NCBI RefSeq assembly: GCF_002914585.1
Contig: NZ_PDDM01000012.1
Span: 1 to 64,000, forward strand
From: Pseudanabaena sp. BC1403
GTDB taxonomy: Bacteria; Cyanobacteriota; Cyanobacteriia; Pseudanabaenales; Pseudanabaenaceae
Length of the DNA: 64,000 nucleotides
Reading direction: 5' to 3'
Positions 1-64,000 of this stretch are shown piece by piece. Below the pieces are notes generated by a model. That model saw only the letters and a list, made by a program, of their open reading frames with translations. It did not search any database and had not been told where the DNA came from. The position numbers and the translations under genes were made by a program. Every line of letters begins with the position of its first letter. Position 1 is the stretch's first letter.

Positions 1-91
1 CTTTCCCTCCGCTTGTCGTCGCTATTATCTTCTCCCTCTCCCTGATTCCTAATTGTTTTTTTACTTATTTTGAGAGCGGAATGTGGGCTCG

Positions 92-155
92 AAGAATCAC
101 AAGAAATTAAAAAAGAGTGCTGCGCAGCACTCTTTTTTAATTTCTTGTGATTCTT
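92..155. repeat. Perfect 64-bp palindrome
   Basis: Positions 92-123 are the exact reverse complement of 124-155. The centre is AGTGCTGC/GCAGCACT, the same apex as the hairpin at 13309-13357, while the outer arms are unrelated to that copy. It lies beyond the 3' end of the prepilin peptidase gene and presumably marks the end of an unseen gene to the left. The first 91 bases hold no recognisable gene. Confidence 0.85.
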
Positions 156-165
156 TATGATCAAA

Positions 166-231
166 ACCTGACAATAAAAATACGGCGTTAAAAAAGTCAG
201 CGTTTCGCGTCGCCTTTTTTTATTGTCAGGT
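166..231. terminator. Hairpin overlapping the pilD stop codon
   Basis: Arms 166-180 and 217-231 are exact 15-bp reverse complements. The inner part is a degenerate GGCG/CGCC stem. The right arm covers the stop codon of the minus-strand prepilin peptidase gene (226-228), so the hairpin starts in its last codon. Probable transcript end. Confidence 0.6.
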
Positions 232-1053
232 CAGTCCAAACCAACCAAGATAAGCTGAAAGAATCGACTTACCAAAGAACAGAGAAATTGCACCACCTAG
301 AGCTAAAAAGGGGCCAAATGGGATTGGTTGCTGTTTTCCTAAATCTTTAGTAATTATGGCGATCGCCCCAACAAGAGTACCGATCGCTGAAGCAATCAAG
401 AGCGTCAGCAAAACATTTTGCCAACCTAACCACATGCCGATCATGGCAGCTAGTTTGGGATCACCTCCACCCATTGCTTCTTTTTGCAGAAAAATTTTGC
501 CTGCAATTCGCATGATATCTAAAAGCCATATACCGAGTACAGCTCCACCAATACCAAATAGCAACAATCTAGGAAATGCTAGGCGATCGCCATTACTAAG
601 CGAGGCGATACTAACTTGATAAATTAGCCCTAAGAACAATCCTGATTGCGTTAAGGAATTAGGTAATGTCATCGTATCAATGTCGATCATTGCAAGCGCT
701 AACAGCCAACTGAGAAACGCGGCATAAAAACATAAGGTCAGAATTGGTATAGAAGTTCCGAAATATGCAGCCACACACCAAAACAGAAACGCTGTTAGAG
801 CCTCGATCGCAGGATATCGCCATGACACAGGCGTATGACAATAACGACATTTGCCCTTAATCAGAAACCAGCCAATAATCGGAATATTGTCGCGTGGCGC
901 AAGCTGGCGCAGACAATGGGGACAACGAGAGGGCGGATGCAGAATTGATAAGCCCGCAGGAACGCGATAAATTACCACGTTTAAGAAGCTCCCAATACAA
1001 GCCCCAAGCGCGATCGCAAAACATTGTAAAACAAGAGATTCGATTAATATCAA
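226..1053 (-). CDS. pilD: Prepilin peptidase (leader peptidase / N-methyltransferase), type IV pili
   Basis: This is an inner-membrane aspartic protease of the A24 family that cleaves prepilin leader peptides and methylates the new N-terminus, serving type IV pilus assembly. The 275-residue length is normal. Seen in the sequence: the N-terminal GSFLNVVIYR block, two CxxC pairs (Cys44/47 and Cys69/72) in the cytoplasmic zinc-binding loop, the first catalytic Asp region at residues 124-126 (MIDID) and the GGGDPK motif at 195-200 with the second Asp198. Several hydrophobic helices follow. It stands alone here, without pilus genes next to it. Its 3' end is embedded in the hairpin at 166-231. Confidence 0.95.
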   Translation of the reverse strand: MILIESLVLQCFAIALGACIGSFLNVVIYRVPAGLSILHPPSRCPHCLRQLAPRDNIPIIGWFLIKGKCRYCHTPVSWRYPAIEALTAFLFWCVAAYFGTSIPILTLCFYAAFLSWLLALAMIDIDTMTLPNSLTQSGLFLGLIYQVSIASLSNGDRLAFPRLLLFGIGGAVLGIWLLDIMRIAGKIFLQKEAMGGGDPKLAAMIGMWLGWQNVLLTLLIASAIGTLVGAIAIITKDLGKQQPIPFGPFLALGGAISLFFGKSILSAYLGWFGLT

Positions 1054-1123
1054 AAAATTTAAAACAGGTTGTTAAATCAATAATATATATGTTGCCATCT
1101 GATTTAAAGCAATTTTCGAGCAG

Positions 1124-1186
1124 CCGAACCAATAAATTTTTGGAAAGTGTTGCAAAGCGACACTTTTAAAAAATTTATTGGTTCGG
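1124..1186. repeat. Long palindrome with AGTGTTGC-AAA-GC core
   Basis: Arms 1124-1141 and about 1169-1186 pair. The inner core at 1144-1166 is AAAGTGTTGC, loop AAA, then GCGACACTTT with one mismatch. The core matches the palindrome at 38783-38833, but the outer arms differ completely. It lies between the 5' end of pilD and the 3' end of the DUF4189 gene. Confidence 0.75.
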
Positions 1187-1205
1187 TTTGAGCACAAAGC
1201 GCTGT

Positions 1206-1256
1206 CTAAATAAATAGAATAGGTCAAGCGTCGCTTTTCTTATTCTATTTATTTAG
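1206..1256. terminator. Hairpin covering the stop codon of the DUF4189 gene
   Basis: Arms 1206-1221 and 1241-1256 are exact 16-bp reverse complements. The right arm contains the end of the minus-strand DUF4189 gene, including its last codons and TAA stop (1249-1251). Likely transcript end. Confidence 0.6.
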
Positions 1257-1653
1257 GCAAGCATATCGTGCGGGTTACCCTGCAATCTACGCCATCATAA
1301 TCACGGCAGACTTGGCGAGCTTTAGATTCTGCTTGTCTACTACTAGTTGACCAAGCTGTCCCTGCTGCTCCATTACTACCCTCTGCGATCGACATACAGG
1401 CATTACGAGTCCACATCAGTACTTCACAATCTCCTGGAGCAGAGCTAGCTTCACATTCTTGCAAAGCTCTATTTTCAGCAGCAGCACGAGTTGTATAATT
1501 CCAAGAATAGCCTTTGTCTTGAGTGGAAGGAGAGCGGGCAATCGCTCCATAGCTATTTTGAGCTAATGCCTCTAGCGCGCCTGCCGAAATTGTCGGAATG
1601 ATAACGGCAGCAGCTAGTACTATAGAATTCCAGAATTTTTTAGACATACTCAA
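1249..1653 (-). CDS. Small exported DUF4189-domain protein
   Basis: The product has 134 residues, with a signal peptide of about 31 residues (hydrophobic stretch ending near AQA/ALAQ). The mature part follows the DUF4189 pattern: YGAIARSPST, then RAAAENRALQECE, a W-RNAC block, a second RQAESKARQVC block and a C-terminal Cys. Six cysteines (67, 76, 86, 116, 124, 131) suggest three disulphides, fitting a periplasmic or secreted location. The function of the family is unknown. A second Met two residues downstream (MSKKF) is an equally possible start. No partner gene is apparent. Confidence 0.8.
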   Translation of the reverse strand: MSMSKKFWNSIVLAAAVIIPTISAGALEALAQNSYGAIARSPSTQDKGYSWNYTTRAAAENRALQECEASSAPGDCEVLMWTRNACMSIAEGSNGAAGTAWSTSSRQAESKARQVCRDYDGVDCRVTRTICLPK

Positions 1654-1810
1654 TCCTCTCTAGACTATTGTTGAAGCTTTATATTTTGTATATTACCCCG
1701 CAAGTTATATTTCGCTTAACTCCGTTAGTATATTTGTAACACATCAGCCGAGAATTAAAAGCAGAGAATGTTTTCCTAGAAAGCATTTCAGCCATTTCTA
1801 AATCAAACAA

Positions 1811-1851
1811 TATTCTCAATAAAGCCGCAAAAATAGCTCTTATTGAGAATA
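1811..1851. repeat. 12-bp inverted repeat with 17-nt spacer
   Basis: TATTCTCAATAA (1811-1822) is repeated inverted at 1840-1851. It lies in the 321-bp gap between the 5' end of the DUF4189 gene and the 3' end of acnB. It could be a hairpin or an operator; nothing identifies a binding protein. Confidence 0.5.
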
Positions 1852-1897
1852 CTCTTTAGCCTATCTGCTATAGCAATGTAAGTTTTGCTTAGGACAT

Positions 1898-1952
1898 AAA
1901 ACCCAAATTAATAAAGGCGGAGCTTTGCTCCGCCTTTATTAATTTGGGTTTT
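1898..1952. terminator. Perfect 26-bp-arm hairpin downstream of acnB
   Basis: Arms 1898-1923 and 1927-1952 are exact complements around a TTT loop, apex GGCGGAGC/GCTCCGCC. The arms start with AAAA and end with TTTT, so it can act as an intrinsic terminator in both directions. It lies 23 bp beyond the acnB stop. It shares the AACCCAAAT outer arm and GGCGG core with the hairpin at 8771-8821. Confidence 0.75.
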
Positions 1953-1974
1953 GATTTGTTCTAGGCAAAACAAA

Positions 1975-4575
1975 CTACTTCGCCGCGACAGGCATACCCA
2001 AAATGTCCTCAATACGAGGCATATCCTCTAATGCAATTACCCGACCTTGATCTTCAAAATTGGAGATTTGATCGAAATTTAGATAGCGATAGAGTTCACT
2101 GGCGAAAGGATCGATCTTACGAGTCACGATCGCTTGATACTCCTCCACTGTCGGAATCTTACCTAGCAAGGCACAAACTGCTGCTAGCTCAGCAGAGCCG
2201 AGATAGACTTGAGCATCCTTACCCATGCGGTTATTAAAGTTGCGAGTGGAAGTAGAGAAGACTGTCGCGCCATCGGCAACACGGGCTTGATTACCCATAC
2301 AGAGAGAGCAACCAGGGACTTCTGTTCTGGCTCCAGCCACACCAAAAGTGCTGTAAATCCCTTCTTCTTTAAGTTGGAACTCATCCATGCGTGTCGGTGG
2401 TGCTATCCAGAGACGTGCTTTCACGGCGGCTTCCTTTTCGAGAACCTTAGCGGCGGCACGATAGTGACCAATGTTGGTCATACAGGAACCGATAAACACT
2501 TCATCCACGCGATCGCCTGCTACTTCCGAGAGTAACTTCACATTGTCAGGATCGTTGGGTGCAGCCACAATTGGCTCCTTGATTTCATTGAGATCGATCT
2601 CGATGATTTCCGCATATTCCGCATCGGGATCAGCTTCCATAAGCACAGGATTAGCCAGCCATTCTTCCATTTTGGCGATACGGCGCAAGAGCGTTTTCGC
2701 ATCGCTGTAGCCGCGAGCGATCATGTTCTTCATCAAAGCAACATTCGATCGCAAGTATTCGGCAACTGTCTCGGTACTGAGCTTAATCGTGCTGCCAGAG
2801 CAGGAACGCTCGGCTGTGGCATCGGTGAGTTCAAAGGCTTGCTCTACTTTGAGATCTGGCAAACCTTCAATTTCCATGATTCGACCAGCGAAGACATTTT
2901 TTTTATTCTTCTTCTCAACGGTCAGCAACCCTTTTTGAATGGCAATATAGGGAATCGCATTCACGACATCGCGCAGGGTAACACCAGGTTGCAACTCACC
3001 TGTGAAGCGCACTAATACGGATTCAGGCATGTCGAGGGGCATAATGCCCAAGGCGGCGGCGAAGGCGACTAGTCCTGAACCTGCGGGGAAGGAAATACCC
3101 AAGGGAAAACGAGTATGGGAATCGCCACCAGTGCCGACTGTATCGGGCAAGAGCATTCTATTTAACCAAGAATGGATAATGCCATCATTGGGACGCAGCG
3201 CCACACCTGCACGGGTTGCAAAGAAATCAGGAAGTTCTTTATGGGTTTTGATGTCGGTGGGTTTAGGATAGGCGGCTGTGTGGCAAAAGCTCTGAAGCAC
3301 TAAGTCAGCGCTAAATCCTAAACAGGCGAGTTCCTGCAACTCGTCACGGGTCATTGGGCCAGTTGTATCTTGAGAACCAACGGTCGTCATCAACGGTTCA
3401 CAGGAAGTATAGGGGCGGACACCAGCGACACCACAAGCTTTGCCCACCATTTTTTGAGCGAGGGTGTAACCTTTACCTGTGTCGGTAGGTGTGGAGGGAA
3501 GAATGAAAATATCGCTGGCGGGTAAACCGATCGCTTGACGAGTTTTGGCAGTGAGGCTGCGACCGATCAATAGAGGAATTCTGCCACCAGCACGAACTTC
3601 GTCGGCGATCGTGTCAGGAGTGAGGCTAAATGTGGAAATCGTTTCGCCTGCGGAGTTAGTGATTTTGCCTGCACGAGTATGGATCGTGATCACATCGCCT
3701 GTTTCTAATTTAGAGACATCGCATTGAATCGGCAAAGCCCCAGCATCTTCAGCAGTATTAAAGAAAATCGGAGCGATCGTGCTTCCGAGAATCACACCGC
3801 CCGATCGCTTATTGGGGATAAAGGGAATATCGTTGCCAATGTGCCACAACACCGAGTTAATCGCTGATTTGCGAGAAGAACCTGTTCCCACAACATCGCC
3901 GACAAAGGCGACAGGATGACCTTTTTCTTTGAGTTCAGCAATGGTTTTCAGACCAGTGGGCATCATTGATTCCAACATGCAGAGCGCATGGAGGGGAATG
4001 TCAGGACGTGAGAAGGCTTGAGATGCAGGTGAAAAGTCATCGGTATTGATTTCGCCTGTGACTTTAAATACGGTCACGGTCACAGTTTCAGGCAAGGCAG
4101 GGCGACTGGTAAACCATTCTGCTGCTGCCCATGACTCGATTACGCTTCTGGCTCTAGCATTAGTCTTGGATAATTCCAAAACTTGATTGAAGGCATCAAA
4201 TACCAGCAAAGTCTTTTTGAGAGCAGTTGCGGCAAGATCTCCTAAATCATCATTCTCTAGCAAATTGATGAGGGTATGCACGTTATAGCCGCCGACCATA
4301 GTGCCGAGCAATTCCACAGCTCTTGACGGTGTAACTAAAGGTGATGTCAATTCACCTTTAGCGATCGCAGTTAGCCATCCTGCTTTGACATAGGCAGCCT
4401 GATCGACTCCTGGGGGAATGCGATCGCGCAGTAACGATAGTAAAAACTCCTCTTCACCTGCTGGAGGCTTTTGCAATAAATCACAAAGTGCCGAAGCTTG
4501 CTGGGCATTCAAGGGCAGAGGGGGAATCCCTTGCTGGGCGCGTTCGGCAACATGGTCACGGTAGGCTGATAACAT
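1975..4575 (-). CDS. acnB: Aconitate hydratase B (bifunctional aconitase / 2-methylisocitrate dehydratase)
   Basis: Converts citrate to isocitrate through cis-aconitate in the TCA pathway, feeding 2-oxoglutarate supply for nitrogen assimilation in cyanobacteria. At 866 residues it has the usual AcnB length and domain order: N-terminal HEAT-like domain, swivel domain (about 165-370, with [13 protein letters not shown]), then the three [4Fe-4S] domains. Cluster ligands visible by alignment with E. coli AcnB are Cys698 (SCMTN) and Cys756/Cys759 (GCSLC). The ATG at 4575 fits the family N-terminus. It is transcribed alone, with hairpins on both sides (1898-1952 and 4657-4701). Confidence 0.97.
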
Positions 4576-4656
4576 ACGTCGTTATTTCTGATTCTGTAAT
4601 TTGAGATATGGCAGATTGCGAGAGTTAAGTACCTCGGCACAATTAAAAAGTCAGAG

Positions 4657-4701
4657 CCAAAAATCTACACCGCCCGCACAGCGGGCGGTGCAGATTTTTG
4701 G
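4657..4701. repeat. Hairpin of the CCCGC-core family
   Basis: Arms CCAAAAATCT (4657-4666) and its complement (4692-4701) enclose CACCGCCCG-CACAG-CGGGCGGTG. The same core recurs at 23859-23902 and, degenerate, at 24626-24680. It lies between the 5' end of acnB and the 3' end of the sensor kinase gene and is probably the kinase terminator. Confidence 0.7.
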
Positions 4702-4812
4702 GTTCTAGCTATTTATGACCATTTGGGGCACACTCTCATAATCTGCTGAGGATAGCTATATTATTGATCCTATTAAACTTTGGCGCGGAAATTATGTTTA
4801 CGTTGACATGTT

Positions 4813-6441
4813 TTAGGTTTTGCAGAGATTGGGATTCAAAGTAAAATGAAAACTTGTGCCAGATGAACAAGATAAATCTAAGCTAGCTCGCAATTGTTGA
4901 GTCATAATACGTACCAGTCTTAAACCAAGAGAAGCAGTTGCTTTAAAGTCAATATTCTCAGGAATCCCAACTCCATTATCACGAATGATTAAATGCAAGT
5001 TGTCATCATCCAGCGATTTATATAAAATCACTTCAATTAAGCCTGTATTATTATTTGGGAATGCATATTTAAAAGCATTTGTTAATATTTCATTGACTAT
5101 TAATCCTATGGAAATTGCCGTATCAATATTCAATTGAGTTGGCTTAATATCTAGCTTTAATTCAACTTGGCTAGTATTAAAACTTGTAGAACTATAGAGA
5201 TTACCAACTAGACGCTGTAGATATTCACAAAAATCAACCTTATCCACATCATGAGATTGATATAATTGCTCATGAATTAACGACATTGTATGAATACGTC
5301 GTTGGCTATCGGAAATTGCTCTCAAAGCTTCTGCATCATTTATATAACGAGCTTGCATTGATAGCAAGCTATCAACTACACTAAGATTGTTTTTAACCCG
5401 ATGATGTACTTCTCTTAATAGTACCTCTTTGTCCGCAAGTGAAGATTGCAAACTTGATTCAACTTCTTTTAACTTCGTGATATCAGATGCCGCACCAATT
5501 GTTTGTTTAACAGTACCATCTGCATTACGAAAAAAAACAGTTTCTTGACTATAAAACCATTTCCACTTGCCATGAATATCTCGCATTCGATATTCAAAGA
5601 GAAACAAATCTTCAGGATTTTCTTCCAGTCTTCTATTCTGAATAAGTTCGTAATGCTCTTTTACTCTTTTTAAATCATCAGGATGAATAACTTTATTTAG
5701 TAGTAAGTTACCCATTGACTGAATCTCTGAGGGAGTATATCCCAAAAGGTGAGTAATAGCTTGATTGCAGTATATATTGCGATGTTCTTCGATATCGTAA
5801 ATATAGAGAATGTTAGGAGTGGTATCGGCAATTCGTTGAATAAATTGTTGACTGCTTTTAAGAGCGAGTTCTGCTTGCTTGCGGGTTAGCGCGATCGCAA
5901 CATAAGTAACAATTGTCTGTGTTAACTGGACTTCTTCTTCTGTAAATTGCCTTGGTACATCAAAATACGCGACAATATCCCCCAAATGACGACGTTCGTA
6001 TTCTAGTGGAAATACTGCTATGGCTCCAATACTCTCAGCTTGGCATATACTTTGTAAGATGCGATCGCTAGGAAGTATTGCGCAGTAAGGAAAAGGTCTG
6101 AATGTGAGTTCAATTTGATGAGATAAAGCTCCAAAGAATGCTTCAATAGATTGCTTGTAGTCTTGACTAATTCCTACTGATTCCAGATATTTTAAACAAT
6201 GATTAGAGTCTTTAGCAATTACGGCCGAACGCGAAGTTCGTAGAGCGGTACAGATTCCATTTATCGCAATTTGATAAATTTCATTAACTGATTGCGCAGA
6301 ATTTAAGGCTGATACAAAGTCGTACATCAGTCTTAAGCGATTGAGCTGCAAATTCAAGCGATCTTCTGTCAGTTGTTGATCTGCGATCGTTTGGACTAAT
6401 TGAAGATTAACTTCTTTGAGTTCTGTCCCTACTTTAGCCAT
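4813..6441 (-). CDS. GAF-PAS sensor histidine kinase (HisKA_2 type)
   Basis: A soluble sensor kinase of 542 residues. Order: short coiled N-terminus, GAF domain (about 40-190), PAS with PAC (about 200-330), HisKA_2 dimerisation domain with the HHRVKNN motif (phosphoacceptor probably His347) and a HATPase (about 430-540, with NEILTNAFKYAFP and DNGVGIP). No membrane segment is visible, so the stimulus is cytoplasmic. The start at 6441 was chosen because GGAGG sits eight bases upstream; a longer start at 6465 would place the Shine-Dalgarno inside the gene. It overlaps the tldD stop by 8 bp, implying coupled translation. No response regulator is adjacent, so the partner is unknown. Confidence 0.9.
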   Translation of the reverse strand: MAKVGTELKEVNLQLVQTIADQQLTEDRLNLQLNRLRLMYDFVSALNSAQSVNEIYQIAINGICTALRTSRSAVIAKDSNHCLKYLESVGISQDYKQSIEAFFGALSHQIELTFRPFPYCAILPSDRILQSICQAESIGAIAVFPLEYERRHLGDIVAYFDVPRQFTEEEVQLTQTIVTYVAIALTRKQAELALKSSQQFIQRIADTTPNILYIYDIEEHRNIYCNQAITHLLGYTPSEIQSMGNLLLNKVIHPDDLKRVKEHYELIQNRRLEENPEDLFLFEYRMRDIHGKWKWFYSQETVFFRNADGTVKQTIGAASDITKLKEVESSLQSSLADKEVLLREVHHRVKNNLSVVDSLLSMQARYINDAEALRAISDSQRRIHTMSLIHEQLYQSHDVDKVDFCEYLQRLVGNLYSSTSFNTSQVELKLDIKPTQLNIDTAISIGLIVNEILTNAFKYAFPNNNTGLIEVILYKSLDDDNLHLIIRDNGVGIPENIDFKATASLGLRLVRIMTQQLRASLDLSCSSGTSFHFTLNPNLCKT

Positions 6442-7822
6442 GAGCATTACCTCCGACGATCGCATTCTTAATTCTTAAGCTTGGCGAACCACAACCAACC
6501 GCTAAGCCACTTTGCCCTCCTTTGCCACAACCGCCTGACTCGTCCCATGCAAAGTCATTGCCAATCGCCTCAATATCTTGCAATGTCTCAAAAGCATTTC
6601 CTGAAAGCGTAACATCTTTGACAGGCTCAGCGATTTTACCATTGCGAATCATCCACGCTTCACCTGCGGTAAAGGTAAACATCTCTCCATTAGTCATCCC
6701 GCCTTGCCAGTTTTTGGCATATACACCAAGCGGAATATCGTTAAACAAATCGACGACAGATGTTTGACCTCGCCCAATCCAAGTATTCGTCATTCTCACG
6801 ATTGGTGGATAATGATAATCCAAACATCGCGCATTACCAGTTACTGTTTCACCCAATTTACCTGCCGTCTCCCGCGAGTGTAATCTTCCAACTAATACAC
6901 CATCTGCGATTAACTGGGTTGTCGTCGCAGGCACACCTTCATCGTCATAAATATAACTACCGCGATGGTCAGCAGTAGCAGCTCCGTCAAAAATTTGTAA
7001 ATCAGTCGAGCCAAATCTTCTCCCAATGCTCATGGTTTCTAACATGTCAGGATTTTCATAGAGCATATCCGCTTCTGAGAGATGCCCAAATGCTTCATGC
7101 ACAAACAATCCTGCCAAAATCGGATCAATCACTACTGTGTAAGTATTACCTTGCACAGTAGGTAAATCTAGCGCACTGACAGCGCGTTGAGCCGCACCAA
7201 TTACTTGTTGATCCAAATTGAGCAAATCCCTATAAGCCATTCTTGAGCCGAAAGTTTCGCGACCAGTTTGGATTGTTTCCCCATCCCTTGCGATCGCGGA
7301 GCATCGTAATTCCCAGTCAGCCCATTCTTGCTCGATCATCGTACCTTCGGATGTAGCAAAGACTACCTGCTGCGTGCAGTCTCCATAGCGGACGGCGGTA
7401 CTAACTACGCGATCAGAAACCGATCGCAAAATATCTGTGTAGTGAGCGCACAAATTCTTTTTATCAATGAGTTCAATTTGATGCGGATTTTCTTTAATTA
7501 GCGATACCTTCGCTTGTACAGGCTCGACGACCGCAAGCTCTGTTTCTTCATTGCCAACCCATTTTGCCGCTGCGATCGCTTCTTGTAGTTTAGCTTCTAA
7601 ACTATGTAGATCATTAAAACTTGCAAATCCCCACCCACCTCGATGGCAAGCTCTCACTTGACCACCAATCGAAATACCCGTACTCAAAGTTTCAACTTTA
7701 CCACTGCGTAAAAAAATATCCACCCCTTGCGATCGCTCTAACCGAATCGCAAAAAAATCGACATGGGGTTTATATTTTTGTACTAAGCTCGAAATTTCCT
7801 CTTTAAATTGCCATATGTTCAT
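6434..7822 (-). CDS. tldD: TldD/PmbA family metalloprotease subunit
   Basis: TldD with PmbA (TldE) forms a heterodimeric metalloprotease that trims modified peptides and degrades unfolded small proteins. The 462-residue product has the TldD-type zinc motif HEAFGH at 242-247 (His242, Glu243, His247), followed by LSEADML, which marks it as the catalytic subunit rather than PmbA. GEAWMIRNG and the C-terminal GGCGKGGQ glycine-rich block are typical. No pmbA partner occurs in the window. The downstream sensor kinase overlaps by 8 bp, but a functional link is not obvious. Confidence 0.92.
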   Translation of the reverse strand: MNIWQFKEEISSLVQKYKPHVDFFAIRLERSQGVDIFLRSGKVETLSTGISIGGQVRACHRGGWGFASFNDLHSLEAKLQEAIAAAKWVGNEETELAVVEPVQAKVSLIKENPHQIELIDKKNLCAHYTDILRSVSDRVVSTAVRYGDCTQQVVFATSEGTMIEQEWADWELRCSAIARDGETIQTGRETFGSRMAYRDLLNLDQQVIGAAQRAVSALDLPTVQGNTYTVVIDPILAGLFVHEAFGHLSEADMLYENPDMLETMSIGRRFGSTDLQIFDGAATADHRGSYIYDDEGVPATTTQLIADGVLVGRLHSRETAGKLGETVTGNARCLDYHYPPIVRMTNTWIGRGQTSVVDLFNDIPLGVYAKNWQGGMTNGEMFTFTAGEAWMIRNGKIAEPVKDVTLSGNAFETLQDIEAIGNDFAWDESGGCGKGGQSGLAVGCGSPSLRIKNAIVGGNAHG

Positions 7823-7933
7823 ATATCAAGCTCACAAGAAAAGCTTTTTATGCATTTTAATTGAAATTATCGCACAAAAAAATCATTTTAGTGGATAAAT
7901 AATGTTTGCCCTATGCAATTCTAAATTATGCAA

Positions 7934-8025
7934 CCGATTTTGTTTTTTAGCACCTACGGTGCTAAAAAACAAAATCGGCTTTGAGGGAAGTTTGCCGATG
8001 GAGAACTTCCCTCAAAGCCGATTTT
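7934..8025. repeat. Two overlapping, mutually exclusive hairpins
   Basis: Hairpin 1 pairs 7934-7954 with 7958-7978 (21 bp exact, loop TAC). Hairpin 2 pairs 7971-7992 with 8004-8025 (22 bp exact). They share 7971-7978 (AAAATCGG), which cannot pair with both partners at once. The region sits between the 5' end of tldD (minus) and the plus-strand genes starting at 8030/8215, so it is in a divergent leader rather than at a gene end. Confidence 0.8.
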
Positions 8026-8029
8026 AAAA

Positions 8030-8218
8030 ATGAGAATTGTTAATTTGCTATACAGTAATCCTGCTTATGAAACTAATCCTGAGTTTTCTCGCGCCGCAGG
8101 TACTGGCAAACTAATTTTTAAAGTGAGAATTGCTGTCGGCAACAAATATAAATTGCCAATTGAGTACTTCTATGATATATATCTTAGCCTAAATTCCCTA
8201 AATGAATTGCACCTATGA
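8030..8218 (+). CDS. Possible 62-residue leader ORF before the coiled-coil gene
   Basis: An ATG at 8030 opens 62 codons whose TGA overlaps the next ATG in an ATGA arrangement (8215-8218), which suggests translational coupling. The protein has no recognisable domain, and no Shine-Dalgarno sequence is visible because the hairpin at 7971-8025 ends 4 bp before the start. It could equally be untranslated leader. Listed because of the ATGA overlap only. Confidence 0.3.
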   Translation: MRIVNLLYSNPAYETNPEFSRAAGTGKLIFKVRIAVGNKYKLPIEYFYDIYLSLNSLNELHL

Positions 8219-8766
8219 ATGCCACAGTAAATGCACTCGCGAATGCCTCAGAAGACATGACAGCCAACCTTCAGAAGGAAATTAATTTACTTAAGGTTGA
8301 TCTAGAACAAAAGGATCTGTTAGTACAGCAGCTTTCTGAAGAGCTTTTTCGTTTGGTAAAGGGAAATACAGCCTTTTTGCCAAATGCGGAGGTACATGAG
8401 CATCATTCAGAAGAGATGCGCTGTTTGGCAGAAAAGCTGGCAATGGTCGAAAATCAATTAGTTTTGTCTCAAGCCCTAATCCAAGATCGAGATCGCGAAA
8501 CCTTAGAATTGCGTCACACCATCCAAGAAATGAGCGATCGCAATCGGATGCTAGAGCAAGTAGTACAGGAGTTACCAAATATTTATCGCGCAAAGTTTGC
8601 CGAACGGATTGTTCCAATCAAACAAAAGATTGAAGCACTGCAAAAAGAAAACCGCCAATTGCATATTGAGCTGCAAAGCCTCAGTTTCCGTCTCTCAGGT
8701 CGTACCCGCCGTCCTGCGGCTCAACAACGCCTTGAACTACCCAGAGTTATACCTGCACTAGGCTAA
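8215..8766 (+). CDS. Coiled-coil protein of unknown function
   Basis: The 183-residue product is not recognised by family name. Residues about 15-80 and 85-165 have heptad-like patterns rich in Leu, Glu, Gln and Lys (for example LQKEINLLKVDLEQKDLLVQ), predicting long coiled coils. The C-terminal 20 residues are basic and proline-rich (GRTRRPAAQQR). There is no signal peptide or membrane segment. Composition suggests a cytoplasmic scaffold-like protein, but this is only inferred from sequence character. It converges on the 8940-9902 gene with a hairpin terminator between. Confidence 0.7.
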   Translation: MNATVNALANASEDMTANLQKEINLLKVDLEQKDLLVQQLSEELFRLVKGNTAFLPNAEVHEHHSEEMRCLAEKLAMVENQLVLSQALIQDRDRETLELRHTIQEMSDRNRMLEQVVQELPNIYRAKFAERIVPIKQKIEALQKENRQLHIELQSLSFRLSGRTRRPAAQQRLELPRVIPALG

Positions 8767-8770
8767 AGAG

Positions 8771-8821
8771 AACCCAAATAAAGAAAGGCGGCGCTTCGCG
8801 CCGCCTTTCTTTATTTGGGTT
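8771..8821. terminator. Perfect 24-bp-arm hairpin between convergent genes
   Basis: Arms 8771-8794 and 8798-8821 are exact complements around TTC, apex GGCGGCGC/GCGCCGCC. On the minus strand the apex contains GCGAAGC, a very stable DNA mini-hairpin sequence. It begins five bases after the stop of the coiled-coil gene. Confidence 0.8.
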
Positions 8822-8904
8822 TTAGGCAATACTTTGGTTAAAAACTTTAGTTTGGAATAATTGGCAAGTAGGAGAGAGCACCCAAAAACCTCGGTGGTTT
8901 CTTG

Positions 8905-8940
8905 AAAAAGAAAAGGGGCGACGATGCGCCCCTTTTTCTT
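8905..8940 (-). terminator. Terminator of the TerB-like gene
   Basis: A GGGGCG/CGCCCC stem flanked by A and T tracts, with one bulged base, abuts the stop codon of the minus-strand gene at 8940. On the minus strand it ends in a T-rich tail, a standard intrinsic terminator layout. Confidence 0.7.
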
Positions 8941-9902
8941 TAAAGCAGCTCTTTGAGCTTCACTTGATATTCTTCAGGAGTAATACTTCCTGCTTTCAGT
9001 TCCTCATTTAGCAACTGAACTTGAGGCTCGATCGCTTGTTTTTTCGCCGCAATTTCATCAGCTTTGGTTTTGTAAACAGCTTCACCCTCTTTCTTCGCTT
9101 GCTTAAAAGCTTGGCGGAGACTAAAGGTATCCATCTCGCCACCAGATGCATAGTATTCGTTGGCAACTTTGCCAAGCGCCCATGTACTTGCATAAGCAGT
9201 AGTTGCACCAACTACCATGCCAAAAACAGGAACAAGTTTAGCGAGATTACTAACTGCGATCCTTGTACCCGTAATTCCTAAACTCCCGAATAGAGCTTTA
9301 CGAAGATTTTCGTTGGCGCGATCGTAACCCCAGCTTTGACCGATCGCTTGAGCGAGATCAAGTTGATTCCAATAGATCAACATATCGAAGGCGATCGCGA
9401 TCCCAGGAATGGGGAAAGCACCTAAAACTGCGTTCAAAAAACAAGCATCAGTAGTTGCACTCTCAACCTCAGTAGCCCGTTTATCAGGATCATCGATTTG
9501 ACGCACCTGTTCCGAGATAGAAGATTTGGTGGAGCGACGCTCTAGGGTCTCCAGCCATTCTTGTTTGCCCCAAAGCCTAGAACTCGTGAAAGTTGCACCA
9601 ATTTTATCTAAAAGCTCTTTTTCTTCTGAACTGCACTCACCATCGATATTTGCCATCGCATAGGCAGACTGATAAACCATCTCCTGCGCGATCTCGCTGG
9701 TGATTTGGGTCAATAATGTATCGATTGGCTCATCTTCTTCATTCAAGAGGCGATCAACGGTAACGCCTTCAGGTAGATGGATTTCTTCAAAAGTATCGGC
9801 AAGACTGGAAAACTCTTCTTCAAGCAGTTTACCGTCGGCTTTTGCCATGCTTACCAAAACCTTAAAGCTTGCCAAAACTTCTTGCTGATTGACTACGGAC
9901 AT
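8940..9902 (-). CDS. TerB-like / DUF697-like / SHOCT three-part protein
   Basis: A 320-residue protein with three recognisable parts. The N-terminus (about 1-110) carries a duplicated acidic helix pattern typical of TerB-like folds (KADGKLLEEEF and NIDGECSSEEKELLDKI). The middle (about 150-255) has two hydrophobic segments with FPIPGIAIAFDMLIYW and LVPVFGMVVGATTAYASTWALG, resembling DUF697/YcjF-type membrane-associated domains. The C-terminal 30 residues form a SHOCT-like helix pair (EELKAGSITPEEYQVKLKELL region). A membrane-linked stress or GTPase-partner role is inferred only. It is monocistronic. Confidence 0.7.
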   Translation of the reverse strand: MSVVNQQEVLASFKVLVSMAKADGKLLEEEFSSLADTFEEIHLPEGVTVDRLLNEEDEPIDTLLTQITSEIAQEMVYQSAYAMANIDGECSSEEKELLDKIGATFTSSRLWGKQEWLETLERRSTKSSISEQVRQIDDPDKRATEVESATTDACFLNAVLGAFPIPGIAIAFDMLIYWNQLDLAQAIGQSWGYDRANENLRKALFGSLGITGTRIAVSNLAKLVPVFGMVVGATTAYASTWALGKVANEYYASGGEMDTFSLRQAFKQAKKEGEAVYKTKADEIAAKKQAIEPQVQLLNEELKAGSITPEEYQVKLKELL

Positions 9903-10106
9903 CGAAGGCTTTCTCCTTTCCAGAAATTATCAATGATGGTAACAGCGATCGCGATCTAAGTTTGTATAAAGCTAGTCTAAGAGAGTACGCCCTTTCGTCG
10001 CATAGTCTCACAAACTATTTAGGTTTGCTATAGACAAGAAACTATATTGTAAACTTATTTTAACTAACGTTAGCAATCACACTTAAGCCTGCTGTAACCA
10101 AAGTCA

Positions 10107-12779
10107 ATGCAACCAACCGATCCGAAAAAATTTACCGAAAAAGCATGGGAAGCGATCGTCAAGTCGCAAGAGGTCGCAAGGCGATCGCAGCATCAACAAC
10201 TTGAAGTCGAGCATTTGCTGATGGCGCTCTTGGAGCAAGAAGATGGCTTAACCACAAATGTATTTGCGGCGATGTCTGTACCAATGGCGCGGGCGCGGCG
10301 ACAGGTTGAAGAATTTTTGCGACGACAGGCTCGTGTGGCGAGTCCAGAGCAGTTGTATTTGGGGCGCAGCTTGGAGGTATGGCTCGATCGTGCTGAGGAG
10401 AGTCGCAAGGGCTTTGGTGATGACTTTATGGCAGTTGAGCATATGCTGCTGGGCTTAGCCGATGACGATCGCATCGGTAAGCGGCTATATCGGGATTTAA
10501 GCATTGATCGCAAAAAATTAGAAGAAACAATCAAATCACTACGGGGTAGCCAGACCATCACCGATCAAAATCCTGAAGCAAAGTATGCGGCTTTGGAAAA
10601 ATATGGTCGCGATCTTACAGAACAGGCGAAGCAAGGCAAACTCGATCCTGTGATTGGTCGTGACGATGAGATTCGGCGGGTGGTGCAGGTATTATCGCGG
10701 CGGACTAAAAACAATCCTGTGTTGATTGGTGAACCAGGGGTTGGTAAAACAGCGATCGCAGAAGGACTTGCCCAGCGTATTATTCGTGGCGACGTACCAG
10801 AATCTCTCAAAGACCGCACAATTATTAGCATGGACATGGGGTCGCTGATTGCAGGGGCAAAATATCGGGGGGAATTTGAAGATCGCCTGAAAGCAGTTCT
10901 AAAAGAAGTTCTCAATTCCGATGGTAAAATAGTGCTATTCATTGATGAATTGCATACTGTGGTGGGTGCAGGAGCCACACAGCAGGGCGCAATGGATGCA
11001 GGAAATATTCTCAAGCCGATGTTAGCACGGGGTGAATTGCGCTGTATTGGAGCAACGACCTTAGATGAATATCGTCAATACATAGAGAAAGATGCAGCTC
11101 TAGAGCGTCGTTTTCAGCAAGTTTTAATCGAGCAGCCGACAGTCGAAGATACAATTTCGATTTTGCGTGGTTTAAAAGAGCGCTACGAATTACACCATGG
11201 CGTAACTATTTCTGATTCAGCGCTAGTAGCAGCGGCGACTCTCTCTAATCGCTATATTACCGATCGTTTTTTGCCAGATAAAGCGATCGATCTTGTGGAT
11301 GAATCAGCAGCCAAATTAAAAATGGAAATGGATTCCCGACCACTAGAGCTAGATGAAATTGATCGTCGGATCAGACAGCTAGAGATGGAAAGATTTTCTT
11401 TGCAAAAAGAAAAAGATGCCACCGCAGTCGAACGAATGGAAGCAGATGGCAAAGTAGTCTATAAGAACAAGAGCAGCAAAGCCGTACAGGATCGACTAGA
11501 ACGCCTTGACAATGAGATGAATGAATTAAGCGATCGCTTTACCAGTCTCAATGATCGTTGGCAACTTGAAAAAGATGCCGTGACGAATTTACGTTCACTA
11601 AAAGAACAAATCGATCAAACCAAGCAGCAAATCGATCAGATGGAGCGCGAGTTCAATCTTAACAAAGCCGCCGAACTCAAATATGGAAAATTAACTGAGT
11701 TAGAGAAAAATCTTGATGAAGCTGAGTTAGAAATTAGCCTTGCGGGTTCTGAAGGTTCTCTGTCTCGTGAGCAAGTTACTGAAGATGATATTGCCGAAAT
11801 TGTAGCGCGTTGGACTGGAATTCCTCTTAACAAATTATTACTGTCAGAACGGCAGAAATTACTGACTCTAGAAAAACACCTCCATGATCGCGTTATTGGT
11901 CAAGAAGAAGCGGTAACTTCGGTGGCTTCAGCCATCCGTCGAGCCCGTGCGGGGATGAACGATCCCAATCGCCCGATTGGTTCATTCCTATTTTTGGGCC
12001 CCACAGGCGTGGGCAAAACTGAGCTGGCTCGCACCCTTGCCGAATTTCTATTTGATTCCGATGCCTCGATGGTGCGGATCGACATGTCGGAATATATGGA
12101 GAAACATTCGGTTTCGCGATTAATCGGTGCGCCTCCTGGATATGTCGGCTATGAGGAAGGCGGACAATTCTCTGAAGCCGTGCGTCGCCATCCTTACTCA
12201 GTAGTACTATTTGATGAGGTCGAGAAGGCGCATCCTGATGTATTTAATATTCTCTTACAAGTTCTCGATGATGGGAGGATTACCGATAGTCAAGGGCGCT
12301 TGGTGGATTGCAAAAACACGGTGATCATCATGACCAGTAATATCGGTAGCGATCGCATTCTTGAAGTATCAAAGGATTTATCCAGCGATCTTGATGGCGA
12401 CTCTCGCTATGATGAAATGCGCGATAAAGTCCTTGATGTCCTTCGCAATCACTTCCGTCCTGAATTTCTCAATCGTATCGATGAGACAGTGATCTTCCAT
12501 GCTTTACGGCGCAATGAAATTCGCTCGATTGCCGCGTTGCAAATTAAACGTATTGAGAATCGACTTAGCGATCGCAAGATTTCTTTAAAACTAAGCGAAG
12601 AAGCGAAAGACTATATTGCTGCGGTTGGCTATGATCCTTCCTATGGTGCGCGTCCTTTAAAACGAGCGATTCAAAGGGAAATCGAAAATCCGATCGCCAA
12701 TAAAATTCTAGAAGGAACTTTTGCGGAAGGTCATCAGATTTCGATCACGGTTGAGGATGACAAACTAGTTTTTAGCTAG
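10107..12779 (+). CDS. clpB: ClpB disaggregase (Hsp100)
   Basis: Hexameric AAA+ chaperone that extracts polypeptides from aggregates together with DnaK. The 890 residues show the N-terminal Clp repeats (1-150), NBD1 with Walker A GEPGVGKT at 208-215 and Walker B VLFIDELH, the ClpB-specific coiled-coil middle domain (about 400-550), NBD2 with Walker A GPTGVGKT at 631-638 and [11 protein letters not shown], and the C-terminal D2-small domain ([11 protein letters not shown]). No ClpP-binding loop is evident. The family is normally 860-890 residues. Upstream lies the short palindrome CTAACGTTAG (10064-10073); no CIRCE element was found. The gene is monocistronic. Confidence 0.95.
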
Positions 12780-12816
12780 TATAGAACTTACGTAAAACGA
12801 CTTGAAAGCCTCATTC

Positions 12817-12852
12817 ATTCGTAGGGGCAATTCATGAATTGCCCCTACGAAT
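12817..12852. repeat. GTAGGGGCAATTCATGAATTGCCCCTAC palindromic repeat
   Basis: Positions 12817-12834 are the exact reverse complement of 12835-12852. A second copy with one arm mismatch is at 55101-55140. Repeats of this type are, from memory, common in intergenic DNA of many cyanobacteria. It follows clpB by 37 bp and may end its transcript. Confidence 0.8.
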
Positions 12853-12931
12853 CGTGATTGATGCAAGCATCTAGGACTAGCGGCGCGAAATGCCGCTAAT
12901 CGTTACCATATAACGAAGTTGAGAGATTTTT

Positions 12932-13285
12932 ATGCAAAATACTCGTCTTAGTACAATTGTCAGTGTTAGCGCTACGAGACTATCGCAATGGTCACGGAAT
13001 CCTTGGCGGCGCACATCTTTTATCTTGATTAGTCTATTGCTAGGCTTCTTTTTAGCATCGGTTATCTCCACTGTGTCTGGAGCAAAATCTGAGCAAGATA
13101 TCGTGAGCGCAGCCATTGTAGTTTTGATTGTGGAGCTTACTAATCGCTATGTTTATAGTACTAAAAGAGTAACTTCTGTTGATGGAAGCTTAGCCCCAAG
13201 ACTACTGACTACTGAAATATTGAATTCTATTAAGTTAGGCTTGGTATATGGACTATTTCTAGAAGCCTTCAAGCTTGGCTCATGA
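12932..13285 (+). CDS. ycf20: Ycf20-like membrane protein (DUF565)
   Basis: The 117-residue protein matches the DUF565/Ycf20 pattern: RNPWRRTSFILISLLLGFFLAS as first membrane segment, a second hydrophobic stretch around residues 58-72, and the diagnostic C-terminus LVYGLFLEAFKLGS. Homologues are encoded in cyanobacteria and algal plastids; a plant and algal relative has been tied to thermal dissipation, but the molecular role is unclear. It faces the CobA-like gene across the hairpin at 13309-13357. Confidence 0.85.
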   Translation: MQNTRLSTIVSVSATRLSQWSRNPWRRTSFILISLLLGFFLASVISTVSGAKSEQDIVSAAIVVLIVELTNRYVYSTKRVTSVDGSLAPRLLTTEILNSIKLGLVYGLFLEAFKLGS

Positions 13286-13308
13286 TTAAGAAAGAGAGAT
13301 TTCTTAAC

Positions 13309-13357
13309 AAAAAAACTTTAAAAAGTGCTGCTTCGCAGCACTTTTTAAAGTTTTTTT
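13309..13357. terminator. Perfect 23-bp-arm hairpin between convergent genes
   Basis: Arms 13309-13331 and 13335-13357 are exact complements around TTC, apex AGTGCTGC/GCAGCACT, flanked by A7 and T7 tracts. It serves as a bidirectional terminator for ycf20 and for the minus-strand gene starting its stop at 13363. Confidence 0.85.
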
Positions 13358-13362
13358 GTAGT

Positions 13363-13962
13363 CTAACTGCGTCGGTGGGTGACTTGATCAGCGTAGTCGG
13401 CAATGCGAGAAGGCATTGATGCGCCTGTCAAGATGATATTGACCTTGGGCGATCGCGTTTCTAGCACCTCTAGCAATTCTTCCTCTGTAATTAGCGATCG
13501 CGCCACAAGCAAATTCGCTTCGTCTAAAATAACTAAACTTGCATGTTCTAACTTAATCGCAACTTTGGCATATTCCCATAGCTCCAGTACCGCCAATTTC
13601 TCGACATCCGTCAATTCGATATCATCTTGTGACAAGTCGCGCTGAGCTTCACAACGGAGCCATTCCAAGTTTTCGACCAGCCGCCGAGGATTTTTCAAGC
13701 CTTGATTAATCCCTGTTTGAAATAGTTGTACTAGTAATACCTGTGTGCCTTGACCCGCTACCCGCAAGCCTTGCGCGATGATATCAGCGTAGAGATTACG
13801 ATGGGGCGCGATAAACACCTGCACATTGCCTTTAATTGGGGTCACGATAGATGCGCTTTTAGGCGATTTGAGATCTGTTGGATTAGTTTTGGTCTGATTC
13901 TGGTTGTTTTTTGTTGGATTCGTCTTAATCTGAGCCGTCTTAATTTGAGCCACCATAAACAA
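13363..13962 (-). CDS. CobA-like protein with a lost P-loop
   Basis: The C-terminal half of this 199-residue protein resembles corrinoid adenosyltransferase CobA/CobO: LVILDEANLLVARSLITEEE followed by NIILTGASMPSRIADYADQVT. The place where CobA has its glycine-rich P-loop reads GNVQVFIAPHRNLYADIIAQ, with no GxGKT/S motif, so nucleotide binding is unlikely or altered. The first 45 residues are a Thr/Asn/Lys/Gln-rich linker with a repeated AQIKT unit. Annotated homologues in cyanobacteria are usually called P-loop family proteins; true CobA activity is doubtful. No cobalamin gene is nearby. Confidence 0.7.
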   Translation of the reverse strand: MFMVAQIKTAQIKTNPTKNNQNQTKTNPTDLKSPKSASIVTPIKGNVQVFIAPHRNLYADIIAQGLRVAGQGTQVLLVQLFQTGINQGLKNPRRLVENLEWLRCEAQRDLSQDDIELTDVEKLAVLELWEYAKVAIKLEHASLVILDEANLLVARSLITEEELLEVLETRSPKVNIILTGASMPSRIADYADQVTHRRS

Positions 13963-14246
13963 ATCTAGTGTTTAAATTTCCACTATGCATCATAGCAGAC
14001 ACTAGATGTAGAAATTGTTCCCCCTGAGCTGCAATGGCGTTGGGATGGTCTAGATCTATGTCTAGGGCAAAGTTTTCGCGATCGCAAATTTTTGATAAGT
14101 AATGCGATCGCCATAAACACCTTGACGCAAGCGAAAAAAAGCAATCGGATTCTAGTTCTGAAAAAAAGATTTGTGTAGCGATCGCTTCAAGCTCTCTGGG
14201 ATGTGACGATCATTTTAATTTGGGAATGGGTTAGCTTAAAACTGAT

Positions 14247-15638
14247 TTAAGGATTTTTAGAGTTGCGCGATCGCAACTTCAGCCAAATGACACCGCCAAA
14301 AAATATGCCAATTATTATGCTCCCAAAAAAGACTGCACCCATGTAAATTAAAAAATGTGTATCGGATTTTGTCGGAATGAGATTGGCGGGGAACTGAGCA
14401 ACAATGATGCTTGCGGCGACTTGGCTTGTGCCTAAGCCTGTACCAACAGCAAAGATGGTTTGATTGAGGTTGCGATCGCTTTTGGCTTGTTCGATGTTGA
14501 TGATGCCTTCGATATTGCGAACGGAGTTTTCGAGGGATTTTTGGGCTGGGCTGAGACTGGCGAGATCGGCGGTAATTTGCGGGAGATATTTGTCGGTGAC
14601 GATCACGGTGAATTTCTCTAGGAATGGCTGATCGATATCTTGCTTGGGCTCTTCAAATTGTTGAAGCTGCTTTTGATAGTTTTTGAGATTGGTCTCGATG
14701 GTGTTTTTTTGATCCTCTAAATAGATCAATTCTTCGGCATAGGTGGTCATCAAGTTTAAGGTGGATTTTAAATCTTGTTGGAGTGCAACTAAATCAGTTT
14801 TGGTGCTGTCATCAGTGATCGCGATTTGGATATGTTTCGCATCTTTTTTGAGCCTAGCTTTGGATTGGCGACTAAGATCGTATGCCCAGATGATTTTGTG
14901 GCGATATAAAAATAGGCGCATTAAGCTGGGATAGAGATTGGAAATTTTAGAATCAATTGTGTCAAGACTGAGTTCATGGGGAAAGAGGCTAATGAGGAGA
15001 TGTTTGCTTTGGCTGAGATCCCCGCGATCGGATGGTAGTTGCCATAGTTCATAACAGTTTGCGCCTAAGAGTTTAACTTCAGTAGTTTTGAGTTCCGTTT
15101 TTAAATCTTTTTCCCAATCGGGATGATCGAATATTTGTAGTTGTGTGTAGATTTGTTTGGCTGTTGTCGTTGGATCTTGAGTGACTGAAGTTAGTTGCGC
15201 CCAAGCAAACCAAGTTTGACCGATGTGATTAGACGCTTTGTTCTGACAGTGGAGATTGGAGAGGATATTTTGTTGGATTTGTGAGAAATTTTTGATGTCA
15301 CGAGGTTCGTCTTCTAAGACAGTATCTTCGCGATCGCTTGAACAGTTAACTTGTAGAGCATAGGTGTCACCAAGTTTGACGGGATAATAATAACCATCAA
15401 GAGGATTTATAAAGTCTTGGCAACGCTCTGTAGCTAAGAGTTCTATGCAATCAGAATTTTCTAATTCTATTTGACTAGCAGCTTCTAGTTGTTGGACTGT
15501 CAGTTTCTTGCCATAGATTCTTCGCCAAAAATTCTCGCGGTTTTGCTCGACTCTTTCGTCACTCTGTCCTAGTCCTTCGGCAAGGTCATAGACAAATAGA
15601 TCGATTGTTGGATAAATAAGTCTGTTGGTTTCTGTCAT
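14247..15638 (-). CDS. Membrane protein with two C-terminal helices, CHAT-cassette partner
   Basis: A 463-residue protein not assigned to a named family. Residues 1-240 form a soluble domain; 240-390 is largely helical with coiled-coil character (DLKSTLNLMTTYAEELIYLEDQ region); two membrane helices lie near residues 395-420 and 428-455, ending in a short basic tail (KLRSRNSKNP). The layout (long helical stalk then a hairpin of two membrane helices at the C-terminus) recalls CorA-type channels in shape, but no GMN motif is present. It starts 7 bp after the preceding gene and is the last of the TPR-CHAT cassette, so it may be a membrane effector; this is inference. Confidence 0.6.
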   Translation of the reverse strand: MTETNRLIYPTIDLFVYDLAEGLGQSDERVEQNRENFWRRIYGKKLTVQQLEAASQIELENSDCIELLATERCQDFINPLDGYYYPVKLGDTYALQVNCSSDREDTVLEDEPRDIKNFSQIQQNILSNLHCQNKASNHIGQTWFAWAQLTSVTQDPTTTAKQIYTQLQIFDHPDWEKDLKTELKTTEVKLLGANCYELWQLPSDRGDLSQSKHLLISLFPHELSLDTIDSKISNLYPSLMRLFLYRHKIIWAYDLSRQSKARLKKDAKHIQIAITDDSTKTDLVALQQDLKSTLNLMTTYAEELIYLEDQKNTIETNLKNYQKQLQQFEEPKQDIDQPFLEKFTVIVTDKYLPQITADLASLSPAQKSLENSVRNIEGIINIEQAKSDRNLNQTIFAVGTGLGTSQVAASIIVAQFPANLIPTKSDTHFLIYMGAVFFGSIIIGIFFGGVIWLKLRSRNSKNP

Positions 15639-15645
15639 CAGAGTA

Positions 15646-16089
15646 TCAGGAGGGCAGATTAAATATAAACCAAGGCGCAGCTTCTACTGAGTTGGCAGAT
15701 TCTAAAATAGATGTGGTGACTTTGGAAAGTGTTTGATCGTCAGTTTTGATTAGCTGTTTTACATATGATTCTAGGGGTGTTTCATCGCGAAAATGGCTGA
15801 TGTTGTCGAGCGTTAAGCTTTCAGGATTTTGTAGTTCATCGACGGCATTTGGTTTAACTCTTGTTCCTTTGTTTCGTTCTTGTGGAGAATCTAGCAATTT
15901 ACGGGCAGTTAAGTATGGTTCTTTAAGGTCGGGATTTTGACGAGCGATCGCATCAAGCTGTGCGATATGCTGATCGTGATTTGCGCTGCTCTGATTGAGT
16001 TGGGTTTGGATTTCAGCAGGGAGGGGAGCAGATTGATTGGCTAAGGCTGCTAAAAATGCTTTGAGGGTAACGGCTTCGTAGTCTTTCAT
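15646..16089 (-). CDS. Small helical protein of the CHAT cassette
   Basis: A 147-residue protein starting at an ATG that overlaps the stop of the TPR-CHAT gene as ATGA (16086-16089), which decides the start over an in-frame Met further upstream. No known domain was recognised. It is mostly helical, beginning MKDYEAVTLKAFLAALANQ, with an Asn/Gln/Asp-rich middle and a hydrophobic C-terminus (EAAPWFIFNLPS). Position between a caspase-like protease and a membrane protein suggests an adaptor or a cleavage substrate; there is no direct evidence for either. Confidence 0.65.
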   Translation of the reverse strand: MKDYEAVTLKAFLAALANQSAPLPAEIQTQLNQSSANHDQHIAQLDAIARQNPDLKEPYLTARKLLDSPQERNKGTRVKPNAVDELQNPESLTLDNISHFRDETPLESYVKQLIKTDDQTLSKVTTSILESANSVEAAPWFIFNLPS

Positions 16090-19058
16090 AGTCCTGTGAT
16101 GGTGAATGCTGACCAATGATAGAGGTGGCTGTAGGGGTGCGAGTCCGTTGATGCAGACATATCATCAAGGCGATCATACAACCAAGGAATCAAACTATGG
16201 TTAGGTGGTAGATGTTTAATTTCTTGGTGATACCAGTTGCTTAGGTCTTCGCAAGTTGCATTGCGTAACCAATGTTTTGCAGTGGCGAGGGCTGTGGCGG
16301 CAGAATTTCCTGCTAAGTAATAGCGGTGGAATTCGATCATGAGTAGAGCGCTAGATATAGATTCGACTGTCCAGAGGGTGCTGACGACATTGGCAACACC
16401 GCTATACATGAAGGCGCTTGCAATTCCAACGTATTCTGCTACCTTGGGAATATTGGTTAAATCTTCTTCACCATTACTATATTGGATGGGATTAATGTAA
16501 CTGATAAGAACTTGGTTGCCAGTAATAGCAGTTTCACAGGCAGAAAGACAAGCAAGTTTATATGTGCTGAGGTCAAGGGTTGCAATTTCTCGAAGGGTTA
16601 GGCGATCATTTTTGCTAAGAGCAAGGGCGGATTCGATTGAATTGAGAGAATCATAATAACCATGTCCCGTAAAGTGCAAGACAGTATGGGGGGTGGGATT
16701 TTTGGAAGTAATTTGTGCAACTACTTCTTTGAAGGTAGTTTCAGCTTTAGCTCTGCGAGTTGGCTGGGAAAATTTAGCATACATCTGATAGATAAGTTCT
16801 GATTCTGCTTCGGCAGCAGTGAGTTGTGGCAGGTTTTGCTCTGCGCCATTGTCAAGTTTGACTGTACTATCAGGATTTTCTATGCTGAGCAAGTGATTAT
16901 GGCTTGGGTTGCTTCGGTTACTAAAGTTGATGCCAACTTTGATACTGGGTAAATATGAGATAGTGTATTTTGGATTGAAGAGACTGTCTAGGGGGAATAA
17001 GTGTAAGTCTCCGTGAGGGATAAGAAGTAAATGAGTGCAGTGAGAATAGCTTTTTAATGATTCTTCAATAGCTGTAATGCATAGTATGGTTTTGAGGTTA
17101 TTAAAGCGATCGCACATCTGGATACGCCAAGGATGATTTTTGTCTTTTCGTTTGGACTCTTGGTCAGATTTCCTTGCTTTGCCACCATAGTTAGCATAGT
17201 CCTTTTGCCATACGGTAATCCAGTTTTTGAGTTCGTTGACTCGGACAGCATTTGGTTCTATGGGGATTGCAGGTAAAGTGAGGACGATTTCAGATGAATC
17301 ATTAAGAGCAAGCAAAAAAGTGGTGATGGTGTTGTCTCCGTAATGCCAGTAGATAATTGCAGTGGTAGGATGTTGATGGAGGAAGGCACACATTTTTGCG
17401 TAGGTGGGACTTGGCTCATTGCTATTTGCCAAGAGTAAAGCACTCAAGAAATCATTTTTGTTTTTTTCCGCAATTTCTAAGGCTTCAATTAATTTGCCTT
17501 GTTGTACATACAGTTCGACAGTTAAATCATTAAATCGTGGTCTAAATTTCTGCTCAAATTGTTCTTTATGACATCCTGATTTTTGTATCAATCTTGCATT
17601 CAGAAAACTAGTTCCTTCTCTCAACAGACTTTCTGCTTTTTCAGACTCACACAATCCTAAAAAGACGCGAATTAAGTCCTGCAAAGTTTCTAGATGGACA
17701 CTTTCCAATTCTTCTGTGGCTGTAAGGCTTCCTATTGCTATTTCGTAGCTAGAAATTGACTTCCTCCAAAAAATGAAAGTATCTTTCTGCTGTCGCCCAT
17801 AAAAATAATGAGCATTTCCTATTGCCCGATGTAGTTGTCCACAACCTTCTAAATCAATTTCTTGAATAACGTATTTAAAACCTTCATTAATACAAGCAAT
17901 CTGTCCTTGAAAACCACGCTGATTTAAGTTGAGATTTTGCATTGCTAGTGGTAATAAACAAGCACCTATTGACTTGTCAATCTGATGTAGCGCAGCAGTG
18001 CCGCGATTAATCCAAGCCATCCAATTTTTGGGATTTATCGTTAGGGAATTATCATATGCTTGGATAGACTCTTCGTATTGCCCTAATTGAGCTAGAGCAA
18101 TTCCTTTGCCATTCCAAGATTGATGATTAGGTACAATCTTAATAGCACTTTCATATGCTTCGATAGCTTCTTCCTCATCTCCTAAGGAGGATAATGAGCT
18201 ACCTTTACCGTGCCAAGCCCAATAGACATAATCTGGATTGAGAGCTATAACTTTATTAAATGCCTCTATCGCCTTTCTATAATACTTAAAGTTATAAAGA
18301 TGAACGCCTTGGTTATACAAAGCCTCATGGTAGTCAGGTTTAATTTCAATGGCTCGATTATAAGCTTTGAGCGATTCTTCGTAACGCTCTAGCTTAGCTA
18401 GAGAAATTCCTTTACAATTCCACGCTCTATAGTTATTGCTATCAAATTTAATGACTTCATTATAAGCTTCAAGAGAATCTTCATGACGATTTAATTTGTC
18501 CAAAGAAATTCCTTTGTTAAGCCAAGCTTGATAATAGTTAGGATTGATATCAGTAGCTCGATCATAGGCTTCAATTGACTTCTCATACTGTCCTAGATCA
18601 GTATAAGAAAAACCCATCCCATTCCAATATTTTGGTCTTTCATCTGGATTTGAAGGTATTTTGATAGCAGTATGATAAGCTAATATTGCTTGTTCATGCT
18701 CTCCTAATTTAGCTAAAGAATATGCTTTATTTGCCCATAAACCAGAAATATTAGGATTAATTTTGATAGCTTTCTCGTAAGCAGTAATTGAATCCTTATA
18801 TCTTTTAAATTTATAACATAGACAGTTACCTTTACTATTCCAAGCATTATAGTTTTTAGGGTTGCATCGAATAGCATGGTCAAAAGCTATGATGGCTTCT
18901 TCATATTTTTTTGAATCTACTAGAGAACGCCCTTTTGTATACCAAAAAGAATCATCTTTATGATGCCAAGAGTGATTATCTATATGCCTTTCCCCTGAAG
19001 CTTTAGACTTTTTTTTAGGAGTTGATTTTTGACCGCCAAATCCAAAATTCTTAGACAT
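16086..19058 (-). CDS. TPR-CHAT protein (caspase-like protease with TPR array)
   Basis: A 990-residue protein with about eleven TPR units (residues roughly 30-430, recurrent AIEAYDRAIEINPNY-type repeats), a helical middle and a C-terminal CHAT domain (about 720-990). The CHAT dyad is visible: His799 in HFTGHGYYD and Cys841 in LACLSACETA, so the peptidase is probably active. The start at 19058 (MSKNFGFGG) overlaps the upstream small gene by 8 bp; an upstream Met at 19115 is less likely. CHAT proteases are clan CD peptidases used in bacterial conflict systems, for example with TPR sensors. Neighbours on both sides are translationally coupled. Confidence 0.88.
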   Translation of the reverse strand: MSKNFGFGGQKSTPKKKSKASGERHIDNHSWHHKDDSFWYTKGRSLVDSKKYEEAIIAFDHAIRCNPKNYNAWNSKGNCLCYKFKRYKDSITAYEKAIKINPNISGLWANKAYSLAKLGEHEQAILAYHTAIKIPSNPDERPKYWNGMGFSYTDLGQYEKSIEAYDRATDINPNYYQAWLNKGISLDKLNRHEDSLEAYNEVIKFDSNNYRAWNCKGISLAKLERYEESLKAYNRAIEIKPDYHEALYNQGVHLYNFKYYRKAIEAFNKVIALNPDYVYWAWHGKGSSLSSLGDEEEAIEAYESAIKIVPNHQSWNGKGIALAQLGQYEESIQAYDNSLTINPKNWMAWINRGTAALHQIDKSIGACLLPLAMQNLNLNQRGFQGQIACINEGFKYVIQEIDLEGCGQLHRAIGNAHYFYGRQQKDTFIFWRKSISSYEIAIGSLTATEELESVHLETLQDLIRVFLGLCESEKAESLLREGTSFLNARLIQKSGCHKEQFEQKFRPRFNDLTVELYVQQGKLIEALEIAEKNKNDFLSALLLANSNEPSPTYAKMCAFLHQHPTTAIIYWHYGDNTITTFLLALNDSSEIVLTLPAIPIEPNAVRVNELKNWITVWQKDYANYGGKARKSDQESKRKDKNHPWRIQMCDRFNNLKTILCITAIEESLKSYSHCTHLLLIPHGDLHLFPLDSLFNPKYTISYLPSIKVGINFSNRSNPSHNHLLSIENPDSTVKLDNGAEQNLPQLTAAEAESELIYQMYAKFSQPTRRAKAETTFKEVVAQITSKNPTPHTVLHFTGHGYYDSLNSIESALALSKNDRLTLREIATLDLSTYKLACLSACETAITGNQVLISYINPIQYSNGEEDLTNIPKVAEYVGIASAFMYSGVANVVSTLWTVESISSALLMIEFHRYYLAGNSAATALATAKHWLRNATCEDLSNWYHQEIKHLPPNHSLIPWLYDRLDDMSASTDSHPYSHLYHWSAFTITGL

Positions 19059-19191
19059 TCTGTTTATCCCAATTAGCCGCCACACCTTGCAGGACTTGCA
19101 GAGATAACTGCTCATATCCGCGATCGGTTAACGGCACAAGAGACGGCGATCCGTCCGACTTACCACCAAACAAACCCTTCAACCAACTCAT
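19051..19191 (-). CDS. 46-residue leader protein of the CHAT cassette
   Basis: A short gene starting MSWLKGLFGGKSDG and ending ANWDKQNV, overlapping the TPR-CHAT gene by 8 bp. From memory, a similar segment (MSWLK..LFG.. followed by LxQLLEGVAxxW) is found fused at the N-terminus of longer cyanobacterial TPR proteins, so this looks like that header as a free protein, or the product of an old frameshift that split it off. An in-frame start at 19263 would add 24 unrelated residues. Confidence 0.55.
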   Translation of the reverse strand: MSWLKGLFGGKSDGSPSLVPLTDRGYEQLSLQVLQGVAANWDKQNV

Positions 19192-19244
19192 CACGCACCC
19201 AGCCTCACTATAAGCTCCTAAAATTTTAGCAATTTTTTCCGTAG

Positions 19245-19309
19245 GGGCTAAGCATTCCCGCAAATGTTTATAAATTTTTAGATGCCCTCAAATTGGGAAT
19301 GCTTAGCCC
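19245..19309. repeat. GGGGCTAAGCATTCCC inverted repeat
   Basis: GGGCTAAGCATTCCC (19245-19259) recurs exactly inverted at 19295-19309, with a 35-bp A/T-rich spacer, preceded by GTAGG. It resembles the GTAGGGGC-type repeats of this genome. It lies upstream of the CHAT cassette. Confidence 0.75.
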
Positions 19310-19445
19310 AAAGCCTCACACATTAACCCAAAATCCCCAACCGCAGGAATAATTTATCGGTAAAAGCAAAGAAGGTAGAGCATTTGTGTATAGAGATAAT
19401 GCTTATCAAGTATTAGTATGGCGGCATATATGCTATCATGTCACC

Positions 19446-19868
19446 ATGAAATCCCGAATTGTCGTTGATACTAGCGTTTTAATCAGCGCTCTAATAGGCT
19501 CCACTGGAGCAAGTCGAGAGTTGATTAGGCTCTGCCTTCAAGGAGAATATCAACCACTGATGGGAAACAACTTATTTTTAGAATATGAGTCAGTAGTTCT
19601 GCGAGAAGAAATCATTACCCAATGTACTTTGACAAAACAGGAGATTTTTGCCTTACTTGATGCTTTCATGAGTGTCTGTCAATGGATTGATATTTACTAT
19701 TTGTGGAGACCTAACTTGAGAGACGAAGCAGATAACCATTTAATAGAACTAGCGATCGCAGGTAATGCTCAAATTATTGCCACAAAAAATATCAAAGATT
19801 TCTTAAACAGTGATCTCATCTTCCCCAACTTATCCATTCTCAAGCCAGAACAAATCGTTAGGAGATAA
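19446..19868 (+). CDS. PIN-domain toxin of a type II toxin-antitoxin pair
   Basis: A 140-residue putative RNase of the COG1569-type PIN family. Acidic residues of the PIN active site are visible: Asp8 (VVDTSVLISAL), Glu46/Glu48, Asp96 (DEADNHLIELA) and Asp118 (TKNIKDF). The ATG at 19446 gives the canonical MKSRIVVDTS start; an upstream extension lacks family character. The antitoxin follows after 5 bp. A short palindrome GCATATATGC (19424-19433) just upstream may be an autoregulatory operator. Confidence 0.88.
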   Translation: MKSRIVVDTSVLISALIGSTGASRELIRLCLQGEYQPLMGNNLFLEYESVVLREEIITQCTLTKQEIFALLDAFMSVCQWIDIYYLWRPNLRDEADNHLIELAIAGNAQIIATKNIKDFLNSDLIFPNLSILKPEQIVRR

Positions 19869-19873
19869 CACTT

Positions 19874-20089
19874 ATGGCAACTTTAACAATTCGGCTTCCC
19901 GATGATAAACATACAAGATTAAAGGAACTAGCTCAGTCACGAGGAATTAGCGTCAATAAGCTTATGGAAGAATTATCAACTATTGTTCTGGCTGAATTCG
20001 ATACCTACAACAGGTTTAAAGTAATGGCTGCAAGAGGTAATGTCCAAGAAGGTTTACGCATCCTAGATAAATTAGATGCAAAAACATGA
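19874..20089 (+). CDS. Ribbon-helix-helix antitoxin paired with PIN toxin
   Basis: A 71-residue protein with an RHH N-terminus: the beta strand TLTIRLPDDKH, helix RLKELAQSRG, turn and helix ISVNKLMEELSTIVLAEF. The C-terminal 25 residues (KVMAARGNVQEGLRILDKLD) would bind the toxin. It lies 5 bp after the PIN gene, the toxin-first order common to this family. Confidence 0.85.
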   Translation: MATLTIRLPDDKHTRLKELAQSRGISVNKLMEELSTIVLAEFDTYNRFKVMAARGNVQEGLRILDKLDAKT

Positions 20090-20207
20090 GTAAGTTTCAA
20101 ATATTTGATTCCGTTACCTTAAATCAAGACATTTAGCTTCACTCTGGTGGAATTGCCCCACAAAGGACTGATGGTGCGATCGCATATATATTTTTAGCGG
20201 AAGAAAG

Positions 20208-20354
20208 TTAAGCATTTACACGATTCCCCTTAGCAGGATCGTCCCGCAGTAACTCTTTGATAATTTTACAAAGATTCTTATGCAGGTTCTTATCTTTCTG
20301 TCTGAGATCCTCATAAGCCTCCCATGTATTACCCTCAAAAACTAAGTATCTCAT
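20208..20354 (-). pseudogene. Truncated YoeB-type toxin
   Basis: 48 codons match the N-terminal half of YoeB (MRYLVFEGNTWEAYEDLRQKDK, then IIKELLRDDPAKG) and stop at NRVNA. The missing half normally carries the GKPEPLK-SGFWSRRI block and the catalytic Arg and His, so the RNase cannot be functional. No remnant of the missing part was found in the next 110 bases. It overlaps the antitoxin gene by 20 bp, the normal yefM-yoeB arrangement. Confidence 0.75.
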
Positions 20355-20598
20355 CCATCTCTTCCTTACTAGGCTGATAACCTTGCCGTTGCTCATGGGT
20401 TGCCATAGAACGAGATATCTGTTTCATAAGAGCATCATTTTGTAAAACAAACAAAGTTTCCTGATGTTGTTCCCAATCCTCAGAACTAATTGCTGTAAAA
20501 CCTGACTGCTTAGCAAACTGCCAAATTTGCATAAATTTAATCAACGAGGCTTCAGGTGCTTGCTCAATTTCGCGAATTAATTGCTCTTTGATCGTCAT
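20335..20598 (-). CDS. YefM-like antitoxin with DUF2281-like N-terminus
   Basis: The 87-residue product has a C-terminus like YefM antitoxins (EDWEQHQETLFVLQNDALMKQI), while its N-terminus (MTIKEQLIREIEQAPEASLI) resembles DUF2281-type small proteins rather than the Phd/YefM DNA-binding fold. The ATG at 20598 follows a plausible GGAGG (AAGGAGGACAA on the minus strand). It may persist as an orphan antitoxin because its toxin is truncated. Confidence 0.7.
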   Translation of the reverse strand: MTIKEQLIREIEQAPEASLIKFMQIWQFAKQSGFTAISSEDWEQHQETLFVLQNDALMKQISRSMATHEQRQGYQPSKEEMDEILSF

Positions 20599-20666
20599 AC
20601 ATTTGTCCTCCTTGCCTTTTAAGCATAGCTTATAAATTTTTCTAGAGCTATACATCTAGCGATCGC

Positions 20667-20981
20667 TTAACCTACACCAGCAATAACCTGTCCAATATCT
20701 TGAGGAGTCGCGCCAGTCGCCAACATTGCCCTAATCAATAACTCAATAGAAACAGAAGCATCACCACTTTCAGCTTTAGCAATCCGAGGCTGACTAGAAC
20801 TCATCTTAGAAGCAAGTTCACTTTGAGTCATCAGCTTTTGCCGACGCTCCTTTAAGCTTTGACTAAGAGCCAACTTAATCTCTACCAAAACAGACTCTTC
20901 AGGCGTTAACTCCAAAAAATCTGAAACTGTGCCAACCTTCCAACCCTTAGCCTCTAAACGCGCTCTTTTATCTAAATCCAT
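20667..20981 (-). CDS. higA: HigA-type antitoxin (XRE family)
   Basis: A 104-residue protein with a C-terminal helix-turn-helix of the Cro/C1 type (LMTQSELASKMSSSQPRIAKAES). The first 40 residues (WKVGTVSDFLELTPEE) are typical of HigA partners of Gp49/HigB toxins. The ATG at 20981 has AGGA eight bases upstream and lies 13 bp after the toxin stop; in-frame upstream ATGs would overlap the toxin gene. Confidence 0.85.
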   Translation of the reverse strand: MDLDKRARLEAKGWKVGTVSDFLELTPEESVLVEIKLALSQSLKERRQKLMTQSELASKMSSSQPRIAKAESGDASVSIELLIRAMLATGATPQDIGQVIAGVG

Positions 20982-20994
20982 CGTATTAATCCTG

Positions 20995-21327
20995 TTAGTC
21001 AGCATCGTATTTACTAAGGCGTTTCTTGCAAACTTCAATCACATTCTTGGGAGTCGTTCTCGTTGATTTATTAAAGACCTCCACAATTACAATTGCATCA
21101 TCATCAATTCGATAAATGATTCTCCAGTTTTTATCAACATCTCTAATGCGTAACTCATGACAACCCTCTCCGATACTTGGCATAGGACGAGAATGAGGTA
21201 ATCCAAGAGAAACTCCTTGCTGCAATTGCCTGAGTAGAACACCTGTTTCTACCCGAATTTCTTGACTGAAAGGCGGAGTTTTAACTTCTCCATGTAGCCA
21301 AACTAAAGGTTTACTTTGATTTCCCAT
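20995..21327 (-). CDS. higB: HigB-type toxin (RelE/ParE superfamily, Gp49-like)
   Basis: A 110-residue RelE-fold protein with LPHSRPMPSIGEGCHELRI, then RIIYRIDDDAIVIVEVFNKST and a basic C-terminal helix (EVCKKRLSKYD), the pattern of phage-derived Gp49-like HigB mRNA interferases. Conserved basic residues (Arg, Lys, Tyr) are in place, so it is probably active. It is first in a higBA operon, with a candidate operator at 21335-21352. Confidence 0.87.
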   Translation of the reverse strand: MGNQSKPLVWLHGEVKTPPFSQEIRVETGVLLRQLQQGVSLGLPHSRPMPSIGEGCHELRIRDVDKNWRIIYRIDDDAIVIVEVFNKSTRTTPKNVIEVCKKRLSKYDAD

Positions 21328-21334
21328 ATCGCTT

Positions 21335-21352
21335 TATATCACATTTGATATA
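21335..21352. promoter_or_regulatory. Candidate HigA operator
   Basis: The inverted repeat TATATCA-N4-TGATATA ends 8 bp before the higB start codon, the expected place for autoregulation by the antitoxin. Inferred from symmetry and position only. Confidence 0.5.
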
Positions 21353-21448
21353 TTAGCATGGGTTAGCCTTGTTCTAAATTTTTGTAGTGAGTTTAGAGAT
21401 AGTGGCGCAAATGCTAAAACATTACAAGGTTATACTTAACTAAAAACT

Positions 21449-21964
21449 ATGAAGCCTTCTCAAAATCCATGTCCCGATCCACCGTCCTATCAAGTCCATT
21501 TTGCAGTAATTACCGTCAGCGATACCCGCACACCAGAAACCGACAAAAGCGGTAACTTTATCAAACAGTCGATGATTAATGCTGGGCATCTGCTGGACTA
21601 CTACACCCTAGTCAAAGACGAACCTGACGAGATTCGCGAGCAAATGTATAAGCTAGCCGCGATCGCAGATCTTGATGCGATTATTCTCAATGGCGGGACA
21701 GGGATTGCGCCACGAGATACAACTTACGATGCGATCGCTGCTTTACTCGAAAAGACACTCCCAGGATTTGGCGAGATGTTTCGTTATTTGAGTTGGCAAG
21801 AAGTCGGCTCTAGAGCGATCGCCTCGCGATCGGAGGCAGGAATCTATCAAGGTAAGCTAGTCTTTTCGCTCCCTGGTTCGAGTAATGCTGTAAAACTAGC
21901 GATCGAGCAGCTAATTTTGCCAGAAATTATTCATCTTGTGCGCCAACTTAAAGGTTTGCATTAA
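21449..21964 (+). CDS. moaB: Molybdenum cofactor biosynthesis protein MoaB/Mog
   Basis: Adenylates molybdopterin ahead of molybdate insertion. The 171-residue protein has the MoCF-binding fold: FAVITVSDTRTPETDKSG near the N-terminus, LNGGTGIAPRDTTYDA (the GGTG substrate loop) and LPGSSNAVKLAIEQLI. The length and C-terminus are those of MoaB-type stand-alone proteins. In this window its consumer would be xanthine dehydrogenase at 41-45 kb. It is monocistronic, followed by the repeat element at 21966-22125. Confidence 0.93.
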   Translation: MKPSQNPCPDPPSYQVHFAVITVSDTRTPETDKSGNFIKQSMINAGHLLDYYTLVKDEPDEIREQMYKLAAIADLDAIILNGGTGIAPRDTTYDAIAALLEKTLPGFGEMFRYLSWQEVGSRAIASRSEAGIYQGKLVFSLPGSSNAVKLAIEQLILPEIIHLVRQLKGLH

Positions 21965-21965
21965 C

Positions 21966-22125
21966 AAATTGATAGCGTAGCCCTGCACGCAAGTGCGGGC
22001 TACAAGTTCAAACCCGTTGAAACGGGTTAATTGGAATTATTCTTTAGTCTGCTTCAGCAGACTTGAGCTTTTAGCCAAGAACTTGAGTTCTTGGGTTGCT
22101 TGCGTAAGCCCTAAAATTGATAGCG
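21966..22125. mobile_element. Four-hairpin repeat element flanked by 12-bp direct repeats
   Basis: AAATTGATAGCG occurs at 21966-21977 and again at 22114-22125. Between them lie four successive short palindromes: GTAGCCC/GGGCTAC (21977-22003), AACCCGTT-GA-AACGGGTT (22011-22028), AGTCTGC-TTCA-GCAGACT (22046-22063) and CCAAGAACT-TG-AGTTCTTGG (22075-22094). The right direct repeat lies in the last codons of the RibD-like gene. The layout fits a non-autonomous (MITE-like) element with a target duplication. Such hairpin strings are, from memory, common in cyanobacterial genomes. Confidence 0.55.
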
Positions 22126-22887
22126 CAAAAACAACTCTGATTCATGGTGGTATAGAGATCGCAACTTGAGATTGGGCAAATCAGTACCACCAAGCCCATA
22201 ACCAGAACCGCCAACAACAGTCATATTGTCAGCTCCGCCAACTATATGAGGAGATAACGTCAAAAACAACTCATCAGCTAAACCTTGAGAGATTAGCGAA
22301 TAATTTAGGGCGGGGCCACCTTCCACTAAAAGACGCTTAATCCCAAGTTTCTCAAAAAGCATTGCCAATACTTGTTTTATATCGATTTGGTGATCATTGG
22401 TTGGGAATCGAAAAATTTGCGCTTTCTCTTCGAGCCAAGGTTCGACGGAAGTGTCTTGTCCCAGCAAAGCAATTCGCAAATCTTTCCCAGCATTCCAAAA
22501 CCGATGATCGCTAGGCAGATTACCCGAATTACTAATCACGATGCCGAGAGGCTGAGGCTGCGAAAAGTTCTTTTGACGTTCCTCTAATAGTTCAGGAGGT
22601 ACTGTAGGGATAAAGGCATCTTGGCGTAGCGTCGTGCCTCCAGCTAAAACAGCATCAAATTGCGATCGCAGTCTTTGCATTAATAGGCGATCGGGACGCG
22701 AGCCTAAGCCTGTAAGTTTCCCTTGATAGGTTGTCGCTTTTCCATCGACACTAGACACCATATTGAAGGCAATATATGGACGTTTAGCGGGGCGATCATT
22801 CAGTTCAAATTCCACACCTTCCGTTGGGAAAGCTAGTTCTTCAAAGTTATAAATGCGATCGTGAGATGAGTAGAAGCTGTTATACAT
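22111..22887 (-). CDS. RibD C-terminal-type reductase (COG1985)
   Basis: A 258-residue stand-alone RibD_C/dihydrofolate-reductase-like domain. Seen: RPYIAFNMVSSVDGKATTYQG, the RLRSQFDAVLAGGTTLRQD block, and the KRLLVEGGPALNYSLI motif with GGP near the NADPH site. In riboflavin synthesis the domain reduces the ribosylamino-pyrimidine; the deaminase domain is absent, so it may be a separate RibD reductase or a paralogue acting on another substrate. Its 3' end borders the repeat element at 21966-22125. Confidence 0.85.
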   Translation of the reverse strand: MYNSFYSSHDRIYNFEELAFPTEGVEFELNDRPAKRPYIAFNMVSSVDGKATTYQGKLTGLGSRPDRLLMQRLRSQFDAVLAGGTTLRQDAFIPTVPPELLEERQKNFSQPQPLGIVISNSGNLPSDHRFWNAGKDLRIALLGQDTSVEPWLEEKAQIFRFPTNDHQIDIKQVLAMLFEKLGIKRLLVEGGPALNYSLISQGLADELFLTLSPHIVGGADNMTVVGGSGYGLGGTDLPNLKLRSLYHHESELFLRYQF

Positions 22888-22916
22888 TTTGTAGCGAGTT
22901 TGATTCGGTATTTGCT

Positions 22917-22967
22917 AAACCAAAAAGAGAGTTGCGGTGCAAAGCGCCGCAACTCTCTTTTTGGTTT
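22917..22967. terminator. 24-bp-arm hairpin, apex GCGGTGC-AAA-GCGCCGC
   Basis: Arms 22917-22940 and 22944-22967 pair with a single wobble. Outer arms AAACCAAAAAGAGAG. It lies between the 5' end of the RibD-like gene and the 3' end of the lipoprotein gene (stop at 23033), so it most likely ends the latter transcript. Confidence 0.75.
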
Positions 22968-23032
22968 TAATTTTGTCCACAGTCTTAAAAGAACAAGCAA
23001 AATCGCAGTGCGATCTTGCTTGCCTAAAAAGA

Positions 23033-23599
23033 TTATTGTTTGACCAATTTTACAGGCTGACCATCAGCTTGCAATTCCTTGCCATCTGCGGACAAGGTGT
23101 AAGGCTGTTCGGGAGGAGCTTGGGGTGGTTTTTCTCCATTAACGGATTCAACTTGAGAAACAACCTTGCCATCTTTGATTGAAATTTTGCCAGCAGTCTT
23201 GATTTCTTGGACTTCATCTTTAGTAGAGACTGCTTTGAGGGTAGCTTCAAAAGTACCTTCGGGTTTAATTGTCCATTTACCTGTAACGGATTTAACACCC
23301 TCTTTTTCAGCATCCGCTAAAACTTTAGGGTCTAAAACGACTGTATATTCACCTGCGACCTTGTCAAGACTAGCAGCGGTTGCAGGGCTTTTATCTGGTG
23401 CAGATTCAGGAGTCTTTGTGGTGGGAGATGCTGATGCGGTAGTGGTAGGACTTGCCGTTGCTGCGGCTGTAGGTTTAGTGGTTGCCGCAGTTTCTGTTGG
23501 TGCTGGTGGTTGCTGGCAAGCTGACATAACCGCAACACAACTAACGGCGATCGCTGCGAGTAGGCTTTGCTTTAAGGAATAATTGAGTGATTTTTTCAC
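23033..23599 (-). CDS. Lipoprotein with Ala/Pro/Thr linker
   Basis: A 188-residue predicted lipoprotein: basic N-terminus, hydrophobic helix and the lipobox MSAC with Cys28. Residues 30-78 are an Ala/Thr/Pro/Ser-rich spacer. The remainder (79-188) forms a small beta-rich domain (VAGEYTVVLDPK, KWTIKPEGTFEATLKA, GKISIKDGKVVSQ) with a repeated strand pattern, ending in QPVKLVKQ. The fold resembles small META/lipocalin-like barrels only in general character. No named family was recognised. Confidence 0.7.
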   Translation of the reverse strand: MKKSLNYSLKQSLLAAIAVSCVAVMSACQQPPAPTETAATTKPTAAATASPTTTASASPTTKTPESAPDKSPATAASLDKVAGEYTVVLDPKVLADAEKEGVKSVTGKWTIKPEGTFEATLKAVSTKDEVQEIKTAGKISIKDGKVVSQVESVNGEKPPQAPPEQPYTLSADGKELQADGQPVKLVKQ

Positions 23600-23831
23600 G
23601 ATTAATTTGGAAAGGTAATTGTCGGTAAGTAACGGTTGGAAATTAGTCTTGAGTCACTTGTCTAATCAAGATACTCTACGCATCATTTCTTAGCAAATCT
23701 TTTGGTATACAACTGATTGCGATCGCGATCAGCCTGAAGCATAGATATATCCAGCAACTCTCCGTATTAAGGCTATTGGTCATTGATCCCAAATCTCAAA
23801 ATTGGTTTTGAGAACGAGAATTGCTGCTTGA

Positions 23832-23930
23832 GTAGCTAATCAAAATTAAATATAAAGCCCCAAAATCTGCACTGCCCGCGTAGCGGGCGGTGCAGATTTT
23901 GGCTCTGGGTTTTTAATTTTGATTAGCTAC
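23832..23930. repeat. Nested hairpin in the lipoprotein-ycf4 divergent region
   Basis: Outer arms GTAGCTAATCAAAATTAAA (23832-23850) and the exact complement (23912-23930) enclose an inner hairpin with CCAAAATCTGCACTGCCCGC core (23860-23902). The core matches 4657-4701. The 417-bp gap (23600-24016) contains no gene; the rest is A/T-rich promoter-like DNA without a recognised site. Confidence 0.8.
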
Positions 23931-24016
23931 TTACGAGTAGTTTACACATACTAGAGACTGCAAGCCGCTATATACTGTTCCTTGGCATAGTAATTTTTTT
24001 AATATTGTTTCAACCG

Positions 24017-24574
24017 ATGGTAACTACAAAATCTCAATCCAATGTTCTGCGATATGACATTGTCGGGTCACGGCGCTTTAGTAACTATTGCTTTGCGGTT
24101 ATTGTTGCCATAGGTGCGTCGGGCTTTTTGCTAGCAGGAATATCGAGTTTCTTAAAGATTAATTTGCTACCGTTTTCTGATCCCCTACAGTTGGAATTTG
24201 TGCCTCAAGGTTTGGCACTTTCCTTTTATGGAGTAGCTGGCACATTGCTAGAGCTATACCTGCTATATGTGATGGCGATCGATTATGGTAGTGGCTACAA
24301 CGAGTTCGATCGCAACAGTGGCAAGGTGACACTTTATCGACAAGGACGCAGTAAGAGCAAAAATATTGAATTGACTTACAAGATTGCTGATGTACAGGCG
24401 GTTCGTGTCGAAATTCGCAATGGTCTGAGTCCTAAGAGAGCCTTATATTTGCGAGTTAAGGGCAAAGGCGATCTACCTCTATCAGAGGTGGGTCAGCCGA
24501 TCGCTTTAACCGCTCTCGAAGATCGGGCAGCAGAAATTGCCAAGTTTTTGGCAGTGCCCTTGGAAGGGCTATAA
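24017..24574 (+). CDS. ycf4: Photosystem I assembly protein Ycf4
   Basis: Thylakoid membrane factor for assembling the PSI complex. The 185-residue product has two membrane segments (about 24-45 and 67-88) separated by a short loop, then a conserved hydrophilic domain: IDYGSGYNEFDRNSGKVTLYR, VRVEIRNGLSPKRALYLRVKG and GDLPLSEVGQP. These are standard Ycf4 motifs. The ATG at 24017 gives the normal N-terminus; a TTG 12 bases upstream is unneeded. Its presence confirms an oxygenic phototroph. Confidence 0.96.
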   Translation: MVTTKSQSNVLRYDIVGSRRFSNYCFAVIVAIGASGFLLAGISSFLKINLLPFSDPLQLEFVPQGLALSFYGVAGTLLELYLLYVMAIDYGSGYNEFDRNSGKVTLYRQGRSKSKNIELTYKIADVQAVRVEIRNGLSPKRALYLRVKGKGDLPLSEVGQPIALTALEDRAAEIAKFLAVPLEGL

Positions 24575-24625
24575 CTAGATGAGATGCGCCGCATCTCATC
24601 AAAGTAGCTAGACATGATTAAATAT

Positions 24626-24680
24626 AAAACCGAAGAATCTGGACTTCCCGCGCAGCGGTCGGTACAGATTCTTCAGTTTT
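24626..24680. terminator. Degenerate CCCGC-core hairpin after ycf4
   Basis: Arms AAAACCGAAGAATCTG (24626-24641) and 24665-24680 pair with one mismatch; the inside (GGACTTCCCGCGCAGCGGTCGGTAC) is a mutated version of the core at 4657-4701. It lies 51 bp after ycf4. Confidence 0.65.
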
Positions 24681-24684
24681 ATGA

Positions 24685-24735
24685 AATGAATAACTAGTTG
24701 TGATCGGCAAAGCCGATCACAACTAGTTATTCATT
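24685..24735. repeat. Perfect 24-bp-arm hairpin, apex GATCGGC-AAA-GCCGATC
   Basis: Arms 24685-24708 and 24712-24735 are exact complements. It directly follows the hairpin at 24626-24680 and precedes the cyclophilin gene start (24779) by 43 bp. Confidence 0.85.
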
Positions 24736-24778
24736 GGAAAGGGAGTATACAATTTACATACGTTATCAAGGGTTAAAC

Positions 24779-25561
24779 ATGTTGCGTTGGATTCTTAGTT
24801 GTTTTTTAGCAGTGAGTTTTTTGCTCACAAGTTGCACAAATGGCGGTAGTGTCTCGGCAAGCGCTTCGCCAACTGCCTCAGCAAGTGCATCAGCAAAAGC
24901 TTCTCCTACAGCAAGCAGCAAGCCTACAGCGATCGCTACGATCCCAGCATCGCCAAAACCTAGTGAAAGTCCTGAAAACTCTCTAGAGGCGGCGCTTGCT
25001 AAATTTGTGCAGCTTAAAGGCTCAGCAACGGTGGAATTAAAACTAAAATCTGGAACCGTTAAAATCGAGCTTGATGGTGCTAGTGCACCACTTACCGCAG
25101 GGAATTTTGCCGATTTAGTCAAACGTGGACTTTATAACGGCTTAACTTTTCATCGTGTGGTTAAGGAGCCAACCCCATTTGTCGCGCAGGGTGGAGATCC
25201 CCTTGGCAATGGTACGGGTAATTTCACAGACCCCGTAACTTCACAGCCTCGTTATATCCCGCTCGAAATTTTGCCTGATGGGGAAAAGCAGCCTGTCTAT
25301 GGCGAAATTTTACCACCCACCAAAAAGCCAAAGTTACGGCACAACAAGGGCGCGATCGCCATGGCTCGATCGCAGTCTCCTAATTCTGCGTCTTGCCAGT
25401 TTTATTTAGCTCTTGATGATATCTACTTTCTTGATGGTTCCTATGCTGTATTTGGCTATGTAACCGAAGGTATGGATTTAGTCGAAAAAATTCAGGGCGG
25501 CGATCGCATTGAATCAATAACGATCACTAAAGGTGAAGAAAATCTTAAGCAACCTGCTTAA
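24779..25561 (+). CDS. Cyclophilin-type peptidyl-prolyl isomerase lipoprotein
   Basis: A 260-residue lipoprotein: signal helix MLRWILSCFLAVSFLLTSC with lipobox LTSC, an Ala/Ser/Pro-rich linker to about residue 75, then a cyclophilin domain. Key motifs: NFADLVKRGLYNGLTFHRVV, the AQGGDPLGNGTG loop, GAIAMARSQSPNSASCQFYLAL and YAVFGYVTEGMDLVEKI. The active-site Arg of FHRVV is present. Some cyanobacterial homologues have an insertion after GGDP, as here. It would fold proteins in the periplasm or thylakoid lumen. The ATG at 24779 was preferred because it gives a proper lipoprotein signal. Confidence 0.9.
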   Translation: MLRWILSCFLAVSFLLTSCTNGGSVSASASPTASASASAKASPTASSKPTAIATIPASPKPSESPENSLEAALAKFVQLKGSATVELKLKSGTVKIELDGASAPLTAGNFADLVKRGLYNGLTFHRVVKEPTPFVAQGGDPLGNGTGNFTDPVTSQPRYIPLEILPDGEKQPVYGEILPPTKKPKLRHNKGAIAMARSQSPNSASCQFYLALDDIYFLDGSYAVFGYVTEGMDLVEKIQGGDRIESITITKGEENLKQPA

Positions 25562-25570
25562 AAAATCATA

Positions 25571-25602
25571 AAAAAAGAGCCTGCATTTGCAGGCTCTTTT
25601 TT
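25571..25602. terminator. Bidirectional intrinsic terminator
   Basis: AAAAAAGAGCCTGC, short loop, GCAGGCTCTTTTTT: a classical stem flanked by A6 and T8, placed between the convergent cyclophilin gene and the 25603-26061 gene. Confidence 0.9.
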
Positions 25603-26061
25603 TTAGCGAATACGAATGATTCGTTGCTCGACAATATAGCGATCTCCAAGGTTAACGTTATGGGGGTTATAAATCATCGATGGATTCGCTGTAGGATAGT
25701 TGTTATATCCTCCAAGGTTGGCATTATATGGGTTATATACCGATTGATTTGCCGCAGGAAAATTAGGAGAATAGATCACTGTAGGAGCAGAAGGATGGTT
25801 CCATGTTTTGCCGTAATTATGGCTAGGGACTATCTCCCGAACAATCACTCCAGAGTTAACATTTCGATGCTGTCTGTAGTTTTGGTAGTAAGGATTGCTA
25901 TAAGTACGCTGATAATTAGAGCGATAGGAATCGTAGGTGCGATAGGTATTGGTTGAGGGACTTGATCCAAACCTGATGCTAATTGAGACATCTGCAAGTG
26001 CCGAGCCTGCAAATGTAGTCATCGCCCCAAGCGTAGCGATCGCGGTCATGATTACTTTCAT
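25603..26061 (-). CDS. Exported Tyr/Asn-rich protein of unknown function
   Basis: The 152-residue product starts at an ATG preceded by GGAG and has a clear signal peptide (MKVIMTAIATLGAMTTFAGSALA). The mature protein is very rich in Tyr, Asn, Ser and Arg (for example RTYDSYRSNYQRTYSNPYY). Near the C-terminus an imperfect repeat (V/I)YNP-N-NLG occurs twice. It ends in a strand-like VEQRIIRIR. No domain was recognised; the composition suits a periplasmic or surface-associated protein with low structure. Confidence 0.65.
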   Translation of the reverse strand: MKVIMTAIATLGAMTTFAGSALADVSISIRFGSSPSTNTYRTYDSYRSNYQRTYSNPYYQNYRQHRNVNSGVIVREIVPSHNYGKTWNHPSAPTVIYSPNFPAANQSVYNPYNANLGGYNNYPTANPSMIYNPHNVNLGDRYIVEQRIIRIR

Positions 26062-26173
26062 GGATTTTATGCTCCTTGATATTTCAGAACACAACATAGA
26101 GCCGTATCTATAGTGTGTTCGGACGAACACACTATTTAAGATTGCCATATATCTACTTTAACTCAAGCTAAAC

Positions 26174-27781
26174 ATGACTGTTGTTGCGATTGATTTTGGA
26201 ACTAGTAATACTGCGATCTCGATTCTTACAACGGACAGCGATCGCGATACTGCCGCACCAAAAACTTTGCATTTCGATAATATCTCTCATGGTTTTGAGA
26301 CAAACGAGGGAACGGCTTGGCTAGTGCCGAGTTTAGTCTATGCGCATGGTTCTGAGACGAATTATGGGGAATTTCTATTTGGAGAACAAGCGCGATCGCA
26401 ATATTTATTAGAAAATCAATCGAAGCGATTGTTCCAAGGATTTAAGCGAGATATTGTTGCTAGTTTTCGATCGCCTGCGCGTGAGATTGATGGCAAGCTT
26501 TATGATGCCGAAGCGATCGCGGAAATCTTCTTGACGGAATTATGGCAGCGCTTACTATTACAAGATATCCAACCAACGCAATTAATCTTTACAGTTCCCG
26601 TTGGCGCATTTGAGGCATATCTCAACTGGTTTAGTAACTTTGCTGAACGACTAAAAGTTCCTAACTTCCAAATTATCGATGAATCTACTGCTGCCGCTTT
26701 GGGCTACGCGATTACTCGACCAAATGCTCTGGTATTAGTGATTGATTTTGGTGGTGGTACGTTAGATTTGAGTTTAGTGCGGACTGCGCCGATCTCTAAT
26801 GCCACCACTCATAAACAAGTTGCTAAAGCTGAAGCGATCGCCAAATCTGATGCTTATATTGGTGGGATTGACATTGATCGATGGATTGCTGAGCATTTTT
26901 TGCGGCAATTAGGAATGACGCGATCGCAGGTTGGCGAAACTAGTTGGCTAAGTATTTTAGAAATAGCGGAACAAATCAAAATTAAATTGTCACTAGTTCA
27001 GGAAGTCAGGGCAATTTGGCTAGATACGAACATGATTTCTCACGAACTGCGGCTTAATCAAGATGAATTGACGGAAATCCTCGAACAAAATCAGATGCTT
27101 GAGCAGTTGCGCGAAGCTATTGATGAAGTTCTCACCATTGGTCTAAATCGGGGCATTAGCAAGGCGGCGATCGAGCAGATTCTATTAGTCGGTGGCAGTT
27201 GCCAGATTGTGGCAATTCAGCAATTGATCACTTCGTATTTCGGCAAATCTAAAGTCAAGTTTGGCAAACCATTTGAAGCAGTTGTTCATGGGGCTTTAGT
27301 TTTAGGTCAGGCGATCGCGATCGTAGATCATTTACGTCATAGCTATGCGATTCGCCTTTGGGAACCTTATCTGCATCAATATTCTTTCTATACATTGTTT
27401 GAGAAAGGCACAAAATATCCTTGTCAACGCAATGAGCCATTAATTTTGCAAGCCGCGATCGCAGGACAAACCGAAATTTGGCTGGATATCGGTGAGGTTG
27501 CTGATATTTCACAGGCTGAGGTTACCTATGATAACTTTGGACGTATGACTAGTAGCCAATTGCTGAAACAATCGGATTTTCGCTCACTAGCGGCAAGTAG
27601 TAAAAAATCGGATGGGGATCAAGTTTGTATTGCCAGACTAGATCCTTCAGGACAGTTAGGGGATGATCGCATTGCCGTTAATTTTGAAATCGATGATCGG
27701 CGTGTTTTGATGGCGAAAGTAAGAGATTTGCTGACGGATCAGGTACTGATTGATCATCAGGCGATCGCCAAACTAGAATGA
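26174..27781 (+). CDS. Hsp70-family ATPase (DnaK paralogue)
   Basis: A 535-residue Hsp70-like protein. Nucleotide-binding motifs: AIDFGTSNTAISI at the N-terminus (phosphate 1), LVIDFGGGTLDLSLV (phosphate 2), EQILLVGGSCQI (adenosine). The first 370 residues form the actin-like ATPase; the C-terminal 160 residues do not resemble the DnaK substrate lid and lack the EEVD or lid helices, so the client range is likely different. It is near the 27883 gene, but promoter arrangement is unclear. Similar short Hsp70 paralogues are common in cyanobacteria, with no known role. Confidence 0.85.
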   Translation: MTVVAIDFGTSNTAISILTTDSDRDTAAPKTLHFDNISHGFETNEGTAWLVPSLVYAHGSETNYGEFLFGEQARSQYLLENQSKRLFQGFKRDIVASFRSPAREIDGKLYDAEAIAEIFLTELWQRLLLQDIQPTQLIFTVPVGAFEAYLNWFSNFAERLKVPNFQIIDESTAAALGYAITRPNALVLVIDFGGGTLDLSLVRTAPISNATTHKQVAKAEAIAKSDAYIGGIDIDRWIAEHFLRQLGMTRSQVGETSWLSILEIAEQIKIKLSLVQEVRAIWLDTNMISHELRLNQDELTEILEQNQMLEQLREAIDEVLTIGLNRGISKAAIEQILLVGGSCQIVAIQQLITSYFGKSKVKFGKPFEAVVHGALVLGQAIAIVDHLRHSYAIRLWEPYLHQYSFYTLFEKGTKYPCQRNEPLILQAAIAGQTEIWLDIGEVADISQAEVTYDNFGRMTSSQLLKQSDFRSLAASSKKSDGDQVCIARLDPSGQLGDDRIAVNFEIDDRRVLMAKVRDLLTDQVLIDHQAIAKLE

Positions 27782-27882
27782 ATCTTTAAAAAATGACTTT
27801 AACCCTCTGAAATTTTGTAGAATCTAGAAAGGCATATTTATCCGTTCTGACTCAAACATTCAGTTGATAGTAGGCATCACTT

Positions 27883-28392
27883 GTGACTCACACACGCTCA
27901 AAACATTCTCGACTGATGATTGCTGTATTACCTGACGAATCTTCAGCTTTTGAAGCTTATCGCTTGCTTCAATGTCATGGCATCTCGCCAGAGCATCTTG
28001 CTCTGGTCGGCAAAGGTTACAGCAGCCCCGATAGTGTGGGCTTATTTAATCCCACTTATACCGCATGGCGCTATGCCAAACGAGGCATGTTTTGGGTAGG
28101 CGTAATTAGTACTGTCATGGGTGTGATCTTATATCTGATCTTCAGTATCAAATTGCCCAATCTTGAATGGCATCAGGCATTATTGACGATCGCCTCAACC
28201 TCTGGACTGATTGGGATTGTAATTGGTGGTTTGATTGGTACTTTATATGGATGGTTTTTTAAAAGCAGCTTGTCGATTTCCTGTCGAAGTTGTTTGGATC
28301 GTGGACAATACTTGCTCATGCTAGAAGGCTCCGAAACACTGACTCGGCGAGGGAGAGAAATTCTTGATGACTATACGGTGAAACCACGTTAA
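27883..28392 (+). CDS. Membrane protein with DUF1269/17M-like N-terminus
   Basis: A 169-residue protein whose GTG start at 27883 could be replaced by the Met at 27916. The N-terminus (LMIAVLPDESSAFEAYRLLQCHGI) resembles the small alpha/beta domain of general stress protein 17M or DUF1269-type proteins. Two membrane helices follow (about 69-90 and 100-126, the second glycine-rich: GLIGIVIGGLIGTLYGW), then a cytoplasmic tail. It lies 101 bp after the Hsp70 gene, possibly co-transcribed. Function unknown. Confidence 0.6.
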   Translation: MTHTRSKHSRLMIAVLPDESSAFEAYRLLQCHGISPEHLALVGKGYSSPDSVGLFNPTYTAWRYAKRGMFWVGVISTVMGVILYLIFSIKLPNLEWHQALLTIASTSGLIGIVIGGLIGTLYGWFFKSSLSISCRSCLDRGQYLLMLEGSETLTRRGREILDDYTVKPR

Positions 28393-28452
28393 TTTTTCTT
28401 GAAAGCTTAGCAATTTTCATGGTAAACTCTTGCGGAAATGAGTTTTTAAGCC

Positions 28453-31400
28453 ATGTCTAATGCGAAAACTATTTTGATAGTGGATGACGATAAAAATGAT
28501 CGTTTACTATTTCGTCAATATATTGAGTGTGATCTCGATAATAGCTATCGTATTTTAGAAGCTGAAACTCTTACGCAAGGATTAGAGTTATGGCGATCGC
28601 AAAAGCCTGATGCTACATTGGTTGATATTGGTTTGCCTGATGGCAATGGCATAGTCTTAGTTGAGACTATGCGAGACCATGCTCAGAGTAATAACATTGA
28701 ACAGGCGTTAGATCTCAAACTTCCAGTCATCATGCTTACTGGAAGTGAAGACGCAAGAAATGCTGTGAGCAAGATGCGTTTGGGAGCGTATGAATATTTG
28801 ATTAAAAATGATATTACCCAATATTCATTACAACAGAGTATCCGTAGTTTACTTGAATACTTTACTCTAGCTCGTCAACTAGAGCGGGTTTGCAGAGGTA
28901 AAGAGCTAGTTTCGCAAATAGCTCTAAATATTCGTCAGTTTATTAATCTAGAAGACATTTGTCAGTCTGTAGTTCAGGAAATCAGTAAATTTCTCCAAAC
29001 CGATCGCACGCTTATTTATAAATTTGATGAGGATATGAGCCGTAGAATTATTGCTGAAGCAGTAGTTCCGCCTTTTCCTGCTTGTTTAGACTTTGGGGGT
29101 GAGGATCTCTGTGCCCATCTTTCTGAAGAGCAGTTGAACGAATGTCTAGATGGCAAGATTTTTGCCAATTCTGATATACATAGTGCTGATTTTTTAGAAT
29201 GCCATGTGCAAATGTTGGATGGCTTTCAGGTTCAGGCAAATGTAATTGCACCAATTCTATTAGCTGTGCCTCTAAGTAATAGCTCAGCTTCTAATAACCA
29301 ATCAAATAATCAACTCAATAATCGCCAGAACACTCAAACTTTATGGGGATTGCTAATTGTTCATCAATGTTCTAGAACCCGTGATTGGGAAGAAGATGAA
29401 ATTAAGTTGCTACAGCAATTATCGGTGCAATTAGCGATCGCAATTCAGCAAGCTGAAGTCTATCAAAATCCAAGTGGTTCTCTAGCACTACAAGTCCAAA
29501 ATAAGACTTCCGAGCTTCAAGCTAGTGAACATAAGTTGCGTTCAATATTAAATGGGATTCCAGACATTATCAACTTAATCAGTATAGATGGAACTTATCT
29601 TGAGTCAAAACAGGATAAACCTTCTTATGATTTCATTCCCGCTCATATTCATTCGATAGGGAAGAATATTGTCGATCTCCTACCATTAGAACTTGCGACA
29701 ACTCAAATCCAAGCAATTCAGCAGGCAGTCTCTTCTGGAGAAATGCTAACTATCGATCAAACTTATCAGACTAGCGACGGGCAGCACTATGAGGAAGTTC
29801 GAGTAGTCCCCATAGATAATAACGCCGCTGTTGTCGTTATCCGTGATAATACCGATCACCGTCGTGCTGAAGAGTCATTACGAGTAAGTGAGGAGAAACT
29901 CCAAAAAATAGCATTGTCATCACCAGTAATCATCGAAATTTTTGTACAACGCGCAGATGGCTCTGCTTATTTTGAATATTTAAGTCCAGCACATGAGGAG
30001 ATTCATGAGTTGAAAGTTACCCAAATTCTTCAAAATCCTCAACTTTTTTTCGAGCAGATTCACCCTGACGACATGGCAAATTTTTGGGAAGTTGTTGGCA
30101 CTAGTTTTGAGACATCATCAATCTTACGGCATGAATGGCGAATCATTACCCCATCAGGCAAGCTTAAATGGCTACGGTCTAATCTGCGCCCAGAGCGTCG
30201 TACAAATGGCGATACGGCTTGGTATGGGATTATCTCAGATATCAGCGATCGCAAACAGATAGAAATTAATCTTGAAAAAGAACTAATCCGTAATAAGGCA
30301 CTTTTGACTAATTCTTTTGATGGAATTCTGATCTTAGATGGTGAGGGAAATCTTGTTGAGTGCAATTCAAGTTTCGCAGCGATGCTTGGTTATTCTCTAG
30401 AAGAAACAACTAATCTCAGCATTTATGATATAGATGTGAAATGGACAAGAGAAGAATTAGAAAGGGGAATTCAAGAATTTAACCTTCAGTCAAAAAAAGT
30501 GCTGTTTGAAACTCAACATCGTAAAAAAGATGGATCGATATGTGACGTTGAGATTAGTGCCAATTCTGTTGATTGGGATAATAATATTTTCCAATTTTGC
30601 ATTTGCCGAGATATTACACAACGCAAACTAGCTGAAAAATCATTATTGGCCAGTATGCAGAGGGAGCAAACGCTCAACCAGTTTATTCAATTAATACGTA
30701 GTTCACTTGATTTAGAATTTGTATTTAACACTGCTACCAATGCGATCGCGAGTTTATTGAATTTAGAACAGGCAGCTATTATCCAATACATTGACGAGAA
30801 AAAAGTTTGGAAATATATTGCCATTTTTCAAGATAGACCAGAAACCAGTGACAGAATTGGATTTGAAATACCTGATCAAGACAACTCTTTTGCAACAAGA
30901 CTTAAAAACAAAGAGATTATCCAAATCAATGATACTGATGAGATCGAAGATGAGATCAATAGTGAATTAGCCAAAAACAAACCTGGTGCTTGGCTATTAA
31001 TCCCTATAATTGCAAACGAAAAAATTTGGGGGAGCTTTACGATCCGCAAAGTTCAGAAGCCATATATTTGGGGAGATGATGAGATTGTACTCGCCCAGAC
31101 GATCGCAAATCAACTTGCGATCGCAATCCAACATGTAAGTCTCTATCAACAATTACAACTAGAGCTAGCTGAACACAAACAAACAGAAATCGCTTTAGAG
31201 AAAGCTAAAGAACTAGCCGAAGCCGCCAATAAAGCTAAGAGTGAATTTCTTGCCAATATGAGTCATGAAATCCGTACCCCGATGAATGGAGTTCTCGGCA
31301 TGGCGCAACTGCTGGCTTCTACACCACTAAGAGATGAACAAAAGGATTTGGTGCAGATTATTTTGGATAGTGGAGATGCGCTGTTAACTGTAATCAATGA

Positions 31401-32445
31401 CATTCTGGATTTCTCAAAAATTGAATCTGGAAATCTCCAGCTAGAGCAGAAAGAATTTAACTTTGAAGATACGATCAATGCCGTTTGTAACCTCTTAAAT
31501 AAACAGGCTTTTGACAAAAATACTAATCTGCAATGTCACGTTAATAGTATGACCCCAACTACAGTAGTAGGCGATAGCTCACGACTGCGACAAATACTAA
31601 TTAACCTAATTGGTAATGCGATTAAGTTTACCGAACAAGGCTATATTTCCATCAGCTATGACCGTAAATTTATTACCGCTAATACCTACGAATTTAGATT
31701 CTCGATCACAGATACAGGGATTGGCATCGATCGCAATTGCATTGATAAACTGTTTAAACCCTTTACTCAAGCCGATGTCTCGATCAATCGTCAGTTTGGT
31801 GGGACTGGACTGGGATTAGCAATCTCGAAAAGACTTGTAGAACTCATGGGTGGAACGATCTGGGTAGAAAGCCGAGGTAATGTCGGTGGTAATCCTCCGT
31901 CAGATTGGGTAATCAGATCTAACGAGAATACTCAAGGCTCCACCTTCCATTTCACGATCGCTGTGCCAGTAATTGCCGCAATTTCAACAGTTAAAGCAAT
32001 TGATAATCTTGGTTCTGCTCTATCCAATGCAAATAAAATCAGCTTTGAGAAGTTCCCGATCAAAATTTTGATCGTGGAAGATAATATTCTCAATCAAAAA
32101 ATAGTTATCCTTATGTTGAAAAGACTAGGATGTAAAGCTGATACTGTTAACAATGGCAGTGAATGCATGGAGGTTATTGCCGATCAAGATTTTAATCTAG
32201 CCTATGACATCATATTCATGGATGTGCAGATGCCTGTAATGGATGGACTAACCGCAACTAGAGCAATTCGTCAAAGTTCATCGTTACGAACACAACCTTG
32301 GATTATTGCCCTGACGGCTGACGCTCTACCTGAAGATTATAAAGCTTGTATGAGCGCAGGAATGAATGACTATATGAGTAAACCCATCAATACCAAAGAT
32401 ATCGAGCGATCGCTATTAAAATATCTCAAAAATAATAAAAGCTAA
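28453..32445 (+). CDS. Large hybrid histidine kinase (REC-GAF-PAS3-GAF-HisKA-HATPase-REC)
   Basis: A soluble 1330-residue hybrid kinase. Order: receiver 1 (5-130, Asp58, Lys118), GAF (about 150-340), three PAS domains (about 355-470, 480-605, 610-730), a second GAF (about 740-900), a short coil, HisKA with His938 in SHEIRTP, HATPase with Asn1055 (NLIGNAIKFT) and DTGIGID, and a C-terminal receiver with Asp1257 (MDVQMP). The first GAF has a phytochrome-like layout with Cys250-His251 (ECHVQML) where cyanobacteriochromes bind a bilin, so a light-sensing role is possible. Phosphate would pass from His938 to Asp1257 and on to an unknown partner. Confidence 0.92.
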   Translation: MSNAKTILIVDDDKNDRLLFRQYIECDLDNSYRILEAETLTQGLELWRSQKPDATLVDIGLPDGNGIVLVETMRDHAQSNNIEQALDLKLPVIMLTGSEDARNAVSKMRLGAYEYLIKNDITQYSLQQSIRSLLEYFTLARQLERVCRGKELVSQIALNIRQFINLEDICQSVVQEISKFLQTDRTLIYKFDEDMSRRIIAEAVVPPFPACLDFGGEDLCAHLSEEQLNECLDGKIFANSDIHSADFLECHVQMLDGFQVQANVIAPILLAVPLSNSSASNNQSNNQLNNRQNTQTLWGLLIVHQCSRTRDWEEDEIKLLQQLSVQLAIAIQQAEVYQNPSGSLALQVQNKTSELQASEHKLRSILNGIPDIINLISIDGTYLESKQDKPSYDFIPAHIHSIGKNIVDLLPLELATTQIQAIQQAVSSGEMLTIDQTYQTSDGQHYEEVRVVPIDNNAAVVVIRDNTDHRRAEESLRVSEEKLQKIALSSPVIIEIFVQRADGSAYFEYLSPAHEEIHELKVTQILQNPQLFFEQIHPDDMANFWEVVGTSFETSSILRHEWRIITPSGKLKWLRSNLRPERRTNGDTAWYGIISDISDRKQIEINLEKELIRNKALLTNSFDGILILDGEGNLVECNSSFAAMLGYSLEETTNLSIYDIDVKWTREELERGIQEFNLQSKKVLFETQHRKKDGSICDVEISANSVDWDNNIFQFCICRDITQRKLAEKSLLASMQREQTLNQFIQLIRSSLDLEFVFNTATNAIASLLNLEQAAIIQYIDEKKVWKYIAIFQDRPETSDRIGFEIPDQDNSFATRLKNKEIIQINDTDEIEDEINSELAKNKPGAWLLIPIIANEKIWGSFTIRKVQKPYIWGDDEIVLAQTIANQLAIAIQHVSLYQQLQLELAEHKQTEIALEKAKELAEAANKAKSEFLANMSHEIRTPMNGVLGMAQLLASTPLRDEQKDLVQIILDSGDALLTVINDILDFSKIESGNLQLEQKEFNFEDTINAVCNLLNKQAFDKNTNLQCHVNSMTPTTVVGDSSRLRQILINLIGNAIKFTEQGYISISYDRKFITANTYEFRFSITDTGIGIDRNCIDKLFKPFTQADVSINRQFGGTGLGLAISKRLVELMGGTIWVESRGNVGGNPPSDWVIRSNENTQGSTFHFTIAVPVIAAISTVKAIDNLGSALSNANKISFEKFPIKILIVEDNILNQKIVILMLKRLGCKADTVNNGSECMEVIADQDFNLAYDIIFMDVQMPVMDGLTATRAIRQSSSLRTQPWIIALTADALPEDYKACMSAGMNDYMSKPINTKDIERSLLKYLKNNKS

Positions 32446-32487
32446 AACCCCAAAGAGGAAAAAGCCCACTTTTCCTCTTTGGGGTTT
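32445..32487. terminator. Hairpin between convergent kinase and permease genes
   Basis: Arms AAACCCCAAAGAGGAAAA (32445-32462) and its complement (32470-32487) start on the last base of the kinase stop codon and end inside the stop of the minus-strand permease (32486). Bidirectional terminator shape with 7-nt loop. Confidence 0.8.
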
Positions 32488-33451
32488 AGTCCTGATCAAA
32501 CACTTTTCCTAATGATGCAGGTGGCGTAGTTCTGACTGTATTTAATATCCCTTGTTTAAGCGATCGCGGCAATGCCGATATTAAGCGATCGAGCCATTCT
32601 CCTGAAGTCAGCGCCAACATCAAAATCATCAATACAAATGGAGCAGTATTAAATACCTGTGTCGGCACTTCAGGAATTGCACTCTGAGCGACGCTGGCTA
32701 AAGATTGCAAAATTCCAAATAGATAAGCTCCTAACGCTACACGCAGAGGATTCCAACCACCAAAAATGACGATCGCCAAGGCAATCCAGCCATAGCCTGC
32801 TGTGTGGCGGTGGCTCCATCCCGCTTTAAAATCTAACGAGAAAGCGGCTCCTGCGATCCCCATTAATGCACCACCAAGGAGAGTATAGATATAACGCATT
32901 TTAATTACATTAGTGCCTCTCGCGAAGGCAGCAGCTGGTTGTTCGCCCACTGTACGTAAGATTAAGCCACCTTGGGTACGATAGAAATAAAACCATGAAC
33001 CAAGAATTAAAATATAGCTGCTATAAACTAACAGATCGCTCTGAAATAGAAGTTTCCCCAAAACAGGAATGTTCTCTAAAATAGGGATTTTAAAACTCGG
33101 AACCGTAATTCCCTCGACTCTGACAACGGGATTGCCTAAAAAAGAAGATAAATCACTACACATCAGTGCCAATACAAATCCAATTGATACTTGAGATTGC
33201 TTGAGGGTAATTGCGCCAACTGCTACGACTAAAGCGATCGCAGCGCCAACTAGCGCCGCCGCCGCAAATCCTAAGAGCAGGCTATTCGAGAACTTCGCTA
33301 CCGCAAAGCCTGTCATCGCTGACATTAAGATCGTCCCTTCGGCAGATAGGTTAATCACGCCAGCCCGTTCAGTAATAGTTTCGCCAATGCTGGCAAAAAT
33401 CAGAGGTGTAGAAGTTGCGATCGCTGTAGCCAGAATTGTGATTATATCCAT
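32486..33451 (-). CDS. ABC transporter permease, nucleoside/BMP type (second permease)
   Basis: The 321-residue inner-membrane protein has the BPD_transp_2 pattern of the NupQ/YufQ permease: an N-terminal LIFASIGETITERAGVINLSAEG block (the EEG-like loop) and multiple helices. The ATPase-coupling region is AFARGTNVIKMRYIYTLLGGALMGIAGA, followed by GYGWIALAIVIFGGWNP. It is the last gene of the importer operon; the 146-bp gap to the preceding permease gene contains a GGGGG-rich palindrome (33481-33552). Confidence 0.9.
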   Translation of the reverse strand: MDIITILATAIATSTPLIFASIGETITERAGVINLSAEGTILMSAMTGFAVAKFSNSLLLGFAAAALVGAAIALVVAVGAITLKQSQVSIGFVLALMCSDLSSFLGNPVVRVEGITVPSFKIPILENIPVLGKLLFQSDLLVYSSYILILGSWFYFYRTQGGLILRTVGEQPAAAFARGTNVIKMRYIYTLLGGALMGIAGAAFSLDFKAGWSHRHTAGYGWIALAIVIFGGWNPLRVALGAYLFGILQSLASVAQSAIPEVPTQVFNTAPFVLMILMLALTSGEWLDRLISALPRSLKQGILNTVRTTPPASLGKVFDQD

Positions 33452-33480
33452 AGTTTTTATAGCGATAGTGACTAAGAGAA

Positions 33481-33552
33481 CCCCCTCTAACTCCCCCTTG
33501 CAAAGGGGGAGGATTTAAGTCTCCCCCCTTTGCAAGGGGGGATTAAGGGGGG
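33481..33552. repeat. CCCCCTTGCAAAGGGGG-type repeat in the importer operon
   Basis: Outer arms CCCCCT/AGGGGGG enclose two inner palindromes (CTCCCCCTTGCAAAGGGGGAG and CCCCCCTTTGCAAGGGGGG). A related element is at 36208-36294 and a differently cored one at 38675-38753. It lies between the two permease genes, so it would be transcribed and could form a strong mRNA hairpin inside the operon. Confidence 0.8.
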
Positions 33553-33597
33553 TAAGAACAGAAATTCATGCTAGATAGGAATCTTCTCGAACACGCA

Positions 33598-34677
33598 CTA
33601 AGAATGAGCGGGTTCTTTAGATAACTTTGCTAAACCTTCGCCAAGAATAGCGAATAGTAGCAATGCGCCTTGAATAATTCCAGAAAGTGAAGAATCTAAA
33701 TTTAGAGATAGAGGTAACTCTAGACTACCAACATTGAGAGAGCTAAATAGAAACGCGATCGGCAAAACCAAAAAGGGATTGTAATTAATCAGCATGACTA
33801 CTAGCAGCGCTAAAAATCCTAAATTGCTAGAAACATTGGGAATGAGCCGATGGAATACAGCGACTACCTGCAAAGAGCCAGCGATACCAGCTAATGCACC
33901 ACAGATGACAAAACTGCTCAGCATTTGCGCGATCGCAGGAATTCCCAATACATAGGCAGCTCGTAGATTATTACCCACCGCCTTTAGTTTTAAGCCAAAG
34001 TAAGTGGCTCTAATCACGATCGCAGTCACAATCAAGGCAACTATAGCGATCGCTAAGGCGATCGGACTAAAATCCGTATTGCCCACAGTAGGTAAAGCTA
34101 AAGCATCGCTAAATGGCTCAGTGCCACTCATCGAGGCAACTCCCGATCGCTTCCACGGGCCAAAGACTAGATAAAGAGCTAATCCCTGTGCGGTGAAGTT
34201 CATGCCCAAACCAGCAAAAATCTCGCTGACTTTGCCATAGATATTTAATAATCCTGTTAGTAAGCCCCATAAGCCACCGCCAACAATGCCAAATAATATG
34301 GCAAGCGTAATCGCGATCGCAGGGGAAAACCCTTCGGGAATAAGTCTGAGCAATAATGTCGAGGCGATCGCGCCTGCTGTAATTTGCCCTTCGATACCTA
34401 AGTTATATAAACCTGCGGTAAAGGTAAAAATCAAGCCACAGGAAGCAAGTAATAAAGGGCAAAGAGTAGAAATAACCCTAGCAAAGCGATCGCTACTGCC
34501 AAAAGCTCCATTCCACATACCCATCGCAACCTGAGGTGGTGAGCCACTTGATAGCAAGATCACCGCCGCAATGAACAATAGCGCCGCCACAAAAGCCCCA
34601 ATCCGAAAGTAGACAACTTTAGGGAATTTTTTGAGAATTTGAAAGTTTTGTGAGAAATTTTGTAAGGGACTATGCAA
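33598..34677 (-). CDS. ABC transporter permease, nucleoside/BMP type (first permease)
   Basis: A 359-residue NupP/YufP-like permease with eight or nine hydrophobic helices. Typical blocks: GLYNLGIEGQITAGAIAS near the N-terminal third, IFAGLGMNFTAQGLALYLVFGPW, and LKAVGNNLRAAYVLGIP (EAA-like coupling loop). The start overlaps the ATPase gene by 8 bp. With the neighbouring genes it makes a complete importer for nucleosides or related purines. Confidence 0.9.
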   Translation of the reverse strand: MHSPLQNFSQNFQILKKFPKVVYFRIGAFVAALLFIAAVILLSSGSPPQVAMGMWNGAFGSSDRFARVISTLCPLLLASCGLIFTFTAGLYNLGIEGQITAGAIASTLLLRLIPEGFSPAIAITLAILFGIVGGGLWGLLTGLLNIYGKVSEIFAGLGMNFTAQGLALYLVFGPWKRSGVASMSGTEPFSDALALPTVGNTDFSPIALAIAIVALIVTAIVIRATYFGLKLKAVGNNLRAAYVLGIPAIAQMLSSFVICGALAGIAGSLQVVAVFHRLIPNVSSNLGFLALLVVMLINYNPFLVLPIAFLFSSLNVGSLELPLSLNLDSSLSGIIQGALLLFAILGEGLAKLSKEPAHS

Positions 34678-36172
34678 ACTTTCCTCCGATCGCTTGACCT
34701 AGTTTATCGACTGTTAAAGTTTTCGCATCAATGAGCTGTGAGACCTTGCCGCCGCAAAATACGAGAATGCGATCGCTATATTGCAAAATCTCATCGAGAT
34801 CAGAAGATGTGAATAAAATCATCATTCCTTTTTCGCAACGCGCCATCATCTGTTTCCAAATCCATAGGGTCGATTCGATGTCTAATCCTCTGGTTAGCTG
34901 TTCCATTAATAGTAGATTTAAATGATCTGGCAAAAGTGATATTTGGGTGCGCTGCTGATTACCTCCCGATAATCTTTCAACCTTAGTAGAGGGTTTCCCA
35001 CGAATATTAAAAGTCTCAATCGCCTCATGTGCAAACTTGCGTGTATCCCGCCAATTGATTAAAAAGCCTGAATGCGATTGGCGCAACATGAAATGCTCAT
35101 GGATCGATAGACCTCGAATCAATCCATCCTGTAAGCGATCGGCTGGCAAATAGCCAATTCCTGCCTTCAGGAAATTACTATAGGCGCGATTAGTCATATC
35201 CACATCACTAATGCGAATCTTGCCAGCGTTCGGCTTCAGTAAACCAGCACAGGCTAGCAATAGCAATTGCTGTCCATTGCCTTCCAAGCCCGCCAGCCCG
35301 ATCACCTCGCCCGATTTAATCGTTAATTTGTCAATCTGCAAACTTAAGCGATCGCCATCAATCTGCAAGTCCTGAATTACTAAAGCGGGTTCCGTTTGCT
35401 GAATGTTGATCTCATGTTTTGCGGGTATGGCTAGCTCACGACCAAACATCATATCCACTAAAGACGATGCTAACTCATTAGATTCTCGACCTTTGACCTC
35501 AGCTTCACCAATCACCTTGCCCTGACGCATCACCATCAGGCGATCGCATAGCTCTTCTACATCTTCTAATTTATGCGAGACAAAAATGATGGATTTCCCG
35601 TCCGCAGCTAGTTGCTTGACCGCTGTAAATAAAGCAGTTTTTTGGGATGCCGAAATACCTGTAGTTGGCTCATCAAGGATTAAAGTCTTGACTCCAAGAG
35701 ACAAAAGCCGAAGTATTTCTAACTGCTGACGCTCTCCTACTGTGAGATTAGCTAGGCGATCGTTAGGAGGTAAGTCAAAGCCAAAAGTTGCGGATAGCTG
35801 CCGAAGTTCTCTAATTAAATCATTACGATTGCTGCTAGTTTTAGATCTTTTTTTGCCTAAAGTACTTCTCCCAGCCATGAAATTATCAAGTACCGACAGA
35901 GAAGGAAAGTCTAAAGGATCTTGATGCAGCATCCCAATTCCTGCGCAGATTGCATCCGCAGGAGTTTTAATGTCAACTTCCATTCCATCTAATACAATCT
36001 TGCCAGAGTCCTTAGTAATAAATCCACTCAGGACTTTAGATAAAGTGCTTTTCCCAGCACCATTTTCACCCAAGATGCCATAGACTGTTCCAGCCTCAAC
36101 AGTCATGGAAATGTCATGATTTGCCTTGACATTCCCAAAGGATTTATAAATATGGCTTAGTTCAACTTTCAT
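34670..36172 (-). CDS. ABC importer ATPase with two nucleotide-binding domains (NupO/YufO-like)
   Basis: The 500-residue protein has two ATPase domains. Domain 1 has an intact Walker A (GENGAGKST), signature LTVGERQQLEIL and LILDEPTTGIS. Domain 2 has a degenerate Walker A (GLEGNGQQLLL) but keeps LSGGNQQRTQIS; this asymmetry is normal for nucleoside and sugar importers of this class. The start at 36172 (MKVELSH) gives the usual N-terminus; an in-frame ATG six codons upstream is also possible. Its stop overlaps the first permease start by 8 bp. Confidence 0.92.
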   Translation of the reverse strand: MKVELSHIYKSFGNVKANHDISMTVEAGTVYGILGENGAGKSTLSKVLSGFITKDSGKIVLDGMEVDIKTPADAICAGIGMLHQDPLDFPSLSVLDNFMAGRSTLGKKRSKTSSNRNDLIRELRQLSATFGFDLPPNDRLANLTVGERQQLEILRLLSLGVKTLILDEPTTGISASQKTALFTAVKQLAADGKSIIFVSHKLEDVEELCDRLMVMRQGKVIGEAEVKGRESNELASSLVDMMFGRELAIPAKHEINIQQTEPALVIQDLQIDGDRLSLQIDKLTIKSGEVIGLAGLEGNGQQLLLLACAGLLKPNAGKIRISDVDMTNRAYSNFLKAGIGYLPADRLQDGLIRGLSIHEHFMLRQSHSGFLINWRDTRKFAHEAIETFNIRGKPSTKVERLSGGNQQRTQISLLPDHLNLLLMEQLTRGLDIESTLWIWKQMMARCEKGMMILFTSSDLDEILQYSDRILVFCGGKVSQLIDAKTLTVDKLGQAIGGKFA

Positions 36173-36207
36173 GTTTATCCCATAAGGCATTTTCTCTTGT
36201 AAAATTT

Positions 36208-36294
36208 ACCCCACCCTAGCCCTCCCCTTGCAAAGGGGAGGGAACAAGATTTCTAGTTTTCCCCCTTTGCAAGGGGGGAATTAAAGGGGGTGGT
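36208..36294. repeat. CCCTCCCCTTGCAAAGGGGAGGG-type repeat between BMP and ATPase genes
   Basis: Outer arms ACCCCACCCT/AGGGGGTGGT, with two inner palindromes (CCCTCCCCTTGCAAAGGGGAGGG and CCCCCTTTGCAAGGGGGG). Same architecture as 33481-33552. It separates the binding-protein gene from the ATPase gene and could attenuate or stabilise the mRNA, keeping the binding protein more abundant than the membrane parts. Confidence 0.8.
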
Positions 36295-36300
36295 TTACAT

Positions 36301-37584
36301 TTATTTACTAGCACCCTCAATACCTTGTATCAAGCTGGTAAAGTACCAAATCTGCTGTGGGGTAGCAGTTTCGCCTTCCTTGAGAAAAGGAGTCCCATCT
36401 TGATAGTTCAGAGGTCCCTTAAAAAGACTAATCTTGCCATCGCCCAAACCAGTAATAAATTCCGTCAAGAACTTGTCACCTTCTGGAGTCAAAGCCTTGC
36501 CTTTCTCAAATCCCACTCCTGAAGTATCAGGATTATTCAAGTCTTTCCAATTAGGCGCTGCGGCAATAAATTCTCCCGTAAATTTCCCATCCTTAGCCTT
36601 TTTGACTTGATCGAGATATGCTGGGCCCCAGTTGTAATAGGGAACTCCAATACAAATTTCTGGAGCAGCATTACAGCCAGTTTTGAGCCCGTAGTGTAGA
36701 TATTTGACCTTCTTGCCAGCTTCAGCAGCTTTCTTTCCTTGCACCGCCACTTCAGGTGTATCAATACCACTCATCACCACATCAAACCCACTGTTATAAA
36801 AATCATCAGAGACCTTGGTCGGGTCAAGTGTCTGTCCAGGAATATTAAACCAGAAGCCAATCCAAACCACCTTAAACTTCAAATCTTCGGGATTTTTTTT
36901 GCGATAGGTTTGCCAGCAATACTTAGCCCCCAAATAACTTGCTGATACTAGTCTGCGGGTTTCATCATTGATTAATGGCCCCACAAAACCGATTTTGCCT
37001 GTCTCTGAGTTGAGAGCCGCTGCGCATCCAGAGATCATTCTGCCATACTCAATTTGAGGCATGACGTTGCTAATGTTTTTCTGGTTTTTGAAATTTTTGC
37101 CTTCTTTCCAAGCATAGTCACCGCTTGCATGAATTATGGACACATTAGGATGCTTTTTCGCAGTTTCGAGAGCATCATCTTTAAAGTCATCAGAGTTGAA
37201 AACTACTAGCTTTGCACCCTTAGCAATAAGATCGTCAGCCACCTGAGAAGCTTTGACGTTTGGACGATCGCCTGGATTGACTTTGTCTACATAGTCAAAC
37301 TGGATGCCCGATTGTTTTTCCATTACATATTTTGAGGCTTCGTAATGACCTTGGTTCCAACCAGAATCATTTTTCGGCCCAACAAAAATCATCGCTGCTT
37401 TAAATTCTTTCGCATCGGTCGCAGTTGTAGTTGCCGCAGTAGTTGCTGAAGTTGGCGCAGTGGTTGAAACTGTAGGAGCTGTGGGAGTACTGTTACAAGC
37501 TCCAGCAAATATTCCCACTAGTATGGGAGCCCATAAGTGCTTTATAGAAACTATAGAAGAAACCTTATTAGTGAGTATTCCCAT
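36301..37584 (-). CDS. BMP-family substrate-binding lipoprotein (nucleoside/purine importer)
   Basis: A 427-residue lipoprotein (lipobox FAGAC, Cys30) of the basic membrane protein (BMP) family, related to PnrA and BmpA, which bind purine nucleosides. Residues 31-58 form an Ala/Thr/Pro linker. Domain motifs: FVGPKNDSGWNQGHYEASKY, NISNVMPQIEYGRMISGCAAAL, FWFNIPGQTLDPTKVSDDF. Purine specificity is a family-based inference, supported by xdhABC 4 kb away. It is the first gene of the operon, with an NtcA-type box 74-87 bp upstream. Confidence 0.9.
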   Translation of the reverse strand: MGILTNKVSSIVSIKHLWAPILVGIFAGACNSTPTAPTVSTTAPTSATTAATTTATDAKEFKAAMIFVGPKNDSGWNQGHYEASKYVMEKQSGIQFDYVDKVNPGDRPNVKASQVADDLIAKGAKLVVFNSDDFKDDALETAKKHPNVSIIHASGDYAWKEGKNFKNQKNISNVMPQIEYGRMISGCAAALNSETGKIGFVGPLINDETRRLVSASYLGAKYCWQTYRKKNPEDLKFKVVWIGFWFNIPGQTLDPTKVSDDFYNSGFDVVMSGIDTPEVAVQGKKAAEAGKKVKYLHYGLKTGCNAAPEICIGVPYYNWGPAYLDQVKKAKDGKFTGEFIAAAPNWKDLNNPDTSGVGFEKGKALTPEGDKFLTEFITGLGDGKISLFKGPLNYQDGTPFLKEGETATPQQIWYFTSLIQGIEGASK

Positions 37585-37657
37585 AAATTAATGTAATTAT
37601 TTAGATGTTTCATACCTTTTTACTATTTTATTTAAGGCGATCGCCTATTAGACAAAG

Positions 37658-37671
37658 GTATTACAGCTTAC
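37658..37671 (-). promoter_or_regulatory. Perfect NtcA-type box upstream of the purine importer operon
   Basis: GTA-N8-TAC, the binding signature of the nitrogen regulator NtcA, at 37658-37671. Downstream on the minus strand, after 22 bases, is TTAAAT (37630-37635), then TAAAAT (37625-37630), each a possible -10 hexamer; the BMP start codon is at 37584. Box-to -10 spacing of 22 matches class II NtcA-activated promoters. The site is only 6 defined bases, so chance occurrence must be considered. Confidence 0.55.
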
Positions 37672-37717
37672 AGTTTACAGTTTTCACGTTGCTTCTCACT
37701 GAAACCAAACTTAATAT

Positions 37718-37811
37718 CAATCCCCAAAAGTGTCGCCACACTTTTGGGGATTGGAAACTAGACCCAGTCAGGTTTTTGAAAATACAAAATGGCGTAGCCA
37801 TTTTGTATTTT
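37718..37811. repeat. Composite three-hairpin repeat, copy 1
   Basis: Hairpin P: CAATCCCCAAAAGTGT - CGCC - ACACTTTTGGGGATTG (37718-37753). Middle hairpin degenerate (GACCCAGTCAGGTTT). Hairpin Q: AAAATACAAAATGGC - GTA - GCCATTTTGTATTTT (37779-37811). The same order recurs at 46316-46406 and in inverted orientation at 58032-58124. It is located downstream of the ABM-domain gene and 47 bp upstream of the NtcA box. The 305-bp gap 37585-37889 otherwise holds only this promoter region. Confidence 0.85.
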
Positions 37812-37889
37812 GGGATCAATCATTGCTATATTTTTGAACTCTCAAAACATCAAAGCCATAGCAAGGTTTTAATGTTTTGATGGCTAGTA

Positions 37890-38588
37890 TTAGGGGTTTA
37901 GAGAAATCGCAATCTGCTGTTTTTCGTCTATGTTTGTAGATTGCAAATTAGTTAGTGGAATCGCTTGGGAATTGCCAGCGAGCACTGGGACGACGACATC
38001 CTTTGTCGGTAGAGTCATTTCTGTGGAAGGATATAGCCACCAAGCAAATAACCTTGTCATCTGGGGCATCAGCAGATAGGTCATCGTTGGCACTGCGATC
38101 GCAGTTACGACTGCCACACGCAGAACTAGAGGCAACATCCCCAAAAACTGTTGAAAAACCGCAGAAATTATCGTAATCAACGGGAATACAGCTAGCCAAG
38201 TTACCAAAGCCATCTTATGGCGAGGCGGTGGTGCGATCGCGGGTTTCCCAGGTAGCGTAAACCAAGTTTCTAAACCAGTTAACACCTGAATCTGCGGTGG
38301 ACTCACGGTGAGAAGTTCTGCGATCGCAAACCATTGTTCGCGTTCTGTCGAGGCTTCCCACAGTCGTAAATTGCTTAAGCGATCGAACTTAAAAATGATG
38401 CGATATTCTGGGTCATCAGCATTGACTGAACGAAATACATTGCTGCCCAGATAGCCAGAGAATTGTCCACAAGCATTGGTAACTCCAGTCAAAAAGGCTT
38501 CAAATTCATCTTTGCATTCTGGTTTAACTCGTCTAGCGATCGTTACCGTAACAGAAGGATCATTAAGTTTTGGCTGAGTTTCCGACAT
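37890..38588 (-). CDS. Antibiotic biosynthesis monooxygenase (ABM) domain protein with membrane anchor
   Basis: The 232-residue protein begins with an ABM-type dimeric alpha/beta-barrel domain (about 10-105; VTIARRVKPECKDEFEAFL, FSGYLGSNVFR, FKFDRLSNLRLWEAS). A proline-rich linker leads to two membrane helices (about 125-150 and 155-178), then a C-terminal soluble tail. Tail-anchored ABM proteins of this shape are common in cyanobacteria; the substrate is unknown. No co-transcribed partner is evident. Confidence 0.82.
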   Translation of the reverse strand: MSETQPKLNDPSVTVTIARRVKPECKDEFEAFLTGVTNACGQFSGYLGSNVFRSVNADDPEYRIIFKFDRLSNLRLWEASTEREQWFAIAELLTVSPPQIQVLTGLETWFTLPGKPAIAPPPRHKMALVTWLAVFPLITIISAVFQQFLGMLPLVLRVAVVTAIAVPTMTYLLMPQMTRLFAWWLYPSTEMTLPTKDVVVPVLAGNSQAIPLTNLQSTNIDEKQQIAISLNP

Positions 38589-38674
38589 ACAGTTTCAATT
38601 GGGTTGAGCGTTTAGCCTTTAGTTGCAAGGCTACCTTGTAATAAGTCTCTCTGTCTTCGTTTCAATTTATCTAA

Positions 38675-38753
38675 GCCCCCTAAATCCCCCAATTCTGGGG
38701 GACTTTGAAGGAATGTTATTTTCTTGTTCCCCCAGAATTGGGGGCTAGGGGGC
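38675..38753. repeat. CCCCCAGAATTGGGGG-type repeat
   Basis: Outer arms GCCCCCTA/TAGGGGGC enclose CCCCCAATTCTGGGGG and CCCCCAGAATTGGGGG. The architecture equals that of 33481-33552 with a different inner core. It lies upstream of the ABM gene. Confidence 0.8.
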
Positions 38754-38782
38754 GATTAATTAATGTTCAATCAATCAAACCA

Positions 38783-38833
38783 CAACAAAAATTTTAAAAG
38801 TGTTGCAAAGCAACACTTTTAAAATTTTTGTTG
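38783..38833. terminator. Perfect 24-bp-arm hairpin downstream of the SBP_bac_5 gene
   Basis: Arms 38783-38806 and 38810-38833 are exact complements around AAA, apex AGTGTTGC/GCAACACT, outer arms CAACAAAAATTTT. It lies 33 bp beyond the stop of the minus-strand gene at 38867. Confidence 0.85.
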
Positions 38834-38866
38834 TTTCGGGTTGGAGCGCAAAGCACTGTTATTTTT

Positions 38867-40672
38867 CTAGGACTTCAATTTCAATTGTTCTAGATTCCAC
38901 AATGCTCCCGTCACGCCAGTGCTCCCAGCTAATGCCGATGGTTGGGCATTCTCAACGCGATCGCGTACAGCAACTAAGTACAGAGGCATTGTTAGATGGA
39001 TTAGTGGTAATTGCTCCTGTACTAATTGTTGATATTCCGCATAGATAGCTTTGCGTTTAGTTTCATCTAGTTCCTGCGCACCTTGGATCATCAAAGAATG
39101 AATTTTCTTTTCCCAGTCAGCAACTTCACGCCCTGGGAAAGGTGGCTCGTCACCAACTGGCCCCTTGTTAAACATATGGGAATCACCATCAGTTGCCCAA
39201 AGATTAATCGCGCTATTTGGTTCCGCACCTCCAGTAAAGCCAAGAATTGTCGCATCCCATTGCTTTGAGTTGTCAAGCTTATCGGAGATAATCCGAAAAT
39301 CAACTGGAGTAAAGTCAATCTTCATGCCAATTTTTTCTAAATCACTCTTAATTTGCGCTCCCATCGCAACCCTACCACCCGCAGGAGCAAGCAAAGTAAA
39401 GCGCACTAGATTACCTTGAGCATCGAGAAGTTGTTGTTCAGAATTATATTTATATCCTGCTTGCAAAAGGATTTCTCTAGACTTTTCAGGCTGATAATCA
39501 TAAACCTTGAGTCCTTTTTCGGGAGGGAAGAAATAGGGACTAGGGATAGAAACTGGTGAATTTTGAGTCTGGGCTAAGCCTCTCGACAGATTGGTAATTA
39601 TCGCTTCTCGATTGATAGCATAGGCAACAGCGCGACGGAAGATAACATCGTTAAACCATTTTGATTTTTTCGGATCAACAAAGGGTTCATTAGTTTTAGG
39701 ATTTTTGCCCTTATTGAGGTTGAACATGATGAATGCCTGACCTGTAGAGGGGCCAGCATTATAGATTTTGTAGCGATCGCGCTGTTCAAAACGCTTTAGC
39801 AATTGATAGTCTTCGCCGCGTAAGCGATACATATCGAGGTCTTGCGATCTGAAGCGCAGTAGGGCGGTATCTGGAGATTCCACAATCTGCATGACAAATT
39901 GTTTGATATAGGGAAATCCCTTTTTCCAGTAATAGGGATTGGGCTTATAGATGATGCGTTCAGAAGGTCGATATTCTTGGATTATATATGGGCCACTGCC
40001 AACTAGTTGATTGACAGGTGTTGTAAGAGTCCATGTTTCTAAAAACTTTAGCTTCTGATTAGGAACTTTCGGATCTTCCTTGAGGGTCGGTTCAAAAACA
40101 TGTTTAGGTAAAATACCAATTCCACCGATGGTGCGTAAAGCAGGTGCAAAGGGTTCGCTCAGAAAGAAGGAAATACGGCGATCGTCGAGCTTTTCAACTT
40201 TGGGAAGAGTTTGTGATTGTCCAACTCGCAGGACATCACGAGTGCCAGTGGGAATCTTCTCATTGAAGATCACATTTTGATAGGTAAATAAAACATCATC
40301 AACGGTAAGGGGTTGACCATCTGACCATTTCAAATCAGGACGCATCGTGAAAATTAGTTGCTTACCTTCCTGTTGGATTTCCCATTTTTCGGCTAATTCA
40401 GGTTCTAAATCTTTGGTCAGTGGATTTTCGGAGATCATCCCAGTGAGCGTATAGCCGATCGCAATGCCACTGTAAGCTTCTTGGATTAAGACAGGATTAA
40501 AAGTTTTGATGTCGCCATCAATGGGAACTACTAAGCGATTCTTGATAGTTTCTGGTGCGATCGCACAACCCCAAAGCAGTAGGGAACAGATACTAATCAG
40601 TAGTAGTAATACCAATGCCTTCCATTGCTTGACCTTTGCTCGTTTCTGAATACTTTTTCTCACGATCGCCAT
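38867..40672 (-). CDS. ABC-type oligopeptide/nickel-class substrate-binding lipoprotein (SBP_bac_5)
   Basis: A 601-residue lipoprotein (lipobox LLWGC) of the family 5 binding proteins for peptides and related ligands. Motifs: RPDLKWSDGQPLTVDDVLFTYQ (family signature), VGSGPYIIQEYRPSERIIYKPNPYYWKKG, and FRRAVAYAINREAII. The start at 40672 was chosen for a proper signal and an AGGGAAG just upstream. No permease or ATPase gene is adjacent, so it may use a transporter encoded elsewhere. It lies 87 bp downstream of ispF, with a hairpin between. Confidence 0.88.
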   Translation of the reverse strand: MAIVRKSIQKRAKVKQWKALVLLLLISICSLLLWGCAIAPETIKNRLVVPIDGDIKTFNPVLIQEAYSGIAIGYTLTGMISENPLTKDLEPELAEKWEIQQEGKQLIFTMRPDLKWSDGQPLTVDDVLFTYQNVIFNEKIPTGTRDVLRVGQSQTLPKVEKLDDRRISFFLSEPFAPALRTIGGIGILPKHVFEPTLKEDPKVPNQKLKFLETWTLTTPVNQLVGSGPYIIQEYRPSERIIYKPNPYYWKKGFPYIKQFVMQIVESPDTALLRFRSQDLDMYRLRGEDYQLLKRFEQRDRYKIYNAGPSTGQAFIMFNLNKGKNPKTNEPFVDPKKSKWFNDVIFRRAVAYAINREAIITNLSRGLAQTQNSPVSIPSPYFFPPEKGLKVYDYQPEKSREILLQAGYKYNSEQQLLDAQGNLVRFTLLAPAGGRVAMGAQIKSDLEKIGMKIDFTPVDFRIISDKLDNSKQWDATILGFTGGAEPNSAINLWATDGDSHMFNKGPVGDEPPFPGREVADWEKKIHSLMIQGAQELDETKRKAIYAEYQQLVQEQLPLIHLTMPLYLVAVRDRVENAQPSALAGSTGVTGALWNLEQLKLKS

Positions 40673-40709
40673 CTTCCCTAAAAATTCAACAAAACAAAGT
40701 AATTTTTTA

Positions 40710-40750
40710 GTAATTGTGTTGCGGGCGCTTTGCGACCGCAACACAATTAC
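40710..40750. terminator. Hairpin between ispF and the SBP_bac_5 gene
   Basis: Arms GTAATTGTGTTGCGGGCGC (40710-40728) and its complement (40732-40750, one mismatch) around TTT. It begins 9 bp after the ispF stop on the minus strand and would end that transcript. Confidence 0.75.
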
Positions 40751-40759
40751 ATTTAGCCA

Positions 40760-41239
40760 TTAGCTTTTAACTAATAAAACTACAGCGTGAACTGCGATCG
40801 CTTCTTTTTGCCCGATCGCATCCATGCCTTCGTTAGTGGTAGCCTTAACGCTGACACAATCAATCGACAAATTCATTGCTTGAGCTAGGCGATCGCGCAT
40901 TGCTTTAATATGTGGTTTGAGTTTGGGCGCTTCGGCAATCACCATTGAGTCAAGATTATTCACGCGCCAACCCTGTGCTCCAATTAGCTCCTGTACTTGT
41001 TGCAATAGCATGATGCTATCGGCTCCTGCCCATTTAGGGTCAGTGGGTGGAAAATAATGTCCAATATCACCAAGGGCAAGCGCTCCCAGCATGGCATCCA
41101 TGATCGCATGGGTCAGCACATCGGCATCGCTATGTCCTAGCAGTCCTTTTTCATAGGGAATTTCGACACCACCAAGGATCAGCTTGCGATCGCTAACGAG
41201 TCGATGTAGGTCATAACCATTGCCAATGCGGATATTCAT
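40760..41239 (-). CDS. ispF: 2-C-methyl-D-erythritol 2,4-cyclodiphosphate synthase
   Basis: Fifth enzyme of the MEP isoprenoid pathway, producing MEcPP, upstream of carotenoids, phytol and quinones. The 159-residue length is normal. Motifs: [10 protein letters not shown] (zinc-binding Asp and His), [18 protein letters not shown] (third ligand His), [13 protein letters not shown] and [20 protein letters not shown]. Start ATG at 41239. It is not in a cluster with other isp genes. Confidence 0.97.
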
Positions 41240-41304
41240 AGATGAGTAGCTGAGTTTAACTATTCATAATATAAACCCAATTTCATGCGGTGTTAGTTTT
41301 GTCT

Positions 41305-41337
41305 TTAGTGTGGCGCGGCGTAGCCGCGTCACACTAA
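41305..41337. repeat. 15-bp-arm hairpin in the ispF-xdhA divergent region
   Basis: TTAGTGTGGCGCGGC - GTA - GCCGCGTCACACTAA, with one mismatch. Unusual in lying between two 5' ends rather than at a gene end. Confidence 0.75.
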
Positions 41338-41438
41338 TTATTCTTTTTTGTATCTTGGCGCACTTTAAGCAAAGTCTATTCGTTAATTAATTGATTTATA
41401 TCAGCCTGTCAATTTGTTGCTCCAGCAGAGAGATTCCC

Positions 41439-42857
41439 GTGACTCAACAGGTAAGCCCTATTTCCGTAACTGACTTTACGTTCACCCTCAACGGTGCAAT
41501 CTCGCGCGTTAACAATCTTGCACCTACGACTACCCTGCTACACTATTTACGCCAAAATGGCCATGTGGGAACCAAAGAAGGATGTGGTGATGGTGACTGC
41601 GGTGCTTGTACTGTAACTATCGTTGGTAAAGATAGTCATGGTAAGCCCCAGTATCAAGCTGTAAATAGTTGCTTAGTTCCCATCGGCGCGATCGCAGGAC
41701 GGGAGGTGATTACTGCCGAGGGTATCGCCAATGGGCAACTGCACCCAGTCCAAGCCGCGATGGTAGAAACGGCAGGATCGCAATGTGGCTATTGCACGCC
41801 TGGCTTCATCATGAGTATGTTTGCGGCTTACTACAATGGCAGCCTGAGCAATGACATCTGTATTGAGGGCAATCTCTGTCGCTGCACAGGCTATGTACCG
41901 ATTCGCAAAGCTGCGCAGCAATTAGCAGCAACAATTCCCGATGATCAATTCAGCTCTGAGCTAGCTCAAAAAACTTGCGATTTGGTTGCGATCTCCTATA
42001 CAAATGCGCAGCAGCAATTTTATCGCCCCACAAAGCTGTCAGAAGCACTGCAACTACTTCAACAATATCCCGAAGCGACCTTGGTAGCAGGTGCAACTGA
42101 TTTGGGCTTAGAAATGAGTTGGCATCGGCGGACTTATCCTGTGCTGATTTCCTTGGAAGCTATTGAAGAACTAAAGCAGATTAATCAAACCGATGACCAT
42201 GTAGAAATTGGCGCGGCGGTTCCCCTCAGTCATATTGAAGATTTGCTGCATGGTGTTTTCCCTAGCCTTGATGAAATGCTGCATTGGTTTGCGGCAAGGC
42301 AGATCCGCAATCGGGCGACCTTAGGCGGCAATATTGGCACGGCTTCTCCCATTGGCGATTTGCCACCTGTGTTACTAGCCCTTGATGCGACCTTAAAGTT
42401 AGCAAGTGTTGAAGGCGATCGCAGTTTGCCATTAGCTGACTTCTTTAAGGGCTATCGGCAAACGGAACTGAAGCAAGGCGAAATCATCTATTCAGTGACA
42501 ATTCCCAAAGCGATCGCCTCTGGAGCAACTAAGCGCCTGAGCCAGTCCTACAAAATCGGCAAACGCGGCACTGACGATATCAGTATCGTGGCAGCGGCTT
42601 TTGTAATCGATCTAGATGCTGACCAAAAAATTCTCCATGCGCGTCTTGCCTATGGTGGTGTTGCGGCAACTCCAATTAGAGCGATCGCTGTCGAATCGAT
42701 GCTAGTCGGTCAACCTTGGACAATGGAAACTGTGCGATCGGTAAAGCCTGCTTTGCGTGAAGTATTTACACCTCTTAGCGATCTGCGCGGAAGTGCTGAC
42801 TATCGCAAGATGCTAGTAGGGAATCTATTTGAGAAGTTTTTTGTTGAACATAGTTGA
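41439..42857 (+). CDS. xdhA: Xanthine dehydrogenase, [2Fe-2S] and FAD subunit
   Basis: The 472-residue protein fuses two [2Fe-2S] domains to a FAD-binding domain. Cluster ligands: Cys49, Cys54, Cys57 and Cys78 (plant-type ferredoxin fold, KEGCGDGDCGACT) and Cys116, Cys119, Cys147, Cys149 (QCGYCTPGF and NLCRCTGY). The FAD domain (about 185-470) has LVAGATDLGLE and ATLGGNIGTASPIGDLPP. The GTG start at 41439 was chosen from the N-terminal pattern; a TTG at 41391 gives an implausible leader. It is the first gene of xdhABC. Confidence 0.92.
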   Translation: MTQQVSPISVTDFTFTLNGAISRVNNLAPTTTLLHYLRQNGHVGTKEGCGDGDCGACTVTIVGKDSHGKPQYQAVNSCLVPIGAIAGREVITAEGIANGQLHPVQAAMVETAGSQCGYCTPGFIMSMFAAYYNGSLSNDICIEGNLCRCTGYVPIRKAAQQLAATIPDDQFSSELAQKTCDLVAISYTNAQQQFYRPTKLSEALQLLQQYPEATLVAGATDLGLEMSWHRRTYPVLISLEAIEELKQINQTDDHVEIGAAVPLSHIEDLLHGVFPSLDEMLHWFAARQIRNRATLGGNIGTASPIGDLPPVLLALDATLKLASVEGDRSLPLADFFKGYRQTELKQGEIIYSVTIPKAIASGATKRLSQSYKIGKRGTDDISIVAAAFVIDLDADQKILHARLAYGGVAATPIRAIAVESMLVGQPWTMETVRSVKPALREVFTPLSDLRGSADYRKMLVGNLFEKFFVEHS

Positions 42858-42859
42858 AG

Positions 42860-42890
42860 ATACCAGTTGAGGCAAAGCCTCAACTGGTAT
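42860..42890. repeat. Hairpin inside the xdh operon
   Basis: ATACCAGTTGAGGC - AAA - GCCTCAACTGGTAT, an exact 14-bp-arm palindrome starting 3 bp after the xdhA stop. The T-tract is weak, so read-through to xdhB (42927) is likely. Confidence 0.8.
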
Positions 42891-42926
42891 GTGATGGATT
42901 TTTTGTAGATATGGAAGGAATACAAA

Positions 42927-45257
42927 ATGACGATTACAGATCAAAAACCCAGTAATAAAAAAAGCCATGAAAGCGCCGCAGGTCACGTTAGCGGCAGTGC
43001 TATCTATACAGACGATCAACGTCTCCCCGCAGGAATGCTTTCCCTTTATCCTGTGCTGTCACCCCATGCCCATGCCAAAATCACCAAGCTTGACTGCGCC
43101 GCCGCCTACGAAGTTGAAGGTTTGGTGACGATACTGACGGCAGATGATGTAATAGGTGAAAATAATACGGGTGTAATCATTCACGATGAGGTATTGCTGC
43201 CCAGAGATGAGGTGAGCTATTGGGGGCAGGTGGTAGTTTGGGCAGTCGGTGAAACTGAAGATGCGGCTCGTCAAGCTGCTGCCAAAGTGATTGTCGAATA
43301 TGAGCCTCTGCCAGCAATTATTACTATTCAAGAGGCGATCGCGGCGGAGAGTTACCATCTTAAAAAACAGGCGATTAAGCGCGGTGAACCTGAATCGGCT
43401 CTTCAAAATTGCGATCGCACCCTTGAAGGTGAACTAGAAGTCGGCGGACAGGATCATTTCTATTTGGAAACCCATACCAGTTGGGCAATTCCTGATGGAG
43501 AGAATGGCTATAAAGTCTATAGCTCAACCCAACATCCTAGTGAAACTCAAGTAATCGTAGCGCGGGTATTGGGCTTGCCCAGTAGTCATATTGTCGTCAC
43601 CTGTCTGCGGATGGGCGGCGCATTTGGCGGGAAAGAATCTCAAGCTAACCCCTTTGCGGCAGCGGCAGCTTTGGCAGCATATAAAACGGGTCGTCCTGCC
43701 AGAGTCAGTTTACGCCGACATCAGGACATGATTGTTACAGGCAAGCGGCATAACTTTTTAGGCAAATACCAAGTTGGCTTTACTAACGATGGACTAATTA
43801 CAGCGCTCAAAGCTGAGCTATACGCAGATGGAGGCTGGAGCCTTGACCTGTCACCACCGATCATCATGCGAGCGATGATGCATATCGATAACGCCTACTA
43901 CATTCCCAATTTAGAAGTACAAGGATGGATTGCCAAAACCCATCGAGTTTCTAATACAGCCTATCGCGGTTTTGGTGGACCACAGGGCATGGTAGTTTGC
44001 GAGGAAGTAATTGATCGCATAGCACGTAACCTTGGTTTGTCGCCCGAAGTCGTGCGCGAACGGAACTTCTATCATGGTACTGGCGAAACTAGAACCACTC
44101 ACTATGGGCAGGATATAGTTGATAACCGCATCGATCTGGTCTGGACTGAAGCTAAGGAAAAATCTAATTTTAGCGATCGGCAAGCCCAAATCGCCCAATT
44201 CAATCAAACTAGCCCCTACAAAAAACGTGGCATTGCGATTACGCCTGTTAAGTTCGGGATTTCCTTCACCAAAACCGAGTACAACCAAGCAGGTGCACTA
44301 GTTCTCATTTATACCGATGGCAGCATTCAGGTAAATCACGGGGGTACAGAAATGGGGCAAGGGCTGCATACTAAAATGCTCCAAGTCGCTGCCAAGTCCC
44401 TTGGTGTCAAACTCGATCGCTTTCGGATCATGCCCACAAGTACCGATAAAGTCCCGAATACTTCCGCAACAGCAGCTTCCAGTGGCTCCGATCTCAATGG
44501 TCAAGCAGTCAAAGATGCCTGTGAAATCCTGCGGAAACGTATGTCAACTGTGGCTGTAAAAATGCTCAATCTCGATGCCCCCGAAGATCTTGTTTTCGAG
44601 GATGATTGGATCTATTGCCGCACCTATCCCAGCGCAAGAATCGCGTTTGAAGAAGTCGTAAAGCAAACCTACAACGAGCGGATTAGCCTCTCGGCAAATG
44701 GCTTCTATCGCACCCCAAATATTTTTTGGGATGCCAAGCTGAATAAGGGTCGTCCGTTCTATTACTTCTCTTACGGTGCGGCGGTGAGTGAAGTGGAAGT
44801 AGATGGATTTACGGGTACATTTAAACTGCGACAGGTGGATCTTGTCCAAGATGTCGGAGAATCAATTAATCCATTAATCGATAAAGGTCAGATCGAAGGT
44901 GGCTTTGTGCAGGGGATGGGTTGGCTGACTATGGAAGAATTAGTCTGGGATAAAATCGGTCGATTGCTGACCTGTGCGCCAAGTACATACAAAATCCCCA
45001 CCGTTAGCGAAATCCCTGAACAGTTCAATGTCAATCTCTTAGAACGCGCCGCTCAAGATGGTGTGATTTTTGGTAGTAAAGCGGTTGGGGAGCCTCCATT
45101 TATGCTAGCTATATCCGTAAGAGAAGCCATTCGCAATGCTGTCGCCGCTTTTGGTAATGCTGACTATGTGCCCTTGGCGCTTCCTGCTACACCTGAGGCG
45201 ACCCTCTGGGCGATCGAGTCGGTGAAGGCGGCTTCTCTATCTGCTTTGCAAGTATGA
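42927..45257 (+). CDS. xdhB: Xanthine dehydrogenase, molybdopterin-binding subunit
   Basis: A 776-residue catalytic subunit converting hypoxanthine and xanthine to uric acid. Motifs: the FGGKESQ block (GGAFGGKESQANP), NTAYRGFGGPQGMVVCE with the substrate Arg, HGGTEMGQGLHTKM for Moco binding, and the AVGEPPFMLAISVREA motif with the catalytic base Glu722. No signal peptide is present, so the enzyme is cytoplasmic. Needs MoaB-type cofactor synthesis and XdhC-dependent sulfuration. It lies 69 bp after xdhA and overlaps xdhC by 4 bp (ATGA). Confidence 0.95.
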   Translation: MTITDQKPSNKKSHESAAGHVSGSAIYTDDQRLPAGMLSLYPVLSPHAHAKITKLDCAAAYEVEGLVTILTADDVIGENNTGVIIHDEVLLPRDEVSYWGQVVVWAVGETEDAARQAAAKVIVEYEPLPAIITIQEAIAAESYHLKKQAIKRGEPESALQNCDRTLEGELEVGGQDHFYLETHTSWAIPDGENGYKVYSSTQHPSETQVIVARVLGLPSSHIVVTCLRMGGAFGGKESQANPFAAAAALAAYKTGRPARVSLRRHQDMIVTGKRHNFLGKYQVGFTNDGLITALKAELYADGGWSLDLSPPIIMRAMMHIDNAYYIPNLEVQGWIAKTHRVSNTAYRGFGGPQGMVVCEEVIDRIARNLGLSPEVVRERNFYHGTGETRTTHYGQDIVDNRIDLVWTEAKEKSNFSDRQAQIAQFNQTSPYKKRGIAITPVKFGISFTKTEYNQAGALVLIYTDGSIQVNHGGTEMGQGLHTKMLQVAAKSLGVKLDRFRIMPTSTDKVPNTSATAASSGSDLNGQAVKDACEILRKRMSTVAVKMLNLDAPEDLVFEDDWIYCRTYPSARIAFEEVVKQTYNERISLSANGFYRTPNIFWDAKLNKGRPFYYFSYGAAVSEVEVDGFTGTFKLRQVDLVQDVGESINPLIDKGQIEGGFVQGMGWLTMEELVWDKIGRLLTCAPSTYKIPTVSEIPEQFNVNLLERAAQDGVIFGSKAVGEPPFMLAISVREAIRNAVAAFGNADYVPLALPATPEATLWAIESVKAASLSALQV

Positions 45258-46249
45258 TCTACGCAGAGCTTCTATCATTACTTAGTCAAGGCGCTGTGGT
45301 CGTGGCAACGGTAATTAGCACTAAGGGTTCTGTCCCGCGAGAGGTGGGCGCGAAAATGCTAATTACCTGCGATCGCTGCATTGATACGATCGGTGGTGGT
45401 GCAGGAGAGGCAAAGGTAATCGTTCAAGCAAGGGAAGTCCTACAAACGGGGGAGAAAAGGCGGATAGAAATTGACCTAACTGGATCGCCCAAGCGTCAGA
45501 CTGAGGGAGTTTGCGGTGGTTGGATGGAGATCCTTTTGGAGCGATGGCAGGGAGATGCGGCGATCGCGATCGCGCAGCAGATACTGACAGAATTAAAATT
45601 AGGGCGAGCTCTTACTTTGGTTACTCCTTTTGGTGATGGATATCCTTCCTTGATTGAGGAAAAAGGAGAAAGGAAAAAGGAAAAAGATTCGGAGGCTTTT
45701 ATCAAGGAAAAAGATTTGGAGGTTCTTATTGAGGTTTTGGAGCCTGAGCCGATGTTGCTGATTGTGGGGGCGGGGCATGTGGGGGAGCAGCTTGCGCGGG
45801 TCGCGCATTTGATCGGTTTTCAGATTGCGATTCAGGATGATCGTCCTGAATGGGCAAACTCAGAGAGATATCCACAAGCTGCTTTTATCTATTCCAATAT
45901 TGAGCAAGCTTTGGAGGAACTCTCAAACCATTCAAGTCTTCATGTAGCTTTGGTAACGCGAGGCTATCGTTATGATTTGGATGCTTTAATGGCTTTACTA
46001 AATCGCGATTTACCCTGTGCCTATATCGGTATGATTGGTAGTGAGAGAAGGGTGATGCAGGTATACGAGCAAACTAAGTTAATGGGAATCTCTGAGGATA
46101 AACTTAAATCTATCTATGCGCCGATTGGTCTAGATATCGGTGCTTTAACTCCTGCGGAGATTGCGATTAGCATTGGCGCGGAGTTAATCATGCGGCGGCG
46201 TGGTGGTAATGGGCGATCGTTATCGGCAAGTTTGCGTAACCCCAAATAA
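45254..46249 (+). CDS. xdhC: XdhC, molybdenum cofactor insertion factor for xanthine dehydrogenase
   Basis: A 331-residue XdhC/CoxI-type protein: N-terminal ATVISTKGSVPREVGAKM, IGGGAGEAKV and VCGGWMEILLE, then a Rossmann-like XdhC_C domain (LLIVGAGHVGEQLARVAH, YIGMIGSERR, APIGLDIGALTPAEIAISI). A Lys/Glu-rich linker (about 133-160) joins the two domains. It binds sulfurated Moco and delivers it to XdhB. ATGA overlap with xdhB. The coding end (NPK-stop) forms part of the hairpin at 46238-46288. Confidence 0.93.
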   Translation: MIYAELLSLLSQGAVVVATVISTKGSVPREVGAKMLITCDRCIDTIGGGAGEAKVIVQAREVLQTGEKRRIEIDLTGSPKRQTEGVCGGWMEILLERWQGDAAIAIAQQILTELKLGRALTLVTPFGDGYPSLIEEKGERKKEKDSEAFIKEKDLEVLIEVLEPEPMLLIVGAGHVGEQLARVAHLIGFQIAIQDDRPEWANSERYPQAAFIYSNIEQALEELSNHSSLHVALVTRGYRYDLDALMALLNRDLPCAYIGMIGSERRVMQVYEQTKLMGISEDKLKSIYAPIGLDIGALTPAEIAISIGAELIMRRRGGNGRSLSASLRNPK

Positions 46250-46288
46250 GAGTGGCGGCGCTTTGCGCCGCCACTCTTATTTGGGGTT
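46238..46288. terminator. Perfect 24-bp-arm hairpin that includes the xdhC stop codon
   Basis: Arms 46238-46261 and 46265-46288 are exact complements around TTT, apex GTGGCGGCGC. The left arm encodes the last codons and TAA of xdhC (46247-46249), so the right arm is an inverted copy of coding sequence. Confidence 0.85.
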
Positions 46289-46315
46289 TTATGTCCTGAT
46301 TAAACCTTTTACACC

Positions 46316-46406
46316 AATTCACATAAGTGTTGTCACACTTATGTGAATTAAAAACCAAACCCCGTAAGGGTTTTAAAAGCACAAAATGGCTATGCCATTT
46401 TGTGCT
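46316..46406. repeat. Composite three-hairpin repeat, copy 2
   Basis: Hairpin P: AATTCACATAAGTGT - TGTC - ACACTTATGTGAATT (46316-46349). Middle: AAACCC-CGTAA-GGGTTT (about 46357-46375). Hairpin Q: AGCACAAAATGGC - TAT - GCCATTTTGTGCT (46378-46406). It has the same order and orientation as copy 1 at 37718-37811. Confidence 0.9.
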
Positions 46407-46453
46407 TTGGGATAAAAAGCTGCCATAATTGAGCTTAACTACAGCCTAACTTT

Positions 46454-47668
46454 ATGAGCGATCGCCTTCCAACCGATTCCATTAAAAGCACAGATAAATC
46501 TCTTGAAATATCAAGTTTATGTCATTCCTTAGATGGTTGTGTTTTGGTTGTCGATGACAATCCCACCAACTTGAGTGTATTGGTGAACTTGCTGCGAGAT
46601 GTGGGGCTGCGAGTATTGGTGGCAACTGATGGCGAAAGTGCGATCGAGCAGACTGAATATGTCAAGCCCGATCTGATCTTGTTAGATGTGATGATGCCAG
46701 GTATCGATGGCTTCGAGACTTGCGAACGCCTCAAGGCAAATCCTGATACTGTCAAGATTCCGATTATTTTTATGACCGCGCTCTCAGAAACAGTAGATAA
46801 AGTACGCGGTTTATCTTTGGGGGCTGTGGACTATGTGACCAAGCCATTCGATCATGAAGAAGTATTAGTCAGAATTCGTACCCATTTAACAATTACCAAA
46901 CAGCGACAGACGATCGAGTCCCAAAATCTGGAATTACAAACAGAAATTTGCGATCGCAAACGGGCTGAAGAATCATTAACAATTTTTCTCCACGCAGTTT
47001 CCCATGACTTGCGAAATCCTGTAACAGGTTTATTGATGGTTTTGGATAATTTAGCGAAGACAGCAAGCAGCGCTGACACAAATATTCTGTTACCAAAATC
47101 TACGCTTGAGAGAATGCAACAAAGTGGCAATCGACAGTTAGCATTAATCAACTCCTTGCTGGAGTCCCATGTGAACGATGTCCATGGAATTATCATTCAT
47201 CCTCAATCTGTGGCGATCATGGAGGTCATCCAAGCTGCGATCGATGATCTGCAACCTCTTTTAGATAAGGAAGAAGCAAAAGTTATTGTGCAAATCGCCC
47301 CTGAATTACCACTTGTTTTCGCTGATGCTGCTCATGTTTGTCGAGTCTTTCAAAATCTGATTGCTAATGCGATTAAACATAATCCACCAAATCTCAAACT
47401 CACAATTTCGGCAAAGATAAATCCTGAGAATAATCTCCTTTGCGAGGTTTCTGATGATGGCGTAGGTATGACAAATGAACAAAGTGAACATCTATTTGAA
47501 CTTTACGCTCAGGGTAAGCATCAAACTAAACTTAATCGGCGATCGCTCAGTCTTGGCTTAGGGCTGTACATCTGTCGCCAAATTGTCCAAGCTCATGGTG
47601 GTGCGATCGGGGTAACTGGTGAGATTAATATCGGTTCCCGCTTTTGGTTTACATTACCAATGTCATAA
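46454..47668 (+). CDS. Receiver-histidine kinase (REC-HisKA-HATPase)
   Basis: A soluble 404-residue protein with an N-terminal receiver (about 28-150; phosphoacceptor Asp78 in LILLDVMMPG, Lys in YVTKPFD), a HisKA domain (His in HAVSHDLRNPVTG, about residue 187) and a HATPase (about 290-400: NLIANAIKHNPP, DDGVGMT, LGLGLYICRQIV). A receiver before the kinase suggests it is controlled by another kinase. No response regulator with an output domain is adjacent. The start at 46454 is 8 bp from a weak ribosome site. Confidence 0.9.
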   Translation: MSDRLPTDSIKSTDKSLEISSLCHSLDGCVLVVDDNPTNLSVLVNLLRDVGLRVLVATDGESAIEQTEYVKPDLILLDVMMPGIDGFETCERLKANPDTVKIPIIFMTALSETVDKVRGLSLGAVDYVTKPFDHEEVLVRIRTHLTITKQRQTIESQNLELQTEICDRKRAEESLTIFLHAVSHDLRNPVTGLLMVLDNLAKTASSADTNILLPKSTLERMQQSGNRQLALINSLLESHVNDVHGIIIHPQSVAIMEVIQAAIDDLQPLLDKEEAKVIVQIAPELPLVFADAAHVCRVFQNLIANAIKHNPPNLKLTISAKINPENNLLCEVSDDGVGMTNEQSEHLFELYAQGKHQTKLNRRSLSLGLGLYICRQIVQAHGGAIGVTGEINIGSRFWFTLPMS

Positions 47669-47674
47669 AAAACC

Positions 47675-47713
47675 AATTTTAGTTGGCGTGGCTTTGCCAT
47701 GCCAACTAAAATT
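47675..47713. terminator. Hairpin between convergent genes
   Basis: AATTTTAGTTGGCGTGGC - TTT - GCCATGCCAACTAAAATT, 18-bp arms with one G-T pair. It separates the kinase gene from the radical SAM gene (stop at 47726). Confidence 0.8.
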
Positions 47714-47725
47714 GTTACTAGTTCC

Positions 47726-50296
47726 TTAACGCATCGACTCGCGATGGACTTTGACTAATTTAACTTCATCTTCTTCAGCAAGATACTTATTCATCATGTA
47801 AACAACATACTCAGGTTTGAGATTGCTGTCTGGCTTGCAACTACCCATGAAATGAATTTTCGGAAACTCAGGATCGGGATTAGTGACATTAATTGCAAAA
47901 ATGCGATCGCGTAATTCCAACATTTGATTTCGTCCCGATTTTGAGACTTTCGGCATTTGGATCGAAGTTGCGGCGAGGACACAGTAACCTGCGCCTTCGA
48001 GCAAATCCATAATGTCGGCAGCATTACGCTCTTTGGGCGTAATAAAAGCAAGCGTTAACGTATATTCCGCAACTTCGAGAATGGAATCTAAGGATGGTGA
48101 ATGGACTTCCACTTCTTCGATCGCATAAATTGGTAAATCATCATCAAGTTCCGCACTAAAGCGTTGTTGAAACTCGGTAATGGGAATATGCGCCGTTAAT
48201 TCAAAATCCACAAATTCGGCATTGCTGGTTTGACCGAGAGGCAAAGCCTTAGCAATGGAAATACGCGGTAATGGGTTAAAACCCTCAGTATGGGCGACAG
48301 GTATCGCCGCACGACGGGCGGCACGTTGGAAGAAACGATGTAAATCCAGATGGGAAATCAGGCTCATGTCGCCGAGCTTGCCAAACTTGAGACGGACGCG
48401 CTGTACTCTGGGCGGAACAATCGGCTTCTCCAAAGAAATCGTAGGGATTTCTGGCGGTGGAATCACGATGTTATGTCCAAACTCAGGGCCACAGACTCCA
48501 CATTCCGAGCAGCCACCAAAGGAGCAATCTGGAATGGTTTGTGCAGCGATCGCCCTTTCCCAGTCTTCGATCAGCCATTGCTTATCGATACCCGTATCAA
48601 CGTGATCCCAAGGCAAATCATCTTGCATTTTTAACGATGGCGCATCCCATACGAGATCCGCCTCTGCGATCGCCTGCGTCCATGCTCCAAAAGCTTTCTC
48701 GGTATTCTCAAACCATGAATCCATACCCGCGCCCAGTTGCCATGCCCGATACACGACTTTACCTAAGCGGCGATCGCCTCGTCCGACAAAATCTTCCATC
48801 GCGCTGATGCGAATATCGGTATAGTTGACTTTGACATTAGATAAACGACGAAACTCTTGGCGCAATAATTTCTGCTTCTGCACAAAGTCGCCACTAGACA
48901 CAGTATGCCATTGGAAAGGGGTATGGGGCTTGGGAGTGAAATTAGAAATGGTGATATTCACCGATAGTTTCTTGCGCCCTTTTTCCGAACATTCATTCTG
49001 CAACCATGCCACCGTATCGACAATCCCAATTACATCTTCATCGGTTTCCGTCGGCAAGCCAATCATGAAATAGAGCTTCACCTTGTCCCAACCTTGGGTA
49101 TAGGCAGTTTTAATCCCTTGCAGCAGTTCCTCATCGGTCAAGCCCTTATTAATCACATCGCGCAAACGCTGCGTACCTGCTTCGGGCGCAAAGGTCAGCC
49201 CCTGCTGTTGACGACCATCACCACTGCGTAGCATATGCGCGATATTCTCATCAAAGCGATCGACTCTCTGGCTCGGCAATGAGAGAGTTATATGCTCATC
49301 TTTAAAGCGATTTTTAATCTGTACGCCCACCGATGGCAACGCCAGATAATCGGAACAAGAGAGAGAAAGTAAAGAGAACTCGTTATAGCCTGTTTCGCGC
49401 AGTGCTTTCTCAATCGTATCCACAACCTTCTCAGGATCGACATCACGGGCAGGACGAGTGAGCATCCCTGGTTGGCAAAAACGACAGCCACGAGTGCATC
49501 CGCGCCGAATTTCGATAGTCAAGCGATCGTGAACTGTCTCGACTAAGGGAACTAAACCAATACTATGCTCTGGCATCGGTGTGGCAACCCTACGCAAGGC
49601 GCGAGGCGAGACATCACTGCGATTGGGTGCGATCGCGCCAGTCTTGATATCCATGTCATAAAATTCAGGCACATATACGCCATCAACTTCATTAGCCAGC
49701 GCTAACAGGGTTTCACGGCGAGTTTTGCCTGCTAATTTGGAATCTTTAAGAACTTCGCCAATTTCAGGTAATAATTCTTCCCCATCACCGAGTGCAAAGA
49801 AATCAAAGAAGTCGGCATAAGGCTCAGGATTAGAGGTCGCAGTCTGTCCCCCAGCAAAGATTAAAGGACATTCTTCAATACTCAATTCACTACGTTCTTG
49901 CCATGTCATCGGAATATTTGCCAGATCCAACATTTCTAAAACATTAGTTGCGCCTAGCTCATAACTGAGGCTAAAGCCTAAAACATCAAATTCCCGTAGC
50001 GATCGCTTTGACTCAACGGCAAATAAATCAGTGTTAGTTTCGCGTAATTTTACCGAGAGGTCGGGTGCGGGGAGATAGGCGCGATCGCATAGCTGCCCAT
50101 CCTTAGAATTAATAATGCTGTAGAGGATGATATGCCCTAAGTTGGACGCGCCCACCTCATAAATCTCAGGATAAGTTAGTGACCAGCGCACGATCGCATT
50201 TTCCCAAGGTTTTCGCACTGCACCAAACTCGTTGCCTAAATAACGGGCTGGTTTAAGGATTTCGGAATTTAGTAACTGTTCGACGGGTACGGGCAT
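47726..50296 (-). CDS. Radical SAM protein fused to DUF2344 (TIGR03960/TIGR03936 type)
   Basis: The 856-residue protein has an N-terminal region with a B12-binding-like fold (about 60-200), a radical SAM core with the cluster motif CTRGCRFC (Cys267, Cys271, Cys274), then a C-terminal DUF2344 domain (about 640-840; RLKFGKLGDMSLISHLDLHRFFQRAARRA). A Cys-rich CSFGGCSECGVCG linker near 595-610 could bind another metal site. The family is widespread in cyanobacteria and Firmicutes; its substrate is unknown, with tRNA or rRNA modification suggested for relatives. The first 100 codons are duplicated at 52039-52337. Confidence 0.88.
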   Translation of the reverse strand: MPVPVEQLLNSEILKPARYLGNEFGAVRKPWENAIVRWSLTYPEIYEVGASNLGHIILYSIINSKDGQLCDRAYLPAPDLSVKLRETNTDLFAVESKRSLREFDVLGFSLSYELGATNVLEMLDLANIPMTWQERSELSIEECPLIFAGGQTATSNPEPYADFFDFFALGDGEELLPEIGEVLKDSKLAGKTRRETLLALANEVDGVYVPEFYDMDIKTGAIAPNRSDVSPRALRRVATPMPEHSIGLVPLVETVHDRLTIEIRRGCTRGCRFCQPGMLTRPARDVDPEKVVDTIEKALRETGYNEFSLLSLSCSDYLALPSVGVQIKNRFKDEHITLSLPSQRVDRFDENIAHMLRSGDGRQQQGLTFAPEAGTQRLRDVINKGLTDEELLQGIKTAYTQGWDKVKLYFMIGLPTETDEDVIGIVDTVAWLQNECSEKGRKKLSVNITISNFTPKPHTPFQWHTVSSGDFVQKQKLLRQEFRRLSNVKVNYTDIRISAMEDFVGRGDRRLGKVVYRAWQLGAGMDSWFENTEKAFGAWTQAIAEADLVWDAPSLKMQDDLPWDHVDTGIDKQWLIEDWERAIAAQTIPDCSFGGCSECGVCGPEFGHNIVIPPPEIPTISLEKPIVPPRVQRVRLKFGKLGDMSLISHLDLHRFFQRAARRAAIPVAHTEGFNPLPRISIAKALPLGQTSNAEFVDFELTAHIPITEFQQRFSAELDDDLPIYAIEEVEVHSPSLDSILEVAEYTLTLAFITPKERNAADIMDLLEGAGYCVLAATSIQMPKVSKSGRNQMLELRDRIFAINVTNPDPEFPKIHFMGSCKPDSNLKPEYVVYMMNKYLAEEDEVKLVKVHRESMR

Positions 50297-50311
50297 AACT
50301 AATAATTAATT

Positions 50312-50542
50312 TTAGGGTTTGATAGTAGCTAAGTGTTCGGTTAAGGAGGTTTGAATAATAGTTTGGGGAGTTACGCCTAAGCGGTTGGCTTCGCGATCTA
50401 TTAGCTCAATCATCCAGATAGGCAGATCGATAGTAAGTCTTTTTTGAGTACTGAAAGGACGCTTGGCTTTAGATAGATCGAGCATTTCGATAATATCTTC
50501 TTCTCCATCGTCAAATTTCTGGTCAAATTCCTTGGCGTTCAT
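50312..50542 (-). CDS. brnA: BrnA-type antitoxin
   Basis: The 76-residue product starts at MNAKEFDQKF. Residues 35-76 form a ribbon-helix-helix (STQKRLTIDLPIWMIELIDREANRLGVTPQT). The N-terminal 30 acidic residues likely wrap the toxin. It overlaps the toxin gene by 20 bp and lies 15 bp from the radical SAM start, on the same strand, so read-through between them is possible. Confidence 0.85.
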   Translation of the reverse strand: MNAKEFDQKFDDGEEDIIEMLDLSKAKRPFSTQKRLTIDLPIWMIELIDREANRLGVTPQTIIQTSLTEHLATIKP

Positions 50543-50795
50543 ATAGGGCAACCTCTTGTATGCGCGATCTGCGGACAGAAATAATCCGAATATTTTGATC
50601 TCGGTAGGCAATAACTCCAGACCAATGTTTGTTATTTATTTTACCAATAATTACAAAGCGTGTTTCACCTTGGATTTTGCTGGGAATTTCTAGCAAATCG
50701 AGATCGTTCCATAATTCTTGAGCCTTAACAAAATCAATTCCATGTTTAACAAGATTAGATTGACTTTTACTCTCATCATATTCAAAGTTCCTCAT
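50523..50795 (-). CDS. brnT: BrnT-type toxin (RNase)
   Basis: A 90-residue BrnT-like RNase of the RelE fold class. Motifs: FEYDESKSQSNLVKHGIDFVKAQELW (the canonical BrnT N-terminus), GETRFVIIGKINNKHWSGVIAYRDQNIRIISVRRSR with the conserved Arg pair, and a C-terminal YERQ. All main residues seem intact. First gene of brnTA. The palindrome GTAGA-TC-TCTAC upstream is a candidate operator. Confidence 0.88.
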   Translation of the reverse strand: MRNFEYDESKSQSNLVKHGIDFVKAQELWNDLDLLEIPSKIQGETRFVIIGKINNKHWSGVIAYRDQNIRIISVRRSRIQEVALYERQGI

Positions 50796-50796
50796 G

Positions 50797-50808
50797 GTAG
50801 ATCTCTAC
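50797..50808. promoter_or_regulatory. Candidate BrnA operator
   Basis: GTAGATCTCTAC (5-bp arms, 2-bp centre) immediately upstream of the brnT start codon. Placement fits antitoxin autorepression; not proven. Confidence 0.4.
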
Positions 50809-51011
50809 ACTAGTTTCTATCAAAAGCTATCCTATGTTTTATTATTCACTTTTGTTGCCAAATTTTGAACATCATTGACCTGCAATTCTAAATTCAGAAC
50901 GATTTTGTTCCATTTCAGCGACGAGCAAAAAAATATCAAGAATTATAAACTTCTCTTAGAGTAAGGGTTTTAGAACTGTCAAATTTGGAATTGCTAATGC
51001 AATATATACTC

Positions 51012-51818
51012 CTAAAATAGAGTCAACTGTTCCGAACCATCCAAGCCAATCTTGCGGGGCATTCTTTTTTTGTCGTCTTTCAATCCGCCTAGATTTTTGA
51101 TGTTTTCTAGAATTTTTGGGATGCAGTATTCAGTCATTTCCTCTCTAATCTTTTGCGAATCAAAGCGAATAGTTCGCCAGCCTACAGTTTCAAGATCATT
51201 GTCTCTAAGATTATCTTCTCTAATGCGTTCTTTGGATGAATGCCAAGTGTCACCATCAGTTTCTGCATCTATTTTCCCTTTTTCGCAGTAAATAGCAAAG
51301 TCAAGGAGATAGGTTTTATCTTTGATTTTCTCTTCCTGTTGACGCTCCGCATCTATCGAATAACGCTTGAATTCAGCCCAAAGTTTATCTTCTAATGGAC
51401 TTTCGTCCCAAAGATCATTAATTTCGGCTGCGTTTACTAGCTTTTCCCAAGTTGTAGGAATGAACAATATGCGTCTGAGCCTACGGCTATAGATTGGCTG
51501 CGGTAGCTTTTCCATAGGATGTATATTTATTTTGTAATACTGCTTTTGACTTTTGGGGTTTTGCGGTTCATCAGGAAAAAGCTCATATCTGAAAACTGAC
51601 CGAATTGACTTTATGGAAGCATAGTAATTGATAGCAAATGCCTCATCACGAAAAATCTTTGGCTGATAAATGGCTAACCATTTTGGTTCCCATACATTTC
51701 GTTGTTTAAGACGCTCCACTTGATCGGAGGGAATTCGATACCAATTTTGCTCACAGGCAATTTTCATGTCTGATTTTGTTGGCATAATCACTACAAGCAC
51801 TTCGCCACGCTTTGCCAT
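51012..51818 (-). CDS. Vsr/DUF559-type endonuclease with C-terminal sliding-clamp motif
   Basis: A 268-residue protein. Residues 140-232 match the Vsr/DUF559 branch of the PD-(D/E)XK nucleases: Glu143 (PLEDKLW), Asp173 (LLDFAIY), Glu186-x-Asp188-Gly (AETDGDTWH) and VGWRTIRFDSQKI. Residues 1-135 form a distinct N-terminal domain not recognised, with WEPKWLAIYQPKIF. The last five residues, QLTLF, match the bacterial beta-clamp binding consensus QL(S/D)LF. That suggests the nuclease works at replication forks or repair sites. It lies 216 bp from brnTA; that gap holds no gene. Confidence 0.72.
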   Translation of the reverse strand: MAKRGEVLVVIMPTKSDMKIACEQNWYRIPSDQVERLKQRNVWEPKWLAIYQPKIFRDEAFAINYYASIKSIRSVFRYELFPDEPQNPKSQKQYYKINIHPMEKLPQPIYSRRLRRILFIPTTWEKLVNAAEINDLWDESPLEDKLWAEFKRYSIDAERQQEEKIKDKTYLLDFAIYCEKGKIDAETDGDTWHSSKERIREDNLRDNDLETVGWRTIRFDSQKIREEMTEYCIPKILENIKNLGGLKDDKKRMPRKIGLDGSEQLTLF

Positions 51819-51860
51819 TTTCTGTCTAGCCCCAATTGTTAAATAATCATAATTTACTAA

Positions 51861-52046
51861 TCACTCATCATCAATACCAATTGATCGTAACTTTGCCAAT
51901 AATAAATTTACCTGTTTCTCAGCATCGTCAGCCCGTTTTCGCTCGAAATTAGCACGCTGGTTTTCTAAATCAGCCTGTTCATCTGTAGTGAGATAGTGAT
52001 CGCCTTTCTCATTAAACCAACTTAAACTTCACGCCCGAAGCGATCG
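51861..52046 (-). pseudogene. Uma2 nuclease 3' remnant
   Basis: On the minus strand this stretch encodes a sequence very like the C-terminal 60 residues of the neighbouring Uma2 gene (SDRFGREV, then SWFNEKGDHYLTTDEQADLE, ending LLLAKLRSIGIDDE). A one-base deletion after GREV breaks the frame and creates a stop. The upstream part is replaced by radical SAM sequence at the HIP1 site 52039-52046. Confidence 0.75.
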
Positions 52047-52337
52047 CTTTGACTCAACGGCAAATAAATCAGTTTTAGTTTCGCGTAATTTTGCCGAGAG
52101 GTCGGGTGCGGGTAAATAGGCGCGATCGCATAGCTGTCTATCCTTAGAATTAATAATGCTATAAAGGATGATATGCCCCAAGTTTGATGCGCCAACCTCA
52201 TAAATTTCAGGATAAGTAAGCGACCAACGCACGATCGCATTGTCCCAAGGTTTACGAACTGCACCAAACTCGTTGCCTAAATAACGGGATGGTTTGAGGA
52301 TTTCGGAATTCAGTAACTGTTCTACGGGTACGGGCAT
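52029..52337 (-). pseudogene. Duplicated 5' fragment of the radical SAM/DUF2344 gene
   Basis: The 102-codon reading frame is nearly identical to the first 100 residues of the 47726-50296 protein (MPVPVEQLLNSEILKPSRYL onwards; about six substitutions). DNA similarity starts sharply at the HIP1 site GCGATCGC (52040-52047) and ends at the start codon. It cannot be functional, as it lacks the radical SAM core. The start retains an ATG, so a short peptide could still be made. Confidence 0.85.
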
Positions 52338-52403
52338 GATTTCACGACAATATGAGCTAAACCTATTTTACATTTAGCGCGATCGCGATTTCGTAGTGAC
52401 GTT

Positions 52404-53111
52404 TTACTCTTCAGAAATACCGAGCGATCGCAATTTTGCTAATAACAGATCAATTTGTTCTTGTGCAGTATTTGCCCGTTGCCGCTCAATATCAGCCTGT
52501 TCATCAGTAGTGAGATAACGCTGTCCACGCGCATCGAACCAGCTTAAAACTTCACGACTAAAGCGATCGCTGGGCAACACACAGCGCCCAATCCCTAAAC
52601 CAATCTCTGGCATCCACAATGGTTCACCAATCTGTAATTGATAACCGCCATCAACTAATTTGTAAACCTCAAATGGCAAATGTCCATCACGCCGCCAGAA
52701 TTGAGGATTGTAAATTACATAATATTTAACACCTAATTTTCGGTAAATATCTAATTTCTTCTCATATTCACCACCATAGGTATGAGATACAACTTCTAGC
52801 GTCAAAATCGGTGCAGTATCAAATTCTTCCCACATCACATAGCTACTCCGCGAGCCGCCATTTTTACGCCGCTCCACACCTAAGCTCAAAAAGCCATCAG
52901 GAACTACTGGCACTCTCGGACTTGCGCCAGTGGTGTGATAGATACCCATATCGACACCAAAGTACCAATCGTCGCGATTTTTCCAAATATACTCCAGTAA
53001 GAATAATAGTAAATTCGGTAAAAAATTCTGGTCTTCGTTATCCACAGGCGTATCGTCAGAATCGGGTAATTCGTCACTGGTGGGGAGATGTTTGAGATCG
53101 ATTTGTAGCAT
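52404..53111 (-). CDS. Uma2 family putative endonuclease, long form
   Basis: A 235-residue Uma2 (DUF820) protein of the PD-(D/E)XK class. Motifs: VPVVPDGFLSLGVERR (catalytic Asp), ILTLEVVSHTYGGEYEKKLDIYRKLGVKYYVIYNP (Glu and Lys), then an Arg/Asp-rich coiled C-terminus (TTDEQADIERQRANTAQEQ). Uma2 genes are greatly expanded in cyanobacteria; their role is unknown. The remnant at 51861-52046 is its closest relative nearby, implying an earlier tandem duplication. Confidence 0.85.
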   Translation of the reverse strand: MLQIDLKHLPTSDELPDSDDTPVDNEDQNFLPNLLLFLLEYIWKNRDDWYFGVDMGIYHTTGASPRVPVVPDGFLSLGVERRKNGGSRSSYVMWEEFDTAPILTLEVVSHTYGGEYEKKLDIYRKLGVKYYVIYNPQFWRRDGHLPFEVYKLVDGGYQLQIGEPLWMPEIGLGIGRCVLPSDRFSREVLSWFDARGQRYLTTDEQADIERQRANTAQEQIDLLLAKLRSLGISEE

Positions 53112-53279
53112 CGGAATAACCTCAAAAGTATCTTAGCTATCTGGTTGGTATTATAGGCGATCGCAAAATGAGTAAAATGAGACCATCACCAAAAATGCGG
53201 TTTTTTATGGCATACAGTTCTTGTGTAATCAGTTGCTAATCTTGTCATAATTTGTAATTTGTATAGGAGGCGATCACAT

Positions 53280-53852
53280 ATGGTTTTAGCAGCTACTAAG
53301 CGATATACCGCGTCAGAATATATAGCTCTAGAGGACAAAGCCGAATTTAAAAGCGAATTTATTAACGGAGAAATTATCCCAATGGCAGGAGCTTCCGCAA
53401 ATCACAATAAAATCGCCTTAAATGTGTGTCGGCTATTACCTCTAGCAATTGGCGAGCAAACCTATGAGATATTCATGAGTGATATGCGGCTATGGCTTCC
53501 TGAATATAATCGTTATACCTATCCTGATGTGATGGTGGTTTCTGGTGAGCCAGCTTTTGTTGATCAAAGACAGATGGAAGTTACTAATCCCTGTTTGATT
53601 ATTGAGATTCTATCTAGCTCCACCCAAGCCTATGATCATGACAGTAAATTTCGTCAATATCGCTCTATTCCTAGTTTTCGGGAATATGTTTTGGTTTATC
53701 AAAATGGCTATGAAGTTGATCACTATGTCAAGGAGTCGGAAGATCGATGGGTATTGATGACCTATAAGGGAGAAGAATCTGTGATTGAGTTGGTATCAAT
53801 GCGGATGGGAATCAGATTAAGAGATTTGTATAAGCGAGTGAAGTTTGACTGA
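53280..53852 (+). CDS. Uma2 family putative endonuclease, short form
   Basis: A 190-residue Uma2 protein. ATG at 53280 is preceded by AGGAGG at 53266-53271, so the start is secure. Motifs: YIALEDKAEFKSEFINGEII (Glu pair), RYTYPDVMVVSGEP (catalytic Asp), CLIIEILSSSTQAYDHDSKFRQYRSIPSFREYVLV (Glu and Lys-like). It lacks the coiled tail of the 52404 protein. Transcribed toward coaBC, 40 bp away. Confidence 0.88.
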   Translation: MVLAATKRYTASEYIALEDKAEFKSEFINGEIIPMAGASANHNKIALNVCRLLPLAIGEQTYEIFMSDMRLWLPEYNRYTYPDVMVVSGEPAFVDQRQMEVTNPCLIIEILSSSTQAYDHDSKFRQYRSIPSFREYVLVYQNGYEVDHYVKESEDRWVLMTYKGEESVIELVSMRMGIRLRDLYKRVKFD

Positions 53853-53892
53853 TCAACCGCTTTGTAAATCCGTAGAATAGCTGTAAGGAAGT

Positions 53893-55101
53893 ATGAGTCA
53901 TGTATTAATTGGAATATCAGGAGGCATTGCCGCCTACAAGGTTTGCGAAGTTGTTTCAAGCTTGGCAAAACACGGCATTGAAGTGCGCGTGATCTTAACG
54001 AAATCAGCGACAGAATTTGTCACGCCGCTTACTTTTGCCACACTCTCTCGCAAACCTGCTTATACCGATGCTGACTTTTGGCAGCCTAGCAATGGTAGAC
54101 CATTACATATTGAGTTAGCAGAATGGGCTGACATATTTTTGCTAGCACCAGTAACTGCCAACACCTTGGCGAAACTCTCTTATGGCATGGCAGACAACCT
54201 GCTCACAAATACAGTCTTAGCTTCTACTTGTCCGATTCTATTTGCGCCTGCGATGAATACGACTATGTGGCTCCAACCCTCTGTCCAAGAGAATTGGCAT
54301 AAATTATTACAAGATAATCGATATACAGCGATCGCACCGACGGATGGGATTCTCGCCTGTGATGCAGTTGGCACTGGAAGAATGGCGGAGCCAGAAATAA
54401 TTTTGGAATATTTAGAATCTTTTCTATTTACCAAGGGAAAACAAGATTTAAAAGGGAAGAAGATTTTAGTGAATGCTGGCGGAACTCGCGAATTTATCGA
54501 TCCTGTGCGCTTTATCGGCAATCCATCTACTGGTAAGCAGGGAATTGCGATCGCTAAAGCAGCCATGCATCGTGGCGCAAATGTTACGCTCATAACTGCC
54601 TCTAGTGTGTCTCTCTCTATGGGAGAGAGGCTAGGCATGAGGGTAGTTCGCACTGCCGCAGAAATGCACAAAGCCATGCTCGAAGAATTCCCCTTAGCTG
54701 ACATCACGATCGCAGCAGCAGCCATAGGTGATGTGCGATCGCAATTTCAGAGCGATCACAAGTTACCCAAATCAGAACTTCCTTTAAATCTAGAGCTAGA
54801 ATATATTCCCGATATTGTTGCCGATCTTGCCAGTCGTAAACGTCCTGATCAATTGCTAGTGGGATTTGCGGCTCAAACTGGGAATGAGTTAGAGGTCTTG
54901 TCGGCGGCAAAAGAGAAGTTAGCGCGAAAAGGGCTAGATGCGATCGCGGCTAATGCGGTTAATAGTTCTCAAACTGGGTTTGGCACTGATACCAATCAAG
55001 CCACATTTATCCATAAGAATGGCAACACCCAATCCACGCCCCTCTGCTCAAAATTAGAACTTGCCAATCGTCTATTCGATTTTTTGTTAACCAGTGATTA
55101 G
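53893..55101 (+). CDS. coaBC: Phosphopantothenoylcysteine decarboxylase / synthetase CoaBC (Dfp)
   Basis: Bifunctional coenzyme A enzyme: CoaC (residues 1-180) decarboxylates, CoaB (190-400) ligates cysteine to phosphopantothenate. Motifs: GISGGIAAYKVCEVV at the flavin site, HIELAEWADIFLLAPVTANTLAKL with the active His, APAMNTTMW substrate clamp, then VNAGGTREFIDPVRFIGNPSTGKQG and DITIAAAAIGDVR (CoaB). The 402-residue length is normal. Start ATG at 53893. Confidence 0.97.
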   Translation: MSHVLIGISGGIAAYKVCEVVSSLAKHGIEVRVILTKSATEFVTPLTFATLSRKPAYTDADFWQPSNGRPLHIELAEWADIFLLAPVTANTLAKLSYGMADNLLTNTVLASTCPILFAPAMNTTMWLQPSVQENWHKLLQDNRYTAIAPTDGILACDAVGTGRMAEPEIILEYLESFLFTKGKQDLKGKKILVNAGGTREFIDPVRFIGNPSTGKQGIAIAKAAMHRGANVTLITASSVSLSMGERLGMRVVRTAAEMHKAMLEEFPLADITIAAAAIGDVRSQFQSDHKLPKSELPLNLELEYIPDIVADLASRKRPDQLLVGFAAQTGNELEVLSAAKEKLARKGLDAIAANAVNSSQTGFGTDTNQATFIHKNGNTQSTPLCSKLELANRLFDFLLTSD

Positions 55102-55140
55102 AAAGAGTAGGGTCAATTCATGAATTGCCCCTACTCTTTC
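55101..55140. repeat. GTAGGGGCAATTCATGAATTGCCCCTAC-type repeat
   Basis: Arms 55101-55120 and 55121-55140 are reverse complements with one mismatch (T for G). The central part matches 12817-12852. It lies between convergent coaBC and the 55142-56737 gene and may terminate both. Confidence 0.8.
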
Positions 55141-55141
55141 T

Positions 55142-56737
55142 CTAGTTGGGTATAGTTGCTGGCTCTAGCCCTGTAGCTTTACCAAATTTACGAAGGCGAT
55201 CGCTTTCGGGTTCCATCCAAGCATAGACAAAATGACTAATGCAATTAATCTTTGGCTGTCTAGCCAATATAGCCCTCGTTTGGATTTCAAAACTAGGATG
55301 CCCATCAAATCCCTGTCCCCAAGTTCCTGCCAAAACTGGACAAACTAAAGTCTCAGGCGCTGATTGGCGGACAACTTCAGCGACCTGATCGGCAACACAG
55401 CTACCATCACTACAAAGTGCATAGGTCATCGGATGACGCTCCATGTTCTTGGGAAAACGATCCCAAGGCTGCATTCTTGCCTCAAAACGACCTGATTCAG
55501 TGCGATTACCATTGGGAAAGAAAACAGTGCCAATGGGAATATTATTTTGCTGAAGAGGAGCTGTGATTGTGTTTACAAAATTAATCACGCCTTTATAGGC
55601 ATGGTTCGTGGCGATATTCCAGAGTAAACCTTCCGCGATCGCAGCAGTTTCTCTAGGATTTTTAATATTTGTCGGTCTCACCTTAATGTTATCTGTTAGT
55701 TTCTTCTCAGTCTGAACCACATCATCAGCCGTCAGATCACCATTTTGGAGATAGATATCCATGAGTTCTCGAACAGTTTTATTGTCAATACTATTCAGCA
55801 AAGCTGTTCGCGAAGCTTTTCCATGAATCCATAGCTGCTTGACGTTATCAATCAACTCGCCAGTGGAATTGGTGGGATAGCGAACATAATCAAATACCAT
55901 TCCGTCGGGATTGCGTTGCATCAGCGCTTTGACTACCGATGTCAGATCAGCTTTGGCGATCACATTGTACGGATCGGCAAATAGATGATCAGCTTCATAG
56001 GCATCTTCATAAAAAGCTCGTCCATTACTAACTAAGCTGCGATCAAAATTGGTATTGGCAATACTATTTTCCCCTTTGCCATTAAGTGCTACAGCTCCCG
56101 AACGCCCCTTAATTTCGCTATAGCCATAGCCGAAATTCATCGCAAATGACCATCCATAAACTTTGATGCCCCTTGCTCTGCCGATCTCGATCGCTTGTTT
56201 CCACAGATCATAGTCCGCAGGTACTTCCCCAGCCTTGACCGACTCTTCCATCACCGATCGCCAAGGCGTAGGATTATCGGCAACAGGCAGTAACACCCGC
56301 CCATCATAAAAAACTTCGATAAAAACTTGGTTATAGCCACGATTAGCCATTTTGTCGAAAACATCTTCTAATACACCTGCTTTGACATCATTGGGATATA
56401 GCCGCAACCAAGTAGCTTGAGTTTGGGGTGTATTGCGATCGCGACAGGCTTGTAATTCTGATTTGTGTTTTTGAATAATCGCCTGATACTGAGCTTGGGC
56501 ATTTGGATCACGAGGATTTGTGACTAAAGCCGATTTTCGTAGTTCATGTTTTCGCAAAATTTCCGCAGTACCCACATCACAGGTGGGCTTGCCCCATAAA
56601 ATCTTGTCAGGTAATGCACCCGCGATCGCATTCCCAGTAAAGACTGTACTTAAACAACAAGTAAAAGAAGCGATCGAAAGCAAATTAAATTTATTAAGCG
56701 TTTTATTAATCTCTTTCTGGTTTATTTTATATTTCAT
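55142..56737 (-). CDS. Exported glycosidase-like protein (GHL10/DUF187-type TIM barrel)
   Basis: A 531-residue protein with a signal peptide (hydrophobic SIASFTCCLSTVFTGNAIAG). The central region has TIM-barrel strand motifs of the glycosyl-hydrolase-like family 10: YNQVFIEVFYDGRVLLP, RGIKVYGWSFAMNFGYGY, DPYNVIAKADLTSVVKAL and PDGMVFDYVRYPTN. That last motif usually carries an acidic residue near the active site. Substrate unknown; periplasmic polysaccharide or peptidoglycan is possible. No neighbouring enzymes suggest a pathway. Confidence 0.7.
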   Translation of the reverse strand: MKYKINQKEINKTLNKFNLLSIASFTCCLSTVFTGNAIAGALPDKILWGKPTCDVGTAEILRKHELRKSALVTNPRDPNAQAQYQAIIQKHKSELQACRDRNTPQTQATWLRLYPNDVKAGVLEDVFDKMANRGYNQVFIEVFYDGRVLLPVADNPTPWRSVMEESVKAGEVPADYDLWKQAIEIGRARGIKVYGWSFAMNFGYGYSEIKGRSGAVALNGKGENSIANTNFDRSLVSNGRAFYEDAYEADHLFADPYNVIAKADLTSVVKALMQRNPDGMVFDYVRYPTNSTGELIDNVKQLWIHGKASRTALLNSIDNKTVRELMDIYLQNGDLTADDVVQTEKKLTDNIKVRPTNIKNPRETAAIAEGLLWNIATNHAYKGVINFVNTITAPLQQNNIPIGTVFFPNGNRTESGRFEARMQPWDRFPKNMERHPMTYALCSDGSCVADQVAEVVRQSAPETLVCPVLAGTWGQGFDGHPSFEIQTRAILARQPKINCISHFVYAWMEPESDRLRKFGKATGLEPATIPN

Positions 56738-56869
56738 AGACTTGAGAAATAGTAAGGTTCGGGATCAGGAAATCGTATAGAAACAAATCCTATCCCATCT
56801 AAGTTTTTATAGACGAACTAGGCTTAACAATGTGGCAAACTGACAAGTATATTTCAGACTCTCCTCAAC

Positions 56870-58021
56870 ATGCTCCATAACCCTGCCAGATTTAAACCTA
56901 GTCCCATCGAAGATGATTCTGAAGAGAATGATGATGAATTAGAGTTTTATGACTTCAATGAACCCGAACCAGGCAGCCCACCTGGAACGCTAATCATTGA
57001 TGAAGATGCCACTATTCCCAATATTTTCTTAATTGATTACAATGCCGAGGAAGCCCTAGGGGTTCAGCTTGCTACGCCTGAAGAATGTTTCCCTTATCTA
57101 GATAGCCACTCAGTTTCATGGGTAGATGTCCAAGGGCTAGGGTCTGAAGATGTCTTGCAACGACTAGGCAAAGTGTTTAACCTCCATGCACTTGTGCTTG
57201 AAGATATTGTCAATATTCCTCAACGTCCTAAGGTCGAGAGTTTTGAGGATCAGGAGTTGATCATCCTGCATATGGTGACTAGCCGTGAAGATGGTAGGGG
57301 TTTTTATGATGAGCAGGTAAGTTTGATCTTAGGCAAAAACTATATTCTCACCGTCCAAGAGGAACCTGAAAATGATGTATTTGAGCCAATTCGCCAGCGC
57401 ATTCATCGCAATCGTGGTGTAATTCGATCGCAGAAGTCTGATTACCTTGCCTATGCACTGATTGATGCGATCGTGGATGGATTTTTCCCTGTGCTAGAGG
57501 ACTACGGCGAACGTCTCGAAGATTTGCAGGACGAAGTAGTGGATAAGCCTACTCGCCAAACCCTCGATAAAATCCATAAAATCAAACGCGAACTATTGTT
57601 ATTAAGGCGTGCAATTTGGCCGCAGCGCGACGCAATTAATTCGCTAATTCGGGAAGAAAGTCCTTTGATTGATCGTGAGGTACGGGTGTTCTTGCGTGAT
57701 TGTTATGACCACACTGTACAGGTTATGGATATGGTTGAGACCTATCGCGAACTTGCTGCTAACTTGATGGATATTTATCTGTCATCGTTGAGCAATAGCA
57801 CCAACGAGATCATGCGCTTTTTAACTGTGATTTCCACGGTGTTTATTCCGCTTACCTTTGTGGCAGGTGTATATGGCATGAATTTTGATACTGAATTAGG
57901 AAATATGCCCGAATTGAAATTACCGTATGGTTATGCTCTCTGTTGGCTACTAATGCTATCGATGTCTGGGGGATTGTTATTTTTCTTTTGGAAAAAAGGC
58001 TGGCTATTTAGCCCAAAATAA
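56870..58021 (+). CDS. corA: Magnesium/cobalt transporter CorA
   Basis: A 383-residue CorA: an acidic N-terminal extension (about 1-45, SEENDDELEFYDF), cytoplasmic funnel domain, long stalk helices, and two C-terminal membrane helices with the YGMNF selectivity motif followed by MPELKLPYGY. Mg2+ uptake is the family role. The acidic extension is longer than in E. coli CorA. Start ATG at 56870. Confidence 0.96.
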   Translation: MLHNPARFKPSPIEDDSEENDDELEFYDFNEPEPGSPPGTLIIDEDATIPNIFLIDYNAEEALGVQLATPEECFPYLDSHSVSWVDVQGLGSEDVLQRLGKVFNLHALVLEDIVNIPQRPKVESFEDQELIILHMVTSREDGRGFYDEQVSLILGKNYILTVQEEPENDVFEPIRQRIHRNRGVIRSQKSDYLAYALIDAIVDGFFPVLEDYGERLEDLQDEVVDKPTRQTLDKIHKIKRELLLLRRAIWPQRDAINSLIREESPLIDREVRVFLRDCYDHTVQVMDMVETYRELAANLMDIYLSSLSNSTNEIMRFLTVISTVFIPLTFVAGVYGMNFDTELGNMPELKLPYGYALCWLLMLSMSGGLLFFFWKKGWLFSPK

Positions 58022-58031
58022 AGTTACTTCA

Positions 58032-58124
58032 AAACATAAAATGGCTACGCCATTTTATGTTTTACAAACCCTTACAGGGTTTGTTTTTTAATCAACAAAA
58101 GTGTCGCCGCATTTTTGTTGATTT
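58032..58124. repeat. Composite three-hairpin repeat, copy 3 (inverted)
   Basis: Hairpin Q: AAAACATAAAATGGC - TAC - GCCATTTTATGTTTT (58032-58064). Middle: ACAAACCCT - TAC - AGGGTTTGT (58065-58085). Hairpin P: AATCAACAAAAG - GTGTCGCCG - ..TTTTGTTGATT (58091-58124, one-base asymmetry). Order is opposite to copies 1 and 2. It starts 11 bp after the corA stop. Confidence 0.9.
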
Positions 58125-58178
58125 GCATAAGATCCGTGAAATCTAACAATCCGCATAATCCGTGATTCAGACTTTATT

Positions 58179-58982
58179 GTGTTACTTCCTCAACCTCACA
58201 AACGCAGACTGCAAAGGGTGACCTTACAAGCACACCAAGTCTCACCAGTTTTACAAATTAATAGCGCGATCGCCCTCACCCCAGAGCAAAGACATTACCT
58301 ATGCAATGTATTGCGTTTAGAAACTGAATCTGAATTTATTGCCCTCGATCGCCAAGGTGGATGGTGGTTAGCTCAATTGTCAAGAGATCTAAATGTTGCC
58401 AATATAATTGACAAACTAGAAAATAACTCGGAATTATCAGCCCAGATTACACTTGGCATCGCTATGCCCAAAGGTAGCAATATCGAATCGGTAATTCGGC
58501 AAACTACGGAGTTAGGGGTGCGCCAAATTGTGCCGCTATATAGCGATCGCACGGTCTTGAAACCAGACAATCAAATTGGTAATCAAAAACGCGATCGCTG
58601 GCAACGCATTGCCGAAGAAGCTGCTGAACTTTCGATGCGTACCTATGTGCCTGAAATAAATAATCCAACAACATTAACTTCTTGGTGTGAGCATCTTGCT
58701 AACGTACCATCACCAATTTTGAAATATATTTGCGTGATTAGTCCCCATGTGACGCATTTACTTACAAGCCTACAAAGCTCAAGTTATTCATTAGACTTTG
58801 CTGAAAACAATGGGCAAATAATTATAGCTACGGGCTGCGAAGGCGGCTGGACTACTAGAGAAGAAGAAATGGCGATCGCATCGGGATTTGTCCCAGTGTC
58901 TTTAGGCGATCGGGTGTTATCTGCTGTCACAGCACCAGTAGTAGCTTTATCTATAGTCAGCGCATTCATTGACTGTAGATAA
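58179..58982 (+). CDS. rsmE: 16S rRNA m3U1498 methyltransferase
   Basis: SPOUT-class enzyme methylating U1498 of 16S rRNA. The 267-residue product, from a GTG start at 58179, has an N-terminal PUA-like domain (QRHYLCNVLRLETESEFIALD) and a C-terminal trefoil-knot domain: LGIAMPKGSNIESVIRQTTELGVRQIVPLYSDRT, RWQRIAEEAAELSMRTYVPEI, ATGCEGGWTTREEEMA and VSLGDRVLSAVTAPVVALS. These are standard RsmE motifs. Confidence 0.93.
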   Translation: MLLPQPHKRRLQRVTLQAHQVSPVLQINSAIALTPEQRHYLCNVLRLETESEFIALDRQGGWWLAQLSRDLNVANIIDKLENNSELSAQITLGIAMPKGSNIESVIRQTTELGVRQIVPLYSDRTVLKPDNQIGNQKRDRWQRIAEEAAELSMRTYVPEINNPTTLTSWCEHLANVPSPILKYICVISPHVTHLLTSLQSSSYSLDFAENNGQIIIATGCEGGWTTREEEMAIASGFVPVSLGDRVLSAVTAPVVALSIVSAFIDCR

Positions 58983-58984
58983 GG

Positions 58985-59129
58985 TGTACCAAAACCCGTA
59001 GCTTGCGTCCCACAGCGGCGCAAGCTTATGTACCAAAACCCGTAAGGTTTCGCCTCAGTGGGACGCAAGCTTATATACCAAAACCCGCAAGGTTTCGCCC
59101 CGCAGGGGCGAAACCTTGCGGGTTTTGGT
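58985..59129. repeat. Three tandem 44-45-bp units ending in a long palindrome
   Basis: TACCAAAACCCG starts units at 58987, 59031 and 59076. Unit 1 has GCTTGCG...CGCAAGC, unit 2 has a GTGGGACGCAAGC that is the inverse of GCTTGCGTCCCAC in unit 1, and unit 3 is a perfect palindrome (arms 59077-59101 and 59105-59129, loop GCA). It directly follows rsmE. The further 85 bases to 59215 contain only a broken hairpin Q-like piece (near 59150). Confidence 0.75.
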
Positions 59130-59215
59130 TTGTGTGAAAAGTGCTATGGCAACGCCATTTTGAATATGGGTATTATTTATGAATATCTTTCTTTACTCCT
59201 TCTTTTTTTATGCTA

Positions 59216-59254
59216 AATTCTAGTAAAACTTACCAAAAAATCTTTACTAGAATT
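59216..59254. promoter_or_regulatory. Inverted repeat before the 2OG dioxygenase gene
   Basis: AATTCTAGTAAA (59216-59227) and TTTACTAGAATT (59243-59254) are exact 12-bp inverted repeats with a 15-nt spacer, ending 10 bp before the ATG at 59265. It could be an operator or an mRNA stem that covers the ribosome site. Confidence 0.5.
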
Positions 59255-59264
59255 AACCAATTCA

Positions 59265-60050
59265 ATGCAACAAAAGATGCTATTTCCTCCAATTACTAGG
59301 TTTGATTCGCTTGTCAACCCAATTGAAGTAAAAAAAGAACTTGACACTCAGCATTGGAGTATTCGCAATATCTCACAAAGTGTGGATCTATCGGCATGGC
59401 GATCATTTCTTCGGGATCTCCCCCCAGATCCATATGTAGAGTCTCGATTTAAACGAATGTCTTGGTTGCACATACTAAGCGATGGTAGCGTCCAAGATAT
59501 GGGTGAATGTGCTATGGCGCAGAGTGGTAAATACAACGACGCTAGTACAATGGCAAACAAGAATCGCTACTACCAGCCTCTAGAGCGAGCTTTCATTGAT
59601 CGAGAGGATGTGCAATCATTTGTTGCCGATTGGGCGAAGCTTTGGGGAATAGGAGTAGGAGAGCCGATTCTGATGCAGATCACGGGGGTTAGAGGGCATG
59701 GACACATTGATCCCTTGCAAGGGCAGGGTATTCATGCCGACGGATGCACAGCACTGAGTATTGTTTTACTTTCTCGCGAAAACGTATGTGGAGCAACTAA
59801 TTATCTTTACAATGATAAAGAAGGTACGCAGCCAATTGCCACCGTTGTTTTGAATTCGGGAGACATCCTGCATTTATGTGACGACAGATTGTTTCACAAT
59901 GTAGATAGAATTGCACAGCAATTTTCAGGTACACCATTTGAACGCTTTGTTATTATCATCAACAGTCGCTTTGTCGATAAGTTCCAAAATGATGAGCTAC
60001 GAAAATGTTTCCCCAACGCAGTTCTCCATGGCAATCACTATCAACATTAG
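59265..60050 (+). CDS. 2-oxoglutarate/Fe(II) dioxygenase (PF10014-type, amino acid hydroxylase-like)
   Basis: The 261-residue product matches the 2OG-Fe dioxygenase family that includes L-isoleucine dioxygenase-type amino acid hydroxylases. The iron ligands are visible: His157-x-Asp159 (GIHADG) and His211 (LFHNVDR), with Arg227 (FERFVIII) to bind 2-oxoglutarate. The region ENVCGATNYLYNDKEG and LNSGDILHLCDDRLFHNV is typical. The substrate is unknown; free amino acids are the best guess. It is monocistronic, with an inverted repeat in front. Confidence 0.82.
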   Translation: MQQKMLFPPITRFDSLVNPIEVKKELDTQHWSIRNISQSVDLSAWRSFLRDLPPDPYVESRFKRMSWLHILSDGSVQDMGECAMAQSGKYNDASTMANKNRYYQPLERAFIDREDVQSFVADWAKLWGIGVGEPILMQITGVRGHGHIDPLQGQGIHADGCTALSIVLLSRENVCGATNYLYNDKEGTQPIATVVLNSGDILHLCDDRLFHNVDRIAQQFSGTPFERFVIIINSRFVDKFQNDELRKCFPNAVLHGNHYQH

Positions 60051-60063
60051 GGAATAGCAGTAA

Positions 60064-60125
60064 AATAAAGAGTCAATTTTTTGTGATGGGGCTTTGCCGA
60101 GCTACCAAAAAATTGGCTCCTTATT
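60064..60125. terminator. Imperfect hairpin after the dioxygenase gene
   Basis: AATAAAGAGTCAATTTTTTG and its near complement (60106-60125) pair with two G-T mismatches; the apex has GGGGCTTTGCC. It starts 14 bp after the stop at 60050. Confidence 0.55.
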
Positions 60126-60144
60126 AAATCACAGAGTCCTTATA

Positions 60145-60603
60145 ATGACCAATCAACAACAAACCCTACAAATAATGGTGCAGCCAATAATGGTGCAGCA
60201 AACCATTGCGTTACGTACCAATGGGAAAAAACTACACAATATCACCCGCCTAGTGGAAGCAGCCTTAGCTCAATCAGGGATAAAGATGGGGTTATGTAAC
60301 GTGTTTTTGCGCCATACATCAGCAAGTCTAATTATTCAAGAAAATGCTGATCCTGATGTGTTGGCAGATCTAGAAACATTTTTCACAAAACTGATTCCCG
60401 AAGACGCGAGTCAATATCGACATATTTCTGAAGGTGTTGATGATATGCCATCGCATATTCGCAGTACGCTAACTAAAACATCAGAAACGATCCCGATCGC
60501 TAATGGTAAACTTGCCCTCGGCACTTGGCAAGGAATCTTTGTCTGGGAACATCGCAATTTGGGTCATACCCGCGAAGTGCTGGTACATATTACAGGATGC
60601 TAA
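60145..60603 (+). CDS. YjbQ family protein (UPF0047)
   Basis: A 152-residue YjbQ-type protein: GLCNVFLRHTSASLIIQENADPDVLADLE carries the conserved HTSAS motif, followed by YRHISEGVDDMPSHIRSTL and LGTWQGIFVWEHR. Some homologues rescue thiamine phosphate synthase mutants; the true substrate is unsettled. A short repeat IMVQPIMVQQ lies at the N-terminus. The start at 60145 (MTNQQQ) leaves a 19-bp leader from the hairpin. It is immediately followed by yvcK (stop TAA, then ATG). Confidence 0.85.
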   Translation: MTNQQQTLQIMVQPIMVQQTIALRTNGKKLHNITRLVEAALAQSGIKMGLCNVFLRHTSASLIIQENADPDVLADLETFFTKLIPEDASQYRHISEGVDDMPSHIRSTLTKTSETIPIANGKLALGTWQGIFVWEHRNLGHTREVLVHITGC

Positions 60604-61947
60604 ATGAAGCCCTCAAAAAAGCCACCAGCAAATCGATATCGTCCAGCCTTTAAGAAAAAAAAGTGGCTGAGAGGGTTTCAGTGGTTTTTACCAGGATTAT
60701 TTGTAAAGCGATGGCTACTAGTTAGCATCGTTGGTATTGTGCTAATCGTTTTAGGGATTGCCATCTCCGCTAGACTAACCCCGATCTTATTTTTATCCCG
60801 CTTGATTGGTAACGCGATCGACACCTTGGTTGCCATCTTGCCACGCAATATGAGTGGTCCAATCGCCTTTGCAATTGGCATCGGACTATTGTGGTTAGGA
60901 CAAAAACGAGCGCTTGGCTCGATCACGCAAGTTTTGATGCCCAATCAAGACAAAGAACTATTAGAGTTGCTAGTCTCCCATCGCAAACTCAATCGTGGTC
61001 CCAAAATTGTTACTGTGGGTGGTGGTACTGGTTTGTCAAACTTATTGCGTGGACTCAAGCAATATAGCGCCAACATTACTGCGATCGTCACCGTTGCCGA
61101 TGATGGTGGCTCCTCTGGAAGGTTACGCCGCGAGCATGGTGTATTGCCTCCAGGTGATATTCGTAATTGTCTTGCTGCCCTTGCTGATGAAGAAAAGTTA
61201 GTAACCGAACTATTTCAATATCGTTTTAAAACTGGGGAAGGATTATCTGGTCATAGTTTTGGTAATTTATTTCTTACCGCGATGAGTGAAGTAACAGGTG
61301 ATCTGGAAAAGGCGATCGCAGCTAGTTCACAAGTCTTGGCTGTGCGTGGGCGTGTTCTGCCCGCAACTCTTGATCACATGGTGCTATGGGCAGAATTTGA
61401 AGACGGACGCTATGTGGAGGGAGAGTCGAATATTCCTGAAGCTAAAGGCAAGATTAAACATATTGGTTGTAATCCAGATAATCCCAAGGGATTACCTCAA
61501 GCGATCGAAGATATCAACGAAGCAGATCTGATCATAATTGGACCTGGCAGCTTATATACCAGTATTATTCCTAACCTGCTTGTACCTGAAATACTTCAAG
61601 CATTAATTGATCGCAACGTGCCATCGATCTATCTTTGTAATATCATGAGTCAGGTAGGTGAAACTGACGGCTATGCTGTATCTAACTATGTAAGAGTTTT
61701 AGATGAGCTAGCAGGTGTGCGATTGTTTGATGTAGTTCTAGTTCAGAAGCATCCACCTTCTGAGCGATCCCTACAACACTATGCCTCCTCTGGGTCACAT
61801 TTTACGGTTCTAGATCGTGATAGTCTCGCTGCTATAGGCTGTCCTGTTTTGATTGCCAATATCATGCGAGAGAAACCCAACGGAACCGTATGTCATGACT
61901 CTGAAAAACTTGCAGGTGTCTTAATGCGCTGGTATAACCGTCAGTAG
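60604..61947 (+). CDS. yvcK: YvcK/CofD-like protein (gluconeogenesis factor) with membrane anchor
   Basis: A 447-residue YvcK-type protein. The core (about 135-445) has [44 protein letters not shown] and [19 protein letters not shown], as in UPF0052/CofD-like proteins that bind sugar-nucleotides. In Bacillus, YvcK is needed for growth on gluconeogenic carbon sources and for cell-wall work. The N-terminus adds about 120 residues with two membrane helices (36-60, 78-100), which B. subtilis YvcK lacks. It begins at the base after the YjbQ stop. Confidence 0.9.
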
Positions 61948-62014
61948 TTGGATTTCAACCTAAAAATGTCAAAATGTCAGATTATTTTAGAAAGTCAGTC
62001 AGATTAAGTCATCA

Positions 62015-62470
62015 GTGTTAGAGAAATACCACATTCAAGTTAACAGTGATATTTATGCTCTTGCTAAATTGCAAGGGTGGTTTCAGCAATTTCAAAATTT
62101 ATTACCAAAACCAACTTGGATGCAGTGCAATCTTGTGCTGGTTGAGGTATTTACCAATGTAGTATCTTATGCGCATGAAGGCCTTTCTGAAGAAACGCCC
62201 ATCGATATTGAGATTACAATCAATGAGATCGAATACTTGCTAGAAATGAGGATTTGGGACTTTGGTGAACCTTTTGATCTGCAAGCAGAAATTGATCGGG
62301 CTGCTTTAGAAGCGCAAAAGAGTCAAGAGTTTGAAAGTATTGATGATATTCCCACAGGTGGGCGAGGCTTAATGATCGCAAAGACAGTTGCTGATGACAT
62401 CAGATATGAGACCTTACCTGACGGACGTAATTGTTTTGTAATGAGCAAAAATTTTGCAAAGCTTATTTAA
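62015..62470 (+). CDS. Anti-sigma/serine-kinase-type ATPase (RsbW-like HATPase)
   Basis: A 151-residue single HATPase_c domain without any histidine phosphotransfer region: LVEVFTNVVSYAHEGLSEE (N box), MRIWDFGEPFDLQAE (G1) and TGGRGLMIAKTVADDIRYE (G2). This is the RsbW/SpoIIAB class of regulatory kinases or anti-sigma factors. No sigma factor or antagonist gene is adjacent, so its target is unknown. GTG start at 62015. Its stop overlaps the hairpin at 62469-62521. Confidence 0.85.
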   Translation: MLEKYHIQVNSDIYALAKLQGWFQQFQNLLPKPTWMQCNLVLVEVFTNVVSYAHEGLSEETPIDIEITINEIEYLLEMRIWDFGEPFDLQAEIDRAALEAQKSQEFESIDDIPTGGRGLMIAKTVADDIRYETLPDGRNCFVMSKNFAKLI

Positions 62471-62521
62471 TCCCAGAAGAGGAAAGGCGGTGCAAATCGC
62501 CGCCTTTCCTCTTCTGGGATT
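62469..62521. terminator. 22-bp-arm hairpin between convergent genes
   Basis: Arms 62469-62490 and 62500-62521 are exact complements (AATCCCAGAAGAGGAAAGGCGG), beginning in the stop codon of the anti-sigma-like gene (62468-62470). Same GGCGG apex as 1898-1952 and 8771-8821. Confidence 0.85.
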
Positions 62522-62541
62522 TGGTATGGAATTGCTATGAA

Positions 62542-62736
62542 TTAGCGCTTAAGCCATAGTACAAAAGCAAACAAACCAACAGGTAAAGTAATGGCATATA
62601 TCGCGATCGCATTCATTACATCGACTGTTAAATTATTTGCCAATAAGCCCCAAGTGGGCGCAGCATATTTAATTACTGCCGACGCGATCGTTGAATAAAC
62701 AAATAATCGCAAAATAAACAAAACTTGTTGCAACAT
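62542..62736 (-). CDS. Small membrane protein
   Basis: The 64-residue product has two hydrophobic helices (about 3-24 and 41-62: AIAIYAITLPVGLFAFVLWL) and ends in LKR. It has no recognised family but is framed by hairpins on both sides (62469-62521 and 62754-62794), as real genes here usually are. Function unknown. Confidence 0.6.
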   Translation of the reverse strand: MLQQVLFILRLFVYSTIASAVIKYAAPTWGLLANNLTVDVMNAIAIYAITLPVGLFAFVLWLKR

Positions 62737-62753
62737 AAATTAATCACAAAATT

Positions 62754-62794
62754 TAAATCAGGCGAGCGGCTCTTTACGCCGCTCGCCTGATTTA
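62754..62794. terminator. Hairpin downstream of the PBP gene
   Basis: TAAATCAGGCGAGCGGC (62754-62770) and its exact complement (62778-62794), 7-nt loop. It ends one base before the stop codon of the minus-strand PBP gene (62796). Confidence 0.8.
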
Positions 62795-62795
62795 T

Positions 62796-64000
62796 TTAGT
62801 TTTTCTTTTTGCCACTTTCTTTCTCTTGGATTTCACTTGGCACAGGGAATTGCTCGATCGGTTGTCCAGCTAGCGCCCTTTCCATAAACTTACGCCAAAT
62901 TGGAACCACATACACACCGCCAGTCACACCATTTGCCATCGGTGAATAATCATCATTACCAATCCAAATAGCTACTGATAGCTGCGGTACATAACCGACA
63001 AACCAAGCATCGCGAAAATCTGAAGTTGTACCCGTCTTACCCGCTACAGGTCGCCCGTCACTCATTTGCGCTTCGGTTGCCGTACCGTTGGTAACGACTC
63101 CACGCAAGGCATCAGTTAAATAAGAAACTGCGATCGGATCGAGAATTAATTCAGGTTTTGGTGTATTGTCCAGTACTAGATTGCCATTGCGATCGGTTAC
63201 CCGCGCAATCAACGTAGTTTTGGATTTGTAACCACCACTGGCAAATACAGCATAGGCTCCAGCCACCTCCATCGGCGTAACATCAGCAGCACCAAGCGGT
63301 AAAGAAACAACAGGGAGTATTGGACTGTTGATTCCCAATTTTCGACAGAGCGCAACTACATTTTCGTTGCCAAATTCTAGACCTAACTTAATTGCAGGAA
63401 TATTTCGAGAAACTGCGATCGCCTGACGAATGCTAATTGGCCCTGAGAATTTATTGTCATAGTTACGCGGTGCGTATGGTTCATCGCCATCAGGAATCGT
63501 CATTGGACTATCATCAATCGTTGAGTCAGGAGTGTAGTTACCTGAAGCAAAGGCAAGATAATAGACAAAAGGTTTAAACGAAGAACCCAGCTGTCGTCTT
63601 GCAAGAACGGCACGGTTATACTGATTTTTGTCAAAGTCGCCAACACCGCCTACCAAAGCTTTTACAAATCCAGTACGCGGATCGACAGCCACTAAAGATA
63701 ATTGATCTGCATAGGCTCCGCGATCGACTAAATCCTTGTGTCCTTCGGCAGCAACTTCTTCAGCTATACGCTGCATCTTTAAGTCAATAGTCGTCTGGAC
63801 ACGCAATCCACCTTGGAGAACGACATCACGACCAAATTTTTCTTCTAGCTCAGCCGTTACAGCCTGCGACACATAAGGAACACGGCTTGCTTCGTAAGAG
63901 ATCCCTTGCTTGCGAATAGTTATTTTCTGAGCCTTAGCAGCTTTGACTTCGGATTGAGTTGCCCATCCAAGCTCTAGAAGTCGATCAAGCACTAGCCCCT
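62796..64000 (-). CDS. Class A penicillin-binding protein, C-terminal part (runs off window)
   Basis: The readable 401 residues contain the transpeptidase domain of a PBP1A-type enzyme: SxxK in GSSFKPFVYYL, SxN in SRNIPAIK and KTG in AGKTGTTSDFRDAW. Frames upstream of an internal GTG at 63992 stay open to the window edge (G-L before VLDRLLELG), and the N-terminal transglycosylase domain must lie outside. It cross-links peptidoglycan in the periplasm. The gene therefore starts beyond 64000. The C-terminus is Lys-rich (EKESGKKKN). Confidence 0.93.
   Translation of the reverse strand, partial: GLVLDRLLELGWATQSEVKAAKAQKITIRKQGISYEASRVPYVSQAVTAELEEKFGRDVVLQGGLRVQTTIDLKMQRIAEEVAAEGHKDLVDRGAYADQLSLVAVDPRTGFVKALVGGVGDFDKNQYNRAVLARRQLGSSFKPFVYYLAFASGNYTPDSTIDDSPMTIPDGDEPYAPRNYDNKFSGPISIRQAIAVSRNIPAIKLGLEFGNENVVALCRKLGINSPILPVVSLPLGAADVTPMEVAGAYAVFASGGYKSKTTLIARVTDRNGNLVLDNTPKPELILDPIAVSYLTDALRGVVTNGTATEAQMSDGRPVAGKTGTTSDFRDAWFVGYVPQLSVAIWIGNDDYSPMANGVTGGVYVVPIWRKFMERALAGQPIEQFPVPSEIQEKESGKKKN

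Follow-up and report, generated by a model that had tools for sequence, protein, structure and literature searches.

The stretch of DNA analyzed here (the window) comprises the first 64,000 nucleotides of contig NZ_PDDM01000012.1 of Pseudanabaena sp. BC1403, whose assembly spans 5.51 Mb in 88 contigs with a completeness of 99.96 and a contamination of 0.1. This genome is referred to as G000, while the other G-numbers denote Pseudanabaena relatives. The locus of interest contains a full-length B12-binding radical SAM gene (radSAM), a BrnTA toxin-antitoxin pair, a nuclease-like gene, a fusion of a Uma2 3' end with a second radSAM 5' end, and an intact Uma2 gene (Table 1). The full-length radSAM matches TIGR03960 with 595.9 bits and also TIGR03936, together with the Pfam families Radical_SAM_N2, Radical_SAM, and DUF2344. 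Searches for a tRNA as an insertion site in 46000-56000 and for long repeats in 49900-52450 revealed no tRNA and no repeat besides the radSAM pair. The brnT-brnA genes end 15 bp ahead of the start codon of the full radSAM on the same strand (50297-50795), and the pair may now drive transcription of that gene. The order brnT-brnA before radSAM is kept in G020 and G009 and is found in pieces in G010.

Table 1. Features of the fusion locus in window coordinates; haplotypes A and B are the two gene orders described in the text.
Feature	Position	Strand	Basis or remark
radSAM, full-length, TIGR03960, 856 aa	47726..50296	-	ORF; HIP1 at 49999-50006
Haplotype-A cargo	50312..51818	-	Domain matches and relatives' gene order; gene order as in G020
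BrnA antitoxin	50312-50611	-	Haplotype-A cargo
BrnT toxin	50523-50795	-	Haplotype-A cargo
MTES_1575/DUF559 nuclease-like gene	51012-51818	-	Haplotype-A cargo
Uma2 3' end remnant	51861..52048	-	Stop codon 51861-51863; one base missing near joint
Junction word AGCGATCGCT	52039..52048	.	Includes HIP1 GCGATCGC at 52040-52047; crossover point inside word not fixable
radSAM 5' end, truncated pseudogene, 298 bp	52040..52337	-	ATG 52335-52337
ORF of radSAM fragment, 102 aa	52029-52337	-	Ends just beyond joint
radSAM upstream DNA, relatives' type	52338..52403	.	Precedes fragment instead of full gene
Intact Uma2, haplotype B	52404..53111	-	Sister of G019 Uma2; not parent of remnant

Sequence alignment of 52034-52337 with 49993-50296 revealed 92.1% identity over 304 bp, gap-free and with 24 mismatches, in agreement with the first-pass annotation, which had read the right half of the fusion as the 5' end of radSAM. 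Its reading of the left half as a Uma2 3' end was equally borne out by the homology of 51863-52048 to Uma2 3' ends. Left of the HIP1 octamer, the radSAM match fades to a few scattered bases, and the joint (52039-52048) shares the 10-bp word AGCGATCGCT with the full radSAM (at 49998) and the neighbouring Uma2 (at 52562). The two halves are not in frame with each other: the reading frame of radSAM closes with '-SLRA-stop' just beyond the joint, and the Uma2 remnant is one base short relative to the other Uma2 rows of the alignment. The junction is thus a real chimeric pseudogene, joined, as the annotation had proposed, within a word that contains HIP1. On the right-hand side, the radSAM homology passes the ATG at 52337 into DNA that lies upstream of radSAM in relatives and extends as far as 52390; judged from the alignment, the edge at the ATG is no duplication border.

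When 200,000 joints between radSAM and the neighbouring Uma2 were drawn at random, a fraction of about 5.5e-5 landed on a shared HIP1, and 1.5e-5 did so on matches of at least 10 bp. The rarity of the former means that the boundary is not a matter of chance, and the two rates together indicate a joint guided by a match, yet HIP1 need not have been favoured over other matches. HIP1 is the commonest 8-mer of the window, with an average spacing of 547 bp (626 bp across 1.42 Mb of the genome), and accounts for 14 of the 78 8-mer pairs that radSAM and the adjacent Uma2 share. Seven exact 10-mer pairs are shared by the same genes (two of them overlapping within one 11-mer), one with HIP1 and two with CGATCG. 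A microhomology event over 10 bp would produce such a joint.

Since the joint is known from a draft assembly of 88 contigs alone, we considered that two strains or regions were fused at a short repeat during assembly, which we regard as highly improbable. Only 10 bp are common at the joint, and an overlap of this length is too short for the usual assemblers. The joint also sits within a contig of 160 kb, and from one side of it to the other the identity to G015, G019, and G020 changes by just a few points; the completeness and contamination values given above likewise speak against an artefact, and a like structure is present in the separate assembly of G003. Among the 26 genus genomes searched, G000 included and with one genome per species, only G000 carries this joint.

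The first-pass annotation had named the neighbouring Uma2 as the parent of the left half, an assignment that the comparison of Uma2 genes rejected. The remnant is 89% identical to the Uma2 of G002 over 185 aligned columns, from which it differs by 7 changed codons, 10 silent ones, and one missing base, as against 73% over 164 aligned columns for the adjacent gene, whose BLAST match to the remnant covers 81 bp only (79%). In a tree of 12 Uma2 sequences, the remnant is sister to the G002 gene (support 99/97), while the adjacent Uma2 is sister to that of G019 (99/96). Forcing the remnant and the adjacent Uma2 into one clade costs 47.6 log units (p-AU 2e-6), whereas a wider clade of the remnant, the adjacent Uma2, and the G019 gene has a p-AU of 0.073, above the 0.05 cut-off. 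A Uma2 paralogue on contig C27 of G000, the 3' end of which matches 51863-52049 at 78% over 187 bp, was also tried as the parent and set aside as not the closest. At the octamer position, read on the coding strand from 11 aligned Uma2 genes, GCGATCGC is present in nine, GTGATCGC in G002, and ACGATCGC in G019. The claim that both parents carry the octamer hence stands for radSAM; the true Uma2 parent, now lost, probably carried it too, to judge from the nine of 11 genes.

For 23 of 25 relatives, the window proteins were mapped to the DNA ahead of radSAM; G021 and G024 were left out for want of a radSAM match, and the view in G008, G016, and G009 was limited by contig ends. This placement revealed two arrangements. 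A Uma2 of the 52404 type lies directly upstream of radSAM in seven of the 23 (G019, G002, G012, G005, G016, G014, and G022) and is second upstream in G017. The same position is taken by BrnTA and the DUF559 gene in G020, by BrnTA in G009, and by BrnTA in pieces in G010. The window joins both arrangements in series. Left of the joint, it follows the radSAM-BrnTA-DUF559-Uma2 tail haplotype, as in G020, with which 49400-51905 is collinear at 91.7% identity, including the last 45 bases of a Uma2 gene. Right of the joint, it follows the radSAM-spacer-Uma2 haplotype, as in G019 (52034-53156, 90.0%) and G002 (52034-53853, 85.3%). A search for a close donor of the cargo found none; its 91.7% identity to G020 is about the distance seen across the rest of the contig, so that no recent import tract is visible.

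The DNA ahead of the fragment's ATG is of the type that precedes radSAM in G019, G002, and G015 and the radSAM fragment in G003, while the full-length gene has other DNA upstream, with brnA 15 bp away. It is therefore the fragment, not the full gene, that has the more widespread upstream DNA. Within it, the block 52357-52390 is kept in G019, G002, G015, and G003 and reaches 97% identity in G020 and G012. This block of 34 bp contains a HIP1 octamer and, in several relatives, precedes radSAM or the Uma2 at 53259; it is a candidate promoter region of radSAM.

A tree of the 298-bp radSAM piece placed the fragment, the full gene of G000, and the genes of G019, G020, G015, and G013 in one group without inner resolution. 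The best tree holds the fragment together with G019 and G020 (support 61/46), and the p-AU values were 0.32 for the fragment with its own gene, 0.30 for the fragment with G019, and 0.42 for the own gene with G020. The piece is too short to tell the haplotypes apart, and the tree was set aside for this purpose. Comparison of the fragment with the full gene over 297 sites gave 23 differences. Four of the states concerned were seen in the fragment alone (two amino-acid changing, two silent) and three in the full gene alone (one changing, two silent), while at the other 16 sites both states are present in relatives. If all 23 differences had followed an in-place duplication that left the fragment unconstrained, and the full radSAM is assumed to take amino-acid changes at 5% of the neutral rate, 13.9 such changes would be expected on the fragment, against the two found (Poisson P 1e-4; P 0.002 when four are allowed). 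This speaks against a local duplication that then aged in place. The fragment lost its constraint recently, and from its few amino-acid changes we infer that it still functioned as a gene during most of the time it was separate and that the two copies come from two lineages united recently.

These results also bear on an origin by tandem duplication in place, in which unequal exchange between the HIP1 of radSAM and that of the adjacent Uma2 on a radSAM-spacer-Uma2 chromosome would have come first, with brnTA-DUF559 entering the first spacer afterwards. Such a course predicts the observed order and polarity of the fragments, and the radSAM tree leaves sister copies possible (p-AU 0.32). It needs sister copies at both ends, however, which the Uma2 side rejects (AU p 2e-6), and the fragment has too few amino-acid changes for it. 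Moreover, brnTA-DUF559 occupies the same place in G020 without any fragment, and to rescue it by letting a foreign haplotype replace the first copy afterwards costs further steps. We consider an in-place origin unlikely.

The joint is well explained as the scar of a recent inter-strain recombination between two haplotypes of the same Pseudanabaena chromosomal site, a reading to which we assign a probability of roughly two in three. Besides the gene orders, the Uma2 tree, the few amino-acid changes, and the fragment's upstream DNA, a fusion of the same two genes in G003 (described below) speaks for it. Against it stand the radSAM tree, which is compatible with the fragment and its own gene being sisters, the wider Uma2 clade at p-AU 0.073, the search for a close donor or recent import tract that found none, and the occurrence of the joint in G000 alone. 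Haplotype A would be radSAM-brnTA-DUF559-Uma2, with a Uma2 of the G002 type, and haplotype B radSAM-spacer-Uma2, with one of the G019 type. DNA with haplotype A would have entered a cell with haplotype B, or the direction would have been the reverse, and the exchange was probably completed in a single step. One crossover would have been homologous, within radSAM or beyond, and would leave no visible trace in the product; the other would have been illegitimate, with AGCGATCGCT as the common word at which the Uma2 of A became linked to the radSAM of B. A whole radSAM with the cargo would thereby be retained, while of B's radSAM only the initial 298 bp, still preceded by their original upstream DNA, would remain.

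This geometry is that of homology-facilitated illegitimate recombination (HFIR). As a candidate homologous anchor, radSAM provides more than 2 kb of homology left of the joint, although the crossover point is not visible. The full radSAM, the joint, and the neighbouring Uma2 have 10 bp in common, a length within the 3-10 bp of microhomology characteristic of HFIR; the true Uma2 parent probably had this match as well, given the octamer in nine of 11 Uma2 genes. The DNA replaced in the resident radSAM would be its 3' part, restored by the incoming copy, and nothing is visibly missing beside the insert. HIP1 most likely served here as microhomology rather than as a dedicated site, because it is the most abundant short repeat.

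The same product would result from two steps, with the foreign haplotype first integrated whole beside the resident one (a circular molecule that crossed over once in radSAM would be an example) and the DNA between the HIP1 of Uma2(A) and the HIP1 of radSAM(B) then deleted. The statement on HIP1 in E. coli in PMC4390886 may be counted in favour of this course, which nevertheless requires one more step and has no intermediate among the 26 genomes searched; we think it improbable.

A second fusion of a radSAM 5' piece with a Uma2 3' end was identified in G003 (L093:3566-3690; G003:C1 near 90704-90809). Here, a 106-bp radSAM piece, still accompanied by the upstream block, is found 4.3 kb ahead of the full radSAM, with other genes in between, none of which was found to be a BrnTA, DUF559, or Uma2 gene of the window types. 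At GCGATCG, the piece passes into CTTGGTGTTGATGAGTAA, a sequence from a Uma2 gene end; among the loci compared, this 18-mer, with at most 2 mismatches, occurs only at Uma2 ends and at the G003 joint. The two fusions thus involve the same two genes in the same order but different sites (GCGATCGT in the G003 radSAM), and the Uma2 piece in G003 is short. Across 80 cyanobacterial loci, many of which end at contig ends and in which direct matches less than 950 bp from the gene start were left out, a second direct radSAM 5' piece of more than 60 bp was found in two, G003 (L093) and Chamaesiphon polymorphus (L141). The latter carries a 69-bp duplicate (L141:4992-5060, 91% identity) about 1.1 kb upstream, with small ORFs between copy and gene, and this fragment is not bounded by HIP1; the site in front of radSAM may thus be a repeated insertion point. 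The radSAM rows of 20-22 bp in L122, L125, L130, and L144 were set aside as chance matches. In G009, an internal radSAM fragment of about 100 bp (G009:C245; L183:1250-1350) lies on a contig other than that of the radSAM start and overshoots the HIP1 used in the window by about 20 bp on the left, and is therefore not HIP1-bounded either.

The first-pass annotation had taken the joint as evidence that HIP1 acts as a recombination point and had called for a survey of duplications with HIP1 breakpoints. One joint does lie at HIP1, but the surveys gave no clear general excess and thus no demonstrated general role for HIP1 in recombination. The 2.11 Mb surveyed for local direct duplications yielded 117, of which 94 belong to the 1.42 Mb that came from G000 (about 26% of the genome). 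With the two rows of the fusion locus left out, HIP1 was found at 7 of 184 duplication ends in G000 against 34 of 2526 internal windows, a weak excess whose P of 0.013 is uncorrected and comes from ends that are not independent; in the relatives, the counts were 0 of 46 ends and 2 of 397 internal windows. Ends of aligned blocks (532 in total) showed 3 inside HIP1 (control 6.9), 6 within 3 bp (12.1), 24 within 6 bp (17.2, P 0.06), and 39 within 10 bp (24.2, P 0.005). Once the 41 ends at the G000 fusion locus were removed, the remaining 491 showed 2 inside HIP1 (control 6.1), 3 within 3 bp (10.6), 10 within 6 bp (15.0), and 21 within 10 bp (21.1), so that the 10-bp excess vanished. Pairwise terminal blocks shared a HIP1 in 14 of 383 cases against 332 of 19150 internal ones; five of the 14 are the G000 joint and four the adjoining spacer. 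Indels were surveyed as well (39 candidates, reduced to 32 by quality and to 28 by merging, which occupy 23 different places), and CGATCG was found at the joint of none of the 28 clean ones, a weak test since a shared word of at least 8 bp occurs in only one of them.

A 375-bp in-frame indel separates G000:C12 87265-87612, outside the window, from G019:C95 84600-84975. It lies between apparent PAS repeats, so labelled by eye, that share a linker encoded by TTAGCGATCGCAAA; HIP1 stands beside, not in, the best joint.

The counts bear on two broader proposals. In one, HIP1 (or CGATCG) would be a preferred, enzyme-assisted recombination site that shuffles cargo regions. The two radSAM/Uma2 fusions, at HIP1 or GCGATCG, the weak excess at G000 duplication ends, and an indication of site-specific recombination in PCC 7002, as conveyed in PMC4390886, are in line with it. 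The aligned-block ends without the fusion locus, the relatives' duplications, the clean indels (again, a weak test), and the radSAM fragments of G009 and Chamaesiphon all point the other way, and we hold this proposal to be quite doubtful, with HIP1 as a dedicated site unproven. Likewise with a slim chance of being correct is the proposal that HIP1 sites are preferred crossover points at which Pseudanabaena strains exchange accessory blocks upstream of conserved genes, leaving HIP1-bounded fragments such as the G000 and G003 fusions.

The locus shows how a BrnTA pair and a nuclease-like gene came to precede a conserved radSAM. Furthermore, a natural HIP1 joint and a second fusion in a relative make the old recombination idea testable by counting joints; the tally so far is one clear case (G000) and one short one (G003), with no general enrichment in the surveys. 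HIP1 is over-represented in many cyanobacteria and its role is described as open in PMC4390886, with no evidence linking it to homologous recombination. HIP1 at recombination joints is already in print there, and joins at short words are already known, while among the open-access titles retrieved none described a natural two-gene fusion at HIP1.

Several known systems resemble the locus. HIP1-associated excision was described in Synechococcus PCC 7942 and E. coli (Robinson et al. 1997, as cited in PMC4390886). There, as in G000, the joint lies at GCGATCGC between two copies, but excision took place between repeats on one cloned molecule, whereas the G000 joint arose naturally and links two genes that are unrelated and come from different haplotypes. 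Gupta et al. reportedly described an smtB deletion in 1993. Plasmid recombination in Synechococcus PCC 7002 (Akiyama et al. 1998, likewise as cited in PMC4390886) is also tied to a HIP1-based palindrome. That case concerns a plasmid and GGCGATCGCC, while the G000 joint is chromosomal, uses the 10-mer AGCGATCGCT, and gives no sign of repeated use of the site. HFIR has been reported in Streptococcus pneumoniae, Acinetobacter baylyi, and Pseudomonas stutzeri (PMC3240628), with 3-10 bp of microhomology at most joints (PMC3240628; also PMC6382021 for HFIR with 3-10 bp). Here, the host is a cyanobacterium and the event is read from a single product rather than observed. As would apply to the G000 locus, one side in HFIR can be homologous and the other joined by microhomology, and accessory genes are gained; HFIR generally reports a deletion, whereas in G000 the illegitimate joint lies inside the presumed anchoring gene itself and leaves a gene fragment behind.
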